Shown: positions 1-64,000 of the stretch, piece after piece
How the letters are laid out: every line of letters starts with the position of its first letter
Numbering within the stretch: the first letter of the stretch is position 1
DNA from: Leptospirales bacterium
Lineage (GTDB): Bacteria; Spirochaetota; Leptospiria; Leptospirales; Leptonemataceae
Assembly (NCBI GenBank): GCA_019694685.1
Contig: JAIBBM010000002.1
Location: 62,001-126,000, forward strand
Reading direction: 5' to 3'
Length of the DNA stretch: 64,000 bases
Made by a program: the position numbers and the translations under genes
The notes under the pieces: model-generated
Database searches by the model: none
The model's input: the letters and a program-made list of their open reading frames with translations, nothing else
Told to the model about the DNA's origin: nothing

Positions 1-85
1 AAAAATACCAGGCAACGGCGACGAGAAGTGTGGCGATGGCCGCCGGCAGACCCACGATCCATTTCAAAGCGCGTGATGAAAACAT
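1..85 (-). CDS. N-terminus of a membrane-anchored protein (partial)
   Basis: Only the first 28 codons are inside the window; the gene runs off the left edge. The ATG at 85-83 opens a frame reading MFSSRALKWIVG and then a long uncharged stretch ending in AVAWYF, which fits an N-terminal membrane anchor or signal sequence. No good ribosome binding site precedes it, so the start is a best guess. It lies downstream of the 126-494 lipoprotein on the same strand with about 40 bases between them. The function cannot be told. Confidence 0.4.
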   Translation of the reverse strand, partial: MFSSRALKWIVGLPAAIATLLVAVAWYF

Positions 86-125
86 CGCCGAAAGTCATTG
101 CGATTGAAATATTTGCAAACCGATT

Positions 126-494
126 TTATTCCTCGGGAGGATCTACCAGTTCGCAATTCCTGATCACGTAAACCCCGCCGTCTGTACCCTGACTGATTTC
201 ACCATTTTTTTTTGTCGCGGCGAACGCATCCGTGTACTCGAGGGTTCCTCGGACCGTTATGCGCTTTCCATCCAACGTCTTTTTCCACGAGGGACGATTG
301 AGACAGTAGACACTCAATTCCGGCGACTCCACATGGGCGGAAATTTTGGCGTTCCCGGCAATGCCAGTCAAGACGATGGGCTTCCCGAGGGACCTGTGCC
401 TTCCCCCTGCCTGAGACGAACTGCCCGCACAGGCGGCGATCAGGCCCAGCGCCAGGGTTGGCGCAAAGAGACTTCGGATGCAAAGTCGACTCAT
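126..494 (-). CDS. small lipoprotein, unknown function
   Basis: A 122-residue secreted protein. It begins with a basic n-region and a hydrophobic core ending in a lipobox (LIAAC), so it should be lipidated and anchored to a membrane. The mature part (about 100 residues) alternates short beta-like segments and has two Cys that could pair. It resembles small OB-like folds, but I do not recognise a family. The ATG at 494 is preceded by GGAG five bases upstream. A GTG at 500 overlaps the stop codon of the SulP gene, so the two genes are probably translationally coupled. Confidence 0.75.
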   Translation of the reverse strand: MSRLCIRSLFAPTLALGLIAACAGSSSQAGGRHRSLGKPIVLTGIAGNAKISAHVESPELSVYCLNRPSWKKTLDGKRITVRGTLEYTDAFAATKKNGEISQGTDGGVYVIRNCELVDPPEE

Positions 495-496
495 AT

Positions 497-2680
497 TCAC
501 TCCAGCGATCGAAGCTCCAGATGCACCGCTCTGAACCGATGAGCCAGAACGCGCACAAGGTTTTCGTAGAACTGTCTTCCAATCTGTGGATCTTTTGCAA
601 GCAAAGAATCAAATACGTTACGGGAAAGACTGTACAAATCGCAATCCGTTTCAGCGATTGCATGCGCTGAACGGACTTCATGATCCACAAAAGCCATATC
701 TCCGAAAAAGTCTCCGCGACCAAAAGAGGCCAGGTGATGTTGCCTGTGACTGTTGATGGGCAGCATGATTCGCACTACACCGCGTCGAATGAAAAACAAA
801 TTGTCGCTTGTGTCTCCGGATGAGAAGATCGTATTGCCCGCGCTAAATGATCTAGATTCCAGACATTGTTGAATCAAGGGCAAATCTTCCGCATCCACAT
901 TCTCAAAGACTTCGATTTCGCCTAATTCAAGGGGCCGCTCAAGATGAGAATGATACAAATCGTTCTCTTTCAAAATGTAGTCTTCCACCCATTCCAGTGC
1001 GTAGTAAAATTCATCAAACAATACGATGCCTGAAGCAGGCCCGAGAAGCCCGGCATCGTGCAAAAATTCTTCCGGCGCCTGTCCCTCTTCTAGAGATTCC
1101 GGCAGATCCGTGATGAAAAGTCGTCCACCGCGATCTTCCAGTAGAGTGTTGATTTGCAAAAGCATGTGAATGGCGGTAGAATCGATGGACTGAACTCGAC
1201 GCATACTGATGATTACGAATTGCGATTCTTCAAGATCTGCATGAATCAGAGTGAACAATCGATCTGTATTTCCAAAAAACAGACTGCCCTGCAATTCATA
1301 CAGCACCGCACGCTGCCCGCTGGCCCGAATCACTTTCTGTTCTGCGGGAAGTCTGCTTCTCTTCGAAGATATTTCGCTTCCGTATGTTTTCTTATGCACG
1401 ACCGATCCGCGCATTTGTTCTCTCATGAAAAAGAGCGCGGATAACGCGACGCCCGCACCTGCCGCCGCCATCAAGCTGAACTTCAGTGCCACGCCGATGA
1501 CGGTCAGGATCACGAAGAAATCCAGGGCAGTTGCTTTTCTGCGAAGAAGCGCCGCCAGCTTCCAGTCAATCATTCGCAAACCAACTACGATCAGAATTCC
1601 AGACAGAGCGGGAATCGGAACCCATGCAAAAACTGGAGAAAGAAATACAAGAGCGATGAGCGCAAAGAGTCCGGCAAGAACGCCAGAGATTCGTGTGACA
1701 CCGCCGCTGGAAACATTGACCAGTGTAGCTCCCAGAGTTCCCGCACCGGCCAGGCCACCGCAGAACGCAGAAGTGATATTTCCCAGACCTTGCCCGAGCA
1801 GTTCTCTATTAGAATCGCTGCGAGATCTGGTCACCGTATCCACCACAACGCAGGACTTGAGAGTATCGATGGACAGAATGACTGCCAGAGTTCCACCGGC
1901 AAGAACCGCCTCCCGCAAATAATCTCCCTGCAATGTCGCGTAACTTCTGAACCTGGAAAAGAAGACATCGAAAGAGAACTCTCCGTGCAGTGGTCCAACC
2001 ACCAGCACGTTTCCCTCCAATGATCGATACTCCGGAAAAGCCAGAGCGAACAGACCGTAGGCCACCAGACCGGCGCCAAGACCGAAGATCGGCGCCGGCA
2101 TAACAGATGTTATGCGAGGAACAATGAACATAGCCGCAATGGTGGCTGTAGCAATGATTGCTGCGGCCAGATGAACCGGCGAAACACCGTGCTCGAACTC
2201 AGCAAGTGGAGTGGACCCGAGAATTCGCGGTATCTGGCCAATTACAATGATGATCCCCACACTGCTCATGTAACCCGCAACGACTGGATATGGTATGTAT
2301 TTTATAACTTTCCCTCCGCCAAGAAAAGCAAAGAGGAGCTGCAACAACCCGGCTGAAAAAGTGACCAGGATCACAAGAGCAATGGCAGGCCCCGGTCCAC
2401 CGGCGAAAGCGGATTTCATCCACCCCTCGGACGCGAGTCCTGCTAGAAATGCAGCCGCAGGAGCACAGGGAGAAGAAATCAAGCGGGGAGTTCCGCCAAA
2501 GATCGGAGCAACCAGGCCAACTGCGATCGCCCCAATGATTCCAGCCATCGCGCCCTGTGCCAGGAGACCAGGATCAAGCGCGGAGAATGCAGTAATACCG
2601 AATGCAATGGATTGCGGAAGCGCAACCAGCATCGCAGCCAGACCGCCCCACACATCCCCTGATTTTACATAAGCTCGCAT
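497..2680 (-). CDS. SulP-family anion transporter with STAS and cNMP-binding domains
   Basis: About 727 residues. Residues ~10-410 form a polytopic SulP membrane core with proline/glycine-rich helices and the family-like GQGLGN segment; SulP proteins move sulfate, bicarbonate or similar anions. Residues ~445-555 are a STAS domain with the phosphorylatable DST motif (VQSIDSTAI). Residues ~590-727 are a cyclic-nucleotide-binding beta-roll with a phosphate cassette-like FFGDMAF and a following Arg (VRSAHA), where the usual Glu is Asp. I chose the ATG at 2680 because it begins just before the first membrane segment; the open frame extends upstream into the divergent receiver gene. Transport is probably gated by a cyclic nucleotide. 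The substrate cannot be told from sequence. Confidence 0.88.
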   Translation of the reverse strand: MRAYVKSGDVWGGLAAMLVALPQSIAFGITAFSALDPGLLAQGAMAGIIGAIAVGLVAPIFGGTPRLISSPCAPAAAFLAGLASEGWMKSAFAGGPGPAIALVILVTFSAGLLQLLFAFLGGGKVIKYIPYPVVAGYMSSVGIIIVIGQIPRILGSTPLAEFEHGVSPVHLAAAIIATATIAAMFIVPRITSVMPAPIFGLGAGLVAYGLFALAFPEYRSLEGNVLVVGPLHGEFSFDVFFSRFRSYATLQGDYLREAVLAGGTLAVILSIDTLKSCVVVDTVTRSRSDSNRELLGQGLGNITSAFCGGLAGAGTLGATLVNVSSGGVTRISGVLAGLFALIALVFLSPVFAWVPIPALSGILIVVGLRMIDWKLAALLRRKATALDFFVILTVIGVALKFSLMAAAGAGVALSALFFMREQMRGSVVHKKTYGSEISSKRSRLPAEQKVIRASGQRAVLYELQGSLFFGNTDRLFTLIHADLEESQFVIISMRRVQSIDSTAIHMLLQINTLLEDRGGRLFITDLPESLEEGQAPEEFLHDAGLLGPASGIVLFDEFYYALEWVEDYILKENDLYHSHLERPLELGEIEVFENVDAEDLPLIQQCLESRSFSAGNTIFSSGDTSDNLFFIRRGVVRIMLPINSHRQHHLASFGRGDFFGDMAFVDHEVRSAHAIAETDCDLYSLSRNVFDSLLAKDPQIGRQFYENLVRVLAHRFRAVHLELRSLE

Positions 2681-2776
2681 GTCCGTGCGCTCTATGACGA
2701 ATGTTTCCCTCGAAGGACGGGCTGCGAGGACAAAATTCTGTTTACTGTTCTCTGCGAAACGAAAGGCTGAGCAGAG

Positions 2777-3133
2777 ATGAAACGGGTCTTGATCGTAGAC
2801 GATTCGATGATCATGCGATTCGTCCTGACCACACATTTGAAAGGCCTCCCCATTGAAATTGTCGCGGAAGCTACGAATGGCCGCGAAGCCCTGGAATTAT
2901 TCTCAAAGCACAAACCAGATATTGTCACGATGGACATCACCATGCCGGAAATGGACGGGTTGACTTCCATGAAGAAAATGATTCAGATCTTGCCGGAAAC
3001 AAAAGTCATCGTGGTGACTGCGGTGTCAGACCCGGCCGTGGCCCTGGACGCGATGGAAAAAGGCGCTTACGCTGTGATTCACAAACCAGTCACCGCAGCA
3101 CAGATGCAAGAAATCATGTCCACTCTGGTATAA
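2777..3133 (+). CDS. CheY-like single-domain response regulator
   Basis: A 118-residue stand-alone receiver domain with no output domain. It has the acidic pair DD near residue 8, the phospho-acceptor Asp in VTMDITMPEMDG near residue 55, a Thr in VVTA and the conserved Lys in HKPV. The family passes phosphate from a histidine kinase to a protein target. The stop is five bases before the start of the membrane CheA-like kinase, so that kinase is the likely phospho-donor. The purine-rich GAGCAGAG upstream serves as ribosome binding site. It is divergent from the SulP gene, with about 95 bases between start codons. Confidence 0.9.
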   Translation: MKRVLIVDDSMIMRFVLTTHLKGLPIEIVAEATNGREALELFSKHKPDIVTMDITMPEMDGLTSMKKMIQILPETKVIVVTAVSDPAVALDAMEKGAYAVIHKPVTAAQMQEIMSTLV

Positions 3134-3137
3134 GGAA

Positions 3138-5582
3138 ATGATGGAGTCTCTTTCTTTCGCCGGCCCGGAGAATCGCGTTTTCTGGGCTGTCGTGTTGATT
3201 GCACTCATTGCGGTCGCCATCCTTGTGGGCGTCCTTTCGCGAAAACGATTCGGGATGAAACTCGGTCTTGCCTTCACCCTTCTATCTGTGACCGTCACAT
3301 CTGTCAGCGTTTTCTTCTATTACAACGCGATGTACGATTCTCTCTACGCTTCCACGACGGCGCGAATCAAAGACATAGGTCGAACCGGGCTATTTTTGTT
3401 CGACGATGAAATAAAAGAAACCATCCTTCGCATCCACCGCGAGAGCGAGCAAAAATCAAAAACCAGGGACGCTGCTTTCCTGTCCAAAATAACTCGAGGC
3501 AATTCGGACAATTCTCTGTCTGATGAAGATATTGCTGCCATTTTACAGGACAAAGGATTCATTCGCCTGGTTCAGGTGCTTCGAAAAATCAAGAACGGAA
3601 CCAGAGAGCACGTAGTCTTAACAGCACCCATTCCCCAGGAGCCACTCGATCCAAATGATCTTCCGGTGATTCGCTACGCCAACGTATTTGTTCCCATCCC
3701 TGAATCGCCGAGCGTTGAGCATGTGAAATGGATTGCTGATACTGATTGTGAACGATTAGACGCGAACAAGAACGGGAAGATAGACGATGATGAACAGGCA
3801 TCTTCTCCAGGAATGATCTACAATTATGGAGACGCTTCCGCGGAAATCAAAGGAGCTCTCGCGGGAGAAGTCACTGCCACAAAAGGATATATATTCGATA
3901 CGTATGGCGTCTGGGTCAGCGCGTTTTTCCCGATCTATCATGAGGGGAAAGTCATTGCCGTTCATTCCATGGACCTGGACGCGCGGCGCGAAGTCAATCT
4001 GGTGCGTAAGCTCTGGTTTCAATCCCTCGGAATCATTGCGCTTTCCTTTGTTCTTTCGATTGTTTTTTCCATTCTCATGAGCAAGTATCTGGCAAGGCCA
4101 ATCATGCAGATGAGTCAGGCTGCCAGGAGAATTCGGGCACATGATTATTCTACCCGAATCACTATGCGAAGAAAAGACGAATTCGCCAATCTCAAAGATG
4201 CATTCAACGAGATGGCGGCAGAAGTTGGCGCATACGCCCAGACGCTCGAACAGAGAGTGGCAGAAAGAACATCAGAACTTGAGCAAGCGCGAAAGGAAAC
4301 CGGGAGAATTCTCGCGACTGTATCAGACGCTCTCTTCCTTCTTACGCCGGAGGGAACCCTTCGCGGAAACTACTCTCGCGCCATGGAAGATATTTTCCCG
4401 GGCCAAAGGATCGCAGGTGCGAATCTGATGGACCTTCTTCGTCCTGTCATTGCGCCGCAAACTCTTCTCAGCGTGCAGACGTACTTGAAACTGATGTTTG
4501 ACAGCTCACGTCCGGATGTAACACTCAAAGGACTCAACCCACTCGCGAGAATACAGTTTTCTGATGGATCTGGAATATGGGTGTCCTCGAACTTCCAGCG
4601 CATTCACAGTGATGGGAAAGTCACTGAACTGCTCGGGATCTTCTCGGACATCACCCCACAGATTCGCCTCCAGGAAGAACTGGGACAGGAGAAAAGACGC
4701 AGCGAAATCCAGACCAAACTGGTTCTCGATTTGTTGCGAGTCGCTCCCAAATTGCTGAGAATGTTTTTGTCAGAACTGGAAGCGGATCTTCCTGAAGTAA
4801 AGCAATCGATCTCAGATCAGAATCGCCTAACGGTTATGAGAAGGTTGCACACATTGAAAGGGAACGCAGCGTCCCTTGGTCTTGACATGTTTGCGGAAGC
4901 ACTGCACGTCGCGGAAGAAGCCGCAGAAAAATCATCCAGTGATCCAACTCCGTACTCCGCGGCCATCGCGACCGTGGAACAAATCCACAAAGAATCGAGC
5001 GCTCTGTCGGAGAAGATTAGAGACGCAGCCACGATTCAAGTGGATGAAAACTTCATTGTCCAGGCAATTCGCGGAATCTTCGAACGCAGAGGGCATAAAA
5101 TTGATCTGGTCACTACGAATTTTGACGCGAAGCTCATTGCTTCAAAGCATGAAAGAATGATTCGAGATGCGCTCATCCAGTTCGCCCGCAATACAATCGC
5201 GCATGGCTGGGAAAGCCCGCAGGAACGCGAAAGCAATGGCAAGCAGAGTGAAATGATCATTACTCTATCCCCCAGAGAATTAAACGGTCATATTGAAGTT
5301 ACATATAGTGATGACGGAAAAGGGCTAGATGTTGAAAAAATCAGAAAACGCGGAATCTCTCTAGGGCTCCTGTCAGAGACCGATCCCGTGGATGGAGCTC
5401 GCGCTGTTGAGCTGATTTTTCACCCCGGGTTTTCCACGCGGACAAGCTCCGAAATTTCAATAGATGCAGGGCGAGGAGTCGGCCTGGACCTGGTTCGAGC
5501 AGCAGTCGAGGAGGCGGGAGGGCACATCCGAACTGCATCAAACAATCAGCGTACGGAGTTTACAATCGAGCTTCCAGTATAA
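3138..5582 (+). CDS. membrane CheA-like histidine kinase with EF-hand-bearing sensor domain
   Basis: An 814-residue multidomain kinase. Order: two hydrophobic segments (~14-34, 39-60), an extracytoplasmic sensor with a canonical EF-hand loop at residues 208-219 (DANKNGKIDDDE), a membrane segment ~290-312, HAMP ~318-370, a short coiled coil, PAS ~395-510, an Hpt-like helical domain with His571 in LHTLKGNAA, and a CheA-type ATPase (N-box RNTIAHGWESPQER, G-box DDGKGLD, late motif FHPGFSTRT and GRGVGLDLVR). Unlike chemotaxis CheA, it is membrane-bound and has no recognisable CheW-like or dimerisation domain. Sits between the receiver gene and the PAS/RsbW-like gene in one operon (gaps 4 and 12 bases). 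AAGGAA lies directly before the first ATG. Confidence 0.9.
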   Translation: MMESLSFAGPENRVFWAVVLIALIAVAILVGVLSRKRFGMKLGLAFTLLSVTVTSVSVFFYYNAMYDSLYASTTARIKDIGRTGLFLFDDEIKETILRIHRESEQKSKTRDAAFLSKITRGNSDNSLSDEDIAAILQDKGFIRLVQVLRKIKNGTREHVVLTAPIPQEPLDPNDLPVIRYANVFVPIPESPSVEHVKWIADTDCERLDANKNGKIDDDEQASSPGMIYNYGDASAEIKGALAGEVTATKGYIFDTYGVWVSAFFPIYHEGKVIAVHSMDLDARREVNLVRKLWFQSLGIIALSFVLSIVFSILMSKYLARPIMQMSQAARRIRAHDYSTRITMRRKDEFANLKDAFNEMAAEVGAYAQTLEQRVAERTSELEQARKETGRILATVSDALFLLTPEGTLRGNYSRAMEDIFPGQRIAGANLMDLLRPVIAPQTLLSVQTYLKLMFDSSRPDVTLKGLNPLARIQFSDGSGIWVSSNFQRIHSDGKVTELLGIFSDITPQIRLQEELGQEKRRSEIQTKLVLDLLRVAPKLLRMFLSELEADLPEVKQSISDQNRLTVMRRLHTLKGNAASLGLDMFAEALHVAEEAAEKSSSDPTPYSAAIATVEQIHKESSALSEKIRDAATIQVDENFIVQAIRGIFERRGHKIDLVTTNFDAKLIASKHERMIRDALIQFARNTIAHGWESPQERESNGKQSEMIITLSPRELNGHIEVTYSDDGKGLDVEKIRKRGISLGLLSETDPVDGARAVELIFHPGFSTRTSSEISIDAGRGVGLDLVRAAVEEAGGHIRTASNNQRTEFTIELPV

Positions 5583-5594
5583 AACTGCGCACAG

Positions 5595-6722
5595 ATGAAG
5601 TTGGCCTTCCTGCTGCTCTCCGCTGCATGGCTTGCACTTGTTGTGGCCGCCGCTGCTGCGTTCTATCGTTTTCGTTCCAGCCTGGGCAAGCTTCGCAAAT
5701 CTGCGGAAGCGATTGGCCGGGGTGATTTCAGCATTTCGGTACTCACGGACGAAAGAGGTCACCTCGGAGATTTCGCCCGTGTGTTTGACGGAATGCGCGT
5801 GGATCTTGCGCAAGCGGCTCTTGCCATTCGAGAAGTGGCGGGCGATCGCGATGCAACACAGGAACGCTACAAGATCATTTACGAAAGAACGGGGGATCCT
5901 ATTTTCACGATTCTCCCGAATCTTCAAATTACAGCGGCGAACCCGGCAGCAGCTCGGCTCATCGGAACGCAGAAAGGCGCACTGAAAGGAAAAAATTTTT
6001 TTGATCTGGTGAGCACAGAGAACCAGGGATCGCTGGCACCGGTCATACTCATGAAAGAATTCGCGGAGTTCATAGAAAATCGCGGTTCGATGGCTCGTCG
6101 TATGGTCTTTCGTCGTTTAGACGGAAAAGAAACTCCGGAGTACGACGTGCGTCTGGAATTCTTGAATGTAGAAGGAGTAGATGAAATCATCGCGCGCGCG
6201 GTCCCCGTAAGAACAGACGCGCTTCTGCACGGCCTCGTGAAAGAAAGTCTCTCCTTTGAGATGAAGAGCGATCTTCTATTCGTGGACACTCTTGCGCAGA
6301 GGCTCTCGCGTAACGTTCCCCGCTATTGCGCGGAAGAAGAAAGCTTCAATGTTACACTGGGTGTGCGCGAAATGCTCATCAATGCAATTGAACATGGAAA
6401 TCTTGGAATCACGCACTCAGAAAAGAGTGCGGCCATGTCTCAGGACACGTACCTCGATCTACTTCAAGAACGCGCAAGGAATCCTGCGTACGGGAGTAAG
6501 GTCGTCTGGGTGGAATACGAACTGGACGCACAGAAAGTCAGATATCGCATCACGGATCAGGGCCGCGGCTTTGACCACAAATCATTTACAAAACAACAGA
6601 TGCCTGATGTGCGCAGACCGCACGGTCGCGGGATTCTAATTACAAGCGAATGCTTTGATAGTGTGACTTACAATGAAACTGGAAACTCCGTTGAGTTGAT
6701 TCGCTTTTTTCCAACTGCATAG
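5595..6722 (+). CDS. PAS-domain protein with RsbW-like (anti-sigma-type) ATPase
   Basis: A 375-residue protein: one N-terminal membrane anchor (~5-25), a HAMP-like linker, a PAS domain (~100-210), and a C-terminal GHKL ATPase of the RsbW/SpoIIAB type (N-box EMLINAIEHGN, G-box DQGRGFD, HGRGI). There is no phospho-accepting His domain, so it is more likely a Ser/Thr protein kinase acting on a STAS protein than a classical histidine kinase. It is third in the operon with the CheY-like and CheA-like genes. Its C-terminal half closely resembles that of the receptor at 22211-24283, including the insert rich in Gln/Asp between N- and G-boxes. Confidence 0.88.
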   Translation: MKLAFLLLSAAWLALVVAAAAAFYRFRSSLGKLRKSAEAIGRGDFSISVLTDERGHLGDFARVFDGMRVDLAQAALAIREVAGDRDATQERYKIIYERTGDPIFTILPNLQITAANPAAARLIGTQKGALKGKNFFDLVSTENQGSLAPVILMKEFAEFIENRGSMARRMVFRRLDGKETPEYDVRLEFLNVEGVDEIIARAVPVRTDALLHGLVKESLSFEMKSDLLFVDTLAQRLSRNVPRYCAEEESFNVTLGVREMLINAIEHGNLGITHSEKSAAMSQDTYLDLLQERARNPAYGSKVVWVEYELDAQKVRYRITDQGRGFDHKSFTKQQMPDVRRPHGRGILITSECFDSVTYNETGNSVELIRFFPTA

Positions 6723-6731
6723 AAAGACTCG

Positions 6732-6760
6732 CTTCGCCCACGGACCATCCGCGGGCAAAG
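6732..6760 (-). terminator. strand-biased hairpin, probable terminator
   Basis: Arms 6732-6743 and 6749-6760 with a five-base loop. Read on the minus strand all 12 positions pair (two as G-U). On the plus strand the same two positions become C-A mismatches. It lies 14 bases past the minus-strand stop at 6775, so it fits termination of that gene. Only a short U-rich tail (CUUUC) follows. Confidence 0.55.
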
Positions 6761-6774
6761 CAAAACATCAGGAA

Positions 6775-7173
6775 TCAGTGATGCTCAGAATGATCTGGTG
6801 CCGGGCGATCTTGACCCGGACCCGAACGATGATCCATCATAGGATGACCGGGGCCCATCATCTCACATCCGTTTCCATTCTTGCGCATTTCCATCATCTG
6901 TTGCATATGCGCTTGCATTTCTTTACGCTCAGTCAGAAGTTCAGTGAGTATGTCCGACATTACATCTACTTTCTTTTGACCGGTTGCAGTCTTCAGAGTT
7001 GCGAGCATCTTTTCAAGCTTCGCATCCCGAGCCTTGCGACCTTCCATCATCTTTTCATGCATTGCCTTGCATTCAGGACTCGGCTTTCTTTCAGGGGGTG
7101 GAGTCTGCGCAAATAAAGGCAACGAAAGTGTAAGAGAAACCAGGGCCAGAGATACCAATAGATTCTTTTTCAT
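6775..7173 (-). CDS. secreted Met/His-rich small protein
   Basis: A 132-residue secreted protein with a signal peptide (MKKNLLVSLALVSLTLSLP, cleavage after LFA-Q). The middle (~30-95) is charged and alpha-helical. The C-terminal 40 residues are rich in Met, His and Asp (CEMMGPGHPMM, ending HSEHH), like metal-binding tails of periplasmic copper or nickel proteins. I infer metal binding; no family is recognised. The frame extends 11 codons upstream, but ATG 7173 starts the signal peptide cleanly. It is convergent with the PAS/RsbW-like gene across the hairpin at 6732-6760. Confidence 0.78.
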   Translation of the reverse strand: MKKNLLVSLALVSLTLSLPLFAQTPPPERKPSPECKAMHEKMMEGRKARDAKLEKMLATLKTATGQKKVDVMSDILTELLTERKEMQAHMQQMMEMRKNGNGCEMMGPGHPMMDHRSGPGQDRPAPDHSEHH

Positions 7174-7297
7174 ACACCCAGTTAGACGATCAGCAATGGA
7201 TCGCACCTACATTCCTGCCTCACGTCTTGCTTCTAAAAGATGATTTTTGTCAGCAAAAGCCATTGGATGTAAAGCGAAAGTAGCGCAAACTTTTCTG

Positions 7298-8416
7298 CTA
7301 TTGAATGGCTTCGAGGTAGTAGACCCGGATTGCCTCTGATTTACCCTTCGCTTTGAGTAAGTACGGTCGGGAAACTGTGACTTTACCCCTCACTCTTTCA
7401 TAGAGTACGGCAGAAATCATGACTCTCCCCGGTTCACATGCATGTTCCAGTCTGCTCGCTACATTCACGGCATCTCCAATCAAAGTGTTTTCCTTCCGAA
7501 TGGTGCTGCCCACATTTCCGCGGATGGCTCTCCCGGAATTCATACCAATTCGCGCGCCCAGTTCCGCTTTTCCGGAAGCGCGTCTGTTCGCATTGATCTT
7601 CGCGATCGCATCCCTGGAGCGAATCGCAGCGCGAGCGGCTGACAGTGGATCTGAAAATGTGCCAAAGATAGAATCTCCGATAAACTTATCCACATCTCCG
7701 CCTTCTTCGTAGATGATGTCCGTGACTGGAGCAAGAATTTCATTCAAAGAATGGATCACCTCTTGCGCTGGATGAGTATCACTGAAGCGTGTAAACGAAC
7801 GAATATCGAGAAAGAAATACGTCATGTCGATTTCTTCATCTGCAATTCCGATCATTCCTTCTCCTGCAGCAAGGTCCGCTTTTTCCCAGGTGCTCCGTGG
7901 AGTAAACTGGCGGATGACCTCTTGCAACATCAAGGACCTTGTATTGAGTATGATGTTTTCTTCGTTGCGACGCTCCAGCAGTCGCCGTTGCTCCAGCATT
8001 CTTTGCTTCTGTAAATACAGCTCAATGTGCGTTTCAATTCGAACGATGAGTTCTTGCTCATGCACCGGTTTTGTGATGTAATCGTTTGCGCCTGCAGTGA
8101 GTGCCTGGACCACTCTCTTCTTGTCTTCGTCCGCGGATAAAAAGATAATGGGAGTCTCTCTCATAGATGCATGCTCACGAATCTTCATGCATGTCTGGAT
8201 TCCGGACATACCTGGAAGACTGAAGTCGAGCAGAATGCAGTCAGGATGGAGATCTGGTAGATGCTGCAAGGCTTCTTCTGCGTTGTTGAATGTTACTGGT
8301 TGAATCCCTGCATGTCCAAGGTAGTGTCGGATCAGATCCAGTATGGCAGGATCATCATCCACAGTCACAACAATCGATTCGCGGCGAGTCAGGATGTCAT
8401 TTTCAGATTCTGCCAT
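7298..8416 (-). CDS. receiver-domain class III adenylate cyclase
   Basis: A 372-residue cytoplasmic protein. A receiver (~20-140; acidic VDDD, phospho-Asp in LLDFSLPGMSG, KPVHEQ) is joined by a charged helical linker (~140-170) to a class III nucleotidyl cyclase domain (~195-372). The catalytic set looks complete: metal Asp in FLDIRSFT, Lys and Asp in DKFIGD, and Asn/Arg in GDAVNVASRLE. The Lys is the usual adenine-specifying residue, so the product should be cAMP, made under control of a histidine kinase. The earlier in-frame start is a TTG, so ATG 8416 is preferred. cAMP could act on the cNMP-binding transporter at 497-2680. Confidence 0.9.
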   Translation of the reverse strand: MAESENDILTRRESIVVTVDDDPAILDLIRHYLGHAGIQPVTFNNAEEALQHLPDLHPDCILLDFSLPGMSGIQTCMKIREHASMRETPIIFLSADEDKKRVVQALTAGANDYITKPVHEQELIVRIETHIELYLQKQRMLEQRRLLERRNEENIILNTRSLMLQEVIRQFTPRSTWEKADLAAGEGMIGIADEEIDMTYFFLDIRSFTRFSDTHPAQEVIHSLNEILAPVTDIIYEEGGDVDKFIGDSIFGTFSDPLSAARAAIRSRDAIAKINANRRASGKAELGARIGMNSGRAIRGNVGSTIRKENTLIGDAVNVASRLEHACEPGRVMISAVLYERVRGKVTVSRPYLLKAKGKSEAIRVYYLEAIQ

Positions 8417-8481
8417 GGCGCACGAATGGAACAGCAATGCGCCGCCGCTAGCATTTTATCGTCAGGTGAAGTGAGTCAAAG

Positions 8482-8922
8482 TCAGCAAGAAAGGCCAGTG
8501 CCCAGGGTGGCCCTGAATTTCCTGGAGCGCAGCTTTGAGAATACTCTGCCTTGATAAGGTGCAGTCATGCAGCGTTCTAGCTCAGCCGTTGGAGGGGCCC
8601 CGCATACATTCTCTTTGTACTTTTCCATAGAAATGATTCGCCCGTCTTCATTCGTAGTGAACACAAACTTGATGTAGATGCTGGCACATCCGCCGCAGGA
8701 CATACGCAAACCGGCGCTTTTCATACATGGACCATACGTTTCTTTGAACCACCGGTCCCGTGCCAGGGACCATTCGCGATCTCCCGAATATTCACCGGGA
8801 AGAGTGTCGGGGTTTGCCTGAACAACCGGCGAATCCACAGGCGCGCTTTCGCGCGCTCGATGGCATGCTTCCAGGCCAAATAGAACCACGACCAGTAGAA
8901 CTAACCCTGAAAGACGACGCAT
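8482..8922 (-). CDS. cysteine-rich lipoprotein, unknown function
   Basis: A 146-residue protein whose N-terminus (MRRLSGLVLLVVVLFGLEAC) is a clear lipoprotein signal with the lipid-bearing Cys at about 20. The mature part holds seven further Cys, including the close group CGGC and a final Cys, suggesting disulfides in the periplasm or on the surface. The region around VFTTNEDGRIISMEKYKENVC recalls TonB-C-like or AgmX-type folds, but I cannot assign a family. It follows the DUF2809 gene; a TTG start at 8955 would overlap that gene, but ATG 8922 begins the signal directly. Confidence 0.75.
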   Translation of the reverse strand: MRRLSGLVLLVVVLFGLEACHRARESAPVDSPVVQANPDTLPGEYSGDREWSLARDRWFKETYGPCMKSAGLRMSCGGCASIYIKFVFTTNEDGRIISMEKYKENVCGAPPTAELERCMTAPYQGRVFSKLRSRKFRATLGTGLSC

Positions 8923-8951
8923 TCTTCTATTGAAAGCCGGGATTCCCACGA

Positions 8952-9320
8952 TCAAGCAGAATAAGCGATTACAACGCGATCGACAAGCACTGAGAACACG
9001 GCCCCTGCCAGATAGGCGGCTATGTCCGCGAAATCAAATGTAGATCCAAGCATAGTCCTGAGCAGTCCACGCTCAAGCCCGAGCCAGTCTGCGAAATGAA
9101 AGTACTGGAGGCTCTCTACAAAGCAGGCGAAAAGAAACAAGAGCGCTGCGAGTTTCTTTGATTCAAAATCGCGCAAGATCTTGAACAGAAAGAACATGAG
9201 ACAAACCACGAGGATATCGCCTGCGGTGCCTCTGACCAGAGTGTATTGCGGATTCTTCAAGATCCAGACTCCTGCCAGAAGAGTCAAAATGGATAAGCAA
9301 AAATATAGAATTCGCCTCAT
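8952..9320 (-). CDS. DUF2809-like small membrane protein
   Basis: About 122 residues with four predicted membrane helices. The pattern of a cytoplasmic FESKK loop, then FVESLQYF, and a late stretch around STFDFADIAAYLAG matches DUF2809, a family of small inner-membrane proteins of unknown function. ATG 9320 is preceded by GGTGAC at a good distance; the open frame extends 16 codons further but without a membrane segment. Likely co-transcribed with the lipoprotein just downstream. Confidence 0.8.
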   Translation of the reverse strand: MRRILYFCLSILTLLAGVWILKNPQYTLVRGTAGDILVVCLMFFLFKILRDFESKKLAALLFLFACFVESLQYFHFADWLGLERGLLRTMLGSTFDFADIAAYLAGAVFSVLVDRVVIAYSA

Positions 9321-9404
9321 CGGGTCACCAGCATCATGACGCGAAGACGAACTGCAATGCGAAAACAAAGGTTGCGGCGCAATCGCCCAGGTTTACGATG
9401 AGCC

Positions 9405-11432
9405 GTGATCGGGCGCCTGCTCATCGTTCTACTCTTGTTCACTTCTTACGGCTCCGTTTTCGCGGAGATGCTGCCTCCGGAAAAATGGTCCTACATACAA
9501 ACGGGAAGGCCTTCTCTCTGGACATGGAAAGAACTTGAATCCAAAACGTGGACCAGGGCTACAAAACTCTCCTTCTCAGGCCGCCAGGGGAATATGGTAT
9601 ATCTAAAGACAACCATTCCTTCGCTCGAAATCGCGGACCCGTCTATTTACATCTCTCTAGTTTCCCAATCATTTGAAGTGTACTGCAATGGAAACATGAT
9701 CTATCAATTTGGAAATCCCAATCGCGGCAGAGAAGGGTTCAGCGGATGGCCGGCTCACATCATTCCCATCCCAAAATCCTGCGATGCGAAGAGCACTATC
9801 ATTTTCAAAATCTACTCTGACCTGATGCTACTCGGATTTTCGGGCCCGTCAGATCCAGAATACGCGAATCGCGCGGACATCGAAGCGAAAATAGTCAAAC
9901 GAGACATCGATCGCTTCTCTCTTGGCTTTCTTTATATCATGACCGGAGCTTTTTCCTGTTTCATGTACGCGCGGAGAAGAAAGCAAATCTCTTACCTCAC
10001 TTTTGGCGCATTCGCTCTTTGTGCGGGAATCTATTCGGTAACCAATCGCACTCTTGAAATCCAGCATTTGATCTGGCATGCACCCATGGCTCTCTACTAT
10101 ATAGAGTACACCACTCTCTTTCTGCTTCCCGCAACAATTGCACTCTTCTTTCGCGAGATCGCCGTGGAAGGTCGAGTCTACGCAGCGATCGCTCTGGTGC
10201 ATGTGCTCTATTTCTCAGGGGCTATGATTCTTGACCTGACTCTTGTGCCTCTTTACCACGCACTTCTTCCCTTTTTCAACGTAGCCTTGATTTCAGCAAT
10301 CATCGGGTTGATATTTATGGTGCGCGAAATCAAACGCGGAAACAAAGAAGCACGAACGCTCAGCTTTGGCCTAACTCTCTTTGTATTAACCGCGATCTAT
10401 GACCTTCTGGGAAATCTTGGATACATTCCGTGGCCCAGACAGCTTGTTTCCTGGGGATTTTTCGCGTTCATGCTATCCATGATTTATGTTCTGGAAGTGA
10501 GATTCTCCGCCGATCAAGATCGCCTGACGTTGTACGCCGCTGAACTGGAGGGGGCAAAAGCAAACCTGGAAGAAAAAGTAGAGCTCCGAACAGACGAACT
10601 ACGAAAATCTCTGGAAACAGTGCGAGAACTGAAGACTGCTCAGGACGGGGACTACTTCCTCACTTCTCTCCTTCTGCGTCCTCTCGCGCGCAACGCGGCA
10701 GACAGCGGTATCATAGAAGTAGACACGCTGACAAAACAGAAAAAGCAATTTGAATTCAAGAATCGGAAATATGAAATCGGCGGGGACATTTCAATCAGTG
10801 ACACAATTGAACTTTCCGGCAAACGCTACATTGTCTTCGCTAATGCGGACGCCATGGGAAAATCCCTCCAGGGCGCCGGCGGGGCCATTGTACTTGGCTC
10901 GGTGTTTAATTCATTGATCATTCGCTCGCGCTTTCAGGGCGACTATGCAAAAAGAACGCCCGTAGAATGGATCACCCAGGCTTTTCTGGAATTGCAGCAC
11001 GTATTCGAGAGCTTCGATTGTTCTATGCTTGTTTCCTGCGTGCTCGGCCTGGTAGAGGAAGAAACTGGACTGTTGACCTACGTTTCCGCAGAGCATCCGT
11101 CTGTAGTACTGTTCCGTGACGCAAAAGCTTCCTTTCTGGATACAGAAACTGCACACCTCAAACTGGGCACCCCTCATACAATCACAGACGTTCACATTAG
11201 ATCCTTCCAGATGAAAAAAGGAGATCATATCATTGCTGGCTCAGATGGAAGAGATGATCTACATCTGGGAGGAGCGAATATTCGCATTATGAACGAAAAC
11301 GAACTCCTCTTTCTTGAAATCGTGGAACGCGCAAAAGGAGATCTCAAAGAGATCGCCGCTCAGCTGGAAAAAGAAGGCAGCCTCACAGACGATCTCACCT
11401 TACTGCGGTTAGCTTATAACGCGAAGAATTAG
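9405..11432 (+). CDS. 7TMR-DISM receptor with SpoIIE/PP2C phosphatase output
   Basis: A 675-residue receptor. It has a signal peptide (~1-20), an extracytoplasmic jelly-roll-like sensor (~20-165), a seven-helix membrane domain (~170-370), a coiled coil (~375-415), and a C-terminal PP2C-type phosphatase of the SpoIIE/RsbU class (~440-670). Metal-binding motifs are visible as GGDISISD, NADAMGKS, GSDGRDDL and LTDDLTLL. Such phosphatases dephosphorylate STAS anti-anti-sigma proteins, opposing RsbW-like kinases such as those at 5595 and 22211. The start is a GTG; no in-frame ATG would preserve the signal peptide. Its last 38 bases overlap the convergent AraC gene. Confidence 0.88.
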   Translation: MIGRLLIVLLLFTSYGSVFAEMLPPEKWSYIQTGRPSLWTWKELESKTWTRATKLSFSGRQGNMVYLKTTIPSLEIADPSIYISLVSQSFEVYCNGNMIYQFGNPNRGREGFSGWPAHIIPIPKSCDAKSTIIFKIYSDLMLLGFSGPSDPEYANRADIEAKIVKRDIDRFSLGFLYIMTGAFSCFMYARRRKQISYLTFGAFALCAGIYSVTNRTLEIQHLIWHAPMALYYIEYTTLFLLPATIALFFREIAVEGRVYAAIALVHVLYFSGAMILDLTLVPLYHALLPFFNVALISAIIGLIFMVREIKRGNKEARTLSFGLTLFVLTAIYDLLGNLGYIPWPRQLVSWGFFAFMLSMIYVLEVRFSADQDRLTLYAAELEGAKANLEEKVELRTDELRKSLETVRELKTAQDGDYFLTSLLLRPLARNAADSGIIEVDTLTKQKKQFEFKNRKYEIGGDISISDTIELSGKRYIVFANADAMGKSLQGAGGAIVLGSVFNSLIIRSRFQGDYAKRTPVEWITQAFLELQHVFESFDCSMLVSCVLGLVEEETGLLTYVSAEHPSVVLFRDAKASFLDTETAHLKLGTPHTITDVHIRSFQMKKGDHIIAGSDGRDDLHLGGANIRIMNENELLFLEIVERAKGDLKEIAAQLEKEGSLTDDLTLLRLAYNAKN

Positions 11433-12312
11433 CCGGCAAAGGAGACCTTGGAGATCTGCCAAAGACTCTCTTGAAAGCCTTGGAAAAAGCAAAGGCAGAG
11501 GAATACCCAACTGCCTGGGCTGCATCCTCAAGAGTCATAGATTCATCCTCAAGCAAAACGCGTCCGGCATCCAGCCTCAGTCTCGCAACATAATCCATCA
11601 CAGTCATTCCCATGGCGCCTCGAAAGCGAGAAGCAAGCGAAGCCCTGGACATTCCCACCATACGCGCCAGACCATCCAGAGTCCAGGCATGAGCGGGCTT
11701 TCTGTGAACAGAATCCAATACTGATGAAATCTTTTCATCCAGCATGGCGCTGCGAAATCCAGGCTGACGCGCAGGGTGTGATCCAAGCCAGTGTCGCAGG
11801 GCATAGAATAGCATAATATCAGTTAGTCGCTCGAGGATAAGGGCGGACCCGTTTTCATTGCCCTGTTCTGCAGAAAGAAGAGAAAGTGCAGTCTGAAGAG
11901 GATGGTGAGGAGGAATTTCTGATCCTCGCACAAGAACGATAGGCGGCAATTCTCTGAAGAACGAATGCGCATCTCCGTCCGGAAATTCGTATCTCATTGA
12001 AGTGATCTGCACCACGGGGCCGTTCCTGGTGCGCATAGAAGCCTCAGAAAATTTGGATATGTCCAGAACCTTCTGGCCTGGTTCTGAAACTAGATCATGA
12101 GGAACACCGCGCATGACAAATACTAGATCCCCCTTCTCAAGCTTCACTTCCTCTTCATCGTGCACCAGATAGCAACTGCCCAGAGTGATGACATGAAAGC
12201 CACCGCTGCGATCGCAGGGAAAACGAAAGCCCCAGGAGCCTCGAATTGTCTTTCGCAAAAGCATGTGATTGGTCCAGCGTGCCTGCTGGAGAATACCGGA
12301 AAGAAGATCCAT
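11395..12312 (-). CDS. AraC-family transcriptional regulator with cupin sensor
   Basis: A 305-residue regulator. The N-terminal half (~1-150) has cupin features (GGFHVITLGSCYLV, KGDLVFVMRGVPHDL), the usual AraC ligand pocket. The C-terminal ~100 residues carry two helix-turn-helix units (LARMVGMSRASLASRFR and DAAQAVGYSSAFAFSKAFKRVFG) ending in the typical SP..RS tail. It is divergent from the NmrA-like reductase gene, with 127 bases between that contain an inverted repeat suited to AraC binding. The likely target is therefore its neighbour and itself. The 3' end overlaps the convergent receptor gene. Confidence 0.92.
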   Translation of the reverse strand: MDLLSGILQQARWTNHMLLRKTIRGSWGFRFPCDRSGGFHVITLGSCYLVHDEEEVKLEKGDLVFVMRGVPHDLVSEPGQKVLDISKFSEASMRTRNGPVVQITSMRYEFPDGDAHSFFRELPPIVLVRGSEIPPHHPLQTALSLLSAEQGNENGSALILERLTDIMLFYALRHWLGSHPARQPGFRSAMLDEKISSVLDSVHRKPAHAWTLDGLARMVGMSRASLASRFRGAMGMTVMDYVARLRLDAGRVLLEDESMTLEDAAQAVGYSSAFAFSKAFKRVFGRSPRSPLPANSSRYKLTAVR

Positions 12313-12340
12313 GATCCCAAAAATATACCGGGATGTTCAA

Positions 12341-12382
12341 ACGTCCAATGATTTATACTCCTGGATATGCTTCTTTGGACGT
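12341..12382. promoter_or_regulatory. inverted repeat, candidate AraC operator
   Basis: Perfect 8-base inverted repeat: ACGTCCAA at 12341-12348 and TTGGACGT at 12375-12382, centres 34 bases apart, about three helical turns. It lies midway between the divergent AraC and NmrA-like genes. The distal half ends eight bases before the -35 hexamer of the NmrA-like promoter, the usual place for an AraC activator. Confidence 0.5.
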
Positions 12383-12389
12383 CCGGACA

Positions 12390-12418
12390 TTGCCAGAACG
12401 CAATCTGTGCGCTACACT
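12390..12418 (+). promoter_or_regulatory. sigma-70-type promoter of the NmrA-like gene
   Basis: TTGCCA at 12390-12395 and TACACT at 12413-12418 with exactly 17 bases between, followed about 20 bases later by the ribosome binding site GAGGAAA and a GTG start at 12440. Confidence 0.6.
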
Positions 12419-12439
12419 TAGATCAGAACGGAGGAAAGT

Positions 12440-13288
12440 GTGAAAATATTTGTATATGGCGCAACCGGAATGGTTGGGCAAAACGTAGTGAATCAACTGT
12501 TGGCCGCAGGCCATGAGGTTTTTGCTGGAAGCCGCAAGCCAGAATCAGGAAAGGCGTCCAGAGGGCTCACCTGGGTGAAGGCGGACGCTGCCAATCCGCA
12601 AGCAGGCGTTGAAATCCTGGACAAAGTAGACAGAGCATTCTTCATCGCCCCGCCCGGCTTTACAGACCAGTATGCAATCCTCAGCCCCTGGCTGAATCGC
12701 GCCAAAGAAAAGAAGCTTCAAAAAGTAGTACTGATGACTGCGATGGGAGTGGAGCACGCTCCAGCAGAAGCGCCCTTTCGCAAGGTAGAACTCATGCTGG
12801 AAGGCTCCGGTTTGAACTACAACATTGTGAGACCGAACTGGTTCATGCAAAACTTCCAGACATTTTGGATCGGCGGGATCAAATCAGACGGTAAAATCTA
12901 CTTTCCGGGCGGAGATGCGAAAGCAAGCTTCATAGATGCAAGAGACATCTCTTCATCCGTTGTTTCTCTGCTCACTGAAGATAAATTCAACAACCAGGCG
13001 TTCGCGCTCACTGGACCTGCCGCAGTCACTCACGATGAAGTGGCAGCTGCTCTCTCCAGCGTCAGCGGAAAAAGCATAACATACGTAAACGTAACGCCTG
13101 AGGACTTCAAGAAAGGTCTTCTCTCTGGCGGAGTTCCAAACGATTACGCGGACTTCCTGGTTTTCATTGCAGGGAACCTCAGGGAGGGACATGCATCCCC
13201 GGTCACAGCAACCGTGAAGCAAATCACGGGAAAAGAGCCGATTGCGTTCCAACAGTATGCAAACGACAACCAGGCTGCCTGGAAATAA
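12440..13288 (+). CDS. NmrA-like NAD(P)-binding oxidoreductase
   Basis: A 282-residue protein of the atypical short-chain dehydrogenase group (NmrA/HSCARG/QOR2-like). It opens with the Rossmann motif YGATGMVGQNV and a basic residue patch (AGSRKPES) that favours NADP. The segment MTAMGVEHA..PFRKVELMLEGSGLNYNIVRPNWFMQN is typical of this family, which lacks the canonical Tyr-Lys pair and often acts as redox sensor or quinone reductase. The GTG start is well placed after GAGGAAA. Transcription is probably controlled by the divergent AraC protein and ends at the hairpin at 13302-13333. Confidence 0.9.
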   Translation: MKIFVYGATGMVGQNVVNQLLAAGHEVFAGSRKPESGKASRGLTWVKADAANPQAGVEILDKVDRAFFIAPPGFTDQYAILSPWLNRAKEKKLQKVVLMTAMGVEHAPAEAPFRKVELMLEGSGLNYNIVRPNWFMQNFQTFWIGGIKSDGKIYFPGGDAKASFIDARDISSSVVSLLTEDKFNNQAFALTGPAAVTHDEVAAALSSVSGKSITYVNVTPEDFKKGLLSGGVPNDYADFLVFIAGNLREGHASPVTATVKQITGKEPIAFQQYANDNQAAWK

Positions 13289-13301
13289 CCTGAGAAACGA
13301 T

Positions 13302-13333
13302 GCCGTGGCACCCGCCACGGCTTGAATTTTTTT
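13302..13333 (+). terminator. intrinsic terminator
   Basis: Seven-pair stem GCCGTGG/CCACGGC (13302-13308 with 13315-13321), six-base loop, followed by a run of seven T at 13327-13333. It lies 13 bases after the NmrA-like stop codon and is the clearest intrinsic terminator in the window. Confidence 0.85.
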
Positions 13334-13358
13334 CTAGACAGAATCCACCTTCCACTCC

Positions 13359-13382
13359 GGATTAGACAGATCGGTCTAATCC
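13359..13382. promoter_or_regulatory. 24-base palindrome, TetR-type operator
   Basis: Half-sites GGATTAGAC (13359-13367) and its exact complement GTCTAATCC (13374-13382) around a six-base centre. The TAGAC...GTCTA core is the form seen at many TetR-family operators. It ends 12 bases before the ATG of the alcohol dehydrogenase, overlapping the expected promoter or leader, so a bound repressor would block expression. Confidence 0.6.
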
Positions 13383-13394
13383 CGGAGGCGGAAC

Positions 13395-14420
13395 ATGAAG
13401 CGACTCGTTTTCCAGAAAAAAGGAATCATTGATTGGGAAGAATGTCCGGCACCTGTCATCACAGGGCCCAACCAGGCCATTGTTCGGCCGCTGGCGATTG
13501 CTCGCTGTGACCTTGACATTCCCATTGTACTCGGGCAGACATTGTTTCGCCCTCCTTTCGCCATCGGACACGAATTCGTAGGATCTATTGAATCCGTTTC
13601 TGAGGACCTGGCTGGCCAGTTTCAAAAGGGAGATCGAGTGGCCGTTGCATTCCAGATCTCATGCGGCACGTGCCCCATGTGCACCGGAGGCCTATCCAAG
13701 AACTGCACTACTGTTACACCGGCGGCCAACTACGGAATGGCACCTGCGGCAAAAGAATTTGGAGGAGCCCTCGCTGATTTTGTAAAGGTACCTTTCGCCA
13801 GTTCGATGCTTCTGAGATTGCCGCCTAACGTTCCTGCGGCGTCTGTTGCAAGCCTGAGCGACAATATTGCAGAAGCGTGGAAGCTGGCAGGCTCAGTGCT
13901 GAGCAATCGTCCATCTTCTACAGTTCTGATTCTAGGCGGAGTGGCTTCGAGCATTGGCCTCTATACTGCTATGCTTGCGAAAATCATGACAAAAGGATCT
14001 GTTCTCTATATGGACACCGATCCGGCGCGAGTCCTTCATGCAGAGCGACTTGGAATTCAAGCAGAGCACGTCAAAGAGTTCCCAAAATCGCGCGGAAAGT
14101 TTGACCTCGTCTGCGAATGCGCTGCAAGTGAGGCAGGCTGGACTTGCGCCACAAGATCCGTAGCTCCGGCGGGTGTGCTGACAACGGCGTCCATCTTCTG
14201 GACCAACAAGCTTGAAATCCCGTTCCTCGAATTTTATAATGGTGGAGTGGAGCTACGAATCAGCCGCGTGGATTCAAGAGAGATGATGGAGAAAATGTTG
14301 ACTCTGATATCTGATGGAACCTATGACCCCGGCCTGGTTACAACCAGCACAGCCTCTCTCGCGGATGCGAAAGAGGCCTGGATGGAGCCTGCGACCAAGC
14401 TGGTGATCACAAATGAATAG
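13395..14420 (+). CDS. zinc-dependent alcohol dehydrogenase (MDR superfamily)
   Basis: A 341-residue medium-chain dehydrogenase/reductase. Catalytic-zinc residues appear as Cys in IARCDLD and in GHEF. The structural-zinc lobe has four Cys in CGTCPMCTGG...NC. A Rossmann fold with ILGGVASSIGLYTA binds the cofactor, and Asp in YMDTDPARV suggests NAD. The usual second catalytic-zinc Cys/Glu region is less clear. A ribosome binding site (GGAGGCGG) lies just downstream of the TetR-type palindrome, so the gene is probably repressed by a TetR protein; none is encoded nearby. It converges on the cyclophilin gene with two bases between stops. Confidence 0.9.
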   Translation: MKRLVFQKKGIIDWEECPAPVITGPNQAIVRPLAIARCDLDIPIVLGQTLFRPPFAIGHEFVGSIESVSEDLAGQFQKGDRVAVAFQISCGTCPMCTGGLSKNCTTVTPAANYGMAPAAKEFGGALADFVKVPFASSMLLRLPPNVPAASVASLSDNIAEAWKLAGSVLSNRPSSTVLILGGVASSIGLYTAMLAKIMTKGSVLYMDTDPARVLHAERLGIQAEHVKEFPKSRGKFDLVCECAASEAGWTCATRSVAPAGVLTTASIFWTNKLEIPFLEFYNGGVELRISRVDSREMMEKMLTLISDGTYDPGLVTTSTASLADAKEAWMEPATKLVITNE

Positions 14421-14422
14421 AT

Positions 14423-14887
14423 CTATCCTTTGATCTCTTCCATCTTGATGATGGCGTCTCCCATCTTGATTTTGTCCACGACGTCCATACCGTTTTCGAG
14501 GACGCGCCCGAATACGGTGTACTGCATATTCAGGTGCGGCGCGTCTTTCAATACTATATAAAATTGACTATTAGCGGAATTTGGATTCTGTGTTCGAGCC
14601 ATGGCCAGACTGCCACGCGTGTTCTTCTGAAGGGGGCTTACCTCTAAAGGCAGATCAGGAAGATCCGAACCACCTGCACCCACACCCGGTTGATTCAACC
14701 CATTCTTTGTTTTTGGATCTCCGGCCTGGGCTACGAAATCGGGAACAATGCGATGAAATAAAATCCCATCGTAGAAGCCCTTGCCTGCCAGAGTGAGAAT
14801 GCGTTCCGCGTGCCTGGGCGCTACATCGTTGTAGAGTTCGCACTCAATGGTTCCTGCAGGTAGAGTAATTCGAATTTTTGGATACAT
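14423..14887 (-). CDS. cyclophilin-type peptidyl-prolyl isomerase
   Basis: A 154-residue single-domain cyclophilin that speeds cis-trans isomerisation of prolyl bonds during folding. Family residues are present: FHRIVPDFVAQAGDP (catalytic Arg), GSLAMAR, NSANSQFYIVL and the YTVFGRV end region. No signal peptide, so it should act in the cytoplasm. Length is typical of minimal bacterial cyclophilins. It starts at ATG 14887, about 80 bases downstream of the SGNH hydrolase gene, and may be the last gene of that transcript. Confidence 0.95.
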   Translation of the reverse strand: MYPKIRITLPAGTIECELYNDVAPRHAERILTLAGKGFYDGILFHRIVPDFVAQAGDPKTKNGLNQPGVGAGGSDLPDLPLEVSPLQKNTRGSLAMARTQNPNSANSQFYIVLKDAPHLNMQYTVFGRVLENGMDVVDKIKMGDAIIKMEEIKG

Positions 14888-14969
14888 GGACTGAAGATTT
14901 CTGAACCCTTTGTCCCGTCCGCCAGAAAAACAATTTCTCAGACTACGCGAAAAGGTCCGACAAGATCGC

Positions 14970-16046
14970 CTAACGCGTGCCCAGTTGCACTAGAATCGCA
15001 CGTGCGATCGCCGCATGACCATCCGCATTGATATGGCCATTGCCAGGGAAATACTTTGTACCTGGGTCGCGCGATAGCGCGACCTGACCATCCACGAAAA
15101 TAGCGCCTGATCTGGCTGCCGCGAGCCTTACCATGGCCCGCACTGCATTTTGCTCCTGGCTTACAAGCGAATACTGGTAGATGGTTCTGTCTGGAATATG
15201 GATGAGCACAAGCCGGGCATCTGGTGCAAGAACGCGCAAATCCTGGATCATCCGATCCATAGATGCAGCCAGCATTTCCAGGCGATTCGACCACGGGCTT
15301 TCCATCTTTGTCTTTCCGTAAAAACCAAACGAATCCGAATTCTTACTCGCGTCCGTTCCTGGAGGCAGCTCGGCCGGAGCTGTCCCCGCGCGAAAGAACC
15401 ACGGACTATGGTTTTCCTTCAGCCGAATTCGCAGGGCAGAAAGAAACGAAGAGTGTTCTGTAAGATGAATGCGAAGCGATTCCTTTTCCGATAGAGGTTT
15501 GACTCGCACATCTTGACCGAGGGAGATGAATTCTGACATCGCATCCATATCTGTCGCATCGTTATCATAAATCTGAACAAAGACTGCTTCCGGTGTGAGG
15601 CGTTTCAAAAACTTCTGGTTTCTCAAGACATAGAAAGGAGGTGCCCCTCCATGCATGCCGGCGTTAAAGAAGTCTTTGCGTTTGCTCCGCGCTACTGCGG
15701 CTGCGAATGTTTTCTCGCAGTCTACGCCCAGTCCTTCCGTAAACGAATCACCTATAAAATAGAAGCCGCCCTTTGCGGGAGGCTCTCGACCCACTTCGCC
15801 GGAACCACACACCCTTAGACCCATCGAGTCCGTCCTGAACGTTATGCGGTATTCCTCTGCGGTTGAAACCAGATCGAGACCCGGTTTGTACGCGTATCTT
15901 GTTACCGGATCAAGGGCAGTAACTGGATCAACGCGAGAGGCAAACGCACCCGCTGTAGTTTCAAGAAGACCCGCGCTACAGACAACCGCCAGCGCGCCGT
16001 AGGCGATTCTAAGGATGCCACTCAAGATATTCTGACTCCAGAGCAT
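14970..16046 (-). CDS. membrane-anchored SGNH/GDSL hydrolase-like protein
   Basis: About 358 residues with an N-terminal membrane helix (SGILRIAYGALAVVCSAGLL) and a long extracytoplasmic domain. It carries the GDSL-type block FIGDSFTEGLGV with the presumed nucleophile Ser and a late GHINADGH block with the presumed catalytic Asp/His. The family includes esterases and O-acetyl esterases or transferases acting on envelope sugars. It overlaps the LptE-like gene by about 38 bases and is the last gene of the gld operon. The earlier in-frame start is TTG at 16064; ATG 16046 is preferred. Confidence 0.82.
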   Translation of the reverse strand: MLWSQNILSGILRIAYGALAVVCSAGLLETTAGAFASRVDPVTALDPVTRYAYKPGLDLVSTAEEYRITFRTDSMGLRVCGSGEVGREPPAKGGFYFIGDSFTEGLGVDCEKTFAAAVARSKRKDFFNAGMHGGAPPFYVLRNQKFLKRLTPEAVFVQIYDNDATDMDAMSEFISLGQDVRVKPLSEKESLRIHLTEHSSFLSALRIRLKENHSPWFFRAGTAPAELPPGTDASKNSDSFGFYGKTKMESPWSNRLEMLAASMDRMIQDLRVLAPDARLVLIHIPDRTIYQYSLVSQEQNAVRAMVRLAAARSGAIFVDGQVALSRDPGTKYFPGNGHINADGHAAIARAILVQLGTR

Positions 16047-16545
16047 CCGAGATCTTGGAAGCAAGGATTCTCAGCATTCTCTGCCTTGCTTGAAACTCAG
16101 GTTCTTTGTATCCCTCTTTTTCTGAAAACTGAATGGTCTGCGTGACTTCACCAGATTTGTCGAGCAAAGGTCCGCCGGTGGAACGAGCAGGATTTTCGCG
16201 CATCTTGATATGCACGGTGGTCAACATTTCGTATCGTGTTGGGTTTCTAAAGTTGTCATACATCCTGCCCTCTTTAGAAAAAACAACGACCTCCCCATAA
16301 ACCCAGATACGAGCATCTTCTCGATTGCTCACAACTTTGAAATTATCCCTTCTACTGAGTTCTTTCTTGAGCCAGTCTGTGATCTCTGCCTGTACGTCCG
16401 GCTGAAATGTTTCGTTTGAGAAATTGTGTACGAATATGGTTCGCGTCGCCGGATCTCTGTCAGACAAATCAGTGTGCTGCAAAAGCCGACAGGTTCCCTG
16501 TGCAGCGATCACACATAGAATGCAGACTCGCTGCGCAATCGTCAT
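16009..16545 (-). CDS. LptE-like lipoprotein
   Basis: A 178-residue lipoprotein with a weak lipobox (AAQGTC). The mature part, with IFVHNFSNETFQPDVQAEIT followed by LKKELSRRDNFKVVS and ARIWVYGEVVVFSK, follows the beta-alpha-beta pattern of LptE, the outer-membrane plug protein of lipopolysaccharide export, or of the related DUF4136 group. It overlaps the DUF4340 gene by four bases (ATGA). Placed with a Gld-type transporter and an SGNH hydrolase, it suggests a job in outer-membrane assembly. LptE assignment is by pattern only. Confidence 0.65.
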   Translation of the reverse strand: MTIAQRVCILCVIAAQGTCRLLQHTDLSDRDPATRTIFVHNFSNETFQPDVQAEITDWLKKELSRRDNFKVVSNREDARIWVYGEVVVFSKEGRMYDNFRNPTRYEMLTTVHIKMRENPARSTGGPLLDKSGEVTQTIQFSEKEGYKEPEFQARQRMLRILASKISDALESEYLEWHP

Positions 16546-17627
16546 CTGGTGGGCTCTACAGCCGGGCTTGCGTTTGGCTGATCTTTTTGCTCGTGATTTC
16601 TTTTCTCAACCTCAGCTTTTTTCTGCAGTGACTCGACGATCTGATCTATCTTGCTTGCAAGATCATGCTCCACGTTTGCGCGCACGAAATCTGTGCCTGG
16701 CTCCACAGTAGATTGCACTGTTATAAGAGAGTCTTTGCCATTCTGAATCACATAACTGGAACGAAGGCGAATGATTGTTTCATCCTGCCCTTTGACCTTA
16801 ACTTTAACCACGGTTGTGTCTTTTCCAGCACGCTTCCAGGCATCTTCGGCAGACGGAAGTCCGTCCGCGTCGCGATACTCCAGAATTTGAATTTCGCGCA
16901 CTGCATTCTCGAGAGCAGAAGCCTGGTTAAGCGGGATTTCTGTTCCTTGTCGATCGCGCCAGCGGGGCAGTTCGATGCCGTCTTTCTTGTATTTTTCCTG
17001 CTTCATCCAATAAGACTTGATCGGGCCTCCACCGTCAATGGTGACCTCAAGTTCTTCTGTAAATGAATCCGTGCTGTAGACCAGAAAACGCTGCTCGCGA
17101 AACTCTTTGATTGGTTTGTCAAAGCGCTCAAACAAATAAGAAGGCATCAACAGCACCTGGTCTTTAAAAGAGGGATCATCGCAGCGAACAAACGTGTTTC
17201 CGGTTTGATTCTTTTTTCCAACCGTCAAACGAAGCGGAGCAGAACCTATTTTTTCGTACAGGATGACTTGCGGCGATTCTGCAGTGAATCCAAGCTCTTC
17301 TACTCTTTCGGGAGTTAGTTTGTACTGGCCTGCGTTGCGCGGTTTGCTAAAATCGGTGAAGATATTTTTTGCATTATAGTTTCCCCGCCTGGCAGATTTG
17401 CCCGAACCCTCAACTGTAAACTCGTCCCTGATCAGGCCTGCTTTTCGAACCAGGCGCAAAGAAGTTGCACGATTTTTGCCCGCAGATACGTATTCAATTG
17501 CATCAAAATCTTTTTTCCAGAAGATCGCGTCCGGTTTGTCTTTCTGCGTGCCGGGGCCAAACAACAATAACAGCCCGAGGATCAGCAGAGATCCTACGCC
17601 CAGAATGATTCCGAGTCGTCTGTTCAT
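16542..17627 (-). CDS. DUF4340 domain protein of the gld operon
   Basis: A 361-residue protein with an N-terminal membrane helix (GIILGVGSLLILGLLLLFG) and an extracytoplasmic region made of repeated beta units such as GFTAESPQVILYEK and LRLTVGKKN, typical of DUF4340. DUF4340 genes regularly follow GldG-like genes, so this protein probably works on the outer face of that ABC complex. It has a charged, low-complexity tail. The start overlaps the gldG stop by four bases. Confidence 0.85.
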   Translation of the reverse strand: MNRRLGIILGVGSLLILGLLLLFGPGTQKDKPDAIFWKKDFDAIEYVSAGKNRATSLRLVRKAGLIRDEFTVEGSGKSARRGNYNAKNIFTDFSKPRNAGQYKLTPERVEELGFTAESPQVILYEKIGSAPLRLTVGKKNQTGNTFVRCDDPSFKDQVLLMPSYLFERFDKPIKEFREQRFLVYSTDSFTEELEVTIDGGGPIKSYWMKQEKYKKDGIELPRWRDRQGTEIPLNQASALENAVREIQILEYRDADGLPSAEDAWKRAGKDTTVVKVKVKGQDETIIRLRSSYVIQNGKDSLITVQSTVEPGTDFVRANVEHDLASKIDQIVESLQKKAEVEKRNHEQKDQPNASPAVEPTR

Positions 17628-19537
17628 TTCTTACGACGCCTCCGGTAAAGCCAAACGCCGCCTAACGTCAGAAGGACAGTAGAAAGCGGGAAAGCTACAA
17701 CTCCCAGAATGAAATTTCTAAATTTGAGACCTTCCGTTACAGGAATACTCCTGGTTTTCCTCTGCTCCGGGACGAGCCCCGCAGCAATTGGATTTTCCAT
17801 GAGGAAGGAGAGACTGTCCTGCGCCAGAATGATGTTTCTCTGATCGATAGGGAACCGGAGACCCAGTTCTGTCATCCAACCAATGCCCGAGTAGACAACC
17901 AGTCGCGCTCCTTTGTGATCCGGATACTCAAATGCAACACCCAGAGGGAATCGACCGGATTCTTCTCCGGGTTCCTTTCTTCCATCGCGGTTCGTATCCA
18001 CTACCGTATTGAATTTTGTGTAGAGGAAGATGGTCTGCTTCATCTTCTGATTGTTTTCCTGTAGAATCTGTGGCTGCGCAGAAGGGACAGAACCTTCCGC
18101 GAAATATCCGCATTCAGGAAATGCAATGAACGCTCTACCCGCCACAGACAAGTTCTCCGTTATGCGATGAGTCTCAAGCGAATCAGTAATCGGAATCCCC
18201 GGCCATACAGCTTCGCTCGAAAGAAAAGCATTCTTGAAGCGAAGATGCGAATCTGCCGCCTCAAGCAACCAGCTCATGTCTTCCGGTCCTGCGGGATTGA
18301 TGGAAGCAAGAACCTTGCCGCCTCTTTTCAGATAGTCCAGAACCGCTGTGCGCGCTTCCGGCGAAAAAGAAACAGTGGGCCCTGCAATCACGAGTGCATC
18401 CGCGTCTTTTGGAATGGGACCGGGCCAGGAGTTTTGAGAATCAAGAGGCTTCAGAGTAAAGTTCATGAATCTGAGCGCGTCTTTCATGGTTTCAATCGCA
18501 CCAGGAGAGCGGACTCGCCCAGGAACATCCCAGCGCTCACCGTTGGCCGCAGTGAAGTACACATTTTTTTCAGGTGAGGAAACCTGAATGGCAGCGCGCA
18601 CAATTTCACGCTCCAGCCTTTCCATATCGCTTTCATTGAATACGTAAACACGGCGCTCGATGTATGGCTTGTTGTCCCCTGTCGTAAGCCCTTGCTTCAT
18701 TACGCGAAACACAAACGTTCCATTGTTCACAGATCCGAAGTCCTGAGAGGCGACTAGATCCATGTCCGCGTTTCTGTACTTCAATTTGAAATGCCCGTTG
18801 ATGACTGGAAGTTGATCTGCCATCACTCGAACGTCTTCTGCAATGCGAAAGAGCTCAGGCTGCGTTTTGGATTGCGACGAGTCCTTCATTGCCTGCATTT
18901 CTGGAAGAAACACCGTGGCTTCTACATCCACCGGAACACTTTTGAGAATCGTGCGCGATGCCTCCCCGAAGGAATAGTACCCGGGACTCATGTCTATGGT
19001 TGGGTTTCGCACAGTGGTCAGATAGTTTGCCAGAACAAAAAGAGGTAGTGCGGCGAAGATCGAAATCAACGATTTCTGAAGCATCTGGCGTCTTTTGATA
19101 TCTGCGCTTCCTTGAATCCTGGTAGCATTTTCACCAATGCAGATAAACAAACGATAAACGAAAAAGCCCGCATACGAGAACAGGAACAGAGCCAGAAGCA
19201 ATCTGCGAAGTCTGGTGAGCCAGGCATCATCCGCGTCTGCAACGGTATCCAGAGTCAGGTTGAGCTTCGTGCGAATCGCATACGCCGCAACTGCCACAAC
19301 GATCAGCACAACAGTTGCCAGATAACCGGACTGAACCCTCGCCCCTCTAGAACGTGCAGAAAGAACAAGAACCACCGGATCGGAAACAATCACGATCGCA
19401 GACAATGCGAAGAACACCCAACCGGTTGGCCCATCCAGAAAGGAAAAGGATGTAAACAAAGTCAAAGTGGCGACGGTCTGAATCCAGACTCCCGTCCGCG
19501 AATATACATCTGAAAGAATATCAATAAAATTTTTCAT
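17624..19537 (-). CDS. gldG: GldG-like ABC transporter auxiliary protein
   Basis: About 637 residues. Four N-terminal membrane helices (~15-190) are followed by a large extracytoplasmic domain (DUF4350/ABC-type GldG region; DALVIAGPTVSFSPEA and YLKRGGKVLASINP are typical) and a C-terminal membrane helix (~605-628) ending in a basic tail. GldG partners GldF and GldA; in Bacteroidota gliding strains these are needed for motility, but homologues are widespread in non-gliding bacteria. ATG 19537 is preceded by GGAGG and overlaps the gldF stop. Confidence 0.88.
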   Translation of the reverse strand: MKNFIDILSDVYSRTGVWIQTVATLTLFTSFSFLDGPTGWVFFALSAIVIVSDPVVLVLSARSRGARVQSGYLATVVLIVVAVAAYAIRTKLNLTLDTVADADDAWLTRLRRLLLALFLFSYAGFFVYRLFICIGENATRIQGSADIKRRQMLQKSLISIFAALPLFVLANYLTTVRNPTIDMSPGYYSFGEASRTILKSVPVDVEATVFLPEMQAMKDSSQSKTQPELFRIAEDVRVMADQLPVINGHFKLKYRNADMDLVASQDFGSVNNGTFVFRVMKQGLTTGDNKPYIERRVYVFNESDMERLEREIVRAAIQVSSPEKNVYFTAANGERWDVPGRVRSPGAIETMKDALRFMNFTLKPLDSQNSWPGPIPKDADALVIAGPTVSFSPEARTAVLDYLKRGGKVLASINPAGPEDMSWLLEAADSHLRFKNAFLSSEAVWPGIPITDSLETHRITENLSVAGRAFIAFPECGYFAEGSVPSAQPQILQENNQKMKQTIFLYTKFNTVVDTNRDGRKEPGEESGRFPLGVAFEYPDHKGARLVVYSGIGWMTELGLRFPIDQRNIILAQDSLSFLMENPIAAGLVPEQRKTRSIPVTEGLKFRNFILGVVAFPLSTVLLTLGGVWLYRRRRKK

Positions 19538-20298
19538 CCATTGCCTCCTGCTTGCAGACGCCATCTTCGCGATTCAAGAACGCGAACAGTCAGGAACAGA
19601 AAGAAGATTGTAAGGCTTATGAAAAACACGCATGCCTTGAGAGAAATCACCCCTCTTGCGAACGGAGCAAACTGACTGAGACCGTGAAAGTGCGTCGCGA
19701 TTTCCTTGGCAGGGGAGGGAAGAACTCCTCCGTAATAGCCGCCAATTTCAATGAGAAGAAGAATCCCGGCGGAAACCAGAAGCGAAATCAAGTAACTGCC
19801 CGTAAGCGAAGACGCAAACAGAGCCACACTCGTCGCAAATAGACCCGCGAGAATCAGGCCCAGTGCACCCGACAGTGCAATGTAGTATGGCGCCTCTGCG
19901 ATTCCCACCACATAGATGGCCGTCACAAGAATGGAGAACACACTGATAAAAAGGGCACCTGGAAGAAACTTGGCCAGAACCAGCTCAAGATCCGTGACAG
20001 GTAGAGTGTAAAGCAGCTCGAGTGTTCCCTGACGTCTCTCCTGAACAAATGCCCCAATCGAAAGCAAGAGTCCGTCTACCAGGATGAACACATAGTAGAG
20101 ATAAAAAAGCGCCCGACTTACGTCTTCGTAGGTGGTGCCTGGTGTACTTGGCAAAAGCGCGCTCACTATCCCGCACAAGAGTGCAATGATTCCGAGCGAT
20201 ACCGGTGGATAATTCAAACCAAAAAAGGATTTCATCTCTTTGATGAAGATCCACTTGATTCGAGAGAGACCAAACGTTAGGCGATTTGATTGATTCAT
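19534..20298 (-). CDS. gldF: GldF-like ABC-2 permease
   Basis: A 254-residue polytopic protein with six membrane helices in the ABC-2 arrangement, and the family segment ERRQGTLELLYTLPVTDLELVLAKF between the second and third helices. It is the membrane channel of the GldA/GldF/GldG complex. Start and stop overlap both neighbours by four bases, so the three proteins should be made in fixed ratio. Confidence 0.9.
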   Translation of the reverse strand: MNQSNRLTFGLSRIKWIFIKEMKSFFGLNYPPVSLGIIALLCGIVSALLPSTPGTTYEDVSRALFYLYYVFILVDGLLLSIGAFVQERRQGTLELLYTLPVTDLELVLAKFLPGALFISVFSILVTAIYVVGIAEAPYYIALSGALGLILAGLFATSVALFASSLTGSYLISLLVSAGILLLIEIGGYYGGVLPSPAKEIATHFHGLSQFAPFARGVISLKACVFFISLTIFFLFLTVRVLESRRWRLQAGGNG

Positions 20299-20990
20299 GT
20301 TGATGTATACTGCAAAAATAGATCTTCGATCTTGTCCAGATCCGGACCTGCGATTTCGCGCACGAGTTTGCCGCGATGCAGGATGAATACACGATCACAG
20401 GTGTGTCTGACTTCAGTCAGAATGTGACTGGAAATCAAAACAGTGTGATCTTTGCCGATCTTGCGGAGTAAACCGCGCATTTCCACAATTTGCCGCGGAT
20501 CCAGACCGGAAATAGGTTCATCAAAAATCAAGAACGGCGGAGTACCCATCAGAGCTTGCGCAATGCCGACTCTTTTGCGATACCCCAGAGACAGAGTGCG
20601 AATAGGAGAGAACAGATAGTCCGAAATTTCAGTCAGACCTGCAACTCGCTCGATCTCTGCTTTCAGCGAAGACTCTTCTACGCCGCGCAACCTTCCCACA
20701 AACTGCAAATAATCAAACGTTAGAAGCTCGGGATAGAGCGGGGGTTGTTCTGGCAAATAGCCAATCTTCTTTTTGCTTTCCAGAGGATTTGAAAACACAT
20801 CGACACCGTCGATGAGCACTTCTCCCGAGCTCGGAAACAAAAACCCAGTCAAGATTCTCAAGCACGTAGTTTTGCCTGCACCATTTGGGCCGAGCAATCC
20901 AACTACTTCACCTGGAGGTATTTTGATACTGACATTGTCCAGAGCAAGGAAGTCGCCGTAATAACGGCTGAGTCCTTTCACTTCAATCAT
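20295..20990 (-). CDS. gldA: GldA-like ABC transporter ATPase
   Basis: A 231-residue ATP-binding subunit with Walker A GPNGAGKTT, Q-loop GYLPEQPPLYPELL, signature LSLGYRKRVGIAQAL, Walker B FLIFDEPISGLD and switch His in LISSHIL. It is the first gene of the six-gene operon and drives the GldF/GldG complex. It starts at ATG 20990, divergent from the CBM9-like lipoprotein gene. Confidence 0.95.
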   Translation of the reverse strand: MIEVKGLSRYYGDFLALDNVSIKIPPGEVVGLLGPNGAGKTTCLRILTGFLFPSSGEVLIDGVDVFSNPLESKKKIGYLPEQPPLYPELLTFDYLQFVGRLRGVEESSLKAEIERVAGLTEISDYLFSPIRTLSLGYRKRVGIAQALMGTPPFLIFDEPISGLDPRQIVEMRGLLRKIGKDHTVLISSHILTEVRHTCDRVFILHRGKLVREIAGPDLDKIEDLFLQYTST

Positions 20991-21106
20991 CGCCGTTAAG
21001 GTCGCAGAATAGCCAGTTTGCGGTCAACGGATTTCTATGATGTCTCTCTGCTGATTTTGACGAATTTATTCTTGTCCGGGTGGAACATTGCACGTTCGTT
21101 ACACGC

Positions 21107-22195
21107 ATGGGGCAACGTCTGCCATCGCGGCCACTCTCGCTGAGCGGCTACTGCATCGGGTGCTTCGTGGCATTCATGGCATTGGTTGGATGCGCGCAGT
21201 ACAATGCAACCCCCGGTGTCTACGGGCTTGCACTTCTTGCGAATTCGGGAGCCAGGTGCAGCGCACCCACAAGAGCGTCTTCTCTTTCCGCCACAACGAC
21301 GAACACGACAGTCACAGCGCAATTTAGCACCGGTGCTTGCCCCGCCACTTCTTCCATTGTCCGCAGGTCGACGACGGGTTTTCCGGCTACCGTGTCTTCC
21401 GGAACGCTGGTTTCCTCTACTCTGACTGGTTTTTCGGACAGCGGGCTGACTGCAGGAACTGTGTACTACTATTCCATTTTTCTTTCGGACTCATCTGGAG
21501 TCACGTCCAGCGCAGCGAACCTGTCCGCTATTCCTGGCAAGACAGTCGTAGCGCCGGCGCAAGTGGCCAACGGAAGCATCGTCATTGATGGATCGGACTC
21601 GGACTCAGCGTGGAGTGCTTCTCCGCAGTTTTCTTTTTCGTATGCGGAGGCGTATGGCGAAAGTGCAGGCGCCGACAACCCGTCAGGATATGTTCGTCTG
21701 GCTTACGATTCTCAATACTTTTATTTTTTTATAAAATCTAATGATAAATATGTTCATGTAGACGGAAGCGTCTGCTGTGGTCAGGGACAATGGACGGACG
21801 ACGGTGTAGAAGTGTTCTTTGACATGGGTTTTGAAAGAGCCACTTCCCCGGATGCGAATGACTTTCATCTCATCTTCACGCCTGGCTCGCCCGCATTCAA
21901 CTGGTACGGCAAGGGACCGGGAGCGTGGGGTGCCTGGACGCCCACTGTAAATTCTGGCATTCTCATCAATGGTACGCTCAACAATGAAACAGATACAGAT
22001 ACAAGCTGGAGCATGGAAGTGGCGATCCCGCTCAGTGACCTGGGCGTTTCGAGCATTTCATCGGGCCAGAGCATCGGCTTCACTTTCTGGTTGAATGAAG
22101 ATGACACGGTAGGTCACGCAGCACAGCACTGGTATCCGTACACGACCGGAACATCTTCTTCAAATCCGAGTACATGGGGCGTGGCTCAGTTTTAG
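21107..22195 (+). CDS. surface lipoprotein with FN3-like and CBM9-like domains
   Basis: About 362 residues. A lipoprotein signal ends in ALVGC. Residues ~45-145 form an FN3-like beta domain rich in Thr/Ser (TAGTVYYYSIFLSDSSG). The C-terminal ~200 residues match the CBM9/DOMON-like fold (IDGSDSDSAWSASPQ, VRLAYDSQYFYFFIK, DGVEVFFDM, WSMEVAIPLSDLG), usually carbohydrate- or haem-binding outside the cell. A short AT-rich patch near 21715-21760 encodes the aromatic strand. A GTG at 21080 is an alternative start. No carbohydrate enzyme is fused. Confidence 0.8.
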   Translation: MGQRLPSRPLSLSGYCIGCFVAFMALVGCAQYNATPGVYGLALLANSGARCSAPTRASSLSATTTNTTVTAQFSTGACPATSSIVRRSTTGFPATVSSGTLVSSTLTGFSDSGLTAGTVYYYSIFLSDSSGVTSSAANLSAIPGKTVVAPAQVANGSIVIDGSDSDSAWSASPQFSFSYAEAYGESAGADNPSGYVRLAYDSQYFYFFIKSNDKYVHVDGSVCCGQGQWTDDGVEVFFDMGFERATSPDANDFHLIFTPGSPAFNWYGKGPGAWGAWTPTVNSGILINGTLNNETDTDTSWSMEVAIPLSDLGVSSISSGQSIGFTFWLNEDDTVGHAAQHWYPYTTGTSSSNPSTWGVAQF

Positions 22196-22210
22196 GCCAT
22201 CTCCCGCGCT

Positions 22211-24283
22211 CTACATTCGCCTGGAGTGAACGTTCTTCACGAGGAACACCTGATTCCCTTTCGCGTTGTATTGCATTATATCAAAGAGTCGACTTGCGAT
22301 TCCGATTCCCCGGCCGTGAGTACTCTGCGTGTCGCGCAAGTTTTTCTGTGCTTGCCTGAGCGCATTCGCGTGATCGAAACCCTTCCCTTCGTCCGCGATG
22401 CGGTACCACACCCTGTCCTGATTCAGACCAAAGTCCACGCGAACACGCCTTCCCCTGAATTCCGAACGGTTCTGTCTTTCCTGTAGAAATTTTAAGTAAT
22501 CGCCGTCCCTCTGCGCCGCCGTCTTCGCGTCAAAGTCCACTTCCAGGTTGCCGTGTTCAATGGCGTTCAACAACATTTCGCGCAACACAAGCTGGATATC
22601 GGCAACGGCTTGATCATCAAAGAAACGAGTCAGGTTTCGCGTAATCCGGTGACTCAGCAATTCCGATGTACTCAAATAGTTATCAATTATATAGGATCCA
22701 CGTTCGATCTCGAGGAAATGCAAAAGCACATCCTCCCCGGCCGCGCTCGCTTTCCTCAGAATGAATGCATGGGATCCCTCTCCGATCTTCTCAACCCTCA
22801 CCTGAAAATCGACAGGCTCGCCCGACCGAGAGCGTAAAGGAAGACGAAGCTGAAAAGGCTCTTCGCCGAGAGTGAGCAACGACTGCCTGAACAGGGCTAT
22901 GCCCAATTCCAGAGAAATGCCGTCACGCTGGAAGATCAAAGACTCAAAAAGGGTTCCTTCCAGCATTGAAGGCCAGTAGCCGAGCATCTTCCTGGCAGCC
23001 TGGTTAATGGTGCCAATTCTTCCTTCTGCGTCCAAAGAAAAGATAACATCTGTCGTATCTTCTACAATAGTACGGTATTTCTTCTCCGAGTTGGCAAGAA
23101 GCGCGTGGGCCGACTCGAGTTCTTTCATCTGTCTATCTACTGTGCGATTCAATAGGCTAATTCGATCAGACAGAGCAATGGCGAATAACGTAACTTCCGC
23201 TGCGGAACCAATCTGCATACTGTGAGCCGTCAAGATGTTGTGCCCGATCACGCCCTGAATGCCTAAAATAAAAACAACTGCTCCGGCCACAAGTGTTGTG
23301 AACGCAAGAAGGTAGTAGCGAGCGGGACTATACCCGCTCTTCCAGACTACAAGTCCAGATATGACTCCCATGGCCAGGCCTGCGAGCGCAACATAGGAAA
23401 TGAGCACAGCGCAAACGCCATACGGCACGGCCGGGAAAAAGGAGCACACAAGCAGAGCGGCAGACGCAACACGGATCACGTTCATGATCAAAGCCATTCT
23501 TGGAAAACCAATCTTCAGCCCCAGAAAGATAGAGGCGAAGCTGGTCATGGTTAGCGCAACCAGGCTCGATCCAATCAGGTTCAGTCTCTTCAGGGCCACT
23601 TCGCCTACAAAGGGAAAGAACTGAAGAATGAAGCCGGATTGAGCTGCAAAGTAGAGGAGCGAGGAAGTAACAAACAATACGTAAATGGAATACGATTTAT
23701 CCCGCGTCACTGCGAAGAGAAAAAGATTGTAGATCGCCATGACGATCATCCCGCCAAAATAAAGGCTGATCAGAGCAATCGATGTATCGCGAAAGCGTTC
23801 AAAGTGTGCGCGAGTAAAAATCTCGAGCGGGAAACGCATGGTATCCGAACTTTCCATGCGAAAGAAGATTTGGGTTGTGCCCCTGTCAAAGACAAGAGGA
23901 AGAAAAATCCTGCGAAAGCGTTTCCCTTCTTCCGTGAGTCGAGCTTTCAGACCTGCATCATGATAGACCGTCACGCCGTCGTGAACGGTATAAATATCCA
24001 GATGGTCCGCCCATCCGTCGAGGTAGAGAATGCGTTCCGTTTGTTCATCGGAATGAATCTGTAGACGAAGCCAGATTACCTCCCGGGTAAAGCCGTAGTT
24101 GGGCGCCTTTCCGTTCAGGTCTTTCCAGGACGTAGATACGCGTGCTTCATCAAGAGTGAAGGGACCGCGCAGCTCCTCCGCTTCCCCGCCGGCCATCAAA
24201 TGCTCGTCGGTGCCCAGGGCAATTTCGCGCCCGAAAACCGAGTGCGCGCAAAACAGGCAGATCGCGACGAGAATGCCTTTCAT
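22211..24283 (-). CDS. 7TMR-DISM/PAS receptor with RsbW-like ATPase output
   Basis: A 690-residue receptor. It has a signal peptide (~1-18), a DISMED2-type extracytoplasmic domain (~20-165; VIWLRLQIHSDEQTERILYL is typical), a seven-helix membrane domain (~170-375), a coiled coil, PAS (~395-510) and a GHKL ATPase of the RsbW type (N-box EMLLNAIEHGN, G-box DEGKGFD, THGRGIGI). It has no HisKA domain, so it probably phosphorylates a STAS protein. The output half is a close paralogue of the protein at 5595-6722. It converges on the CBM9-like gene with 15 bases between. Confidence 0.88.
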   Translation of the reverse strand: MKGILVAICLFCAHSVFGREIALGTDEHLMAGGEAEELRGPFTLDEARVSTSWKDLNGKAPNYGFTREVIWLRLQIHSDEQTERILYLDGWADHLDIYTVHDGVTVYHDAGLKARLTEEGKRFRRIFLPLVFDRGTTQIFFRMESSDTMRFPLEIFTRAHFERFRDTSIALISLYFGGMIVMAIYNLFLFAVTRDKSYSIYVLFVTSSLLYFAAQSGFILQFFPFVGEVALKRLNLIGSSLVALTMTSFASIFLGLKIGFPRMALIMNVIRVASAALLVCSFFPAVPYGVCAVLISYVALAGLAMGVISGLVVWKSGYSPARYYLLAFTTLVAGAVVFILGIQGVIGHNILTAHSMQIGSAAEVTLFAIALSDRISLLNRTVDRQMKELESAHALLANSEKKYRTIVEDTTDVIFSLDAEGRIGTINQAARKMLGYWPSMLEGTLFESLIFQRDGISLELGIALFRQSLLTLGEEPFQLRLPLRSRSGEPVDFQVRVEKIGEGSHAFILRKASAAGEDVLLHFLEIERGSYIIDNYLSTSELLSHRITRNLTRFFDDQAVADIQLVLREMLLNAIEHGNLEVDFDAKTAAQRDGDYLKFLQERQNRSEFRGRRVRVDFGLNQDRVWYRIADEGKGFDHANALRQAQKNLRDTQSTHGRGIGIASRLFDIMQYNAKGNQVFLVKNVHSRRM

Positions 24284-24406
24284 CGATCCCAGCGGGGAAT
24301 CCGGGGCTCACGCATGCAAGCGATTTAACCGGCAACCTGTCCGAATGCGAGGCAGCTCAGAAATCATTGCGCGCAACAGTCAATCGTGCGTTCTGTCCTC
24401 AGGAAT

Positions 24407-25987
24407 ATGAAGAAGTTCATCCTTCTGACTCTTGTTTTCACCGTAGCACCAGTTTCTGCCCAGGATTTCTATCGCCAGGGAAAGATTGCGTACGGCCAGA
24501 AGAACTACGAAAGGGCCAGACAACTTTTCGAACAGGCCATGCAGGCCAATCCATCCAATGGCAATCCTTGCTTCTATCTGGGTTACATGCTCGACAATCA
24601 GAACCGCAGAGACCTGGCAGTGCAACAATATCGCCGGGGAGTAGATCTGCAGATGGATGCAGATCTTCGCGAAAAATCATTCTGGAAGATTGTGCTCTAC
24701 TACAAGTATGTTCAGGACTGGGAAAACCTTGCCATCTACTCAGAAAAATTTCTGCACTATCGCGACATTCCTCAAGTAAAGGAATTCCTGGAAGAGGCAA
24801 AAGAGAGACGCGATCCAGCGGAAGGCAAATTGCGCGAGTTAACCGCAAGCGCAGAAAAGAAGCGAGCAGCGGGCGACAACAAAGGTGCGGCGGCGGACTA
24901 CAGATCCATCCTTGCAATCAAATGGGACGAACACTCTGCATGGAACCTGGCAGCACTGCTCATGCAAATGAAAGAGTACAGTGAAGCGCTCACAATGTAC
25001 AATCGATTGATTGATCAGAAGCCAGGCTGGGAATATTTCTACAAACGTGGGGCCTGCCACTACAGCCTTCGCAACTATGACGCCTCACTGCAGGATTTCA
25101 ACAAGGCCAGGACATTGAATAAGAAACCGGATGCGGGCTTCAAACATTTCACCGCTCTAGGAGAGGGGTTGACTCTCATTGAACTGGCTCGCTATGAAGA
25201 GGCCCGCGAAAAGCTGAAGCAATCTCTTGCGCTCAAGAAATCCGCTACAGCAGCAGCCGCTCTGAGTAGACTTGAATGGATTCATGGCAATCGAAGTGAA
25301 TCTGAACGTTATGCGGCATTGGCGTCTGAAAATGAACGGGAAAAGAATCACCTAACTGCGCTGATGCTCTTCCAGAGTGAAAAGAAACCGGAAGAGAGAA
25401 AAAATGGTGCTGCTGCTTTCTCGAAATGGTTAGCCTCTCTGTCTGATGAAAAATATCTCCACCGGACCTGGACTGCGGATCTTTTCATACTGGGCCGTCA
25501 GGGCTGCATCCAGGCAAACCAGCCACTCTGTATCCCGGCCCTGGAAAAAATTCCAGAGGCAGATCGCTTCCATCTCGGAAATCTAGTCACTAGTGCTTAC
25601 CCGACCGAAAAGAGAAATGCAGCGGACGTTCAAAGGGATTTTGACTTTTATTACGGAAAAGGGCTGCTGGATGAAGGGAAAGTGGACGCAGGGTTGTCCG
25701 CACTCTCCAGAGTGAGCGATACACCTGTCGGCGCCTACTACATGGCAGTCGGTTTTGCGAAGAAGTCTCAAGAAAAAAATGCAATGGATTATTTACAAAG
25801 GGCGGCAGAGAAAAAACCTGAGTACTGGGACTATGCTGGGAAGAATGAGCATTTCAAAGCGCTGGCAGCCAGAAGCTCTGACTTCGCTTATTTTCTGGAG
25901 CACAAGGGGAAGCCACGGCCAGTGGAACCTGCGGTGATCCCTGGCAATGAGGTCAAGAATGAAAAAGCAAAGGACACTTCTCCATGA
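24407..25987 (+). CDS. periplasmic TPR-repeat protein
   Basis: A 526-residue exported protein: signal peptide MKKFILLTLVFTVAPVSA, then tetratricopeptide repeats through about residue 330 (QGKIAYGQKNYERARQLFEQ; YFYKRGACHYSLRNYDASL) and a more degenerate helical C-terminus. TPR arrays bind partner proteins or peptides. The last 29 bases overlap the start of the TldD-like gene, so the two are translationally linked and may act together. AGGA at 24401 supports the ATG at 24407. Confidence 0.85.
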   Translation: MKKFILLTLVFTVAPVSAQDFYRQGKIAYGQKNYERARQLFEQAMQANPSNGNPCFYLGYMLDNQNRRDLAVQQYRRGVDLQMDADLREKSFWKIVLYYKYVQDWENLAIYSEKFLHYRDIPQVKEFLEEAKERRDPAEGKLRELTASAEKKRAAGDNKGAAADYRSILAIKWDEHSAWNLAALLMQMKEYSEALTMYNRLIDQKPGWEYFYKRGACHYSLRNYDASLQDFNKARTLNKKPDAGFKHFTALGEGLTLIELARYEEAREKLKQSLALKKSATAAAALSRLEWIHGNRSESERYAALASENEREKNHLTALMLFQSEKKPEERKNGAAAFSKWLASLSDEKYLHRTWTADLFILGRQGCIQANQPLCIPALEKIPEADRFHLGNLVTSAYPTEKRNAADVQRDFDFYYGKGLLDEGKVDAGLSALSRVSDTPVGAYYMAVGFAKKSQEKNAMDYLQRAAEKKPEYWDYAGKNEHFKALAARSSDFAYFLEHKGKPRPVEPAVIPGNEVKNEKAKDTSP

Positions 25988-27665
25988 CCCGGCCCTGTAT
26001 GATCCCTACCGTGGTCTATACACTCGCGCAGAGCTAGAGAAAGTAAGAAGCTACCTCAAAGAAGAGCTGTCACGTTCTCTCAAGCATTTCAAAAAAAATA
26101 CTTCTCCTCGCCCTCACTTCATTTCCTATCTCTTCCGCAATTTTAGATCGGAAAAGATCGCGGGACGCCTGGGCGGCATCACAGATCACACAACCGGTTC
26201 ACAAAACACCACGTACTGCGACGTGCGAGTGGGCGGCCCAAAGTTCGACAACGTAATCAATGGTGGTCTAGAAGATAATTCTGACAGAGACGAATCGATC
26301 GAATACATCAACATGCCCGCGGAGATTGAGCAAGATTCGTTTCGCTTCAGCCTTTGGAAACTCACGGATGCAAAATATAGAGAAGCGGCAGAGCAGTATT
26401 ACGAACGCAAATCAAAAGAACTCCACTATGTGGATCCAAACAGAGGTTTGCCATCGCGTCTGAAAAGACCGCCCGTTCGCCACTGGAAGTACAGAGAACT
26501 CCCTGAAATAGACAGAGAATTCTGGAAGTACAGAATTCGACTCGCGGGCAACCTTCTCAAAAAATATGCGAACATTAAGAACTCTCGTTTTGAATTCAAT
26601 TGTCATCACAGACAGAGTGTTCTCGTAAATTCAGAAGGTTCCATGATTCTGCAGCAGCAATGCATTTTCGAGCTGCGCGGTTCACTGTGGCTTTTGAATA
26701 AGAAGGGAGAAGGGATTGTTCAAGAAATCCACTTCACAGAGGGAGACATCAAAGACCTCCCGGATGAAAAAGAATTTCTTAGAATCATTCGAGAGAAAAT
26801 CGATCGCCTGCTGATTCTTGAAAAAGCCCCTCGCATGGATTCCTATTCAGGTCCGGTTCTACTTTCGCCTGTGGCCGCCGGCCTGTTCTTTCACGAAGTT
26901 GTGGGACACAGACTCGAAGGCTCTCGTCTCCTTTCTCCGGATGAAGGAGGAACTTTCAGAAGTCTCCGCGGCAAGAGAATCGCGCCAGATTATATAGATA
27001 TCATTGACCATCCTTCTCTCACTGCATTTGGAAACAGACAGATGATTGGTCATTTCCTCTACGACGACGAGGGTTCCCCGGCGGAAAAATCTGTGCTCGT
27101 GGAAAAAGGAATTCTGAAGGAGTTTCTAACGACTTCCACTCCGATTCCAGGGCAGAAGAAAACCAACGGTCACGCAAGAAGCCAGAAGTTTGAGCGTCCC
27201 ATTTCGCGCATGGGCAATCTAATGGTGGTCAATCGCAAGCCAGTTTCTCCGGAAGAAATGAAAGAACGTTTTATAGAAGAAATCCGCAGACAAAAGAAAC
27301 CGTATGGCATTCACGTTCTGGACACTCTGGGTGGAGAAACGGGCACAAACAGCTACGACTTTCAGGCTTTCAAAGGAGAGATCCTGGATGCAACCAGAGT
27401 ATTCCCGGACGGCAGAGAAGAACCTGTCCGCGGAGTGGATTTTGTGGGGACTCCCCTTTCCTCTCTGGATTCAGTCATGTGCATGGGGAACGACCCAATG
27501 CTCGACAACAGCTATTGTGGCGCAGAATCAGGAGTGGTCCCGGTTTCAACGGTGTCTCCCTCCATGTTGATGCGAAGCCTCGAGCTTCAGGGACAGGACA
27601 GAGAGCGCTACACTCAGTATGTTGTGCCGCTGCCGTATTCTACTGGAAAAAGAAAGAAAAACTGA
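25959..27665 (+). CDS. TldD-like metallopeptidase
   Basis: About 568 residues, longer than E. coli TldD (~480) through an N-terminal extension. The metal-binding HExxxH motif is present as HEVVGH with His312, Glu313 and His317, followed by LEGS. The C-terminal GETGTNSYDFQAFKGE and the NSYCGAESGVVPV region match the family. TldD normally works with TldE/PmbA as a heterodimer that trims modified peptides; no tldE lies in the window. ATG 25959 follows GAGG at a good distance, inside the TPR gene. Cytoplasmic by sequence, in contrast to its secreted TPR neighbour. Confidence 0.88.
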   Translation: MKKQRTLLHDPALYDPYRGLYTRAELEKVRSYLKEELSRSLKHFKKNTSPRPHFISYLFRNFRSEKIAGRLGGITDHTTGSQNTTYCDVRVGGPKFDNVINGGLEDNSDRDESIEYINMPAEIEQDSFRFSLWKLTDAKYREAAEQYYERKSKELHYVDPNRGLPSRLKRPPVRHWKYRELPEIDREFWKYRIRLAGNLLKKYANIKNSRFEFNCHHRQSVLVNSEGSMILQQQCIFELRGSLWLLNKKGEGIVQEIHFTEGDIKDLPDEKEFLRIIREKIDRLLILEKAPRMDSYSGPVLLSPVAAGLFFHEVVGHRLEGSRLLSPDEGGTFRSLRGKRIAPDYIDIIDHPSLTAFGNRQMIGHFLYDDEGSPAEKSVLVEKGILKEFLTTSTPIPGQKKTNGHARSQKFERPISRMGNLMVVNRKPVSPEEMKERFIEEIRRQKKPYGIHVLDTLGGETGTNSYDFQAFKGEILDATRVFPDGREEPVRGVDFVGTPLSSLDSVMCMGNDPMLDNSYCGAESGVVPVSTVSPSMLMRSLELQGQDRERYTQYVVPLPYSTGKRKKN

Positions 27666-29057
27666 TCAGACTACATCAATGACGAATAACGTCACATCGT
27701 CGTCCTGGGCGCAGTTGCTAGTGCTTTCTCTCACGTATCCGATCAACCTGTCGCAAAACTCATCCGGAGGAAGATTTCGCAAGGAATCCATGTACGCGAT
27801 CACGGACTCGTCTCCGAGCATCTCTCCAGAATTCTTCCTGGCTTCTACCAGACCGTCTGTGTAAAAAACAAATCGATCCCCGGCCTGGTAGTCGATGCAT
27901 CGCGCTTCCACGGACATCTCCGGAAAAATGCCGACGATACGGCCTTTCGCTTCAAGCAAGGAAGGAGACTCACCTTTCCTGAGTAAAACCGGTGGCTGGT
28001 GTCCACCATTTGCAAAATGAAAAACTCCGCGCTTGCTTGGAGCAAGACTTTGCGGCGGCTGATCCAGAGGCTGAAAGAATCCAAGGCTAACTGTGATGAA
28101 ATTTCCTGAAATGCGTTCGTAAAGACTGTCATTCATTCGCGTAAGCGCACGGGCAGGATCAGAATCTCCCGCGAAACTTCCCGGCCAGATCATCTTTGTC
28201 ATCGCAGCGATGAAAGCCGCTGGCACTCCGTGACCAGAAGCGTCAGCGATAATCACACCCACGCCCGTCGATTGATCCGCGAGCGAAATCGACTGAGCGT
28301 CATAGAAATCTCCGCCAACACTGGACATGGGCAAATAACGGGCCGCGAAGCGAAGGCTGGCATCTTCTGGAAAACGAGCAGGCAACAGTGATTCCTGGAT
28401 CTTCTGGGCCATGCGAAGCTCCTGTTCTGTTTGCTGCCGTTTCTTCTCCAATTCCTCACGCAGTTTTTGTTCCGCTTCGAGCGCGCCCTTCAGGCGATCG
28501 AGAAAGAGCTCGTGCATATAGTTGATCAAGATGAGAGAATGTCGATCCATCATGGATCTTGCTTCTTTGTAAATGGCCGCCTCTTCCCCCAGTTCTTTCT
28601 TAAGAGAAAGAAGTAGTTCTATTCGGACTGCGTTTTCGCGCAGATTGAATTCAGTGAAAGTCGTGTTGGCGGAATTCACGACTCGCATCATTATATCTAC
28701 GGACTGGCGGATCCTTCGCTCCTCTTCTTGTTCGTCATGTGCCTGAATTGCTTCCATGCGAGAGCGGATTGCCAGTATGTAATTCTTCGCAGTGACAGTG
28801 TCGAAATCCTGGGCAGGAAGAACGCTCTTATCCACAAAACGAACGTAGATGCTTTCCAGTATGGACGGACCTGACCGGACCGGGCCTGTAATGGATTCCG
28901 TTTCCGCCAGTTGCGTTTCCAGAAATGCGCGATAGGACCGCCCGTCCCTCATGGGGCGATCCAGAGTGGACGGGTGTTTCATCAGTTCCCTCTGGAGTAT
29001 TCTACCGTACTCAACCAGGAGAAGATGAAAAATGCGTTCCCTGTGATTCAATGCCAT
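27666..29057 (-). CDS. RsbU/SpoIIE-type PP2C phosphatase
   Basis: A 463-residue soluble protein. The N-terminal ~190 residues are helical and of no family I recognise. A coiled coil (~195-235) leads into the SpoIIE phosphatase (~245-463) with the usual LRMAQKIQESLLP entry, GGDFYDA, ADASGHGVPAAFIAAM, FANGGHQPP, YTDGLVEA and QDDDVTLFVI. It should dephosphorylate a STAS partner. It overlaps the stop of the CDGSH gene by one base, and its stop directly abuts the convergent TldD-like gene. Confidence 0.92.
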   Translation of the reverse strand: MALNHRERIFHLLLVEYGRILQRELMKHPSTLDRPMRDGRSYRAFLETQLAETESITGPVRSGPSILESIYVRFVDKSVLPAQDFDTVTAKNYILAIRSRMEAIQAHDEQEEERRIRQSVDIMMRVVNSANTTFTEFNLRENAVRIELLLSLKKELGEEAAIYKEARSMMDRHSLILINYMHELFLDRLKGALEAEQKLREELEKKRQQTEQELRMAQKIQESLLPARFPEDASLRFAARYLPMSSVGGDFYDAQSISLADQSTGVGVIIADASGHGVPAAFIAAMTKMIWPGSFAGDSDPARALTRMNDSLYERISGNFITVSLGFFQPLDQPPQSLAPSKRGVFHFANGGHQPPVLLRKGESPSLLEAKGRIVGIFPEMSVEARCIDYQAGDRFVFYTDGLVEARKNSGEMLGDESVIAYMDSLRNLPPDEFCDRLIGYVRESTSNCAQDDDVTLFVIDVV

Positions 29058-29305
29058 CAGCAGCTGCGATGCGAACCGTCACAAAATGGCGGTGTCTTTG
29101 TCTGTTTGCATCTGCACCATGCCACTTTCTTGTCTTCCGAAAACTCAACTTTCACAGGAGACATCCCGGTCTTTTCGCGCTTGTGACTTCCATCGCAGTA
29201 GGGCTGGTTTTGCGAAAGACCACACGCGCACCAGAACTTCGTGGTACCCTGCTTCTCTTCGCATACGAAAGGGGCTTTCTCTGCAATGACCGGCTTAAAC
29301 GACAT
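29057..29305 (-). CDS. dual CDGSH iron-sulfur protein
   Basis: An 82-residue protein carrying two complete CDGSH motifs, each with three Cys and one His: CACGLSQNQPYCDGSH and CRCKQTKTPPFCDGSH. Each should hold a [2Fe-2S] cluster of the mitoNEET type. Such proteins handle redox or cluster transfer. It has no membrane anchor. It is followed at once by the RsbU-like phosphatase (1-base overlap) and is divergent from the DUF2892 gene, with the CRP/FNR-type site between. Confidence 0.93.
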   Translation of the reverse strand: MSFKPVIAEKAPFVCEEKQGTTKFWCACGLSQNQPYCDGSHKREKTGMSPVKVEFSEDKKVAWCRCKQTKTPPFCDGSHRSC

Positions 29306-29356
29306 GCCTCAAAGTAAGAACTACCTGACCGGACGTCAATGGGAATCACTGTTAAA

Positions 29357-29401
29357 ACATGACAAATATCATGTGCGAACCCGACCTGGATCGCCTATCA
29401 T
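29357..29401 (+). promoter_or_regulatory. CRP/FNR-type class II promoter
   Basis: Palindrome ACATGACAAATATCATGT at 29357-29374 has the TGA-N6-TCA geometry of CRP/FNR-family sites. A -10 hexamer TATCAT sits at 29396-29401, with no good -35. The palindrome centre (29365.5) is about 42 bases before the predicted transcription start, the class II activation position. The DUF2892 gene begins at 29420 after GAGG. Confidence 0.55.
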
Positions 29402-29419
29402 TGGAACATAGAGGATACT

Positions 29420-29623
29420 ATGAAACAAAACATGGGGACAGTGGATCGAATCATTCGGATTGTAGCAGCTCTCGCCATCGCAGTTCTTGCTTACGTGAAT
29501 CTGATTTCAGGGACCGTCGCAATTGTACTGGGAGTTCTGGCAGTTGTTTTCATCGCTACGAGCTTTGTTGGATTCTGCCCGCTCTACCTTCCTTTCGGAC
29601 TTTCTACTCGTCCTAAGGAATAG
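29420..29623 (+). CDS. DUF2892 small inner-membrane protein
   Basis: A 67-residue protein with two membrane helices (IIRIVAALAIAVLAYVNL and TVAIVLGVLAVVFIATSFVG) and the FCPLYLPFG loop typical of DUF2892, found alone or fused to rhodanese (YgaP). The single Cys in GFCPLY is a family feature. Function is unknown; related proteins are linked to sulfur or nitric oxide chemistry. The promoter suggests control by a CRP/FNR-family activator. It converges on the sirtuin gene. Confidence 0.88.
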   Translation: MKQNMGTVDRIIRIVAALAIAVLAYVNLISGTVAIVLGVLAVVFIATSFVGFCPLYLPFGLSTRPKE

Positions 29624-29633
29624 AAACTAAACG

Positions 29634-30383
29634 TTAGCCGGCATTGAGCCTCTCCCAGAAGAGAGGCATTGCCTCCGCGGCTTTCGCACGAATCGAAATC
29701 TGGACCAGTGGAGTAATTCCGGAAGGCTCCGGATTCAGTTCGATTCTTTGTGCGCGAAATGCCTGCTCTGTAAGAAACCCGGGCATAGAAACCATTCCGG
29801 AAGTGCCTATCACCAGTAGAACATCGCACTGACGCAAAAAAGAAACTGCCTCTTGTATCAAAGACTCATCATACGATTCCCCGAACCAGACAATGTGCGG
29901 TCTGGCCAGAGATCCACAATCCGGACACAGGACTGGAAGTGAGGGAAGCGGAGTTTCGGAGATTTCAAATTTGGTTTTGCATGCAGTGCAGCGCGCTTTC
30001 CAGATGTTTCCGTGAATTTCCAGAATGCGTTTGCTACCAGCCCTTTGATGGAGGCCGTCCACATTCTGAGTGATCAGAAGGAAAGAAGGCATTCTGGATT
30101 CGAGAAGCGCCAGAGCCTCGTGCGCCGCATTGGGCAGAGCGCGCGCACAGATTTGACGCCTCCAATCATACCATTCCCAGACCAAATTCGGATCGCGCCT
30201 GAACGCTTCTGGAGTTGCCAGATCCTCCGCACGAAATTTTCGCCAGAGTCCACCTTCACCACGAAAAGTAGGAATGCCGCTTTCTGCAGAAATCCCGGCC
30301 CCTGTGATCACAGCAAGGCTTGACGCGCTCGCCAGCTGAGAGGCAGCCACTTTGATCTGATCCATTGCTTCGGAATCCAGCAT
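29634..30383 (-). CDS. sirtuin, class III (NAD-dependent protein deacylase)
   Basis: About 249 residues. Sirtuin motifs are complete: GAGISAESGIPTFRG, TQNVDGLHQRAG, catalytic His in EIHGN, four zinc Cys in CTAC and CPDC, and GTSGMVSM. The segment WYDWRR supplies the Tyr-x-x-Arg pair that in SIRT5 and CobB binds succinyl or malonyl groups, so it is probably a desuccinylase/demalonylase as well as a deacetylase. The frame is open far upstream, but ATG 30383 starts just before the conserved fold. It is divergent from thiH with 60 bases between. Confidence 0.93.
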   Translation of the reverse strand: MLDSEAMDQIKVAASQLASASSLAVITGAGISAESGIPTFRGEGGLWRKFRAEDLATPEAFRRDPNLVWEWYDWRRQICARALPNAAHEALALLESRMPSFLLITQNVDGLHQRAGSKRILEIHGNIWKARCTACKTKFEISETPLPSLPVLCPDCGSLARPHIVWFGESYDESLIQEAVSFLRQCDVLLVIGTSGMVSMPGFLTEQAFRAQRIELNPEPSGITPLVQISIRAKAAEAMPLFWERLNAG

Positions 30384-30443
30384 TCTTTGATCGCCAGTCG
30401 ATTTGTGAAAACAGACCACCCACCAGCAAGGCGAAATTATTTG

Positions 30444-31589
30444 ATGGGTCTTCCGAATCCGCCTGGTTTTCCTGGCATTGTGTTCACCGATTATTATAGA
30501 AGAATGCACTTCGCGTCCATCTCCGCAGAGATCGAAAACGCGTCTTCCAGCGACGTGGAACATGCACTCTCCAAAGCAGGAACGGGCCAAATTTCAGATC
30601 GAAACATCCTGGCGCTCCTCTCTCCCGCCGCCCTTCCGTATCTTGAGGAGATGGCCCGGATGGCACAAAGCATCACACGCCAGAGACATGGAAACATCAT
30701 TCAGATGTATGCTCCTTTGTATCTTTCCAATGAATGCAGATCCAGCTGCACTTACTGCGGCTTCAGCTACGAGAACAACATCAGAAGAAGAACTCTCAGC
30801 ATGGAAGAAATTGAAAAGGAGGGGAGCATTCTATACGATCAGGGAATTAGACACGTGCTGCTTTTGACAGGAGAGGATTACAAACGCACACCCGTGCAAT
30901 TCATTGCAGACGCAGCACGCAGACTCGCGAAGAGTTTCTCTTCGGTGAGCATTGAAGTCTATCCTCTCAAAGAAGATGACTATTCGATGATGCGAGAGGC
31001 AGGAGTCGACGGCCTGGCAGTGTATCAGGAAACGTACGATCCAGAATGCTACAGGCGTGTGCATCTGCGTGGGATGAAAAAGAATCTGGAGTTCAGACTG
31101 GAATGTCCGGATCGAGCGGCGTCTGCGGGAATCAGGAAAATTTCCATCGGCGCGCTTCTAGGACTTTCTGATTCAGCGACTGAGGTTTTCTTTTGCGCAC
31201 AGCACGCGCGCTACTTGATGAAAACATACTGGCAGACTCAATTGAGTGTATCGTTGCCCAGGCTCAGGCCAGCCGAGGGACTTACAGACGTCCCTCTTGT
31301 GAAAAATCGATCCTATGTCCAATACCTTTGCGCGCTTCGCATCATTTTGCCCGATGCTGGAATCATTCTGTCCACGCGCGAAGGTGAATCCTTCCGCGAC
31401 CAGATGGCAGGAATCTGCATCACTCAAATGAGCGCAGGTTCTCGCACGGAACCAGGCGGATATTCCGGGCTCGAGGCAACTGTGCAATTTGAAACGGAAG
31501 ATCGCAGATCCGTACATGAATTCTGCAGTTCACTGCGTGCCAATGGACTTGAACCGGTCTTCACTGACTGGAGCCCGGTGATGAAATAG
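30444..31589 (+). CDS. thiH: 2-iminoacetate synthase ThiH (radical SAM)
   Basis: A 381-residue radical SAM enzyme that cleaves tyrosine to make dehydroglycine for the thiazole ring of thiamine. The cluster-binding Cys are 98, 102 and 105 (CRSSCTYCGF). The N-terminus (FTDYYRRMHFASISAE) and YLEEMARMAQSITRQRHGN align well with E. coli ThiH (377 residues), which supports the ATG at 30444. No other thiamine gene is in the window. HydG, a related family, is longer and has extra C-terminal Cys that are absent here. Confidence 0.9.
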   Translation: MGLPNPPGFPGIVFTDYYRRMHFASISAEIENASSSDVEHALSKAGTGQISDRNILALLSPAALPYLEEMARMAQSITRQRHGNIIQMYAPLYLSNECRSSCTYCGFSYENNIRRRTLSMEEIEKEGSILYDQGIRHVLLLTGEDYKRTPVQFIADAARRLAKSFSSVSIEVYPLKEDDYSMMREAGVDGLAVYQETYDPECYRRVHLRGMKKNLEFRLECPDRAASAGIRKISIGALLGLSDSATEVFFCAQHARYLMKTYWQTQLSVSLPRLRPAEGLTDVPLVKNRSYVQYLCALRIILPDAGIILSTREGESFRDQMAGICITQMSAGSRTEPGGYSGLEATVQFETEDRRSVHEFCSSLRANGLEPVFTDWSPVMK

Positions 31590-31623
31590 TTTCCACCCAT
31601 TGTGTGGCTGATCAAACTGGTTT

Positions 31624-32145
31624 ATGCAGTCGGATTTTGAAATCCTGATCAGCGGCAAACAGATTGCGGAGAAGGTCCGGGAAATTGGGGCACAAATCAC
31701 GCGCGACTTCCAGAACCGCGAGCTTGTGATCATAGGAGTATTGCGCGGCTGCTTCGTATTTATGGCAGATCTTGCGCGGGCCATAGATCTGCCGGTGGCC
31801 ATTGACTTCATGGAAGTATCTTCCTACGGAGACGATCTCGAATCATCGGGAAACGTAAAAATCATAAAAGATATCAAGGATCCAATCCACGGTAAACACG
31901 TACTCTTGATTGAGGACATCATTGATACCGGCCACACCCTTAACTTTGTGGTGGATCATCTCAAGCTGAAGAATCCGGCATCCATTGGAATTGCGGGCCT
32001 GCTGATTAAAAAGGACAAACACAACTTTCGCGGAAAGATCGACTACTCGGGCTTTGACATTGCAGACCATTTCGTAGTCGGCTACGGCATGGATGCGAAA
32101 GGACTGTATCGCAATCTTGATCATGTAGCGATTTTTCGCGCTTGA
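31624..32145 (+). CDS. hpt: hypoxanthine phosphoribosyltransferase
   Basis: A 173-residue purine-salvage enzyme that joins hypoxanthine or guanine to PRPP. The PRPP loop is LLIEDIIDTGHT. The flexible-loop region MEVSSYGDDLESSGNVKI and the base-binding KKDKHNFRGKIDYSGFDI are typical. Cytoplasmic, standard length. It follows thiH by 34 bases and overlaps the frame of the glycosyltransferase gene only if a TTG start is used there. Confidence 0.95.
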   Translation: MQSDFEILISGKQIAEKVREIGAQITRDFQNRELVIIGVLRGCFVFMADLARAIDLPVAIDFMEVSSYGDDLESSGNVKIIKDIKDPIHGKHVLLIEDIIDTGHTLNFVVDHLKLKNPASIGIAGLLIKKDKHNFRGKIDYSGFDIADHFVVGYGMDAKGLYRNLDHVAIFRA

Positions 32146-32174
32146 TCTATTGGAATTCCAACCAACAAAGGTGC

Positions 32175-33686
32175 GTGAACATACCCGCATCCACGCGCGC
32201 TTTCAAGCTTCCAGCAATCGTAATCCTGAGTCTTGCTGCTCTCACATTCTTTGCCGCAGTCCGCTCCATGCCTGTAGAGACGAGTGTTTTTGCAGATGGG
32301 ATTGGTAAATGGCTTCAAATCAGAGGTCTCCTCACGCGCGGTGATTTTGAGTGCGCGTACCAAGAATCTGTAGATCCGGATTTTCAATTCATTCCGGGAC
32401 CGTGGTATTTCTACACAATTCAAAACGGAAAATGTAGCTACGGATATCAAGCCGCATACGCATTGTTAGCCGCTCCGTTCTTCAAGATCCACCCTCTTGG
32501 ATTCTTGTTTCTGCACTTCTTTCTCTACCTGGCAATGATCCTGGGCTTTATGCTTTGTGCGCACAGGTTACTGCCGGAAAGATCCTGGGCTCCATGGTGG
32601 GCGGGAATCATTGCGGCGTGGATCATCCCGACGGTTGTGTTCGCCATGGATCTTTCAGAAGTCATTCTTTCCCTGGCCATGGGTGCGTGGGCCCTGGCTC
32701 TCCTGTGCAAACGCGAATCCTTTCAGTCTATAGAATGGAAATTACCTTCATTTTCAGAATTCAAATATTTTAATTCCGTTATCTTCGCGTCCGGGATTGT
32801 GCTGGGTCTAATTCTTTCGCTTCGCACGGAAAGTCTCATCCACGGAATTTGCTGGGCCTTCGGCTTGCTTTTGGTTCAGAGAAAGAGTTTTGTTTCCTTC
32901 GCGTCAGGATACGCAGTGGCCATTCTTGCGGTGATGGGATTTCATCTCTGGTTCTTTGGGAATCTAATGGGCAATCGAGGAAGTTCTCACGCGGCTGTGA
33001 CTGCGGGGCTCACCGCCAGCACGCACATTGGAATCGCTCGAACGTTATTGCTCGGAGGCCCGCTCGGACTAATTACAAGCCTGCCTGCCATATTTCTCGG
33101 ACTGTTTGCCTTTTCCAGGCATGCGCGAAAGATCCACGGACCTCAAATTCTTTTTATGGCAGTCATTTCCATTTTGCCAACTCTCGGAGTGCTGATCACT
33201 GCACCAAGCGACGGAGGATATTCCTGGGGTCCTCGCTTCCTGTCGCTTACTTTTGCGCCCTACTTCCTCCTGGTCCTTCTGGCTCTGGATCATCCTTACG
33301 CGCATAGATGGCCTGCAATGATCGTCCTGGCTGCAATAGCAGCGTATGGAATGCAATATACCTGGAAAGGCAGGAATGTGTACAGACGCGCCATGGTTCA
33401 AAATGCAGGATACGCGGCCTACATTGAATCTACTTCCTCGGAAGCAATCATTGGAGCAGACTACTCCCTTCTAGCCATTTTGTCGAGGTCCGCATTGCAG
33501 GGGCATGTATACCAGGCGCGCAGCATTCCCGAAATCACGATTCTGGCGGATAGACTCAAGAACGCAGGAGTCAGAAGAGTGATTCTTCTCCGTTATGCGA
33601 CATCTGAAGTGACTCAACTGCCTGGATGGACAGTGAAATCGCGCAAATCAATGGACCTGGTTGAGTTTGTTGTTTGCGAACGCTGA
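32175..33686 (+). CDS. polytopic membrane glycosyltransferase-like protein
   Basis: About 503 residues with ten or more membrane helices. The first periplasmic loop holds acidic residues (VFADGIGKWLQIRGLLTRGDFECAY) as in GT-C/ArnT-type enzymes that use lipid-linked sugars. It resembles a Leptospira group of putative glycosyltransferases (LA_3751/LA_3752 type), recalled without a search. GTG 32175 is preferred; TTG 32142 would overlap hpt. The last 39 bases overlap the convergent oppD. A role in envelope glycan assembly is inferred. Confidence 0.75.
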   Translation: MNIPASTRAFKLPAIVILSLAALTFFAAVRSMPVETSVFADGIGKWLQIRGLLTRGDFECAYQESVDPDFQFIPGPWYFYTIQNGKCSYGYQAAYALLAAPFFKIHPLGFLFLHFFLYLAMILGFMLCAHRLLPERSWAPWWAGIIAAWIIPTVVFAMDLSEVILSLAMGAWALALLCKRESFQSIEWKLPSFSEFKYFNSVIFASGIVLGLILSLRTESLIHGICWAFGLLLVQRKSFVSFASGYAVAILAVMGFHLWFFGNLMGNRGSSHAAVTAGLTASTHIGIARTLLLGGPLGLITSLPAIFLGLFAFSRHARKIHGPQILFMAVISILPTLGVLITAPSDGGYSWGPRFLSLTFAPYFLLVLLALDHPYAHRWPAMIVLAAIAAYGMQYTWKGRNVYRRAMVQNAGYAAYIESTSSEAIIGADYSLLAILSRSALQGHVYQARSIPEITILADRLKNAGVRRVILLRYATSEVTQLPGWTVKSRKSMDLVEFVVCER

Positions 33687-34640
33687 GCGGCGACACCACG
33701 CAACGTGACCGGGCGCTGTGCTCTGCTGGAAGCATCTATCATCTTTGAACTGACAGCGATCATAGAATCGACATGGAGAATGGAGACTGTCATATTCAGT
33801 GGCAGGTGGAACACTCCCGGGAATCGGCACGAGCTCACCATTGCGCGCACGGGCAGGCAGAGACTGAAAGAGTGCCTGAGTGTACGGATGACAGGGTTCT
33901 GAAAATACATCTCGAACAGATCCGCTTTCCACCACCTGGCCTGCGTACAAGACGCTCATCGTATGTGCGGTCTGCGCGACGACTCCAAGATCGTGCGTAA
34001 TCAAAAGAATTGCGGTGCCCATTTCTTTTTGAAGAGCATTCATCAACTCAAGAATTTGAGCCTGCACTGTGACGTCCAAAGCTGTGGTTGGTTCGTCCGC
34101 TATGAGAATGGCAGGCTTGAGCGCAAGAGCCATGGCGATCATGATTCTTTGCCGCATGCCGCCAGACAGTTGGTGCGGATATTTTTCATAGAGCACGTCC
34201 GGCTCAGCCAGCCCGGTGGATGCCATGAGTTGAACGACTCGCTTCTTGCGCTCCTCCGTGGGAGTAGAATCTTCGTGAATCTCGATTGCCTCAAGGATCT
34301 GGTTTCCTACTTTCATGACTGGATTGAGCGCAGTCATTGGCTCCTGAAAGATCATGGCGATCTCACGGCCGCGCAGTCCACGATAGTCGCGTGGATCGAG
34401 GGAAAGAAGGTCCGTTTCTCTAAACCTCAGGCTGGTTGCGGAGATGCTTGCTCTCTCCCTGGGAATGAGACCCGCAATCGCAAGAGCTGTAACAGATTTG
34501 CCGCAGCCAGATTCCCCTACAAGTGCGTGGGTTTTTCCTTCTTCCAGATCAAAAGAGACACCGTCCGCCGCTCTGGCCAGGCCTCTTCTGGTGGGAAAAT
34601 GAACTTTCAGGTCTTCTACGTGGAGCAAAGGCACAGGCAC
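33648..34640 (-). CDS. oppD: oligopeptide ABC transporter ATPase OppD
   Basis: A 330-residue ATP-binding subunit: Walker [10 protein letters not shown], signature [16 protein letters not shown], Walker [13 protein letters not shown], and the C-terminal oligopeptide/dipeptide extension with Cys in [10 protein letters not shown]...CF, which in the family can hold an iron-sulfur cluster. It presumably powers OppB/OppC encoded at 36.4-38.4 kb, but is cut off from them by the chemoreceptor gene on the other strand. It starts at a GTG. No oppF is present in the window. Confidence 0.93.
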
Positions 34641-34675
34641 AGAGCGTTTCTACTGCTTCCTCATGCAATTCAAAT

Positions 34676-34702
34676 TAAGAGCGGGCCACACCCAACCGAC
34701 AA
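34676..34702 (+). promoter_or_regulatory. sigma-28-like promoter before the chemoreceptor
   Basis: TAAG at 34676-34679 and ACCGACAA at 34695-34702 are separated by exactly 15 bases, as in the flagellar/chemotaxis sigma-28 pattern TAAA-N15-GCCGATAA. The start site would fall within a few bases of the ATG at 34711, implying a leaderless message or a later start codon. Confidence 0.4.
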
Positions 34703-34710
34703 TCTAATGT

Positions 34711-36429
34711 ATGACCACGGGCAGCGTCCGATTTGGCCTCCGATTCCGCTTTATGGCGCTGTTCATCCTTGCGCTCGCAGGCGCGATCATCGGCATAGAG
34801 ATCTTCGTTGCCATTTCCCTGAGAAGCCAGATCACTTCTATGATGGAAGCAGATGTGAAGGGTCATGTCACCTTTGCTGCTTCCTATGCCGATTTCCGGT
34901 TCCCGGGGGATTACAGAATCGACCCGGACACGGGAGCACTCTGGAAGGGAAAAGAAAACCTCAGCACCAGCGACTCTCCTCTCGTTTTCGAAATCAAGGC
35001 ATATACTTCATCTGACGTTACCATCTTCCGAGGCGATACCCGCGTTGCCACCACACTCAGAGATAAATCCGGGAAAAGCCTCGTGGGCACAAAAGCGTCC
35101 GCTGTGGTTGCAGACACAGTATTAAAGCAGGGCAAGATCTTCCTCGGTGAAGCGGACGTTGTAGGTGAAAAATTTCAGTCCGCCTACGCGCCGTTACGCG
35201 ATCGCGACGGAAAGATCATTGGCATGCTCTTCACCGGGCTTCATGTGGACACCTACTCTGCAGAGATGCGAAAAACAAGGCTTGCGATCATTGTAGCGGG
35301 TCTCTTTATCATTGTTCTCTTTGGTGCGCTCCTATTCTGGATCGTTACTCGCACGCTTCGTCCGCTATTCAACCTGATCGATTGGACCAAGAGTGTCTCG
35401 CAGGGCGACCTCCGAGCGGAATTCAAAGACGAAAACAAGGCGCGCGATGAAGTCGGCGAACTTTCCTGGGCCCTGAGGGAAATGATCACGAACTTGAAGC
35501 AGATGATCATGCTGATTCAAAACACAGCCGGAGACACAAGACAGTCTGCGGAAAACTTGATCGCCTTCTCAGAACAGTTCTCTGCGGGCGCGCAAGACCA
35601 GGCTGCCGCCGCGGAAGAAGCTTCCGCCGCCATGGAAGAAATGGCTGCATCTGCGGAAAGCGTGAGTGAGCGAGTTTCTGATTCAGTCCAGTCTATGGAA
35701 GCGATCAATCAAAGCCTGCTTCTTCTTTCCAAATCAAATCAGGAAGTACGCGGATCCATGGGCGAATTGACTGGATTGTCCAGATCCGCCTCCGAGAAAG
35801 CACGAGTAGGCGAAGAGCAAATTCACCACGCAACAGATGCAATGGCGCGAATCCAGGACACCGCCGGAAAAATCACAGAATTTGTTGGAATCATCACTGA
35901 AATCTCAGACAGAACAAACTTGCTCTCTCTCAATGCTGCCATTGAAGCTGCACGGGCGGGCGATGCCGGACGAGGATTCGCAGTCGTTGCACAAGAAATT
36001 ACCAAACTCGCAGACAGAACTCTGGAAAGCGCAAAAGAGGTAACTACTCTCATTCACGCGGCCCTTGATTCAATTAAGAAGGGAACCGTTCAGGTAGATT
36101 CTGTTGCCGGCAACCTGGGTGGAATTGTGGGCGATGTTCAAAAAATTGATCGTTTCGCAGAAGCGGTCATGGAGCGCATCAGCCTGCAGGTAATCGATAC
36201 ACAAAACATTTCTGACAACGCGAGCGGACTTACAGCCACAAGCACCGACATGCTGACCAGCCTGACAGAACAAAAAAGAGCAACACGCGAAATCGAAAGC
36301 ACAATTGGAAACGTGGCAACTACGGCACAAACAGTCAGCTCAGGCACTCATGAACTTCGCACTCTCGCCACGCAACTTCGTGAAAAATCAGAAGAACTCC
36401 TGGGTACTGCTTCGCGCTTCCAGATCTAA
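34711..36429 (+). CDS. methyl-accepting chemotaxis protein
   Basis: A 572-residue transmembrane chemoreceptor. Helix ~13-33, a periplasmic single-Cache-like sensor (~35-190; [23 protein letters not shown]-type end is typical of sCache), second helix ~192-215, HAMP ~216-270, and a long signalling coiled coil with the conserved hairpin tip around [19 protein letters not shown]. Gln/Glu pairs in the helices are candidate methylation sites. It lies between oppD and oppC on the opposite strand, which hints at a peptide-related ligand. Its stop overlaps that of oppC by four bases. Confidence 0.95.
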
Positions 36430-37457
36430 CGCGAACTCACAGCGCGAGGATCCAGTGCGTCGCGAAGCGCATCCCCGAGCACGTTTAGAGACAGGACCAG
36501 AGGAAGGATTCCGCAAAAAGCGCTCCCGGCAAAAACCCACCAGATGGCCGGAGATCGCATAAGCTCCTTTTCCGATTCGATGAGCATAGCGCCCCAGGAG
36601 GCCGTGCCCTGCTCCACTCCAATCCCGATGAAAGTCAGGATGCTCTCTGCAAGAATCACGGACGAACAGAACAGAGTCAGATCAATGATGATCAGATATC
36701 GCACGTTCGGGAGCAAATGGCGAAAGAGGATTCTGGGAACGGAAAGACCGGTTGCTCTGGCTGCTGTGATGTAGTCCAGACTCTTCTGCTTGAGAGTTTC
36801 CCCGCGAATCAATCGGGCCGTTCCCACCCACGAAGTCAGGCCAATCGCAAGACAAATCCAAAAAAGTCCGCGACCAAACACCATGAGAAATGCAATCACA
36901 AAGAGAAGCCAGGGAATAGACGCCACCGTAGACATGAGCCATTGAATCAGATCGTCTAACTTTCCGCCTGACCAACCAGCAAGAATTCCCAGAAGCACAC
37001 CGAGCGGCATGGCAACAAGAGCTGTCCCAAAAGACAGAATCAGCGCCGTGCTTGCACCGCGAAGAACGTTGTGCATTACGTCCACACCGTTGATGTCCGT
37101 TCCTAGAATGTGAATGCCTTTGACTCGATTGAGCTCCCTGTCTGCCTCGAGCATGCGAATGCCGGTCACCTCGGATGCGAAAGGCGCGCTGTATGTGCGC
37201 TCTTTCTGAATCCACTGCAAACTTAAATCCAGCAGGCTGCGATCCGCGATTCTCTCTTTCTCTGGAACTTTGATTTGCCCAATCAAGCCAACACCAAGGT
37301 AAGCGCATACTACGTAGAAGGCGATGCGCACTCGCAAGCGGCTAGCGAGCATGTCACGCGCATCCTTCAAAGAAGGATTTCGCAAGAAACTCCTCAATGC
37401 CACGATGCCTGCCGCTGCCGCGAGAATCCAGGCAATGTCGATCAGAATCGTGATCAT
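36426..37457 (-). CDS. oppC: oligopeptide ABC transporter permease OppC
   Basis: A 343-residue permease with an N-terminal helix, an extended loop, and five further helices. The coupling motif is RGETLKQKSLDYITAARATG, followed by the helix pair ending in LTFIGIGVEQGTASWG. It forms the channel with OppB; the start overlaps the oppB stop by four bases. It is longer than E. coli OppC (~300) because of a larger first periplasmic loop. Confidence 0.92.
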   Translation of the reverse strand: MITILIDIAWILAAAAGIVALRSFLRNPSLKDARDMLASRLRVRIAFYVVCAYLGVGLIGQIKVPEKERIADRSLLDLSLQWIQKERTYSAPFASEVTGIRMLEADRELNRVKGIHILGTDINGVDVMHNVLRGASTALILSFGTALVAMPLGVLLGILAGWSGGKLDDLIQWLMSTVASIPWLLFVIAFLMVFGRGLFWICLAIGLTSWVGTARLIRGETLKQKSLDYITAARATGLSVPRILFRHLLPNVRYLIIIDLTLFCSSVILAESILTFIGIGVEQGTASWGAMLIESEKELMRSPAIWWVFAGSAFCGILPLVLSLNVLGDALRDALDPRAVSSR

Positions 37458-38437
37458 TCGAGCACCACCCTGGGGTCTGCCAGAATATAGGAAATGTCCG
37501 TGAGGAGTGCGCCAATCATGTAGAGGAACGCACCCAGATAGACCATCACTTTGATGACCTGGAAATCCTGACTGTAGATGGCAGTATACATCATGTCACC
37601 CATTCCAGGAATGCCAAAGAAATGTTCGAGAATCAGTGAGCCAGTGATCAAGAAAGGCAAAGACATGACCACAGAAGTCAGAATGGGAATCAAAGAATTT
37701 GGTAATACATGCTTGAACAGGATGCCGCTCTCGCTTACGCCCTTTGCTCTGGCGGTTCGAATGTAGTCCTGCTCGATTTGCTCCAGAAAGACGGTGCGAT
37801 AAAAGCGCACCTGGCCACCCAGTCCTGCAAGCACCGAGACTAAGATTGGAAGCAACACGTGATTGTACACGGGAACCAGTTTTAAGTACTTACCAAAGCC
37901 CCAATTGCAGAGAAGCAGATAGACGGGCACAGGAATGCTCATCATCGCAACAGTAATGAGAACGGCGCCTACATCCAGACCTGTCTCTCTGAAGTACGCA
38001 AGAAACAGGGACATCACTACGCTGAGTGTGACTGTAATCAAGAATGCGGGCAACATCACTGACAGAGAATAAGGAGCGCGCTCTGCAATCGACTCACTGA
38101 TTGGCTGGCGATTCTTATCCACTCCAAAATCAAACGTGATGATCTCACGAAAGCCAAGAAAGAACTGCGAATAAAAAATGCTCTTAGAAGCGAGCTCTGG
38201 ATGTTTTTTGCCGTCCACCAGCACTGTGTCCGCATCTGCAGGAAGATTCACAAACCTTGGTAAATGCAGATTGTTGTTGCGAACCCAGGCTTTGAGAGCG
38301 GCGTCCGGCGCCTGCGGCATGTGGACTCTCGCAATCGCAATGGGATCACGCATATGAAACAACGCGAAGGTGATTCCGTATACTCCAATCCAGATGGGAA
38401 GGGTATAGATGATGCGGCGAATGATATACGTGAGCAT
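37454..38437 (-). CDS. oppB: oligopeptide ABC transporter permease OppB
   Basis: A 327-residue permease beginning MLTYIIRRIIYTLPIWIGV, the usual OppB opening, with the coupling motif EQDYIRTARAKGVSES and the late LEHFFGIPGMGDMMY. The frame is open further upstream, but ATG 38437 follows GAGGAGA and overlaps the oppA stop by one base (TGATG), so translation is coupled to the binding protein. Confidence 0.93.
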   Translation of the reverse strand: MLTYIIRRIIYTLPIWIGVYGITFALFHMRDPIAIARVHMPQAPDAALKAWVRNNNLHLPRFVNLPADADTVLVDGKKHPELASKSIFYSQFFLGFREIITFDFGVDKNRQPISESIAERAPYSLSVMLPAFLITVTLSVVMSLFLAYFRETGLDVGAVLITVAMMSIPVPVYLLLCNWGFGKYLKLVPVYNHVLLPILVSVLAGLGGQVRFYRTVFLEQIEQDYIRTARAKGVSESGILFKHVLPNSLIPILTSVVMSLPFLITGSLILEHFFGIPGMGDMMYTAIYSQDFQVIKVMVYLGAFLYMIGALLTDISYILADPRVVLE

Positions 38438-40380
38438 CAGCGAAGTCTCCTCGAATACTTTCGCACGGCGATCACAACGGGCAACACAAGAACCAGAATG
38501 AGAAATGCGAACAGCAAATATCCGGCCAGCGGCATCCGGTTCCACTGCGCTACAAGAGTCTTGCGCTTCTCTGGATCAAGATCGCGAAATTTCAATTGAT
38601 TTGAATTCGTAGGATGCGTTTTGAACGGAGAAAACCACGGATGAGACAACCCATAAGTGATGGGATGAAATTGCATGATTACAGGCGTGTCGTCTGCGAC
38701 AATCTCCTTCATTTTACGAATGATGGCCAGGCGAGCCGGTCCAGGTGGCATGTTCTTCATTTGCAAATAGAGAGAATCATAAGTCGGATTTCTGTAGCTT
38801 CCCTCATTGTATGAACTCGCTGTGTTCGGGCCATAGAGCAATTGTAGAAAATTCTGCGGATCAGGATAGTCCGCGTGCCAGCCACCGACTATGATCTGGA
38901 ATTCCTTCTTGTACTTTTTTTGCAAAACAGTGGGCCAATCCGCTTCCTCCAATTTCAGATCCACGTTGAATTTCTCAAAACTCGATCTGTAGAAAGCATA
39001 GAGACTCGTTGAGCCTGGCGAATTCGTAAGAGTAAACGAAACGCGAAGAGCGCGACCGGTGGCCGGATCGATACCACCCGGGTATCCTGCCTCCGCCAGA
39101 AGCACTCTCGCTCTGTCCGGATCGTAAGCCGCATACGGATTCTTGTATTCGTCTTCGTATCCCTCCATTCCTGGGGGAATGATGCTCATGGCCGGAACTC
39201 CTCTGCCGTTGAAAAATCTCTCCAGCATTTCGCGCCGATCGAGCATGAGGCTGAGCGCCTGACGTAGTTTTTTATTCTTCATCACGGGATCTGTAAGATT
39301 GAAAACCCAGTAGTAAGTAGCCTGATCAATCTCCGTATCCAGACGAGTTCCCCTTTCCTTGAACTCAGGAGTGAGTTCCTGATTGAGAACAACCTGATTG
39401 AACACTTCAAGCGGAATCCCGGCCCGATCCAGGTAACCTTGATCGAATAACGTCCAGACTGGAGGACCGGCTTTGATAATCTGAATCCAGATCTCATCTA
39501 CAATCGGAAGCTGACGCCCGGCCGCAAGCAAAAGGCCGTTCGCCTTATCCTCTTCTGTTCCCTCACGTGGATAAAAATCGTCAGAGCGGTAGTTGGGGTT
39601 TCGTGCCAGCACAATGCGATAATTGGAATGCCATTCCTTCAAACGAAAAGCGCCTGACGTTGCCGGATGACGGTCATACGCGGGTCTTCCGTTTCTTCCG
39701 TTGTAATACTCAACGCATTCGCGAGGCTGAGGGCTGCCTGTCGTAAGAGTAAAAAAGAAAATGATCTGCGGATAGTCTTCTGTCAACAAGAGCTGGAGAG
39801 TATAATCGTCCAGCTTTCGCACGCCTGGAATTTCTGAATCAAAAACTTTTGAAACGATCGAGCTATCTCTCTTTTCTGCTTCTTCTGCGTGCGCCTTTTC
39901 GAGACGCGTGGTGTACTCATCGAATCCAAGTACTTTGCCGGAAAGAAGCGGAAGACCAAATGGATCAATCGAATTGTCGGCCGCTCTTTTGACAGCAAAG
40001 ATGATATCGTCTATTTTGATTTCGCGCCCCTTTCCTCCCGCAAAGCAAGAGTCATCCGCGTACCTCATCCCTTTCTTGATCGAAAATTCAAACGTGCGAT
40101 ACTGCGTTCCTCCAGAAACTGCCGCCCCGGTCCTGGGCATCGATACTGCCATCGCAGGCTTGATTTCAAGAGGTCGCTTCAGGTAGTAGTATTCGAAAGG
40201 AGTGTCGTGTAGATTCGAAGCGATTGCATTGGATTGTGTATCGCCTACGCGCGCTGGATCCAGCGTTCGCGGATCATCCGGCAAATTGCTCATGATCACT
40301 TTACCGGGAGGAAACTGGCCGTACGGGTTGTTGTTGCATGCGGCCAAAAAAAGTGCGAAAAAAATTACGCCTGCGCGCAT
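38437..40380 (-). CDS. oppA: OppA-like peptide-binding lipoprotein with C-terminal membrane helix
   Basis: A 647-residue solute-binding protein of family 5. It has a lipobox (LFLAAC) at its N-terminus, and family motifs such as YRTFEFSIKKGMRYADD and ATSGAFRLKEW and the segment VGGWHADYPDPQNFLQLLY. Unlike E. coli OppA (~543), it ends with a hydrophobic helix (~615-637) and a basic tail (VRKYSRRLR), so both ends may be held in membranes. It should bind peptides and pass them to OppB/OppC. Confidence 0.9.
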   Translation of the reverse strand: MRAGVIFFALFLAACNNNPYGQFPPGKVIMSNLPDDPRTLDPARVGDTQSNAIASNLHDTPFEYYYLKRPLEIKPAMAVSMPRTGAAVSGGTQYRTFEFSIKKGMRYADDSCFAGGKGREIKIDDIIFAVKRAADNSIDPFGLPLLSGKVLGFDEYTTRLEKAHAEEAEKRDSSIVSKVFDSEIPGVRKLDDYTLQLLLTEDYPQIIFFFTLTTGSPQPRECVEYYNGRNGRPAYDRHPATSGAFRLKEWHSNYRIVLARNPNYRSDDFYPREGTEEDKANGLLLAAGRQLPIVDEIWIQIIKAGPPVWTLFDQGYLDRAGIPLEVFNQVVLNQELTPEFKERGTRLDTEIDQATYYWVFNLTDPVMKNKKLRQALSLMLDRREMLERFFNGRGVPAMSIIPPGMEGYEDEYKNPYAAYDPDRARVLLAEAGYPGGIDPATGRALRVSFTLTNSPGSTSLYAFYRSSFEKFNVDLKLEEADWPTVLQKKYKKEFQIIVGGWHADYPDPQNFLQLLYGPNTASSYNEGSYRNPTYDSLYLQMKNMPPGPARLAIIRKMKEIVADDTPVIMQFHPITYGLSHPWFSPFKTHPTNSNQLKFRDLDPEKRKTLVAQWNRMPLAGYLLFAFLILVLVLPVVIAVRKYSRRLR

Positions 40381-40486
40381 TACCCGATATCAGGCCACAG
40401 AAAATGCTGGCAACTGCTTATGCAGGATTGCGTTTCTAAAGGGGGTTCGAACTGGATTCGATCCCATTTCGTCCGATACTAAGAAT

Positions 40487-40954
40487 ATGAAGCGAGCGAT
40501 TCTGATCTTCCTTCTCGTGTCTGCCCTCAAGGCCCAGACCACGGACGTGGCCGATCGCAAGGTCACTCTGTACGACGGCCAGGGAATCACAGAACTTGCG
40601 CAAAAGTATCTGGGTGTACCATATCGCTTTGGGGGACAATCGCCGGATGGCTTTGATTGTTCCGGTCTGACCGGATACGTTTATAAAAAGGCGGGCTACC
40701 AGCTCCCCAGGGATGCAGGAGATCAATTCAAAGCGCTTCGCCCCATCAAAACTCCTCGTCCGGGAGACCTCGTGTTCTTCAAGATAGACGGCAAGTCGAT
40801 CGGGCACGTTGGAATCTATCTGGGCAATCTACGATTCATCCATGCACCCTCCACTGGAAAGACCGTGAGCATCGCAGACATGAGGATCTCATACTGGAAA
40901 ACCAGGTACGCAGGTGCTCGCACGATCTTTGGTCAGGCGGAAGCTGCGAGATAA
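40487..40954 (+). CDS. secreted NlpC/P60 peptidoglycan endopeptidase
   Basis: A 155-residue exported protein: signal peptide MKRAILIFLLVSALKAQ, then the NlpC/P60 domain with catalytic Cys in FDCSGLTGYVY, His in GHVGIYLG and a third polar residue in FIHAPSTG. The family cuts gamma-D-Glu to diamino acid bonds in cell-wall peptides. There are no extra binding domains. The open frame runs nearly 100 codons upstream over oppA, but ATG 40487 begins the signal peptide. It is divergent from oppA with about 105 bases between. Confidence 0.92.
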   Translation: MKRAILIFLLVSALKAQTTDVADRKVTLYDGQGITELAQKYLGVPYRFGGQSPDGFDCSGLTGYVYKKAGYQLPRDAGDQFKALRPIKTPRPGDLVFFKIDGKSIGHVGIYLGNLRFIHAPSTGKTVSIADMRISYWKTRYAGARTIFGQAEAAR

Positions 40955-40972
40955 ATTACTTTTCGCGAGGCT

Positions 40973-41443
40973 GTGTCTGCGCATTCTTGCTCTGTGATCA
41001 CAAAGCGCATCCAGGAAGCAGGGCTGATCCTTCCGCAGGTGAACCCACCCATCGCATCGTATGTCCCGGCCGTCAGATCCGGGTCCACTATCTTTACCAG
41101 CGGCCAGCTCCCTATGAAAGAGGGACAGCTTTTGATGACTGGCATCATGACTGCATCGCGCAGTCTAGAAGAAGCACAAAGTGCAATGAAGCAATGCTTT
41201 CTCAATGCAATCGCGGCCGCACTTCTAGTCGCCAGGGAAGATGAAATCAAAGGTGTGCTCAAGCTGGGCGCTTTTGTGGCAAGCGCGCCAGATTTTACAG
41301 ATCAGCACAAAGTAGCAAACGGTGCGTCGGATCTTGCAAAGCTCATCTTTGGAGATGCAGGCGTTCATGCCCGATTCGCAGTGGGAGTTGCTTCCCTCCC
41401 GGTAAACGCCACCGTGGAACTGGAAGTGATCTTTTCCGTCTGA
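40973..41443 (+). CDS. RidA/YjgF-family deaminase
   Basis: A 156-residue protein of the RidA superfamily, which hydrolyses reactive enamine/imine intermediates. Typical segments are SGSTIFTSGQLPM, the helix EEAQSAMKQCFLNAIAAALL and the C-terminal VHARFAVGVASLPVNATVELE, with the substrate-binding Arg in HARF. The GTG start at 40973 has GAGG just before it. It follows the NlpC/P60 gene by 18 bases and is 11 bases before the next gene, so it sits in a small operon. Confidence 0.92.
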   Translation: MSAHSCSVITKRIQEAGLILPQVNPPIASYVPAVRSGSTIFTSGQLPMKEGQLLMTGIMTASRSLEEAQSAMKQCFLNAIAAALLVAREDEIKGVLKLGAFVASAPDFTDQHKVANGASDLAKLIFGDAGVHARFAVGVASLPVNATVELEVIFSV

Positions 41444-41454
41444 GCGGGGAGCTG

Positions 41455-42072
41455 ATGATTCAGACAAGAAACATCGTCACAGTCCTCAAACAGGCTGCGG
41501 AGTTTGAAAAAGACTTCGCTCGCGCTTCCTTCGTAGGGGCGTTACAAATGGCGCGGCATGTTGCTTTAGAAATCAAACACACAGTGACAAATCTGAGCGT
41601 GTTTCATCTGAGCTACTACCTTGCGTCCTGCGTTCTGATTCTAGTGGCTCTGGCACCGTGGATCGAGTATCAGATCGATTTTGGGACGCCAGAATCTGTA
41701 GACGTTGGTTCATCTGCAAAACTCATATTTCTCTTGCCTGGTCTGGTTGGATTGTTGGTGGCCACCTTTGAGCTGCCATTCCGGGTGCAGGCCTACAGAA
41801 TCAGTGCGGGGCTCGCAGTTCTGGTCTGGATTGGCGGGCTCATTTTCCCGAATCCAGTCCACACAAGCATTCATGCAGGCGAATTTCACTTGAGATGGTG
41901 GTTGTATTTGTACGGGCCGCTTCTCCTGGCCCAGGGAACTCTCTCACTGCAAGGGCTGACAGAGGCCTCCATCCATCTTGATCGATTTCAAGACAGGTTG
42001 TTCCCGCCGCCCGCCGCGCCGGAGGGGAAGGCCCCCTCCCGCCGCAAAGGCGCTAAACCCGGCCGAGCTTGA
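41455..42072 (+). CDS. membrane protein with four helices, unknown function
   Basis: A 205-residue protein: a soluble N-terminal helix (~1-40), then four predicted membrane helices (~48-68, 83-103, 110-130, 145-165) and a basic, Pro/Ala-rich cytoplasmic tail. No family recognised. GGGGAG before ATG 41455 is a good ribosome binding site. It is the last gene of the NlpC/RidA group; its 3' end overlaps the convergent small gene by 20 bases. Confidence 0.75.
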   Translation: MIQTRNIVTVLKQAAEFEKDFARASFVGALQMARHVALEIKHTVTNLSVFHLSYYLASCVLILVALAPWIEYQIDFGTPESVDVGSSAKLIFLLPGLVGLLVATFELPFRVQAYRISAGLAVLVWIGGLIFPNPVHTSIHAGEFHLRWWLYLYGPLLLAQGTLSLQGLTEASIHLDRFQDRLFPPPAAPEGKAPSRRKGAKPGRA

Positions 42073-42271
42073 TCAGGTTCTCCCTCTGGAGAGGACTGAT
42101 CCCGGAAGAAAACCTTTTGCCTTCCTGGACCACTTCCCCCTGAAACGCTTCTAGCAGGTACTGATCGAAACTCTTCCTGTTTGCTGCAACAGGAGCCTCA
42201 TAGCCACGTCCGGGAAGCCCTTCCCGCTTTTGACGATGGTAGAGGGGACTCTCGAGCTTGCTTACGATCAT
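42053..42271 (-). CDS. small protein of 72 residues, unknown function
   Basis: Starts at ATG 42271 with an excellent ribosome binding site (GGAGG, five-base spacing), which is the main reason to accept it. The product MIVSKLESPLYHRQK... is hydrophilic, with a helical middle (SFDQYLLEAFQGEVV) and the end SPLQRENLIKLGRV. There is no signal or membrane segment. I do not recognise a family; its size and composition would suit a small regulator or a flagellum-associated factor, but that is a guess. It has its own candidate promoter at 42380-42410. Confidence 0.65.
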   Translation of the reverse strand: MIVSKLESPLYHRQKREGLPGRGYEAPVAANRKSFDQYLLEAFQGEVVQEGKRFSSGISPLQRENLIKLGRV

Positions 42272-42379
42272 ACTGGCCTCCACACACATCCTTTGACGGC
42301 CTTTTCCCGACAAAGTTTATGTCTCATACAAAATTTACTACCCACGAGCCTAAAATACAAGAGTTTTTTGCCCGACAAC

Positions 42380-42410
42380 ACTATACAAAGAATACCTAAA
42401 CAAAAGTCAA
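42380..42410 (-). promoter_or_regulatory. candidate promoter of the 72-residue gene
   Basis: On the minus strand TTGACT (42410-42405) and TATAGT (42385-42380) are good hexamers but 19 bases apart, longer than ideal. The leader would be about 100 bases. Around it, the AT-rich stretch 42313-42539 shows nothing else except a loose inverted repeat. Confidence 0.35.
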
Positions 42411-42539
42411 GCATTCTTGTGTTGGGCGCCTCTTTTTTTCTTCTCGCTTGTGTATCTTTTTACCCGCCCCCTGGGACAAAAACCTCCCCCCTTTGCAAAA
42501 AACCCAAAAAATTGGAACTGGCGGGCCGATTCTAAGAAA

Positions 42540-43730
42540 ATGAAGCGAATCGTCATTCTGTGCCTGTTTGGTCCCGCCTGGATCCTGGCCCGAGACCTGG
42601 AAAAGCGCCCCGGGCGATTCGTACCCAGAGCAGAAGTGGTTTCCGTGCAGCCTGAGAAAAACAGACTCTGTGCGGAGACCGTGGAGATCCCATCTCTCAA
42701 GGGCAAAGACGCCTCTTCTGTCAGGTCCTTCTTTTTTGAAAAAGAAAAGAACATGATTCTGCTCACAGAAGATGGATCCGAATTCGGCACCCTCACCATT
42801 GACCGCGTGGAACCAGGGAAGCCTCACCTCATCTGCGGCGAATTCGCATTAAACGCGGAACAATCGCCCAGACCGGGAGACCTCGCCGGTGTAACACTGC
42901 AACCTGCTAACTACAGAACTCAAAATTTGCGCGGTCCCTTGCCCGTTTCGCCTCCCGAGAGAATCAGAAACCAGGCGGACAAGAAGATGATGGTTCGAGT
43001 GGAATGGGACTACGTTGTGTTTGGCCAGGGCGAAGATCCTGCCATGGACAATTTCAACCCACACTTCTTTGATCGCGATCCTTCCGTGACGCCAAAAGTG
43101 GAAACCTTCTATATGGATGAATATGAAGTAACGAATCGCGAGTATCTTTTCTTCACACGTCAAACAGGACACAGATTGCCGGAGTCCTGGGAAAAAACGG
43201 GATCGTATCCTGAAGGAATGGAGGACCATCCTTTCATACTGGCGAGTTACGAAGATGCAGCTGCTTACGCGCGATGGAGTGGAAAGAGATTGCCCACAGA
43301 AATTGAATGGGAAATGGCAGCGCGCGGTGGACTAAAACTGCTTCGAAACGGCACTGGAGTAAATGGAATCACGCGGAGCCCGCGCGTATTCCCCATGGGA
43401 GAATGGAAAAGCGAAGTCTGCAATACAAGAGAGATGTGGCAGGATGAACCGCGCACTGTATCGGTGTATACACTGAAAGACAGAAGTCCCTACGGAATCG
43501 TGGGAATGTGTGGCAGTGCTGCTGAGTGGACAGAGACGTGGTACAATCCATATCCAGGTGCTAGCAAATTTCCAATGAATCTAGCGGGTAAGCAATTCAG
43601 AGTCATTCGCGGTGGTTCGTTTCATCAAGACAGAGATGCAGCCCGCGCGGATTCTCGCGACTACGGCGGATTCGAATCTCCTGAAAACCAAAAGAGAGCG
43701 GGGATTCGGCTCGTTATCTCTGCAAAATAG
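42540..43730 (+). CDS. secreted FGE-sulfatase (SUMF1)-fold protein
   Basis: A 396-residue exported protein. After a short signal (MKRIVILCLFGPAWILA) and a beta-rich N-terminal part (~25-160), residues ~165-396 match the formylglycine-generating-enzyme fold: YMDEYEVTNREYLFF, KRLPTEIEWEMAARGG, GMCGSAAEWTETWY, RVIRGGSFHQD and the closing GIRLV. The catalytic Cys pair of true FGE is not evident, so it is more likely a binding or structural member. ATG 42540 is preferred over an upstream TTG frame. Confidence 0.85.
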   Translation: MKRIVILCLFGPAWILARDLEKRPGRFVPRAEVVSVQPEKNRLCAETVEIPSLKGKDASSVRSFFFEKEKNMILLTEDGSEFGTLTIDRVEPGKPHLICGEFALNAEQSPRPGDLAGVTLQPANYRTQNLRGPLPVSPPERIRNQADKKMMVRVEWDYVVFGQGEDPAMDNFNPHFFDRDPSVTPKVETFYMDEYEVTNREYLFFTRQTGHRLPESWEKTGSYPEGMEDHPFILASYEDAAAYARWSGKRLPTEIEWEMAARGGLKLLRNGTGVNGITRSPRVFPMGEWKSEVCNTREMWQDEPRTVSVYTLKDRSPYGIVGMCGSAAEWTETWYNPYPGASKFPMNLAGKQFRVIRGGSFHQDRDAARADSRDYGGFESPENQKRAGIRLVISAK

Positions 43731-43833
43731 TCGAGTATCATTCAATAAGGAATTGTGCGCGCCGGCATTCGCAGCGGATCGCCTCATCCATGTTTGGCCC
43801 GGCAAATCTTTCGCTCGCCTATGCAAGGGGCAG

Positions 43834-43839
43834 TATAAT
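43834..43839 (+). promoter_or_regulatory. -10 element before the small lipoprotein
   Basis: A perfect TATAAT at 43834-43839, about 37 bases before ATG 43877. The -35 region is poor (TTCGCT at about 18 bases). The 43731-43833 stretch upstream holds no gene I can support. Confidence 0.45.
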
Positions 43840-43876
43840 CGCTTGCGCGGCGAATAGTTGTTTGAAAAGAGTTCTC

Positions 43877-44059
43877 ATGAAAACAATTGCAATTGCTCTT
43901 TTCGCAGTCTTCGCCGCAAGCTGCGGCCTCATTGACCGCAAGATCGCCGGATATACTGGATACTCAAAAATCTGTATTGACGGAGTTCGTTACATTCAAT
44001 TCACTTCAGGTGCTTCCGTGAAATATACGAAAGACGGCCGCGTAGAAACGTGTGATTGA
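43877..44059 (+). CDS. small lipoprotein (60 residues)
   Basis: Sixty residues: a lipoprotein signal with lipobox FAASC, then about 40 mature residues (GYTGYSKICIDGVRYIQFTSGASVKY...) with two Cys that could pair. The DGVRYIQFTSG stretch is like small secreted proteins common in bacteria and phages; function unknown. AAGAG lies seven bases before the ATG. Convergent with the receiver/cyclase-fold gene, 13 bases apart. Confidence 0.75.
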   Translation: MKTIAIALFAVFAASCGLIDRKIAGYTGYSKICIDGVRYIQFTSGASVKYTKDGRVETCD

Positions 44060-44072
44060 TTGAGGCGAATGC

Positions 44073-44999
44073 CTAGAAAATGGATCTGTAGATCCAGCAA
44101 TCGGGTCCTTCATCGAAGTAACGGCGCGCTGCTGGACTGAGCTGCGCCCAGATTGACTGGGAAATTCTAAGGCGGCCACGTCCGTCTTCTTTTGCAAGAT
44201 GAGCGCTCTTATTGAGCGCCGCACTCTGCAGGATAGAGGGATCTGCTCTGTAAACAGTGTCTCCTAGATCCAGCCCGATGTTGATTCCAAAATCGCGGCT
44301 GCGATCCTGCAAAGCGCCATGCAGTACGTTCAATGTCATCAGCTCTATAGCACACATGACTACAGAAACTGCATCCTGCTTGTGAAACACAAAGAAGCCA
44401 GCGTCGTCTTTGCGAAGCCAGAGCTGCCCATTGTAGCGCTGAGCGGTTCTCGAATACATATCGAAGAGCACGCCAAGACTTGACTGAATCTCAGAACCCT
44501 GCCTGGAAACGGAAAACTTCTGATCCACAACCACCTGGCAATAGAGAAATGCGAGCGGATAAGTCTGACCTTCCACGAACGTAGAGGAGGGCTGAGACGG
44601 AGTGGGACTCCTTGAGCCAGGAAGAGAAAGATGAACCTTCATTCTGGCAATGAGGACAGGAAGATCGACAGGCTTGCCGACGAAGTCGTTTGCACCCGCT
44701 TCAAGCACAGACACGACTTGCGCGGATTCCGAATCTGATGAAATAAAGATCACAGGAAGCTCTGTGCGCGAATAACGGGCGCGAATGCGAGCAAGCACTT
44801 CCAGGCCTGAGATACCTGGCAACCCGGCGTCGAGCAGCAGCAAATCAGGCTTGGTGGAGGCGAAGAACTCAAGATAGCTTTCCCCGTTAGGAAAAATCAA
44901 AACCGACATGTCTGGTTGCGAAGCAAGGCCTCGCTGAAGAACTTCCAGGATCAGAGGATCATCGTCCACGATCACAATGGTAGAGCGTTCGTGGGTCAA
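44073..44999 (-). CDS. receiver domain fused to a degenerate cyclase-fold domain (C2-like)
   Basis: A 308-residue protein. The receiver (~6-125) is intact: VDDDP, phospho-Asp in LLLDAGLPGISG, KPVD. The C-terminal ~175 residues follow the class III cyclase fold (LAFLYCQVVVD, LWLRKDDAGFFVF, FGINIGLDLGD, SAALNKSAHLAKE). By my alignment the first metal Asp is replaced by Gln, the second Asp remains, the transition-state Asn remains (LNKSAH) and the Arg is His. It cannot be a normal homodimeric cyclase. It overlaps by four bases the gene for the complementary domain at 44996-45883. Confidence 0.8.
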   Translation of the reverse strand: MTHERSTIVIVDDDPLILEVLQRGLASQPDMSVLIFPNGESYLEFFASTKPDLLLLDAGLPGISGLEVLARIRARYSRTELPVIFISSDSESAQVVSVLEAGANDFVGKPVDLPVLIARMKVHLSLPGSRSPTPSQPSSTFVEGQTYPLAFLYCQVVVDQKFSVSRQGSEIQSSLGVLFDMYSRTAQRYNGQLWLRKDDAGFFVFHKQDAVSVVMCAIELMTLNVLHGALQDRSRDFGINIGLDLGDTVYRADPSILQSAALNKSAHLAKEDGRGRLRISQSIWAQLSPAARRYFDEGPDCWIYRSIF

Positions 45000-45883
45000 A
45001 GTGGGATCTCCGTCAGGCGATACGTTTCAAGATGATCAAAGCGTGGCCCCGCTACAAAACACGGATACATTTCCGGCTTCAAAAAAGTGTACACAGATCC
45101 CGAAATCGCCATGCGATTTGGTTCGCTGACCTCGGATTCCAGCTTTTGAGCCACACGCATGTCACTGGAGAAGATCTCGTTGACTGGTTGTTTGTACGTT
45201 GCTGTTCCGTAGTGAATGCCAACGCGAATCCGAAGTTCCGGGCCCTGCGCGAGGTATTTGATATTGAAGACTGGTAGATTCATGAGAACAGCCAGCATGG
45301 AAATCACACATCGATTCACTGAATCCGCACCGTGAAAAGCGGCCATGCCTCCGTCTCCCATCCAGTTCCAGAGACGACCGTTCCACACCTCCGCATAGTT
45401 TCGCACGTACTCTCTCATCTGTGCAAATACCTGCGCGTTCTCATGACCGAACTGCGAACTGCCCACTACATCTACCGAAGCAAAAGTCAGATGGTACTCA
45501 CGGCCCTCTGCCATGTGTCCCCAGTCCGCAGTGCGCTCCATTGCCTGGTCTCGCACGAACTGGCGCATCTCTCTGTCGTAGTGCCAGCTCTCTGCTTCGA
45601 GCAATTCGAGGAGAGCTGCTTTTCCTTTTAGTAATACTTGAGAACCTGCAACAAATTTCCCTTCGCGTGCGAGTACATGAGCAAGGAATGCGAGCAAATC
45701 CTTGTCCTGCGCAAAGAAATCCCCGATACAACGCACGGCGACCTGAAGGGGTACACGAATGCTCGATCCAAAACCGGAAACCACTCCCAGGTTGAACGAT
45801 TCATTCACCTCATGGGCGAGTATGTCCATCTGATCTGTAGTAAGAGAATGACCTATGGCCTGTAATACGCTGGAACGAAACAC
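44996..45883 (-). CDS. cyclase-fold protein retaining the metal-binding Asp residues (C1-like)
   Basis: A 295-residue protein with an N-terminal helical part (~1-125) of no recognised family and a class III cyclase-type domain (~130-280). The metal Asp are present in ASVDVVGSS and NWMGDGGMAAF, but the transition-state Asn and Arg are replaced (SSDMRVAQKLE). The adenine-specifying Lys position reads Asn. The start is a GTG 34 bases after the hybrid kinase stop; the stop overlaps the next gene (ATGA). Together with its neighbour it has a full set of catalytic residues. Confidence 0.8.
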   Translation of the reverse strand: MFRSSVLQAIGHSLTTDQMDILAHEVNESFNLGVVSGFGSSIRVPLQVAVRCIGDFFAQDKDLLAFLAHVLAREGKFVAGSQVLLKGKAALLELLEAESWHYDREMRQFVRDQAMERTADWGHMAEGREYHLTFASVDVVGSSQFGHENAQVFAQMREYVRNYAEVWNGRLWNWMGDGGMAAFHGADSVNRCVISMLAVLMNLPVFNIKYLAQGPELRIRVGIHYGTATYKQPVNEIFSSDMRVAQKLESEVSEPNRMAISGSVYTFLKPEMYPCFVAGPRFDHLETYRLTEIPL

Positions 45884-45917
45884 GAGAGACAGAATAAAAA
45901 AGCGCCCGCAATTGCAG

Positions 45918-48341
45918 TCAACTTTTTTGAACAGAAGAAGGCCGAATTACAGCAAGAACTGCATCTACAATGTCTTCTGGCGAATAGGGCTTGCTAATGT
46001 ATGCCTTGAAACCGGCAGTGAGCAGCTTCTCTCGAACCCCGGCCATTGCATTGGCTGTGACCGCCACAATTGGCGGGGCAGATTCTCCCAGTTTTTCCTG
46101 GATTTTTTTCAATGCACCAACACCATCGAGACCAGGCATCTCAATATCCATGAAGATGATATCGTAGCGCTTCAAGAGGCTCATATCCACTGCAGTCAAG
46201 CCGTCCTCTGCTGTATCCACAGTCATGCGCAGACGCTCTCCAATCTTCTGAAACACAATCCGATTGATTTCGTTGTCCTCCGCAGCCAGCACCTGAAGAC
46301 CTTCCGGAAGCAGATCGGAAGGAGCAGCGGGAGTGTCCACTCTAGTAGTGTCCACGGTCGTTGGTCTTTCAGGCAGAATCAGTATGAATGAGCTACCCCC
46401 GCCTGGAATGGATTCTGCTGTGATTTCTCCTCCCATGAGGTGAGCCAGTTGAAGGCTGATCGCAAGGCCAAGCCCCGTTCCACCTACTCGGCGCGCAGGC
46501 GAAGAGTCGAGTTGCGTAAATGATTGGAAAAGCAAACCGAATTTGTCCGGCGGTATTCCAATGCCAGTGTCTTTCACCTGAAAGCGAATCATCCCGTTGT
46601 CGCGGTCTACCTTCAGAGTGATTGTGCCGGAATCGGTGAATTTGACAGCATTGGAAAGAAGGTTCAATAGTATTTGATACACGCGGGTGCGATCGGTCAA
46701 AATCGCCTGCGGCATGTTTAACGGAAAAATCACAAGCAACTGCAAACCTTTCCTCTGCGCTGCAGGCTCCGTCATGGCAGTGAGGCTCGTGATCAAATCC
46801 TTTATCACAACCGGCTCGTCCGTAAGAGTCATCGCACCACTTTCAATTTTGGAAATGTCCAGAATGTCATTGAGAATAGTCAGAAGCGTTTCAGAAGAAG
46901 CGCGAATAGTAGAAAGGTATCTCTGTTCGTCTTCCCCGAGCTTCGCATCATCCAACAGCCGAAGCATACCCATAATTCCATTCATAGGAGTGCGAATCTC
47001 GTGACTCATGTGAGCCAGGAACTCGGCTTTCGCCTGCGAAGAATTTTCCGCAATGGAACGAGCTGTCTCAATCTCTCTGGTTCTTTCAGCCACTCTCTCT
47101 TCGAGCCTGTTTTTCCAGCTCACAAGTTCTGCATTGGTTCGCGTCAAATTCTCTGAAAGGGATTCAGACAACGCGAAAGCGCGCGAGAATCTCTTGCTGA
47201 GCCCCACCGCCTGCACAAACATGAATACAATGATTCCATAGGGAGAAAGAAGAGCTGTGTTGATGATGTTTTTGTTATAAAGAACATCATTTGCGTATGC
47301 TGCCACCATAAGCAGCAGACCCAGACCTACGGGGCCCACACCCTGCACTTTCTTAAACAGTCCGCGCGCAATTCCAAACAATAAAAAAACAGAAGCAAGC
47401 CCGACCACAATGTAGTAATAGTCAATGAACCTGGTGAAATGAAGCGGAGTAAGAAACAAAACAGAGAACGCAAATAAGAGTGCAATGGCGACGGTCGCTC
47501 TCTGACTCCAGATCAGAATTGTATCTGAATAGATGGCGGCAATGTATGCGGCAAACGCGGGAGCTGCCAGGTAGAAAGAAAGATAAACGATCCTTGCATG
47601 AACGTTATACGGAATTGAATCCAGTCCAAGCAGAATGGGAGTTGACCCGGTAAAAGCTGCACGCGCGGCCAGATTCAAACACAGAAGGGCAAAGTAAGCG
47701 GGCGCAGGATCCTTTCGGCGAAGAAAAAAAATGATTCCGTGATACAAGGCAAGAACAAGCAAAATACCCACAAGAAATGCATCACGACCCAGCTCGCGCT
47801 CTCGCATGAGGGTGATATGTTCCATGGAGCCTATGTAGGCCCCGTAGCCAATTCCTCCGCGCGCGTGATGGAAGTTCGCAAGATGGATCACAAGAACCAC
47901 CTCCGAAGAATCGGAAGGGATCTCGAAAACGCGCGGCCGCCACTCCGGTGTTGTAGTTGCTTCTGTTTCTCCAGGAGTTCCCGCCGATCCGAGCAATCTA
48001 CCATCCGCGTAAATCGAGTAAGCCGTTTCAGTGTGAGCAAAAAAGAGAGCGGGCCTGCGCAGCCCGGGCGGGAGAAGGACTTTCAAACGATACGTGGCAA
48101 AGCCTGTCCCCGGTTCTCCGTGAGAGGGCCACACTCCGGGAACTGTCATGGTCCGATCTGCAGCAGCATCCTCCGTTGGAGGAAGAAAACGATTTCGAAA
48201 AAATCCCCATTCGCCCTCTAGCTCTATGGGCTCCGAGTAAGTCATTTTGCTCAGGTCCAGGACGCCGCCCGCAGCAACAGGCAAACCCGTTCGAGGAGAA
48301 CAGGCGGCAGCAATGAAAACGAACAAAATCGCACACCGCAT
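45918..48341 (-). CDS. 7TMR-DISM hybrid histidine kinase
   Basis: About 807 residues. Lipobox-bearing signal (FIAAACS), an extracytoplasmic jelly-roll domain (~30-185), seven membrane helices (~190-395), a coiled coil, HisKA with phospho-His in [15 protein letters not shown], an ATPase ([23 protein letters not shown]) and a C-terminal receiver (EDNEIN, phospho-Asp in [18 protein letters not shown]). It is the first gene of an operon with the two cyclase-fold proteins, whose receiver domain is its likely target. The ATG at 48431 would add 30 residues before the signal; 48341 is preferred. Confidence 0.9.
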
Positions 48342-48419
48342 AACCGATCGTGCAGGTCCTCCGGTGGAACGCAAGAAGGATGTTGCTTGAATGGATGAGG
48401 GGGAATTCAAGAATCGCAT

Positions 48420-49718
48420 GTGCGCATCCATAAAATCTGCCTCCTCTCTTGCTTCTTCCTACTGTGTTCCGTCATCCAGAGTCTCCACTGCGAAACCAGA
48501 GATTCATTCCTGGTCGTACAGACAGGGTGGACCACTGCGGCGGACACTATTTCGCAGGAAGAACTTCGACGCAGTTTTTGCGCTGGATCCGTCCGCTCTT
48601 CTGCATCCGCATGGCCGGCAGCGAGCGCACTGTTCGGCTGCAAAGGAGCAGAACCCGCGAAAGTAGAGGCGTTCTATCCTGCTTCGCGCGAAAAACTCAT
48701 CCTCCTCGATCTTTCAGAAACAACTCCCCGTATGAAAGCACTGAAAGTGGACGGTCTTTCGCCGTTCGCTGACGGTGAAAAATATCCTCTTCGCGGTAAG
48801 TCCCTACCGCGGTTCACCCATTTTATTCTAACAGGCGTAAGCGCGCTCACTCGATACACTGGTAAGAGCGCGGATGCAAACGGAGTGTCGGTTCTCTCCG
48901 AACAGGTCAGACCATTCTTTCAAAGCGCAGATTTTGTTCACGTGAGCAACGAAGTAAGTTTTACATCTCCCTGCGTGTTTGAAAAAGGAACCAGGTTTTG
49001 CTCAAAGGAAGCTCACTTCCAGGTATACAGAGACCTGAAAGTAAACGTGGTTGAGCTTACGGGTAACCACAACCGCGACTACGGAAACGAACCATTCTTT
49101 CGCACATACGACTGGTTTCACGCTCACGGCATGAACACTTTCGGCGGCGGAAAAACAGAAGCATCCGCAAACGAACCACTGGTGTTGAACGCGAACGGAA
49201 CGAGAATTGTATTGATTGGTTTTAACGAACTCTGTCCGCTGAATGAATGCGCCCAGGGATCCACTCCGGGCGCCAATCGATTCGAGGCGGAAAAAGCCCA
49301 TCGCACAGTAACTGATATTCGAAAGAAGTATCCGGATGCGTTTGTCATTGCAACCGTACAGTACGGAGAAGTCAGCGCATACAAACCAACGGAATCACAA
49401 AAACGCATCAGCTACGCGCTGCTGGACTCTGGCGCAGATCTGGCATACGGTTCCCAGGCACATCAGGTCCAACAAATGGAGTTTCGAAAAGGTAAAGTCA
49501 TTCTTCACGGACTCGGAAATTTCCTGTTTGACCAGACACACACGTTTGGCCTCAGACAGGGATACTTTATGAATTTATACTTTCAAGGGAACCGCCTCGC
49601 AGGAATGGAACCAGTGTTTACCTGGATTGACGAAAAATTCAGGCCTGTTCCAGCCACTCCGGCTCAAGCACGCGAAATCAAATCCGCCATCTACTCCGAC
49701 GATTTACTGTACAAATAG
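48420..49718 (+). CDS. secreted CapA-family (PgsA-like) metallophosphatase-fold protein
   Basis: A 432-residue exported protein. The signal peptide ([20 protein letters not shown]) may also be a lipobox. The C-terminal ~280 residues match the CapA/PgsA family: [69 protein letters not shown]. The family is linked to poly-gamma-glutamate and other capsule synthesis. No capB/capC genes are nearby. The start is a GTG at 48420; its 5' end is close to or overlaps the divergent kinase gene. Confidence 0.85.
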
Positions 49719-49730
49719 GCTCGGTGTTTT

Positions 49731-50675
49731 GTGAACGGCTCTCAAGAAATCACCTGGACTCTCCATAAAGAAAATCCGCTCATTGCACCGCCCTGGCCTT
49801 CGCCTATCATCGCAGATCCTTCTCTTCTTCTTCCGGAGACATCACCCGACGGAAAGTGGCATCTGATCGCCCATTCCATTCTGGGCCTCCATTCATTCAC
49901 ATCCGAAGACGGAATCCATTGGAGTCGGCCCTCTTTTCTATTCGCAAATGCAATGCGGCCGTATCTGTATCAGGAGGGGGAAACGTACTATCTATTCTAC
50001 GAAAGATATCGATCTTTCCAGCTTCCTTTCTCCTGGGTTCCTTTTCCAAAATGGAAATCACGCATTGAAGTGAGAAGGTCGAAAGACCTGAAGCACTGGA
50101 GCAAACCGCACACGGTCTTGCTACCCCATCTTTCATGGCATGAGTCGAAATATGGAAAATCTATCTCTAACCCATGTCTTATAAAAGTTGAAAAAATTTA
50201 TAGATTGTACTACAGTGCATCCCTGGAAAGAATCGAAGACTGTGGGTTCTGCGAACCGCGATACATTGGATATGCAGAAAGCGAACAGATCACAGGACCA
50301 TACACCTCCGCCACAGAGCCAATGATCACTCCGGAAGTATCCGATCCACATTGCAATCTCGCGGCTGGAGCCATGAAAGTAGTGGAGCACAACGGGCAGT
50401 ATCTGGGTTTTCAAAACGGCATTTATGTGGATGAGCGCAGTGTCTCTGGATCCGCCATTCTACTCCTGAAATCGGCAGACGGAATCACATGGTCCAGGCC
50501 CACCGAGCCGATCCTCAAACCAACCAGTGGCTGGATGCGAAGCCACGTGTATGCCCTGGACGTAAAGCGTCGCAGCAAGACATGGTACCTCTACTTCAAC
50601 GCACGAGACGACTGGCACTGGACCAGGGGCAAAGAAAAAATAGGCCTCCTGCTGGGCGAAGAGGCGGTCCCGTAA
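49731..50675 (+). CDS. five-bladed beta-propeller glycosidase-like protein
   Basis: A 314-residue protein with no signal peptide, made of propeller repeats as in GH32/43/130-type enzymes: HSFTSEDGIHWSRP, EVRRSKDLKHWSKP and KSADGITWSRPTEP each end a blade. Acidic residues in ADPS and DPHCN could be catalytic, but I cannot place it in one family. It follows the CapA-like gene by 12 bases (GTG start), so both may act on the same surface polymer. An AT-rich stretch near 50155-50215 departs from the surrounding composition. Confidence 0.75.
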   Translation: MNGSQEITWTLHKENPLIAPPWPSPIIADPSLLLPETSPDGKWHLIAHSILGLHSFTSEDGIHWSRPSFLFANAMRPYLYQEGETYYLFYERYRSFQLPFSWVPFPKWKSRIEVRRSKDLKHWSKPHTVLLPHLSWHESKYGKSISNPCLIKVEKIYRLYYSASLERIEDCGFCEPRYIGYAESEQITGPYTSATEPMITPEVSDPHCNLAAGAMKVVEHNGQYLGFQNGIYVDERSVSGSAILLLKSADGITWSRPTEPILKPTSGWMRSHVYALDVKRRSKTWYLYFNARDDWHWTRGKEKIGLLLGEEAVP

Positions 50676-50749
50676 CCCGCCAGAAGCCATTTCTCCTCAT
50701 ATAAATGCCGTTCCTGCCGACCTTTATAAGAGACCCGGAGGACCATTTC

Positions 50750-53071
50750 ATGGCAAGAAACCTCATCATCATTGGCGGTGGCACGCTTCAAATGCCTCTC
50801 ATCGAAACCGCAAAGGCTATGGGGCTTTTTACAATTGTCTTTGATATGACCCTGGAAGCCCCTGGAATGAAAGCGGCGCATCTCCCGGTGACTATGAGCA
50901 CACGCGACATAGATGGATGCGTGCGCGAAGCCAAACGCCTCCGCGAAACCATGCAAATTCACGGCGTGGTGACAGCCGGGACAGACGCAAGCCGGGCTGT
51001 TGCCGCGATCGCAGGTGCCCTGGAACTTCCAGGCATTCGCTACGCAGATGCAGAAGCAGCATCAAACAAAGTACTCATGCGAAAAAGATTGAAGCAACAG
51101 GGAGTTCCTGGTCCTGATTTTAGATCCGTATGGTCCATCAAAGAAGCGCGCGAAGCCATGGACGAGCTCACCTTCCCACTCGTACTCAAGCCTGCAGACA
51201 ACATGGGCGCGCGCGGCGTTATCAAAATCAAAACTCGCGATGAAATCTACTCAGCATTTCGTCATGCAAAGAAGTACAGTCCTACCGGAGAAATGATCCT
51301 CGAAGAATTCATGGAAGGGCCAGAGCTTTCTATAGACGCACTCGCCTGGAAAGGTCACATTCGCCTCACCGGAGTAGCTGACCGGATCATCGCTCGTGAG
51401 CCATACTTCGTGGAACTCGGACACAACATGCCTTCGTCTTTGCCCGCAAGCGTACTTGAAGAGGCGGAGGAAGTAATGAAAGCCGGGATGCGGGCGCTCG
51501 GCATTCATACTGGCGCAGGAAAAGGCGACATCAAGGTGGCGAGACTTCCAGCCGGACAAAAGAATTCACGTCACGCGACACCTTACGATGATTATGCGGT
51601 AAAAGTCGGCGAGATCGCCGCACGTTTGTCAGGCGGTTTCATGTCTTCGCACACTTTCCCGCTTCATTCAGGCATAAATCTACACAAAGCGGCCATCCAG
51701 ATTGCGCTTGGAGATGAACCTTCTTCTCTGGAACCAACTCGCAACCTCGTTGCGATTGAAAGAGGCATTCTATCTTCTCCAGGAAAGATTCTTGAGCTCA
51801 ACGGCGTAGCGGAAATGAGCCAGGTGAAAGGAATCGAACATATCTTCTTCACAAAGAAGACAGGCGAAATCATCCAAGAGGCAACCAGCAATCTGGACAA
51901 AGTCGGCCATGTGATTGCCGTCGCTCCGTCTCTGGAAGAAGCAGAGGCCGCAGCCCAGGAATGTTTGCGCAGAGTTCAGATCACAGTCGACGACACATTC
52001 AGCGTGGACTGGAAAGCCGTAGAGGAAAAAGCACGAACCAGATTCACAGACCAGGTCTGCTGGGTTTGCAAATCATGCGTGGGAAATTGCGCGAGCGCTG
52101 TTCCTGGAATGGGCGGTGTAGGCAACATGACTACATTCAGAGACAACTCGAACGCACTTGGAGAAATTCGCGTCATTCCCAGGTACATTCGCGGTCAAAT
52201 ACAGCCGGACACAACGTTTGAGTTCCTTGGAAGAAAGTTTGAGCTCCCCATTATGTCCGCACCCATGACTGGCACTGCTACAAACATGAATGCTGCGATC
52301 TCTGAATATGACCTGGCTCGCATTTTGATTCACGGCGCACGCGAAAGCGGAAGCATCGCCTGGGTGGGCGATGGTGCCACTCCTGATCGATACAAAACAA
52401 TCTTTCGAGCACTATCAGAAGCAGATTCATTCGGAATTGCGATTTGTAAGCCAAGGGCAGACGAAGCTGCTCTTCGCGAACGATTCAAAGCAGCAGAAGA
52501 ACTGGGGCTGATAGCCGTTGGAATGGACATTGACGCGATTTCGTTTCGCACAATGGAATTGAAGAAGCTGGGTGCCACTGCGCGAAACTACGAAGCACTT
52601 CGAATGCTGAGAGACTCAGTCAAACTGCCCTTTATATTGAAGGGAATCATGTCACCGGAAGACGCAGAAGAGGCACTGCGTGCTGGAGTTTCTGCAATTG
52701 TAGTGAGCAACCATGGAGGTCGCGTTCTGGATGATATGCCAGGCACAGCGCGTGTGTTGCCTGAAATTGTAAGAGCAGTTGGTGGTAGAATTCCTGTACT
52801 CGTGGATGGTGGAGTGCGAAGCGGTCAGGATACCTTTAAGATGCTGGCCCTGGGTGCCAGCGCTGTCCTGGTGGGACGCCCGCTTGGAATTGCGGCTGTA
52901 GGCGGAGACATTGCTGCTGTGAAATATGTCTTCTCTCGCTATCGAGAAGAGCTGGCCCGAACCATGAACCTGTGTGGAACAGAAAAGCTAACTGAAATCG
53001 ACTCTGGCTTCATCCGAACCTACACTACAGAACGCGAAGAAGCAGATCGATCTTCGCATACGGAAGGGTGA
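50750..53071 (+). CDS. ATP-grasp ligase fused to FMN-dependent alpha-hydroxy-acid oxidase-like domain
   Basis: A 773-residue fusion. Residues 1-425 are an ATP-grasp enzyme of the carboxylate-amine ligase type: pre-grasp GGGTLQMPLIETAKAMG, lysine and glycine loop in VLKPADNMGARGV, EEFMEGPELSID, and EIAARLSGG. A Cys-rich segment (437-446, CWVCKSCVGNC) leads into an FMN_dh barrel with FILKGIMS, His655 in SNHGGRVLD, DGGVRSGQD and GRP. Stand-alone Clostridia-type oxidases have a similar Cys-rich start. The ligase could make a compound the oxidase then uses. ATG 50750 follows GGAGG. Substrates unknown. Confidence 0.88.
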   Translation: MARNLIIIGGGTLQMPLIETAKAMGLFTIVFDMTLEAPGMKAAHLPVTMSTRDIDGCVREAKRLRETMQIHGVVTAGTDASRAVAAIAGALELPGIRYADAEAASNKVLMRKRLKQQGVPGPDFRSVWSIKEAREAMDELTFPLVLKPADNMGARGVIKIKTRDEIYSAFRHAKKYSPTGEMILEEFMEGPELSIDALAWKGHIRLTGVADRIIAREPYFVELGHNMPSSLPASVLEEAEEVMKAGMRALGIHTGAGKGDIKVARLPAGQKNSRHATPYDDYAVKVGEIAARLSGGFMSSHTFPLHSGINLHKAAIQIALGDEPSSLEPTRNLVAIERGILSSPGKILELNGVAEMSQVKGIEHIFFTKKTGEIIQEATSNLDKVGHVIAVAPSLEEAEAAAQECLRRVQITVDDTFSVDWKAVEEKARTRFTDQVCWVCKSCVGNCASAVPGMGGVGNMTTFRDNSNALGEIRVIPRYIRGQIQPDTTFEFLGRKFELPIMSAPMTGTATNMNAAISEYDLARILIHGARESGSIAWVGDGATPDRYKTIFRALSEADSFGIAICKPRADEAALRERFKAAEELGLIAVGMDIDAISFRTMELKKLGATARNYEALRMLRDSVKLPFILKGIMSPEDAEEALRAGVSAIVVSNHGGRVLDDMPGTARVLPEIVRAVGGRIPVLVDGGVRSGQDTFKMLALGASAVLVGRPLGIAAVGGDIAAVKYVFSRYREELARTMNLCGTEKLTEIDSGFIRTYTTEREEADRSSHTEG

Positions 53072-53079
53072 CCAGGCGA

Positions 53080-53802
53080 TCAGCCGTGAGCGAGAGACTC
53101 TAGATCCCTGGCGAGTTCTTTGCGAAAGGAAGCAGTCACTCCGCGAAATGCAATGCCTGCGCCGTCTTCGTCCACTCGGACTACACCTGCCCTGCATTTG
53201 TACTCATGGCCTTCAATGCGAAACGTCAGGTGAACTTCTTCGCCTGGCGATCGATAACAATCTTCCCAGTCGACGTAGATCCCTGTATCGCTGACATCGA
53301 GAGTAGTCCTGCGAATTCCATCCACAATGACTTCCACAACGATTGGCTTTCTTTTCTGGAGACGCCATCCGCGCGGATACATGCGAAGATAAGGCGCAGA
53401 AATATCGCGCCGCAGAAAATAGAAAACCGCTGAAACAAAGATCGCAGTCTGCACGAGAGCATTCACGTTGTAAAGCTGACGCGAAAGTGCGAGGATGGCA
53501 GCATTGTAAGCAAGGAGCGTGGTCGCGTAGGCAAGAAACAACCACCAGGCCCAGCGCTTCACCATCAGTAGTCCAACGCCAATTACAATCGGAAGCAAGA
53601 GAAGTACGATCTCAAACGGATTTAAAGCTCCAAGCAACGTGCGAGGATACTTCCATGGAATGCTCAGTCGCTGGCCCAGTGCGATGTAATTCATCACTGG
53701 CAGCGACAGAAAGATCACTCCAAAGATCAAGATTGTCCATGGCAGACGAATCCTGCGACGGCGTTCGAAGAAAGGTATCTTTAGTCTAAATTCTGAATCC
53801 AT
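53080..53802 (-). CDS. membrane-bound PilZ-domain c-di-GMP receptor
   Basis: A 240-residue protein with four membrane helices (~20-42, 60-82, 86-106, 115-132) and a cytoplasmic PilZ domain (~140-235). Both c-di-GMP-binding motifs are present: RxxxR as RLQKR and D-x-S-x-x-G as DVSDTG. It should sense c-di-GMP at the inner membrane. Its ATG overlaps the stop of the giant repeat lipoprotein by one base, so it may control that protein's export or display. No GGDEF or EAL gene is in the window. Confidence 0.9.
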   Translation of the reverse strand: MDSEFRLKIPFFERRRRIRLPWTILIFGVIFLSLPVMNYIALGQRLSIPWKYPRTLLGALNPFEIVLLLLPIVIGVGLLMVKRWAWWLFLAYATTLLAYNAAILALSRQLYNVNALVQTAIFVSAVFYFLRRDISAPYLRMYPRGWRLQKRKPIVVEVIVDGIRRTTLDVSDTGIYVDWEDCYRSPGEEVHLTFRIEGHEYKCRAGVVRVDEDGAGIAFRGVTASFRKELARDLESLAHG

Positions 53803-56800
53803 CAGTTTGCCGGCACATTAAAGAATGTATTCACTTCGCATCCGGGCTGTCCCAGATCAATCAATCCCTGAGCACTGCTGAAACAGAACATCTGCCACCA
53901 ATCGCTGACCTGAGAAGGTCCAGCTGCCACTGAGCGCACAAGTCCCTGCGATTTAAAGACTTTCACGGTCGCGCCTGATTGCCCGATGGTGAGCACAGTA
54001 TCACGGTTCTTGCCACGGCTCCAGTTGTAGACACTGTACCCTCTTCGCGGCTGTGTCCACACAGTTCCTTTCATAGTCACTGTTTCCGGACCATATCCTG
54101 TGACAACATCCCAGTCCAGAAGCAGATCGCCGCTCAACTTCGTACGATCATTCCAGACAACTTGATTGGGCCAGCCTGATCCATACTCCAGGTGGGAGTC
54201 TAGATCTTTGGGCGTTGCGTTCCATGATAAAACAATTCTCACTTCATTGGCACCTAACACTGGAGATACGAGAATATCCTGCGCTGCAGGTGTGTCTGTT
54301 CCAGCAGAGATCACGGTACGATACGTAGTGGAATAGCCTGAACCTGATACTTCCAGAGTATAGTTGCCCGCCGGAACATTCGCAACTACGAAAGCTCCGT
54401 TGGAACCTGTCACCACGGCTGGAAGAGTAGCACCGTTCGCATCGATTGCGTAAGCACCCGTTGTAACTCCAACTCCTGGGCGAAGACGCACAGTCAGAGA
54501 AGAGATCGGCTGATTGTTCAGTGCGTTCAGTGCTCTGCCACCAATGGAAGCCGGAGGATGCGATCCTGGAACCATGGTAATGATGTCAAAGTTCGTAGTT
54601 GCATTTCCCTGAATCGTGACGATTCCTTCTACTGTTTTGTATCCGGCAGAAACGAACTTCAATTTCCAGACTCCCGCAGGTAGTGCGAAGATGGAATACT
54701 GTGGCGCGTTTGCAAACTGGCTGGGCCCGGATGCCAGGCTTGCCGGAATCACTCCGGCTGGCGGATGAATTCCAGACGCCGGGTGAGTGACTTCAAGTGA
54801 ATACGGATCGGTGAAATTAAATCCGCCCGGAAGCTTCACATAGCCGGTCAAATTTCCTTTGGGTCCATCCACGACGATCGGTGGATTCACGGACACAGAA
54901 CCACCGTTAGACGGCACTGTGACTGGTATTGTACCCGTAACATATCCATTTTTTGAAATCTGCAGCACGTAATCGCCTGGATCAATATTGTCAAAACTAT
55001 AAGATCCGTTCGAAGGAGTGGTTACGTCAGCAACCTGAACGTCCGCTGAATTGCTGAGTCTGCTCACGTTCGCGATTGGATTTGAATCCTTTCTAGCAGG
55101 CGAAAAAGAAATCAGAGACGGATCCGGATTTGTATCGCGTCCGAGCTGAACGAGGGCTCCGGAAATAGCCTCTGTCGAGAATGCATCCGTTACAACTCCG
55201 GAAATTTTGCCACGGGGCAGGTGCGCGGCGATTGCGCCCACGCTCAGGGTAGTGGCAGCAGTAGGAGTGTTGCTTGCGACAGAACCGTTGGTGGCAGTCG
55301 TCAGAGATCCGCTCATATGACCGCGCGGGTCTATGATGTAGATGGAATAGCTGTTAGACTTGAACCAGTAGTTCGTTCCATCTGTTGTGATGGAGTCCGA
55401 AACAGAGTCAGTTCCCGAAATATTCGCCGTCGTAACATTGCCGCCCGCGAATTGAGAAGCAGCATAGGCCACCCGGGCAGAATCATCTGTCAAACCTGCA
55501 GGCAGAACTACGTGCTGAGCCGTGAATGTAAACGTGCCGGCCGCTGAAGTAGTGGTGACGTGTGCCACTGCATCCCCCGCATTGTTGCGATTGTTTAGCA
55601 TGACTACAATCAAACCGGAAAGGGCATACCCTTGATTCGTGTAGCCGGCCACAGTAGCACCGTAAGATTGCTTTGATCCATCGATCAGAGTGTCCACCAC
55701 AACCGCCTGACCAGATATACGGGATCTCTTGGGGTCCGATGTAAGGGAAATGTTCGCCGTCTCGTCCGCACCATTGAGGGTGATTTCTCCGGCTGTAGAA
55801 GACTGATATCCGGCCGCGCTTACATAGTAAGCCCACTTTCCGGCCACCGCAGTCATGTATAGATTTCCACCCGCATCAGGCCCGTTATACGACTTTGTGA
55901 GGTAAGTCGAATAGCTTCCCGTGCCGTTTTTTTCTGCAATCCATCTTGCGGCTGCCGCACCGAGCACCGGGTCTGTAAGAAGATAGGTGAGCTTAGAAAC
56001 AGGCTGAGATGCGGCCGGTCTAAAGCTAATGACGGCACCTGCAATGCCCGCGCTTGTAGCCGCATCCCGAATGGTTCCGGCAATGTTAGAAGCCTTAGGA
56101 ATCACAGATATGGATCCAGCATTCACACTCGTAGATGCTCCGGTTGCGAGAGGAACAAAGAGCAAAGAAGCATTCTGAGTATTGTAGGCGGAGCCGGAGA
56201 TCTCAATTCGATAAATGCCGCCGGCAACAGAAGATGCAGACAGAGTGAAAGCCCCGCTTCCGTCTGTAGTAGTTTGCGCCACCACAGAACCGCCAGAAGA
56301 AATGAGCTTCACAGTCAGACCGGATGCAGCCGCCACGTTAGCCGCATTGTCTACCTGCCCACTGATGGATGCTGGTGCCTGCGTTGCAGGAGTCCACGCG
56401 CACTGGGCGGGAGAAAGATTCACCTGCGTGGCTGTTCCAATGTTGTAACCTTCGAAGGCAAAATGAAACCCGACAGATCCATCAGTAAATGGACGACCGC
56501 TGGCGGATTGTGCCGATCCGATTACTTTGACAGAATAGTTTCCGTTGTGTAAATTTGCAATGTTGAACGAATAGTCCCCGGATGCATTCGTGGTTGTGCT
56601 TGCGATGACAGCATCATCTGCGTCCAGAAGTTGCACTGTAGTCCCGGCAGGAAGCGGACCCGCGCTCACAGTTGTCACTCCGTCGCTGTACCCCGGAGTG
56701 AGCGCCTTCCCTGAAATTTTCGCAGGCCCTGCCGCAAACTGCTGCACTTGTGTGATGATTGGCTGAAGAGCGACTAACGTTGCTCCTGACTGAGAAGGGT

Positions 56801-57233
56801 TGAATACAAAATTAAAATCCACGTAACCCTGGTTTAGTCCACCGCCATCAGGAATCAGTACGCGATAATTATTATTGGAAAGATCAGGCACATCGAAGGT
56901 GTAAACCCCAAAACTATCTGGAGTGGCCGTAGCGATCACATTCCCCAGAGGATCCACCAGAGAAACTTCAATTCCTGAGAAATCAAACCCCGTCTGTGCA
57001 GATGAACCATTCATGGGAGAAATGGAACCAGAAATCTGAGCCGGACCGGCTGTGGGAGCCTCTTGCTGCGAGGTTCCAGAGTTTTCTGGAAGAGCATTCC
57101 CATTTGCGTCGAGCACTGCCATTCCCGCCCCGAATGGAAAAAGCAAGAACCCCTTCTTACTCTTCTTCCCACCACAGGCAGTGAGCGCCACTAGTATAGA
57201 AACTATAACAATTGAGAATTTGAAAGTACGCAT
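53802..57233 (-). CDS. giant repeat lipoprotein with carboxypeptidase-regulatory-like domains
   Basis: A 1143-residue surface or periplasmic lipoprotein (lipobox LTAC). After a short linker it has about eight to ten beta-sandwich repeats of ~90-120 residues, with phrases such as IAGTIRDAATSAGIAGA, ISGVVTDAFSTEAISGA, IGGRALNALNNQP, and blade ends like GSYSFDNIDPGDYVLQI and GAFVVANVPAGNYTLEV. These are CarboxypepD_reg/CnaB-type domains. The last ~150 residues (VRIVLSWNATPKDLDSHLEY) form a YfaP-like domain. Low-charge, Gly/Ser/Thr/Ala-rich composition. A strong purine-rich site precedes the ATG. Probably an adhesin or envelope spacer coupled to the PilZ protein. Confidence 0.85.
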   Translation of the reverse strand: MRTFKFSIVIVSILVALTACGGKKSKKGFLLFPFGAGMAVLDANGNALPENSGTSQQEAPTAGPAQISGSISPMNGSSAQTGFDFSGIEVSLVDPLGNVIATATPDSFGVYTFDVPDLSNNNYRVLIPDGGGLNQGYVDFNFVFNPSQSGATLVALQPIITQVQQFAAGPAKISGKALTPGYSDGVTTVSAGPLPAGTTVQLLDADDAVIASTTTNASGDYSFNIANLHNGNYSVKVIGSAQSASGRPFTDGSVGFHFAFEGYNIGTATQVNLSPAQCAWTPATQAPASISGQVDNAANVAAASGLTVKLISSGGSVVAQTTTDGSGAFTLSASSVAGGIYRIEISGSAYNTQNASLLFVPLATGASTSVNAGSISVIPKASNIAGTIRDAATSAGIAGAVISFRPAASQPVSKLTYLLTDPVLGAAAARWIAEKNGTGSYSTYLTKSYNGPDAGGNLYMTAVAGKWAYYVSAAGYQSSTAGEITLNGADETANISLTSDPKRSRISGQAVVVDTLIDGSKQSYGATVAGYTNQGYALSGLIVVMLNNRNNAGDAVAHVTTTSAAGTFTFTAQHVVLPAGLTDDSARVAYAASQFAGGNVTTANISGTDSVSDSITTDGTNYWFKSNSYSIYIIDPRGHMSGSLTTATNGSVASNTPTAATTLSVGAIAAHLPRGKISGVVTDAFSTEAISGALVQLGRDTNPDPSLISFSPARKDSNPIANVSRLSNSADVQVADVTTPSNGSYSFDNIDPGDYVLQISKNGYVTGTIPVTVPSNGGSVSVNPPIVVDGPKGNLTGYVKLPGGFNFTDPYSLEVTHPASGIHPPAGVIPASLASGPSQFANAPQYSIFALPAGVWKLKFVSAGYKTVEGIVTIQGNATTNFDIITMVPGSHPPASIGGRALNALNNQPISSLTVRLRPGVGVTTGAYAIDANGATLPAVVTGSNGAFVVANVPAGNYTLEVSGSGYSTTYRTVISAGTDTPAAQDILVSPVLGANEVRIVLSWNATPKDLDSHLEYGSGWPNQVVWNDRTKLSGDLLLDWDVVTGYGPETVTMKGTVWTQPRRGYSVYNWSRGKNRDTVLTIGQSGATVKVFKSQGLVRSVAAGPSQVSDWWQMFCFSSAQGLIDLGQPGCEVNTFFNVPAN

Positions 57234-57245
57234 GTCCCCCCCGAA

Positions 57246-57264
57246 CAGTGTTTTGCGAACACTG
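57246..57264 (-). promoter_or_regulatory. hairpin in the leader of the repeat lipoprotein gene
   Basis: Perfect seven-base inverted repeat CAGTGTT/AACACTG with a five-base loop, 12 bases before the ATG at 57233 on the minus strand. It is either an operator or an mRNA hairpin near the ribosome binding site. A second perfect hairpin, GGGTTG/CAACCC, lies at 57284-57300, just after the upstream gene's stop. Confidence 0.4.
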
Positions 57265-57311
57265 CCCGGAGTTTAGGGTTCAAGGGTTGTCTGGCAACCC
57301 AAAAACGGGTT

Positions 57312-58274
57312 CTATTGAAAGCCTTCGGCGACGATTCCTCTAGCGATATAATCTTTGATTTGTTCTAAATCGTGCGCCACTACCACGTGGACCTTGTTTT
57401 CGGGATCCGCGGTCAGATTATGAAGAAATCGGATTTGCGCGGCCACTTTCGCACGATCTTCTTTTAAGAAACCGGCTGCATTCATCAAGTATGGCTTCCC
57501 CTTGAGCTTTTCCAGATTCTCCATGGACCATACAATATCGCCCACGAATAGATACTCTTCCCCGTTCTTGAGAGCGACATAAATCATCTGGCTACCCGCG
57601 CTGTGTCCTGCGGCGCGAATGAGCACGATGCCAGGTGCAGGAGAAAAATAAGGATCATACTCAAGAGGCTTCACGGAAGAAATCGCACGAATGTTATCCT
57701 CTGTGAAATAACTCTTATCTCTGTATGGATCGTCAATTTGCTCTTTGGTAAGAAGTAGACGATCTTTGATCTTGTCCATTGCCTCAGTCTTGCCAATGCC
57801 ACCCATATGATCCGGATGCTCATGCGTTAGAATGATCCGCTCAGCTTTTGTCATAGCTGTTTGCATTGCCGCATAACGGTCCGCAAAAAAAGGCATCCCT
57901 TTGGACATCTTCTCAACTCCAGCCGCGTCCATGGCAGTATCAATGATCACCGTTTTCTTATCCGCGAATACAGCCTGAAAAGAATCGAAGACCATTGGTT
58001 TCTTTTTGAAGAGTCCTTCTCCAGCGATGACTGCAGATTTTGGAAACGCGCCTTCCGCGATGATGAGTACGTGGAGGCTCTGAGGCAATTCTCCTCTCGA
58101 AGCCCTTGCCAGAGCTCGAACCAGTTTCAAATTCACGGCCTCGGGCGATGTCTCTGGAACAGGTGAGCGATCCAGTAAGATGAACTTTAGAATGAGTAAA
58201 GCCGCAATTGCAATGGCTGCAATCGTGCCGTATTTCTTTGCGCGAATCATAGGGCAAATACGCGGGCGTGCCAT
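57312..58274 (-). CDS. membrane-anchored metallo-beta-lactamase-fold hydrolase
   Basis: A 320-residue protein with an N-terminal helix (IAAIAIAALLILKFILL) and an MBL domain. Metal ligands are visible in LTHEHPDHMGG, AAGHSAGS, FVGDIVW and VVAHD. The second half resembles hydrolases of the glyoxalase II/lactonase type. Substrate unknown; catalysis should occur outside the inner membrane. ATG 58274 has GGAAAG upstream; ATG 58250 is the alternative. It precedes the repeat lipoprotein gene by about 80 bases. Confidence 0.87.
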   Translation of the reverse strand: MARPRICPMIRAKKYGTIAAIAIAALLILKFILLDRSPVPETSPEAVNLKLVRALARASRGELPQSLHVLIIAEGAFPKSAVIAGEGLFKKKPMVFDSFQAVFADKKTVIIDTAMDAAGVEKMSKGMPFFADRYAAMQTAMTKAERIILTHEHPDHMGGIGKTEAMDKIKDRLLLTKEQIDDPYRDKSYFTEDNIRAISSVKPLEYDPYFSPAPGIVLIRAAGHSAGSQMIYVALKNGEEYLFVGDIVWSMENLEKLKGKPYLMNAAGFLKEDRAKVAAQIRFLHNLTADPENKVHVVVAHDLEQIKDYIARGIVAEGFQ

Positions 58275-58308
58275 TTACTTTCCAGCATTTCTCCGGAGTC
58301 CGTGTAAA

Positions 58309-59007
58309 TCATTCACAGCAAACGCATCGTTCGGCGAAAGAATCCACTGTCTTCGAGAGGTCAGGCGTGAAAATGATAGTCTGCAAATAAGGTTCTTTAC
58401 CCTTGCATTGCATGGGAGCGCGACTGGTCATACGAGGGGAAAGCCAGGCATTTGCTTTGACCGTCAGTCCTTTTGAGTTCAGATCCATTTCCAGGACTTC
58501 GACTGAGTTGCTATTCCCATCTTCCTTAACAGAAGTCAAATAGGCCGCAGATTCCACGTCGCCTGACTGTGCTTTGATTTTCAGAATGATGGCTGCCCTG
58601 GGAGATCCTTTTCCTGAATCCCGCATCCATCCTTTCCTGGCAAACCGGCGAAAGTCTTGATCTGCTTTCCCTGGAGGTCCTACAAGAGATGCGACAGCGT
58701 ACAAATCCTCACCGGCCAGAAGCAAGCCGTAGATCCGCCCTTCTGCTTGAGTCGTTTCGTAATCAGTTCTACAATAGGTACGTTTGCCGGAATCAAACCG
58801 AATCAAGACTGGATCCTGATTGAGTCCTGCAACCTGACGATAGCCGAATGCAAAAACGGTGTTTGCGTTTTCGAGCAGAGGCACCTTACGTTTTCTGAGC
58901 TCTGCCAGAGAATCGCTGCAAGCCAGGCGGGCCGTTCCGCGCACAGACTGCGAATACAGATCTGCAGCCGTGGGTAAAACGCATAAACAGAATATGAGAA
59001 TTCGCAT
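58309..59007 (-). CDS. secreted protein, unknown function
   Basis: About 232 residues with a signal peptide (RILIFCLCVLPTAADLYSQ). The mature part looks beta-rich and carries a Cys near each end, finishing with CVCCE. The pattern of FAFGYRQVAGLNQDPVLIRFD and YGLLLAGEDLYAVASLVG recalls beta-propeller or outer-surface proteins, but no family is recognised. An ATG at 59016 is an alternative start. It is divergent from the LigB-like gene and precedes the MBL gene by 34 bases. Confidence 0.7.
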   Translation of the reverse strand: MRILIFCLCVLPTAADLYSQSVRGTARLACSDSLAELRKRKVPLLENANTVFAFGYRQVAGLNQDPVLIRFDSGKRTYCRTDYETTQAEGRIYGLLLAGEDLYAVASLVGPPGKADQDFRRFARKGWMRDSGKGSPRAAIILKIKAQSGDVESAAYLTSVKEDGNSNSVEVLEMDLNSKGLTVKANAWLSPRMTSRAPMQCKGKEPYLQTIIFTPDLSKTVDSFAERCVCCE

Positions 59008-59060
59008 AGTATCCATTCGTCATCCGATCTAAACTGAGAGCACGAACGGTCAAGCCCTCC

Positions 59061-59870
59061 ATGAATGCAAGGCCACTAGCATCTGTTCTTATGTGCCACG
59101 CGCCCGTCGCCATCCCTGAAATCGCCGGGAAAAATCGCGACGCAGCGCAGAAGACTACATCCGCCATGAAAGCGGCAGCGTCCTTCATCACAACAAGATC
59201 GCCTGACGTAGTTGTGATCGCTTCCCCTCACACACCCAGACTGAAAGAGGAATTTGTAATCCTGAAAGGGGACAGACTTACCGGCGACTTTGCAGATTTC
59301 GAATTTTCAGACATCTCGGTTTCTGTGCCTTCCGATCAGGATGCAGTTTCCCGGCTGATCGCGGAAGCAAACAAGAGTGGAATCCCGGTGAGCGTACGTT
59401 ATGCGGCATCTCTCGATCAGGGAGCGCTGGTTCCTCTTTATTTCATGAAGAAGGCAGGCTGGACGGGAAAGACGATTGTCATTGGTTTTCCGGGAAGGAT
59501 GCCTCTGCGCCAATTTGAATCCCTGGGTCGAGTGATTCGCACCGTTGCACAGACGCGGCAAGAAACGTGGGCCTTCATTGCATCCGGTGATATGAGCCAC
59601 AGACTTGCGCCAGGATCCCCCGCAGGCTATGACCAGAAGGCACACAACTTCGATGATTCCATTGTTCTAGCGTTAAGAGAAGGAAGGCTGGCAGACGCAC
59701 TGGACGTAGATCCGGAGTTGCGCAAACTTGCATCAGAAGATGTGGTCGAGTCATTGGCGATTGCTTACGGAACATCAGGCGGAATGCGAGGAGGAAGAGT
59801 GTTGTCCTACGAAAGTCCTTTTGGCGTAGGCTACCTCGTTGCTATTTTGTGTGACCCTGATTCGGAATGA
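59061..59870 (+). CDS. LigB/Memo-like extradiol dioxygenase-fold protein
   Basis: A 269-residue protein of the class III extradiol dioxygenase/Memo superfamily. Likely metal or active-site residues lie in MCHAPVAIPEI, VVIASPHTP, LDQGALVPLYFM and ASGDMSHRL. In many bacteria this domain occurs with AMMECR1 and a radical SAM protein (the AmmeMemoRadiSam group); neither partner is seen here. It is followed after 57 bases by the CLC channel gene. Whether it is an enzyme or a Memo-type binding protein cannot be told. Confidence 0.82.
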   Translation: MNARPLASVLMCHAPVAIPEIAGKNRDAAQKTTSAMKAAASFITTRSPDVVVIASPHTPRLKEEFVILKGDRLTGDFADFEFSDISVSVPSDQDAVSRLIAEANKSGIPVSVRYAASLDQGALVPLYFMKKAGWTGKTIVIGFPGRMPLRQFESLGRVIRTVAQTRQETWAFIASGDMSHRLAPGSPAGYDQKAHNFDDSIVLALREGRLADALDVDPELRKLASEDVVESLAIAYGTSGGMRGGRVLSYESPFGVGYLVAILCDPDSE

Positions 59871-59927
59871 CGATTTTGCGCAAAGACATTTCATTTGCGT
59901 TTTTTCAGCCGCTCGCTGACGTAGGCT

Positions 59928-61649
59928 GTGGTTGCACGCCTCATCCCGTCCTTTATCAGAACTTCAGGCGCTCTCTACCTCATCTGCCTTTTGATTGGAG
60001 TCTTGACGGGACTAGGATCTCTGATTTTCGCCACTCTTCTGGAAAAGGGGGAAGGAATCCTCCTTCATTCTCTGGTTCAATTCCAGCACGAGCGTCCATT
60101 CGATTTCAGTACGCTCCTGGACATTCGAATTCTGGGGCTCCTTCTGGCAGGTGCGCTCGTCAACGGAATCATCATTCGCTTCTTCGCAGGAGAAGTGCGC
60201 GGGAGCGGGATTGACTTCATCATTGATCGTTTTCACAATCATGAAGGAAGAATGCGCGGGCGAGTGGCCACCTACAAGTCCATTGCGACGATTGCATCAC
60301 TGAGCACGGGTGCTAGCGCAGGTAAAGAAGGACCGGCGGCTCAAATTGGCGCAGGCATTGGATCGCTCGTTGCAAATCGAATTCAAATAGGGCCGCGGGC
60401 TCGCCGAACGATGTTGTTAGCTGGAGCTGCGGGAGGTCTGGGAGCTGTGTTTCACGCTCCGCTCGCCGGAGCACTCACTGCAGTTGAAATGCTCTACCGC
60501 GAAGACGTCGAATCCGATTCACTGGTTCCGTGCATTATTTCTTCCGTAAGCGCCTATCTGGTCTACACGATGATTCGAGGCACTGGCCCCATATACCCTT
60601 CGACAGATCTGAGCTTTCGCGCCCTCGATTTGCCCTTCTTTGCGATACTGGGACTGCTGTGTTTTGTTTGTGGATTTGTTTTTGTTCGCACGTATGAATT
60701 CATTTCGCATTCGTTTACGAGGTCTCGCATTCCGCTGCTCCTCCAACCGATCCTGGGCGCCATTCTTGTTTTCGCGGTTGCTGCGGGCTTTCCTCAAGTG
60801 CTTGGCAGCGGAGCAGAAACGTTGCGCGGACTCCTGGCCCAGCCGTCATTTCCCGCAACGTTCACTTTGTGCGCGTGGTTTCTAATGCTTGGATTTGCGA
60901 AGATGATCGCAAGCAGTCTCACTGTTGGATCGGGCAACTCGGGTGGATTATTTGGGCCTTCTCTTCTCATGGGCGCCTATCTTGGCCTTGCGGTTGGAAC
61001 TGCCGCGCATTTGTTTCTTCCTGGGCAAACCGCAAGCCTCCATTCGTATGCTCTGGTGGGGATGGGCGCATTCTACTCTGGAATTGCAAGTGCACCCATT
61101 GCGGGGATGTTAATGGTATGCGAAATGACAGGCAGCTACCGACTCCTCCCTGGATTGATTCTTGTCACCACGCTCGCACTCGTTCTTTCGCAGAAGTGGA
61201 GCATTTACAAAAGCCAGCTCCACAATCGCTTTCAATCCCCTGCTCATGACTGGGATATCAAGATGGATTTCCTGGAACGGGCGCGACTTGGCGAAAGCAA
61301 GATTGAAATTCGGCGGCACGCGATGGTAAAAGTTGACGCGACTCTGGCCACTCTTCGCAAGCTTGCCGCTCGAGTGCACGCGTCCGATTTCGTTGTTTTC
61401 GACAAAGAGCACTATTCAGGAATGATTTCGCTTAAACAATATCAGGGCAGACAGAACTCAAGAATCCGACCAGATCTTACAGTGCCTGCTGTTTCTCCAC
61501 GCGATACTCTGGCAAGAGCACTCCGCATCATGTCTGACCGCGAGCTCGACAAGGTAGCGGTGGTAGATGAAGGAAGAATTCTCGGCTATGTGCGACAGAG
61601 AGATGTAGTCGGGTTCTACTTCAGCTCTGTCAGGGGCGGCACTTCCTGA
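59928..61649 (+). CDS. CLC-family chloride channel/antiporter with C-terminal CBS region
   Basis: A 573-residue membrane protein of the CLC family. Selectivity motifs are GSGIDFII, GKEGPAAQIG (with the gating Glu) and GNSGGLFGPSL. Tyr in the last motif region and the proton-path Glu in TAVEML suggest the usual architecture. Residues ~455-573 hold one clear CBS domain (VPAVSPRDTLARAL...YVRQRDVVGF) and a degenerate one before it, for nucleotide regulation. It starts with GTG and overlaps the convergent monooxygenase gene by 20 bases. Confidence 0.93.
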   Translation: MVARLIPSFIRTSGALYLICLLIGVLTGLGSLIFATLLEKGEGILLHSLVQFQHERPFDFSTLLDIRILGLLLAGALVNGIIIRFFAGEVRGSGIDFIIDRFHNHEGRMRGRVATYKSIATIASLSTGASAGKEGPAAQIGAGIGSLVANRIQIGPRARRTMLLAGAAGGLGAVFHAPLAGALTAVEMLYREDVESDSLVPCIISSVSAYLVYTMIRGTGPIYPSTDLSFRALDLPFFAILGLLCFVCGFVFVRTYEFISHSFTRSRIPLLLQPILGAILVFAVAAGFPQVLGSGAETLRGLLAQPSFPATFTLCAWFLMLGFAKMIASSLTVGSGNSGGLFGPSLLMGAYLGLAVGTAAHLFLPGQTASLHSYALVGMGAFYSGIASAPIAGMLMVCEMTGSYRLLPGLILVTTLALVLSQKWSIYKSQLHNRFQSPAHDWDIKMDFLERARLGESKIEIRRHAMVKVDATLATLRKLAARVHASDFVVFDKEHYSGMISLKQYQGRQNSRIRPDLTVPAVSPRDTLARALRIMSDRELDKVAVVDEGRILGYVRQRDVVGFYFSSVRGGTS

Positions 61650-62919
61650 TTTCAGTCAGGAGTTCTCTGCGAAATCTGGGATAGTCCACCTCCGTTGAAT
61701 GACGCGGGGACCGGACAAATTTATAGTGAGGCTTCTTGATTTCTTTATCAATCGCCTTACCAATGTTAGATGGTCTTTCGTATTTACCAAGGATTTCCTG
61801 ACACGCGAGCTTTGCCTGAAAATCTACGAGAGGCCAGATACACCCCAATGGCTGGAACAATCCAATGAAATACAGGTTATGATAGTGTGGATGAAACATT
61901 TTGCGCCATAGCCCCACTTCCGTTTTTCCGGAAAGGTCCACGATCGATTTGTCAAGAAATGGAAACACAATGTTGTAGCCGGTGGCCGCAATGATTACAT
62001 CAAAATCAGCACTTGAATCATCTGCGAATGTAACACGCGAACCTTTGACGCTCTTGATTCCTGGCTTTGGAGATATTTCACCGTGACGAATGAAGTAGTA
62101 GAGTTCGGAATTGAGAGTAGGATGTCCTTCTAGAATGTCGTATGACGGTTCAGGAAGGCCGTATCGCGAATTGGAGCCCTGTAGAAGCAAGATGGTCCAG
62201 CGGAGTAAAGGCTGACGAATGAATCCGGGAAGCCACAGACTCCGGTGGTAGAGGACGTCATTGGGCACTCCGAAGACGAACTTGGGCAAAAACCAGTGAC
62301 CATGACGCATAGATATAGTTGTATGTGCGGCTACCCGCGAGCACTCCACAGCCACGTCCGCTGCTGAATTCCCACCTCCCATTACGAGCACTCGCTTGCC
62401 CGCAAAAGGACGCGCGTGTTTGAAATCGTGAGAATGCATAAAACGACCGGAGAATTTTCCGGGCAGAGCAGGCATGGACGGATCCCAGTGATGGCCGTTG
62501 GCCACCATGAGGGCATCGAATGTTTCTGTTTTCTTTCCGCGCGGACCTTTTGACGTTATGCGCCATTGATCTCCCTCCGGGATCGCTGAAAGTACTTCCG
62601 TGCGAAAGCGTATCTTGCCATGAACACCAAAGTGAGTGGCATAGGATTCAAAGTAACGTCTGAGCTCTTTGTGTGAAGGATAGTCTGCGGTCCCCTCCGG
62701 AAACGGAAAATCTTCGTACGCGGAATGGTACTTTGAACTAATGATGTGGGTGCTTTCGTAAACGCTCGAATGCCCGGCTCCTTCGCGAAATACCCAGTTA
62801 CCGCCTACCTCACCGCTCTTCTCGAAGACTACCAGGCCATCTCCCAGGCCTGCCTGAATTGCATTCCTGGCCGCCGCAAGACCGGAAGGACCGGCACCAA
62901 TTACACAAACGCGTTTCAT
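61630..62919 (-). CDS. flavin-containing monooxygenase (FMO-like)
   Basis: A 429-residue flavoprotein: FAD motif GAGPSGLAAARN at the start, NADPH motif GGGNSAADVA in the middle, and the FMO fingerprint around FSGRFMHSHDF. ATGYN near the end closes the FAD site. Members oxygenate soft nucleophiles or perform Baeyer-Villiger oxidation; the closest type appears to be the eukaryote-like FMO group. No signal peptide. ATG 62919 begins directly at the Rossmann strand. Confidence 0.92.
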   Translation of the reverse strand: MKRVCVIGAGPSGLAAARNAIQAGLGDGLVVFEKSGEVGGNWVFREGAGHSSVYESTHIISSKYHSAYEDFPFPEGTADYPSHKELRRYFESYATHFGVHGKIRFRTEVLSAIPEGDQWRITSKGPRGKKTETFDALMVANGHHWDPSMPALPGKFSGRFMHSHDFKHARPFAGKRVLVMGGGNSAADVAVECSRVAAHTTISMRHGHWFLPKFVFGVPNDVLYHRSLWLPGFIRQPLLRWTILLLQGSNSRYGLPEPSYDILEGHPTLNSELYYFIRHGEISPKPGIKSVKGSRVTFADDSSADFDVIIAATGYNIVFPFLDKSIVDLSGKTEVGLWRKMFHPHYHNLYFIGLFQPLGCIWPLVDFQAKLACQEILGKYERPSNIGKAIDKEIKKPHYKFVRSPRHSTEVDYPRFRRELLTEIRKCRP

Positions 62920-62955
62920 AGGCCAGCTCTAGCAAGAGCCGGGTGTATGTCAATT

Positions 62956-62985
62956 CTGCCGCGACAACAGAAGTGGACGCGGCAG
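62956..62985 (-). terminator. GC-rich hairpin after the FN3 protein gene
   Basis: Perfect eight-base stem CTGCCGCG (62956-62963) with CGCGGCAG (62978-62985), 14-base loop, four bases past the stop at 62990 on the minus strand. No U-run follows, so it may pause or protect the transcript rather than terminate it. A TTGACA directly downstream could serve the monooxygenase gene. Confidence 0.45.
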
Positions 62986-62989
62986 GCAA

Positions 62990-64000
62990 TCACCGTTCGA
63001 GTACAACGACCTCTTCGACACCCGGAGAATGAATGTGTACTTCTAGAAGTCCGAAAGGCATCAGGCGCAGCTCTGCTGTCTGAGATGTAGCCGCGCTGGC
63101 GCCCTCTGCGTACGGAGCAGAAAATGAAATAGCGCTTCCTTTTTCGATTTGAAACGAACCCGATAGCATGCCCCCGGAATTGCGAATCTCCGCAGTGACG
63201 TTAGTCGGCATTGCTCCCGAGGCCATGAACGTGCCCTTCCATTTTCCAGTAAATCGCTCAATACCAGCTTCCGTGCCCCTACCGCGAGGCGCAGGGCGAA
63301 TCTCATCCGCAAACACAGGCTCAGATGGAGAATCCAGCGATTCTCCTGCAGGAGACCTGGCTCGCACGGTATAGAAGGATAGCCCGGTTTCTGCATAGGG
63401 ACCATTGTATGCGTTTTCTGAAACGGTTGCGACAAGAGACGGCTGAGACCCTCTGCGCGAACGATAGACGGCATAGGACTTAGCTCCGCGAACCGGCTGC
63501 CATGACAGAGTAACCTTGCCATTGGCCACAGCAACCTTGACATCCGCAGGTGCAGGTGGCCCATCTCTTCGCCCCGCGCCTGGATTCCCCTTGCTCATGG
63601 CGGGGAAGCTCATGTCGCTGGTTCCCGCACGGTTCTTTGCGGCGACGCAGTAAAGGAAATCCTCCGCGCTACGTGTCGAATCTTTGTCCACATACTGTGT
63701 GTCAGATACGGACGCAGGCCTGGTCCACTTTCCGGTGCGATGCGAATAGCGAATAACGTTATAAGATTCCGCCCCTGGAACTGCATCCCAGGAAATCACC
63801 ATGATACCTTCATTGTTTGCTACAGCACGGACATTGGAAGGAACAGAAGGGACAGTCACTTCGCCTGCGATCTTCAATTGCACGGCATCGCTCCAGGGAC
63901 CCTCGGTCGATCCGATGGCTCGCACACTGTAGGAAACCGTAGCATCTGGAGCCACTGCAGAATCAGTGATCTGCGGTTCCATTGGCCTTTGAATTGTTTT
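62990..64000 (-). CDS. fibronectin type III repeat protein (partial, N-terminus outside window)
   Basis: The frame is open to the right edge, so the start lies outside. At least 336 residues are visible: the end of one FN3 domain, then two full FN3 domains (VPSVPSNVRAVANNEGIMVIS...; PAPADVKVAVANGKVTLSWQPV), a linker, and a C-terminal beta domain (~95 residues; ERFTGKWKGTFMASG) like lipocalin or DUF-type beta barrels. No enzymatic motif. FN3 arrays are usual in secreted or surface proteins that bind polymers. The Met at 63982 is internal. Confidence 0.85.
   Translation of the reverse strand, partial: KTIQRPMEPQITDSAVAPDATVSYSVRAIGSTEGPWSDAVQLKIAGEVTVPSVPSNVRAVANNEGIMVISWDAVPGAESYNVIRYSHRTGKWTRPASVSDTQYVDKDSTRSAEDFLYCVAAKNRAGTSDMSFPAMSKGNPGAGRRDGPPAPADVKVAVANGKVTLSWQPVRGAKSYAVYRSRRGSQPSLVATVSENAYNGPYAETGLSFYTVRARSPAGESLDSPSEPVFADEIRPAPRGRGTEAGIERFTGKWKGTFMASGAMPTNVTAEIRNSGGMLSGSFQIEKGSAISFSAPYAEGASAATSQTAELRLMPFGLLEVHIHSPGVEEVVVLER

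Follow-up and report, generated by a model that had tools for sequence, protein, structure and literature searches.

Gene organisation of the locus

The window, by which we mean the whole analysed stretch of 64,000 nucleotides from a Leptospirales bacterium, contains three consecutive open reading frames on the minus strand, encoding a hybrid histidine kinase and two proteins that we call A and B (Table 1). Gene A encodes 295 amino acids from a GTG start codon and gene B 308 amino acids from a TTG start codon. The kinase gene and A are separated by 34 bases, and A and B overlap by four bases, suggesting translational coupling. These gene positions, the overlap and the gap are as given in an earlier note on this DNA that was made from the letters alone. 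The kinase gene also lies where that note had placed it, but its reading frame runs to 48431, and the end given before (48341) is an internal ATG. This ATG encodes residue 31 of the kinase, precedes a hydrophobic segment and is a plausible start.

Table 1. Features of the kinase-A-B locus (positions in the window)
Feature	Position	Strand	Remark
7TMR-DISM hybrid histidine kinase (HisKA, HATPase_c, receiver)	45918..48431	-	34-base gap to A
Gene A: N-terminal helical domain and cyclase domain with both metal-binding Asp	44996..45883	-
A residues 1-115: uncharacterised N-terminal domain	45539..45883	-	without Pfam match
A residues 131-288: class III cyclase domain, metal-site half	45020..45493	-
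A Asp138: first metal-binding Asp	45470..45472	-	D in 70/70 pair A genes
A Asp177: second metal-binding Asp	45353..45355	-	D in 70/70 pair A genes
A Arg243 at catalytic Asn position	45155..45157	-	Asn in 3/70 pair A genes
A stop / B start overlap, 4 bases	44996..44999	-
Gene B: receiver and cyclase domain with Asn, His at Arg position	44073..44999	-
B receiver domain: intact acidic pair, Asp57, Lys109	44640..44978	-
B residues 141-300: class III cyclase-fold domain, Asn/His half	44100..44579	-	profile matches
B Gln155 at first metal Asp position	44535..44537	-	Asp in 1/70 B genes
B Asn263: catalytic Asn	44211..44213	-	N in 70/70 B genes
B His267 at catalytic Arg position	44199..44201	-	H in 70/70 B genes

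When searched against Pfam, the kinase matched 7TMR-DISM, HisKA, HATPase_c and Response_reg. A matched Guanylate_cyc narrowly, with 24.4 bits against a cut-off of 21.9, and the sole match in B was Response_reg, leaving its cyclase half unrecognised. Ma1120 and 3mr7 were among the best PDB profile matches, and 3mr7 was matched by the A family (E 7.5e-13), by the second half of B (E 2.5e-9) and by related genes that stand without a partner, the unpaired form (E 5.9e-15). In addition, hhalign gave a probability of 100 for the alignment of the cyclase-like domain of B with A as well as with the unpaired form. Judged by these profiles, the class III cyclase fold is shared by A, by the unpaired relatives and by the second half of B. 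Structure prediction from two-sequence alignments was unusable (mean pLDDT 33 for A and 51 for B).

The N-terminal domain of A is common to the unpaired relatives and to separate proteins of about 370 amino acids without a cyclase domain (locus L006, 5772-6884, and loci L068-L074). By eye only, the C-terminal part of those proteins is GHKL ATPase-like; the L006 protein has no Pfam match.

A and B retain complementary parts of the catalytic site

In class III cyclases, each active site is composed of metal-binding residues from one subunit and of Asn and Arg from the other. In our alignment, A has Asp138 and Asp177, with Arg243 in place of the catalytic Asn, Lys247 in place of the Arg and Asn173 in place of the adenine-specifying Lys. 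In B, the first Asp is replaced by Gln155, the Arg by His267 and the Lys by Leu195, and Asp199 and Asn263 are present; Asp57 and Lys109 of its receiver are intact. This agrees with the hand alignment of the earlier note, according to which A keeps both metal Asp without the Asn and Arg, and B lacks the first metal Asp, keeps the Asn and carries an intact receiver. The loss of the Arg in B was not mentioned there. Tested for the residues of a class III enzyme, A and the unpaired relatives have both metal Asp and B alone does not; the catalytic Asn comes from B, but the Arg position is occupied by His in all 70 B genes compared (see below).

The absence of the usual Lys, noted before with Asn or Leu at its position, turned out to be a feature of the whole family, as Lys was never found at this position in A, B or the unpaired relatives (70 pairs and 22 unpaired genes). 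Almost every canonical cyclase of the window genome has it.

The pair is conserved across the phylum

Of 393 genomes sampled from the phylum, 106, belonging to 68 genera, matched the family, about 14 of these in part only. No match came from the order's other family, which is represented by eight genomes. From the hit list we picked 60 loci by hand (43 pairs and 17 unpaired genes). The full comparison set comprised 70 A-B pairs and 22 unpaired genes, including five unpaired genes from the window's own family.

Among the 70 pairs, both Asp were present in every A gene and the Asn in only three. In B, the Asn and the His were invariant (70/70 each), the first Asp was present once and the second Asp in 25 genes. 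The retained positions are fixed and the discarded ones variable, with 11 different letters at the Asn column of A and 13 at the first Asp column of B. Complementary loss of residues in partner domains, as in the C1/C2 type, was seen over the set of 70 pairs. The unpaired relatives had both Asp in 22/22 genes, the Asn in 20/22 and the His in 19/22. The two without Asn (L107 and L129) both branch inside A in the tree. One unpaired relative (L120, 3532-4527) has Arg, not His, at the catalytic Arg position.

The earlier note had proposed to look for conservation of both genes as a pair, and adjacency indeed extends over the phylum together with the complementary retention and loss. In the window's family, 19 of 21 relatives harbour these genes, and each of the 27 A genes of the pair type examined there is accompanied by a B gene, directly adjacent in 26 cases and separated by an unrelated gene in one. 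Each full-length B found within the order adjoins an A. Genes of either kind regularly standing alone would have spoken against the pair; the A-like genes without B form separate branches with the whole site. B was missing for just two genes of the A type, one next to the end of its contig (L107) and one followed by a run of N (L129).

Over the phylum sample, the pairs have no recurring neighbour gene family in common; those neighbours that do recur are lineage-specific. In the window's genus, a small HATPase_c-like protein sits between the A-B pair and tldE/tldD; it scores below the Pfam cut-off (L005, 4454-5095; L045, 5061-5708). A search for plasmid carriage gave no match. The window genome itself has a second, diverged A-B pair (L005), with 40% and 30% identity to A and B of the window, respectively.

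Loss of catalytic residues in other cyclases of the window genome

The window genome is unusually rich in cyclases, with 60 Guanylate_cyc matches in 4.3 Mb. We read 52 of the 58 other matches, 46 of which are solitary domains. The two Asp, the Asn and the Arg are all kept in 45 of these 46, and the remaining one is cut off after the second Asp. This truncated domain (L176, C69:60934-61239) lies upstream of a complete cyclase gene on the same strand. The other six domains belong to two tandem receiver-cyclase pairs, on contigs C12 and C17, and to one tandem-domain protein on contig C73, and the losses are complementary in all three. As the losses are confined to adjacent or fused pairs, the loss of catalytic residues goes with having a partner.

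In the tandem pairs (L007, 2538-4749, on C12; L008, 2793-5023, on C17), the upstream gene has no metal Asp and keeps Asn and Arg, and the downstream gene keeps both Asp and has no Asn. The Lys is retained in these pairs. Pairs of this type are also present in the sister genomes G004 and G005, where one partner is truncated at L227 by the end of the contig or locus. Single relatives in other genomes keep the full residue set. Apparently, this type is an independent second origin of split cyclases. In the C73 protein (L009, 3424-4734), the first of the two cyclase domains has both Asp without Asn and Arg, and the second has Asn and Arg without the first Asp; it looks like a fused heterodimer.

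Possible control by the adjacent kinase and its restricted distribution

The earlier note had also proposed that the activity of the pair depends on phosphorylation by the linked kinase. The kinase, A and B follow directly on one another on the same strand, spaced by 34 and -4 bases, no catalytic domain is missing from the kinase, and the B receiver has its Asp57 and Lys109, all of which would fit a phosphorelay in which the upstream hybrid kinase phosphorylates the receiver and switches an A-B enzyme. However, this linkage on one strand was seen in the window genome only. The nearest orthologous pair (68% and 59% identity to A and B of the window) has no adjoining kinase, the orthologous pairs of the sister genomes G004 and G005 lie beside tldD without a kinase, and the window kinase has no close orthologue in these genomes (best 35-37% identity).

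The receivers point in the same direction. An intact receiver, with acidic pair, phospho-Asp and Lys, was found in the window B and its three nearest relatives, whereas most other B genes, as well as the paralogous pair of the same genome, have lost phosphorylation residues. Usually, Asp is changed to Glu within the window's family and the acidic pair is affected elsewhere. When the window B was compared with its own paralogue, only the cyclase half matched, and its receiver showed 41% identity to that of another response-regulator cyclase in the window. From these comparisons the intact receiver seems to have been acquired late, and the distribution of receiver and kinase suggests that phosphorylation control was a late, local addition. 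As a general feature of the pairs, dependence on a linked kinase is unsupported. It is possible that kinase control holds in this species only; a phosphorelay gating the cyclase, added to the heterodimer reading, is conceivable here, though we lean against it.

A probable composite active site shared by two diverged subunits

The adjacency of the pairs, the complementary losses and the unpaired complete-site relatives give strong evolutionary support to the proposal of the earlier note that A and B form an obligate heterodimer with divided residues. On these grounds, A and B are probably the subunits of one class III nucleotide-cyclase-like enzyme that is an obligate heterodimer. In the phylogenetic tree, A forms essentially one branch and B one or two, with the unpaired forms between them, many branches being weak. 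Single origins of A and of B were both not rejected (AU p 0.65 and 0.68). The simplest reading is that a complete-site gene was duplicated and that the labour was divided before the sampled families diverged.

An ancestor with a complete site, presumably homodimeric, would have been duplicated, and its form would persist in the unpaired genes. The A copy would have retained the two metal-binding Asp, and the B copy the Asn and the His that replaces the transition-state Arg. A head-to-tail A/B dimer would then have one composite active site, using His in place of Arg, and one dead site. The complementary pattern is what would be expected if a duplicated homodimeric cyclase had become an obligate heterodimer with a single composite site. 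Such complementation has been engineered in Rv1625c, in which D300A and R376A partners restore each other's activity (PMC4821796). The composite site would probably act on a nucleoside triphosphate, whose base we leave unspecified because the Lys is absent family-wide. In this species only, phosphorylation of the B receiver by the kinase just upstream might tune the pair. In its widest form, the proposal that these are phylum-wide, previously undescribed two-gene obligate heterodimeric bacterial cyclases, with Asn and His from one subunit, metals on the other and a product other than cAMP, is put forward tentatively.

Catalysis is not assured, because the Lys is never present and the Arg is replaced by His. 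The A-B heterodimer might instead bind nucleotide and metal without catalysis, serving as a sensor or scaffold with output via the N-terminal domain of A or the receiver-like domain of B. The missing Lys in A, B and the unpaired forms and the change of Arg to His in all B genes would agree with this, as would the degenerate receiver in most B genes and the lack of a conserved effector nearby in the phylum sample. We regard it as unlikely, since the two Asp of A and the Asn and His of B are fixed in 70 of 70 pairs over large divergence, which catalysis fits best, and at least one known class III enzyme, Rv1900c, is active without a canonical transition-state residue. Rv1900c is cited as having His at the Asn position (PMC4886424). 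That A and B are decaying paralogues working separately, with coincidental losses, is very improbable and was rejected: B is strongly diverged with a cyclase half missed by Pfam, and A has lost Asn and Arg, but chance would not account for the fixation of different halves in A and B across 70 pairs, nor for losses that are confined to paired genes within the window genome.

Comparison with known cyclase systems

With the Pycsar cyclase PycC, the unpaired relatives and A genes share weak profile similarity (best E 1.4e-11); none of the B genes tested matched PycC. A single PycC protein of clade A carries two cyclase domains, the structures from clades D and E are homodimers, and Pycsar includes a cyclic-pyrimidine receptor gene (PMC11224242). 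As the profile match is weak and no recurrent gene family, such as a PycTM or PycTIR receptor gene, was found beside the pairs in the phylum sample, membership in Pycsar was rejected.

The bacterial homodimeric class III enzymes Ma1120, 3mr7 and Rv1625c share the fold and the metal Asp with the pair. In these the subunits are complete, whereas A and B are each incomplete, and reviews describe bacterial class III cyclases as homodimerising single polypeptides and place the duplication behind the mammalian pseudoheterodimers in eukaryotes (PMC9552081, PMC4821796). We found no paper on natural bacterial heterodimeric class III cyclases in the open literature, most subscription journals lying outside the search. 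The split pair recurs across the spirochaete phylum, whereas the bacterial enzymes have been described as pairs of identical subunits. A natural two-gene version in bacteria, with living complete-site relatives, would allow study of the steps by which an obligate heterodimer arises from a symmetric enzyme. Moreover, many spirochaete genes unnamed by Pfam or NCBIfam are hereby flagged as candidate second-messenger enzymes.

In its division of residues, the A-B pair resembles the mammalian membrane adenylyl cyclases, in which two diverged domains (C1/C2) divide the catalytic residues, one keeping the metal Asp and the other the Asn. The mammalian enzymes are pseudoheterodimers (PMC9552081). In contrast, A and B are encoded by two separate bacterial genes, have no membrane anchors, lack the Lys and have His in place of Arg, and their origin would be independent. 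Soluble guanylyl cyclase likewise pairs two homologous subunits, alpha and beta, each encoded by its own gene, in a heterodimer (PMC3591389), but A and B are bacterial, have no H-NOX domains and carry other residues at the Lys and Arg positions.

Follow-up and report, generated by a model that had tools for sequence, protein, structure and literature searches.

A gene on the plus strand of a Leptospirales genome (50750..53071 of the window, which is the whole 64,000-nucleotide stretch of DNA analysed) encodes a 773-residue protein that joins an ATP-grasp ligase, a four-cysteine segment and an FMN barrel, as is evident from the open reading frame, the Pfam domains and relatives carrying the same fusion. 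The fusion is probably part of the pathway that decorates the periplasmic flagellin of spirochaetes with nonulosonic acid, with both the ligase and the FMN step included. The link of the ATP-grasp to the flagellin nonulosonic-acid pathway is well supported, and the chemistry of both halves is what we infer for it.

The reading frame is intact and comprises 773 codons from the ATG at 50750 to 53071, or 788 codons if translation starts at the in-frame ATG at 50705. The start at 50750 is favored because a GGAGG ribosome-binding site lies at 50737..50741 (+), with an apparent spacing of 8 nt to that ATG. Three Pfam families, ATP-grasp_4, LAL_C2 and FMN_dh, score above their gathering thresholds in the protein; none of the 25 NCBIfam models listed, out of 60, reached its cut-off with the fusion protein as query. 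An AlphaFold model (mean pLDDT 89.1, pTM 0.70) returns, in Foldseek, the same two folds as the PDB relatives detected by sequence. The original prediction described one frame joining two enzymes and named a sequencing frameshift that merged two genes among the findings that would refute it. A frameshift or assembly artefact is ruled out because the fusion is conserved in other genomes, recurring in eight named contigs and, within the phylum, in about 120 of the 392 genomes surveyed. The sigma-28 consensus occurs 6 times where 13.5 hits would be expected, and never at the fusion gene; a promoter of this class was dropped from consideration.

The ATP-grasp half spans approximately residues 1–414 (50750..51991, +), as defined by Pfam, alignments and Foldseek matches to 4dim and 3vot. 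The LAL_C2 domain at residues 343–413 scores 66.1 bits (cut-off 29.4) and ATP-grasp_4 scores 46.4 bits (cut-off 27). Residues K107, K147, E185, E192, E288 and R292 are conserved. In an alignment of 37 of the 44 called fusions, from which two Brachyspira-like sequences and five close relatives were excluded, K107 and K147 occur in all 37 and E185 and E288 in 36. We take these four to be the nucleotide-binding lysines and acidic metal-binding residues of ATP-grasp enzymes. The PDB relatives by sequence are the L-amino acid ligase BL00235 (3vot) and 4dim, which share the ATP-grasp fold with the window protein, which also has LAL_C2; they differ in showing 20–22% identity in structural alignment and in having no FMN domain. 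By its domains and conserved residues the half is of the L-amino-acid-ligase type, and it is predicted to form an amide.

The FMN barrel, of the FMN_dh family (223.6 bits, cut-off 24.9), covers approximately residues 455–756 (52112..53017, +), with lactate oxidase and glycolate oxidase as its PDB relatives by sequence and 1al8 and 1gox as its Foldseek matches. The core residues that the original prediction listed are in place, namely Lys631 in LKGIM (52640..52642, +), His655 and Arg658 in SNHGGR at residues 653–658 (52706..52723, +), DGGVR at 686–690 (52805..52819, +) and G709–R710, as are the lysine and acidic residues of the ATP-grasp half. Lys631 is presumably the active-site residue of the FMN oxidase family, and we assume that DGGVR is the FMN phosphate loop. 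K631 and R658 are invariant in the 37 aligned fusions, and the catalytic histidine is changed in three (SNKGGR in two, SNRGGR in one). In the classical oxidases, the N-terminal substrate-binding segment carries a tyrosine. In the window protein this region is not recognizable from the alignments with solved oxidases, which start only past the cysteine segment, at profile position 32, and stay weak over the N-terminal half. Glycolate oxidase (1gox) and lactate oxidase share the C-terminal part of the barrel with its Lys, His, Arg and FMN loop; they differ in the N-terminal segment, where the window protein has its four cysteines, and are not fused to an ATP-grasp. The earlier label of alpha-hydroxy-acid oxidase holds as far as FMN_dh membership and the active-site residues go; as an activity it was too strong and serves as a superfamily label, with 2-hydroxy-acid oxidation predicted at most.

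The four-cysteine segment, CWVCKSCVGNC, lies at residues 437–447 (52058..52090, +). C437, C440, C443 and C447 are invariant in all 37 aligned fusions, and the pattern C-x2-C-x2-C-x3/4-C before PGxG is found in 12 of 12 aligned barrels, fused and standalone, as well as in a Vescimonas protein. The resemblance to Clostridia-type standalone oxidases pointed out at the outset is therefore borne out. Since standalone barrels and the clostridial protein carry the four cysteines, the segment is part of the barrel and not of the fusion joint. The Clostridia-type "alpha-hydroxy-acid oxidizing protein" shares the cysteine pattern and the barrel at 37% identity; it differs in being standalone and, in the one annotated case, in having no glycan genes nearby. 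A metal or cluster at the four cysteines is plausible. The AlphaFold model was considered as a guide to a structural metal site and set aside, as confidence is low at residues 436–457 and the model is uninformative at the cysteine segment (pLDDT < 50).

The distribution of the fusion was surveyed in 392 genomes of the phylum with the fusion protein as query (E <= 1e-40). Some match was found in 303 genomes. Full-length fusions, defined as a single place matching across 700 residues or more, occur in about 120 of the 392 by manual count and span about 30 family codes, with one in-frame stop in six of them; the eight named contigs, most of them from Leptospirales or Spirochaetia, carry the fusion at 56–84% identity. 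Judged from these sequences, the fusion is old and widespread in the phylum, rather than a local curiosity. Treponeme-type families contain an orthologous ATP-grasp that is 33–42% identical, lacks the barrel and has its own C-terminal extension. Two Brachyspira-like loci (L115:8445-10592 and L116:8430-10595, both on the minus strand) are still fused and keep the ATP-grasp, with a barrel devoid of the cysteines and of SNHGGR. In a tree of the ATP-grasp half, these degenerate fusions nest among intact ones, so the degeneration looks derived, and the treponeme-type unfused forms group together; the root of this tree is unsafe because of long branches (the outgroups and L138). The genome of L115 also holds a separate clostridial-type barrel (L137). 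Replacement of the degenerate fused barrel by a standalone Brachyspira-like barrel is a weakened candidate, because the cysteine segment resembles that of the clostridial protein. Among 76 searched genomes of the unfused type, a Cys-type barrel match starting at or before profile position 12 was found in 40 and was missing in 36 (manual count).

Functional clues come from the gene neighborhoods of the unfused orthologs. Nineteen loci with a called ATP-grasp (L117, L119–L134, L143 and L144) were compared over a span of ~20 kb; L118 was left out because its ATP-grasp was missed by the simple gene caller. Within this distance, spiro-SPASM is encoded in 14 of the 19 loci, an SpsF/SpsG-type gene in 15 and FlaA in 10. 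A cluster, whole or partial, is recognizable in 14 of the 19 and runs from spiro-SPASM through a Pfam-less protein, which was taken for a glycosyltransferase, an SpsF-type cytidylyltransferase, an SpsG/PseG-like protein with a C-terminal methyltransferase, the ATP-grasp, an amidase and a Germane domain to FlaA. Spiro-SPASM itself (for example, L119:4531-6021) belongs to the radical SAM/SPASM proteins, begins with a nucleotidyltransferase-like region and is found in 304 of the 392 genomes. In one small Treponema-like genome (G056), a standalone four-cysteine FMN barrel is found at a distance of one gene from the spiro-SPASM/SpsF cluster. Treponema-like standalone barrels of this kind adjoin phosphofructokinase in 9 of 20 loci (L207, L210–L214, L217, L218 and L222).

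The fused loci are less informative. Inspection of neighborhoods in relatives, proposed with the original prediction, bore fruit for the unfused orthologs, which sit beside sugar genes and FlaA, and yielded nothing for the fused locus in the window, where no glycan or flagellar cluster surrounds the gene and the flanks are not conserved. Comparison of five flanking window proteins with 22 relative loci gave a single match, a histidine kinase (30%, L082), as expected of a generic kinase. The neighbors in the window (CapA-like, GH43-like, PilZ, kinase and cyclase-like) were accordingly discarded as functional context. By eye, the minus strand of the window at 44073-48431 encodes two cyclase-like regulators and a histidine kinase of the hybrid type. 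A Pfam match places the protein at 59061-59870 in the LigB family, and the next one (59928-61649) looks, by eye, like a chloride channel with a regulatory tail. Spiro-SPASM is present at 2 of 41 fused loci, and glycan or flagellar genes lie near fusions only at L095, L100 and L107. In the fused genomes examined, spiro-SPASM sits elsewhere, mostly with SpsF/SpsG-type genes (L196–L203).

Across the same 392 genomes, a search for spiro-SPASM (TIGR04321, E <= 1e-10) placed 293 genomes with both this protein and an ATP-grasp match, 10 with the ATP-grasp only, 11 with spiro-SPASM only and 78 with neither. The Fisher test for this pairing gives p ~3e-58, a value that ignores shared ancestry, which may explain much of the co-occurrence. 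Many of the one-sided genomes are incomplete assemblies; the ten with the ATP-grasp only include two f49 genomes, G385 and G358, and the match in G385 is a more distant relative (34–35%). Genomes with neither protein divide into 40 without flagellin (34 of family f49, four of genus g94 in f45, and two of f50, from genera g157 and g161) and 38 with flagellin (36 of family f38, which we infer from genome size and content to be Borrelia-like, together with G190, 78% complete, and G315). Other genera of f45 and f50 retain flagellin, NeuB, spiro-SPASM and the ATP-grasp. NeuB, the synthase of nonulosonic acids, was found in all 67 sampled genomes having both the ATP-grasp and spiro-SPASM, and flagellin in 66 of 66 such genomes and also in the genome of the window. 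NeuB is absent from four of four Borrelia-like genomes, four of four from f49, two of two from f45-g94, and G361. G370 has NeuB and no flagellin; G315 has flagellin and NeuB, yet no fusion or spiro-SPASM match at the thresholds used. Outside the Borrelia-like family, spiro-SPASM tracks flagellin.

More distant homologs are found beside amino-sugar genes as well. On two other contigs of the genome of the window, paralogous ATP-grasps adjoin genes for NeuB, a PIG-L deacetylase, DegT and a cytidylyltransferase-aminotransferase; these are separate genes with 27–32% identity to the fusion family. At two loci (L226:1996-4890 on the minus strand, and L227), the ATP-grasp stands beside NeuB and PIG-L, which raises the possibility that another nonulosonic acid is first deacetylated and then reacylated. 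At L228:1251-4877 in the same genome, an ATP-grasp paralog lies near a methyltransferase and beside a flagellar rod gene of the FlgE/F/G type. A Solidesulfovibrio ATP-grasp with 31% identity belongs to a pseB-pseC-pseF-NeuB cluster with two methyltransferases, FabG and a transketolase, and in Parabacteroides and Enterococcus hirae, capsule clusters contain further homologs beside aminotransferases and sugar transferases. An amino sugar would be the common factor of these clusters.

The Solidesulfovibrio cluster appears much like the sfmABCDE gene set of Shewanella oneidensis. According to the sections of the Shewanella report covered here, loss of sfmABCDE shifts the flagellin mass, and the flagellin bears a mono-N-acetyl nonulosonic acid (274 Da) and a nitrogen-free, O-methylated moiety of 236–264 Da (PMC3765264). 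In these same sections, an ATP-grasp ligase (sfmE, ATP-grasp_4), a methyltransferase and NeuB likewise serve one flagellin pathway; the system differs in that the TPP enzyme and the FabG-type reductase are separate genes, with neither an FMN barrel nor a fusion among those described. The proposed likeness to SfmE rests on the gene set and on the 31%-identical Solidesulfovibrio ATP-grasp. By this analogy, the fusion would be a form of flagellin nonulosonic-acid decoration in which the ligase works like the SfmE type.

A second flagellin glycan is that of FlaB in the spirochaete Treponema denticola. This 450.2 Da glycan is reportedly a mono-acetylated nonulosonic acid with a 2-methoxy-4,5,6-trihydroxyhexanoyl group on N7. 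This structure sums to 450.185 Da, an arithmetical agreement and not a confirmation. With its O-methylated 2-hydroxy group, the acid could have a hexose as its source, and a 2-hydroxy-acid-family FMN enzyme, a methyltransferase and an amide ligase would be the activities needed for it. G019, a genome that appears to be T. denticola-like, carries the ATP-grasp together with spiro-SPASM, NeuB and a standalone four-cysteine barrel.

These parallels allow a mechanism to be proposed. The ATP-grasp half would activate a carboxylic acid at the expense of ATP and couple it to an amine left free at C5 or C7 in a diamino-nonulosonic acid or its precursor. The FMN half with its four-cysteine segment would interconvert keto and hydroxy groups at the alpha carbon of the acid before (or after) ligation. 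O-methylation of the acid would fall to the S-adenosylmethionine methyltransferase that accompanies the SpsG-like gene in unfused clusters. The fused enzyme would in this way make and attach its own acyl group. N-acylation of an amine is the simplest reading, given a carboxylate-amine ligase of ATP-grasp type in amino-sugar pathways, and formation of an amide by this half is rather probable. A hydroxy acid joined to an amine, as originally suggested, remains the best guess at the chemistry. The FMN step is the weakest part because many unfused lineages have no barrel, and the odds that the barrel acts on the same acid as the ligase are somewhat below even; in barrel-less lineages, either the acyl group differs or another enzyme performs the step. 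The full bifunctional module is tentative: its four-cysteine FMN domain, which may hold an iron-sulfur cluster, would set the alpha carbon of an acid made from a sugar, and the ATP-grasp would pass this acid directly to the nonulosonic-acid amine. If true, it would be a redox-coupled N-acylation module new to glycosylation pathways in the open-access literature searched.

The alternative that fares best keeps the ATP-grasp as a decorator of flagellin nonulosonic acid and gives the FMN barrel an unrelated or structural job, such as oligomerization or a metabolic redox activity kept by chance. The degenerate barrels of the Brachyspira-like fusions, the loss of the histidine in three of 37 fusions, the 36 of 76 unfused-type genomes without a full Cys-type match and the proximity of standalone barrels to phosphofructokinase would all fit. 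Against these stand the invariance of the four cysteines and the core Lys and Arg in all 37 aligned fusions, which speaks for catalysis being retained in fusions other than the Brachyspira-like ones, and the barrel near the glycan cluster in G056; a barrel with no part in the decoration is unlikely, about one chance in a few.

The two remaining alternatives concern the product of the ligase, and both are improbable. A role in making a soluble, non-flagellar metabolite, as a ligase for dipeptides or hydroxy-acid amides whose distribution mirrors only the deep splits of the phylum, would suit the closest solved relatives (the L-amino acid ligases 3vot and 4wd3 and the unassigned 4dim) and the lack of cluster adjacency in most fused genomes. 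It sits poorly with the joint loss of the protein and flagellin in three family codes, of which two include relatives keeping everything, with the operon-like context of the unfused orthologs (SpsF/SpsG, spiro-SPASM and FlaA) and with the NeuB or pse clusters around paralogs and distant homologs. Placement of the decorated sugar on another envelope glycan (LPS or capsule), to which the Parabacteroides and Enterococcus capsule clusters and the NeuB-side paralogs, which could serve O-antigen, might point, is no likelier, as those paralogs are the separate, distant genes described above and the ortholog tracks flagellin and has FlaA neighbors.

If decoration of flagellin nonulosonic acid is the correct reading, the fusion fills a missing step in the making of the spirochaete flagellar sugar coating. 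It would also define a short gene list (the fusion, spiro-SPASM, the SpsF/SpsG-methyltransferase pair and NeuB) common to most flagellated spirochaetes and missing from Borrelia-like and flagellin-less lineages. Flagellin glycosylation matters in this group: in the parts of the reports considered here, the 450.2 Da T. denticola glycan is described as essential for filament assembly (PMC9481697), and glycan-like densities on FlaB1 of L. biflexa are suggested to keep the sheath attached to the core (PMC13144727). At the level of titles and the opening lines of abstracts, the open-access literature searched held no description of an ATP-grasp/FMN fusion, no paper using the term spiro-SPASM and no assignment of the enzymes of the spirochaete acyl branch. 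Outside the phylum, a Streptomyces plasmid (L242:4326-11278) encodes an ATP-grasp, a GNAT protein, an FMN oxidase without the cysteine segment, a methyltransferase and an MFS transporter, and thus presents an independent pairing of the two enzyme types as neighbors.
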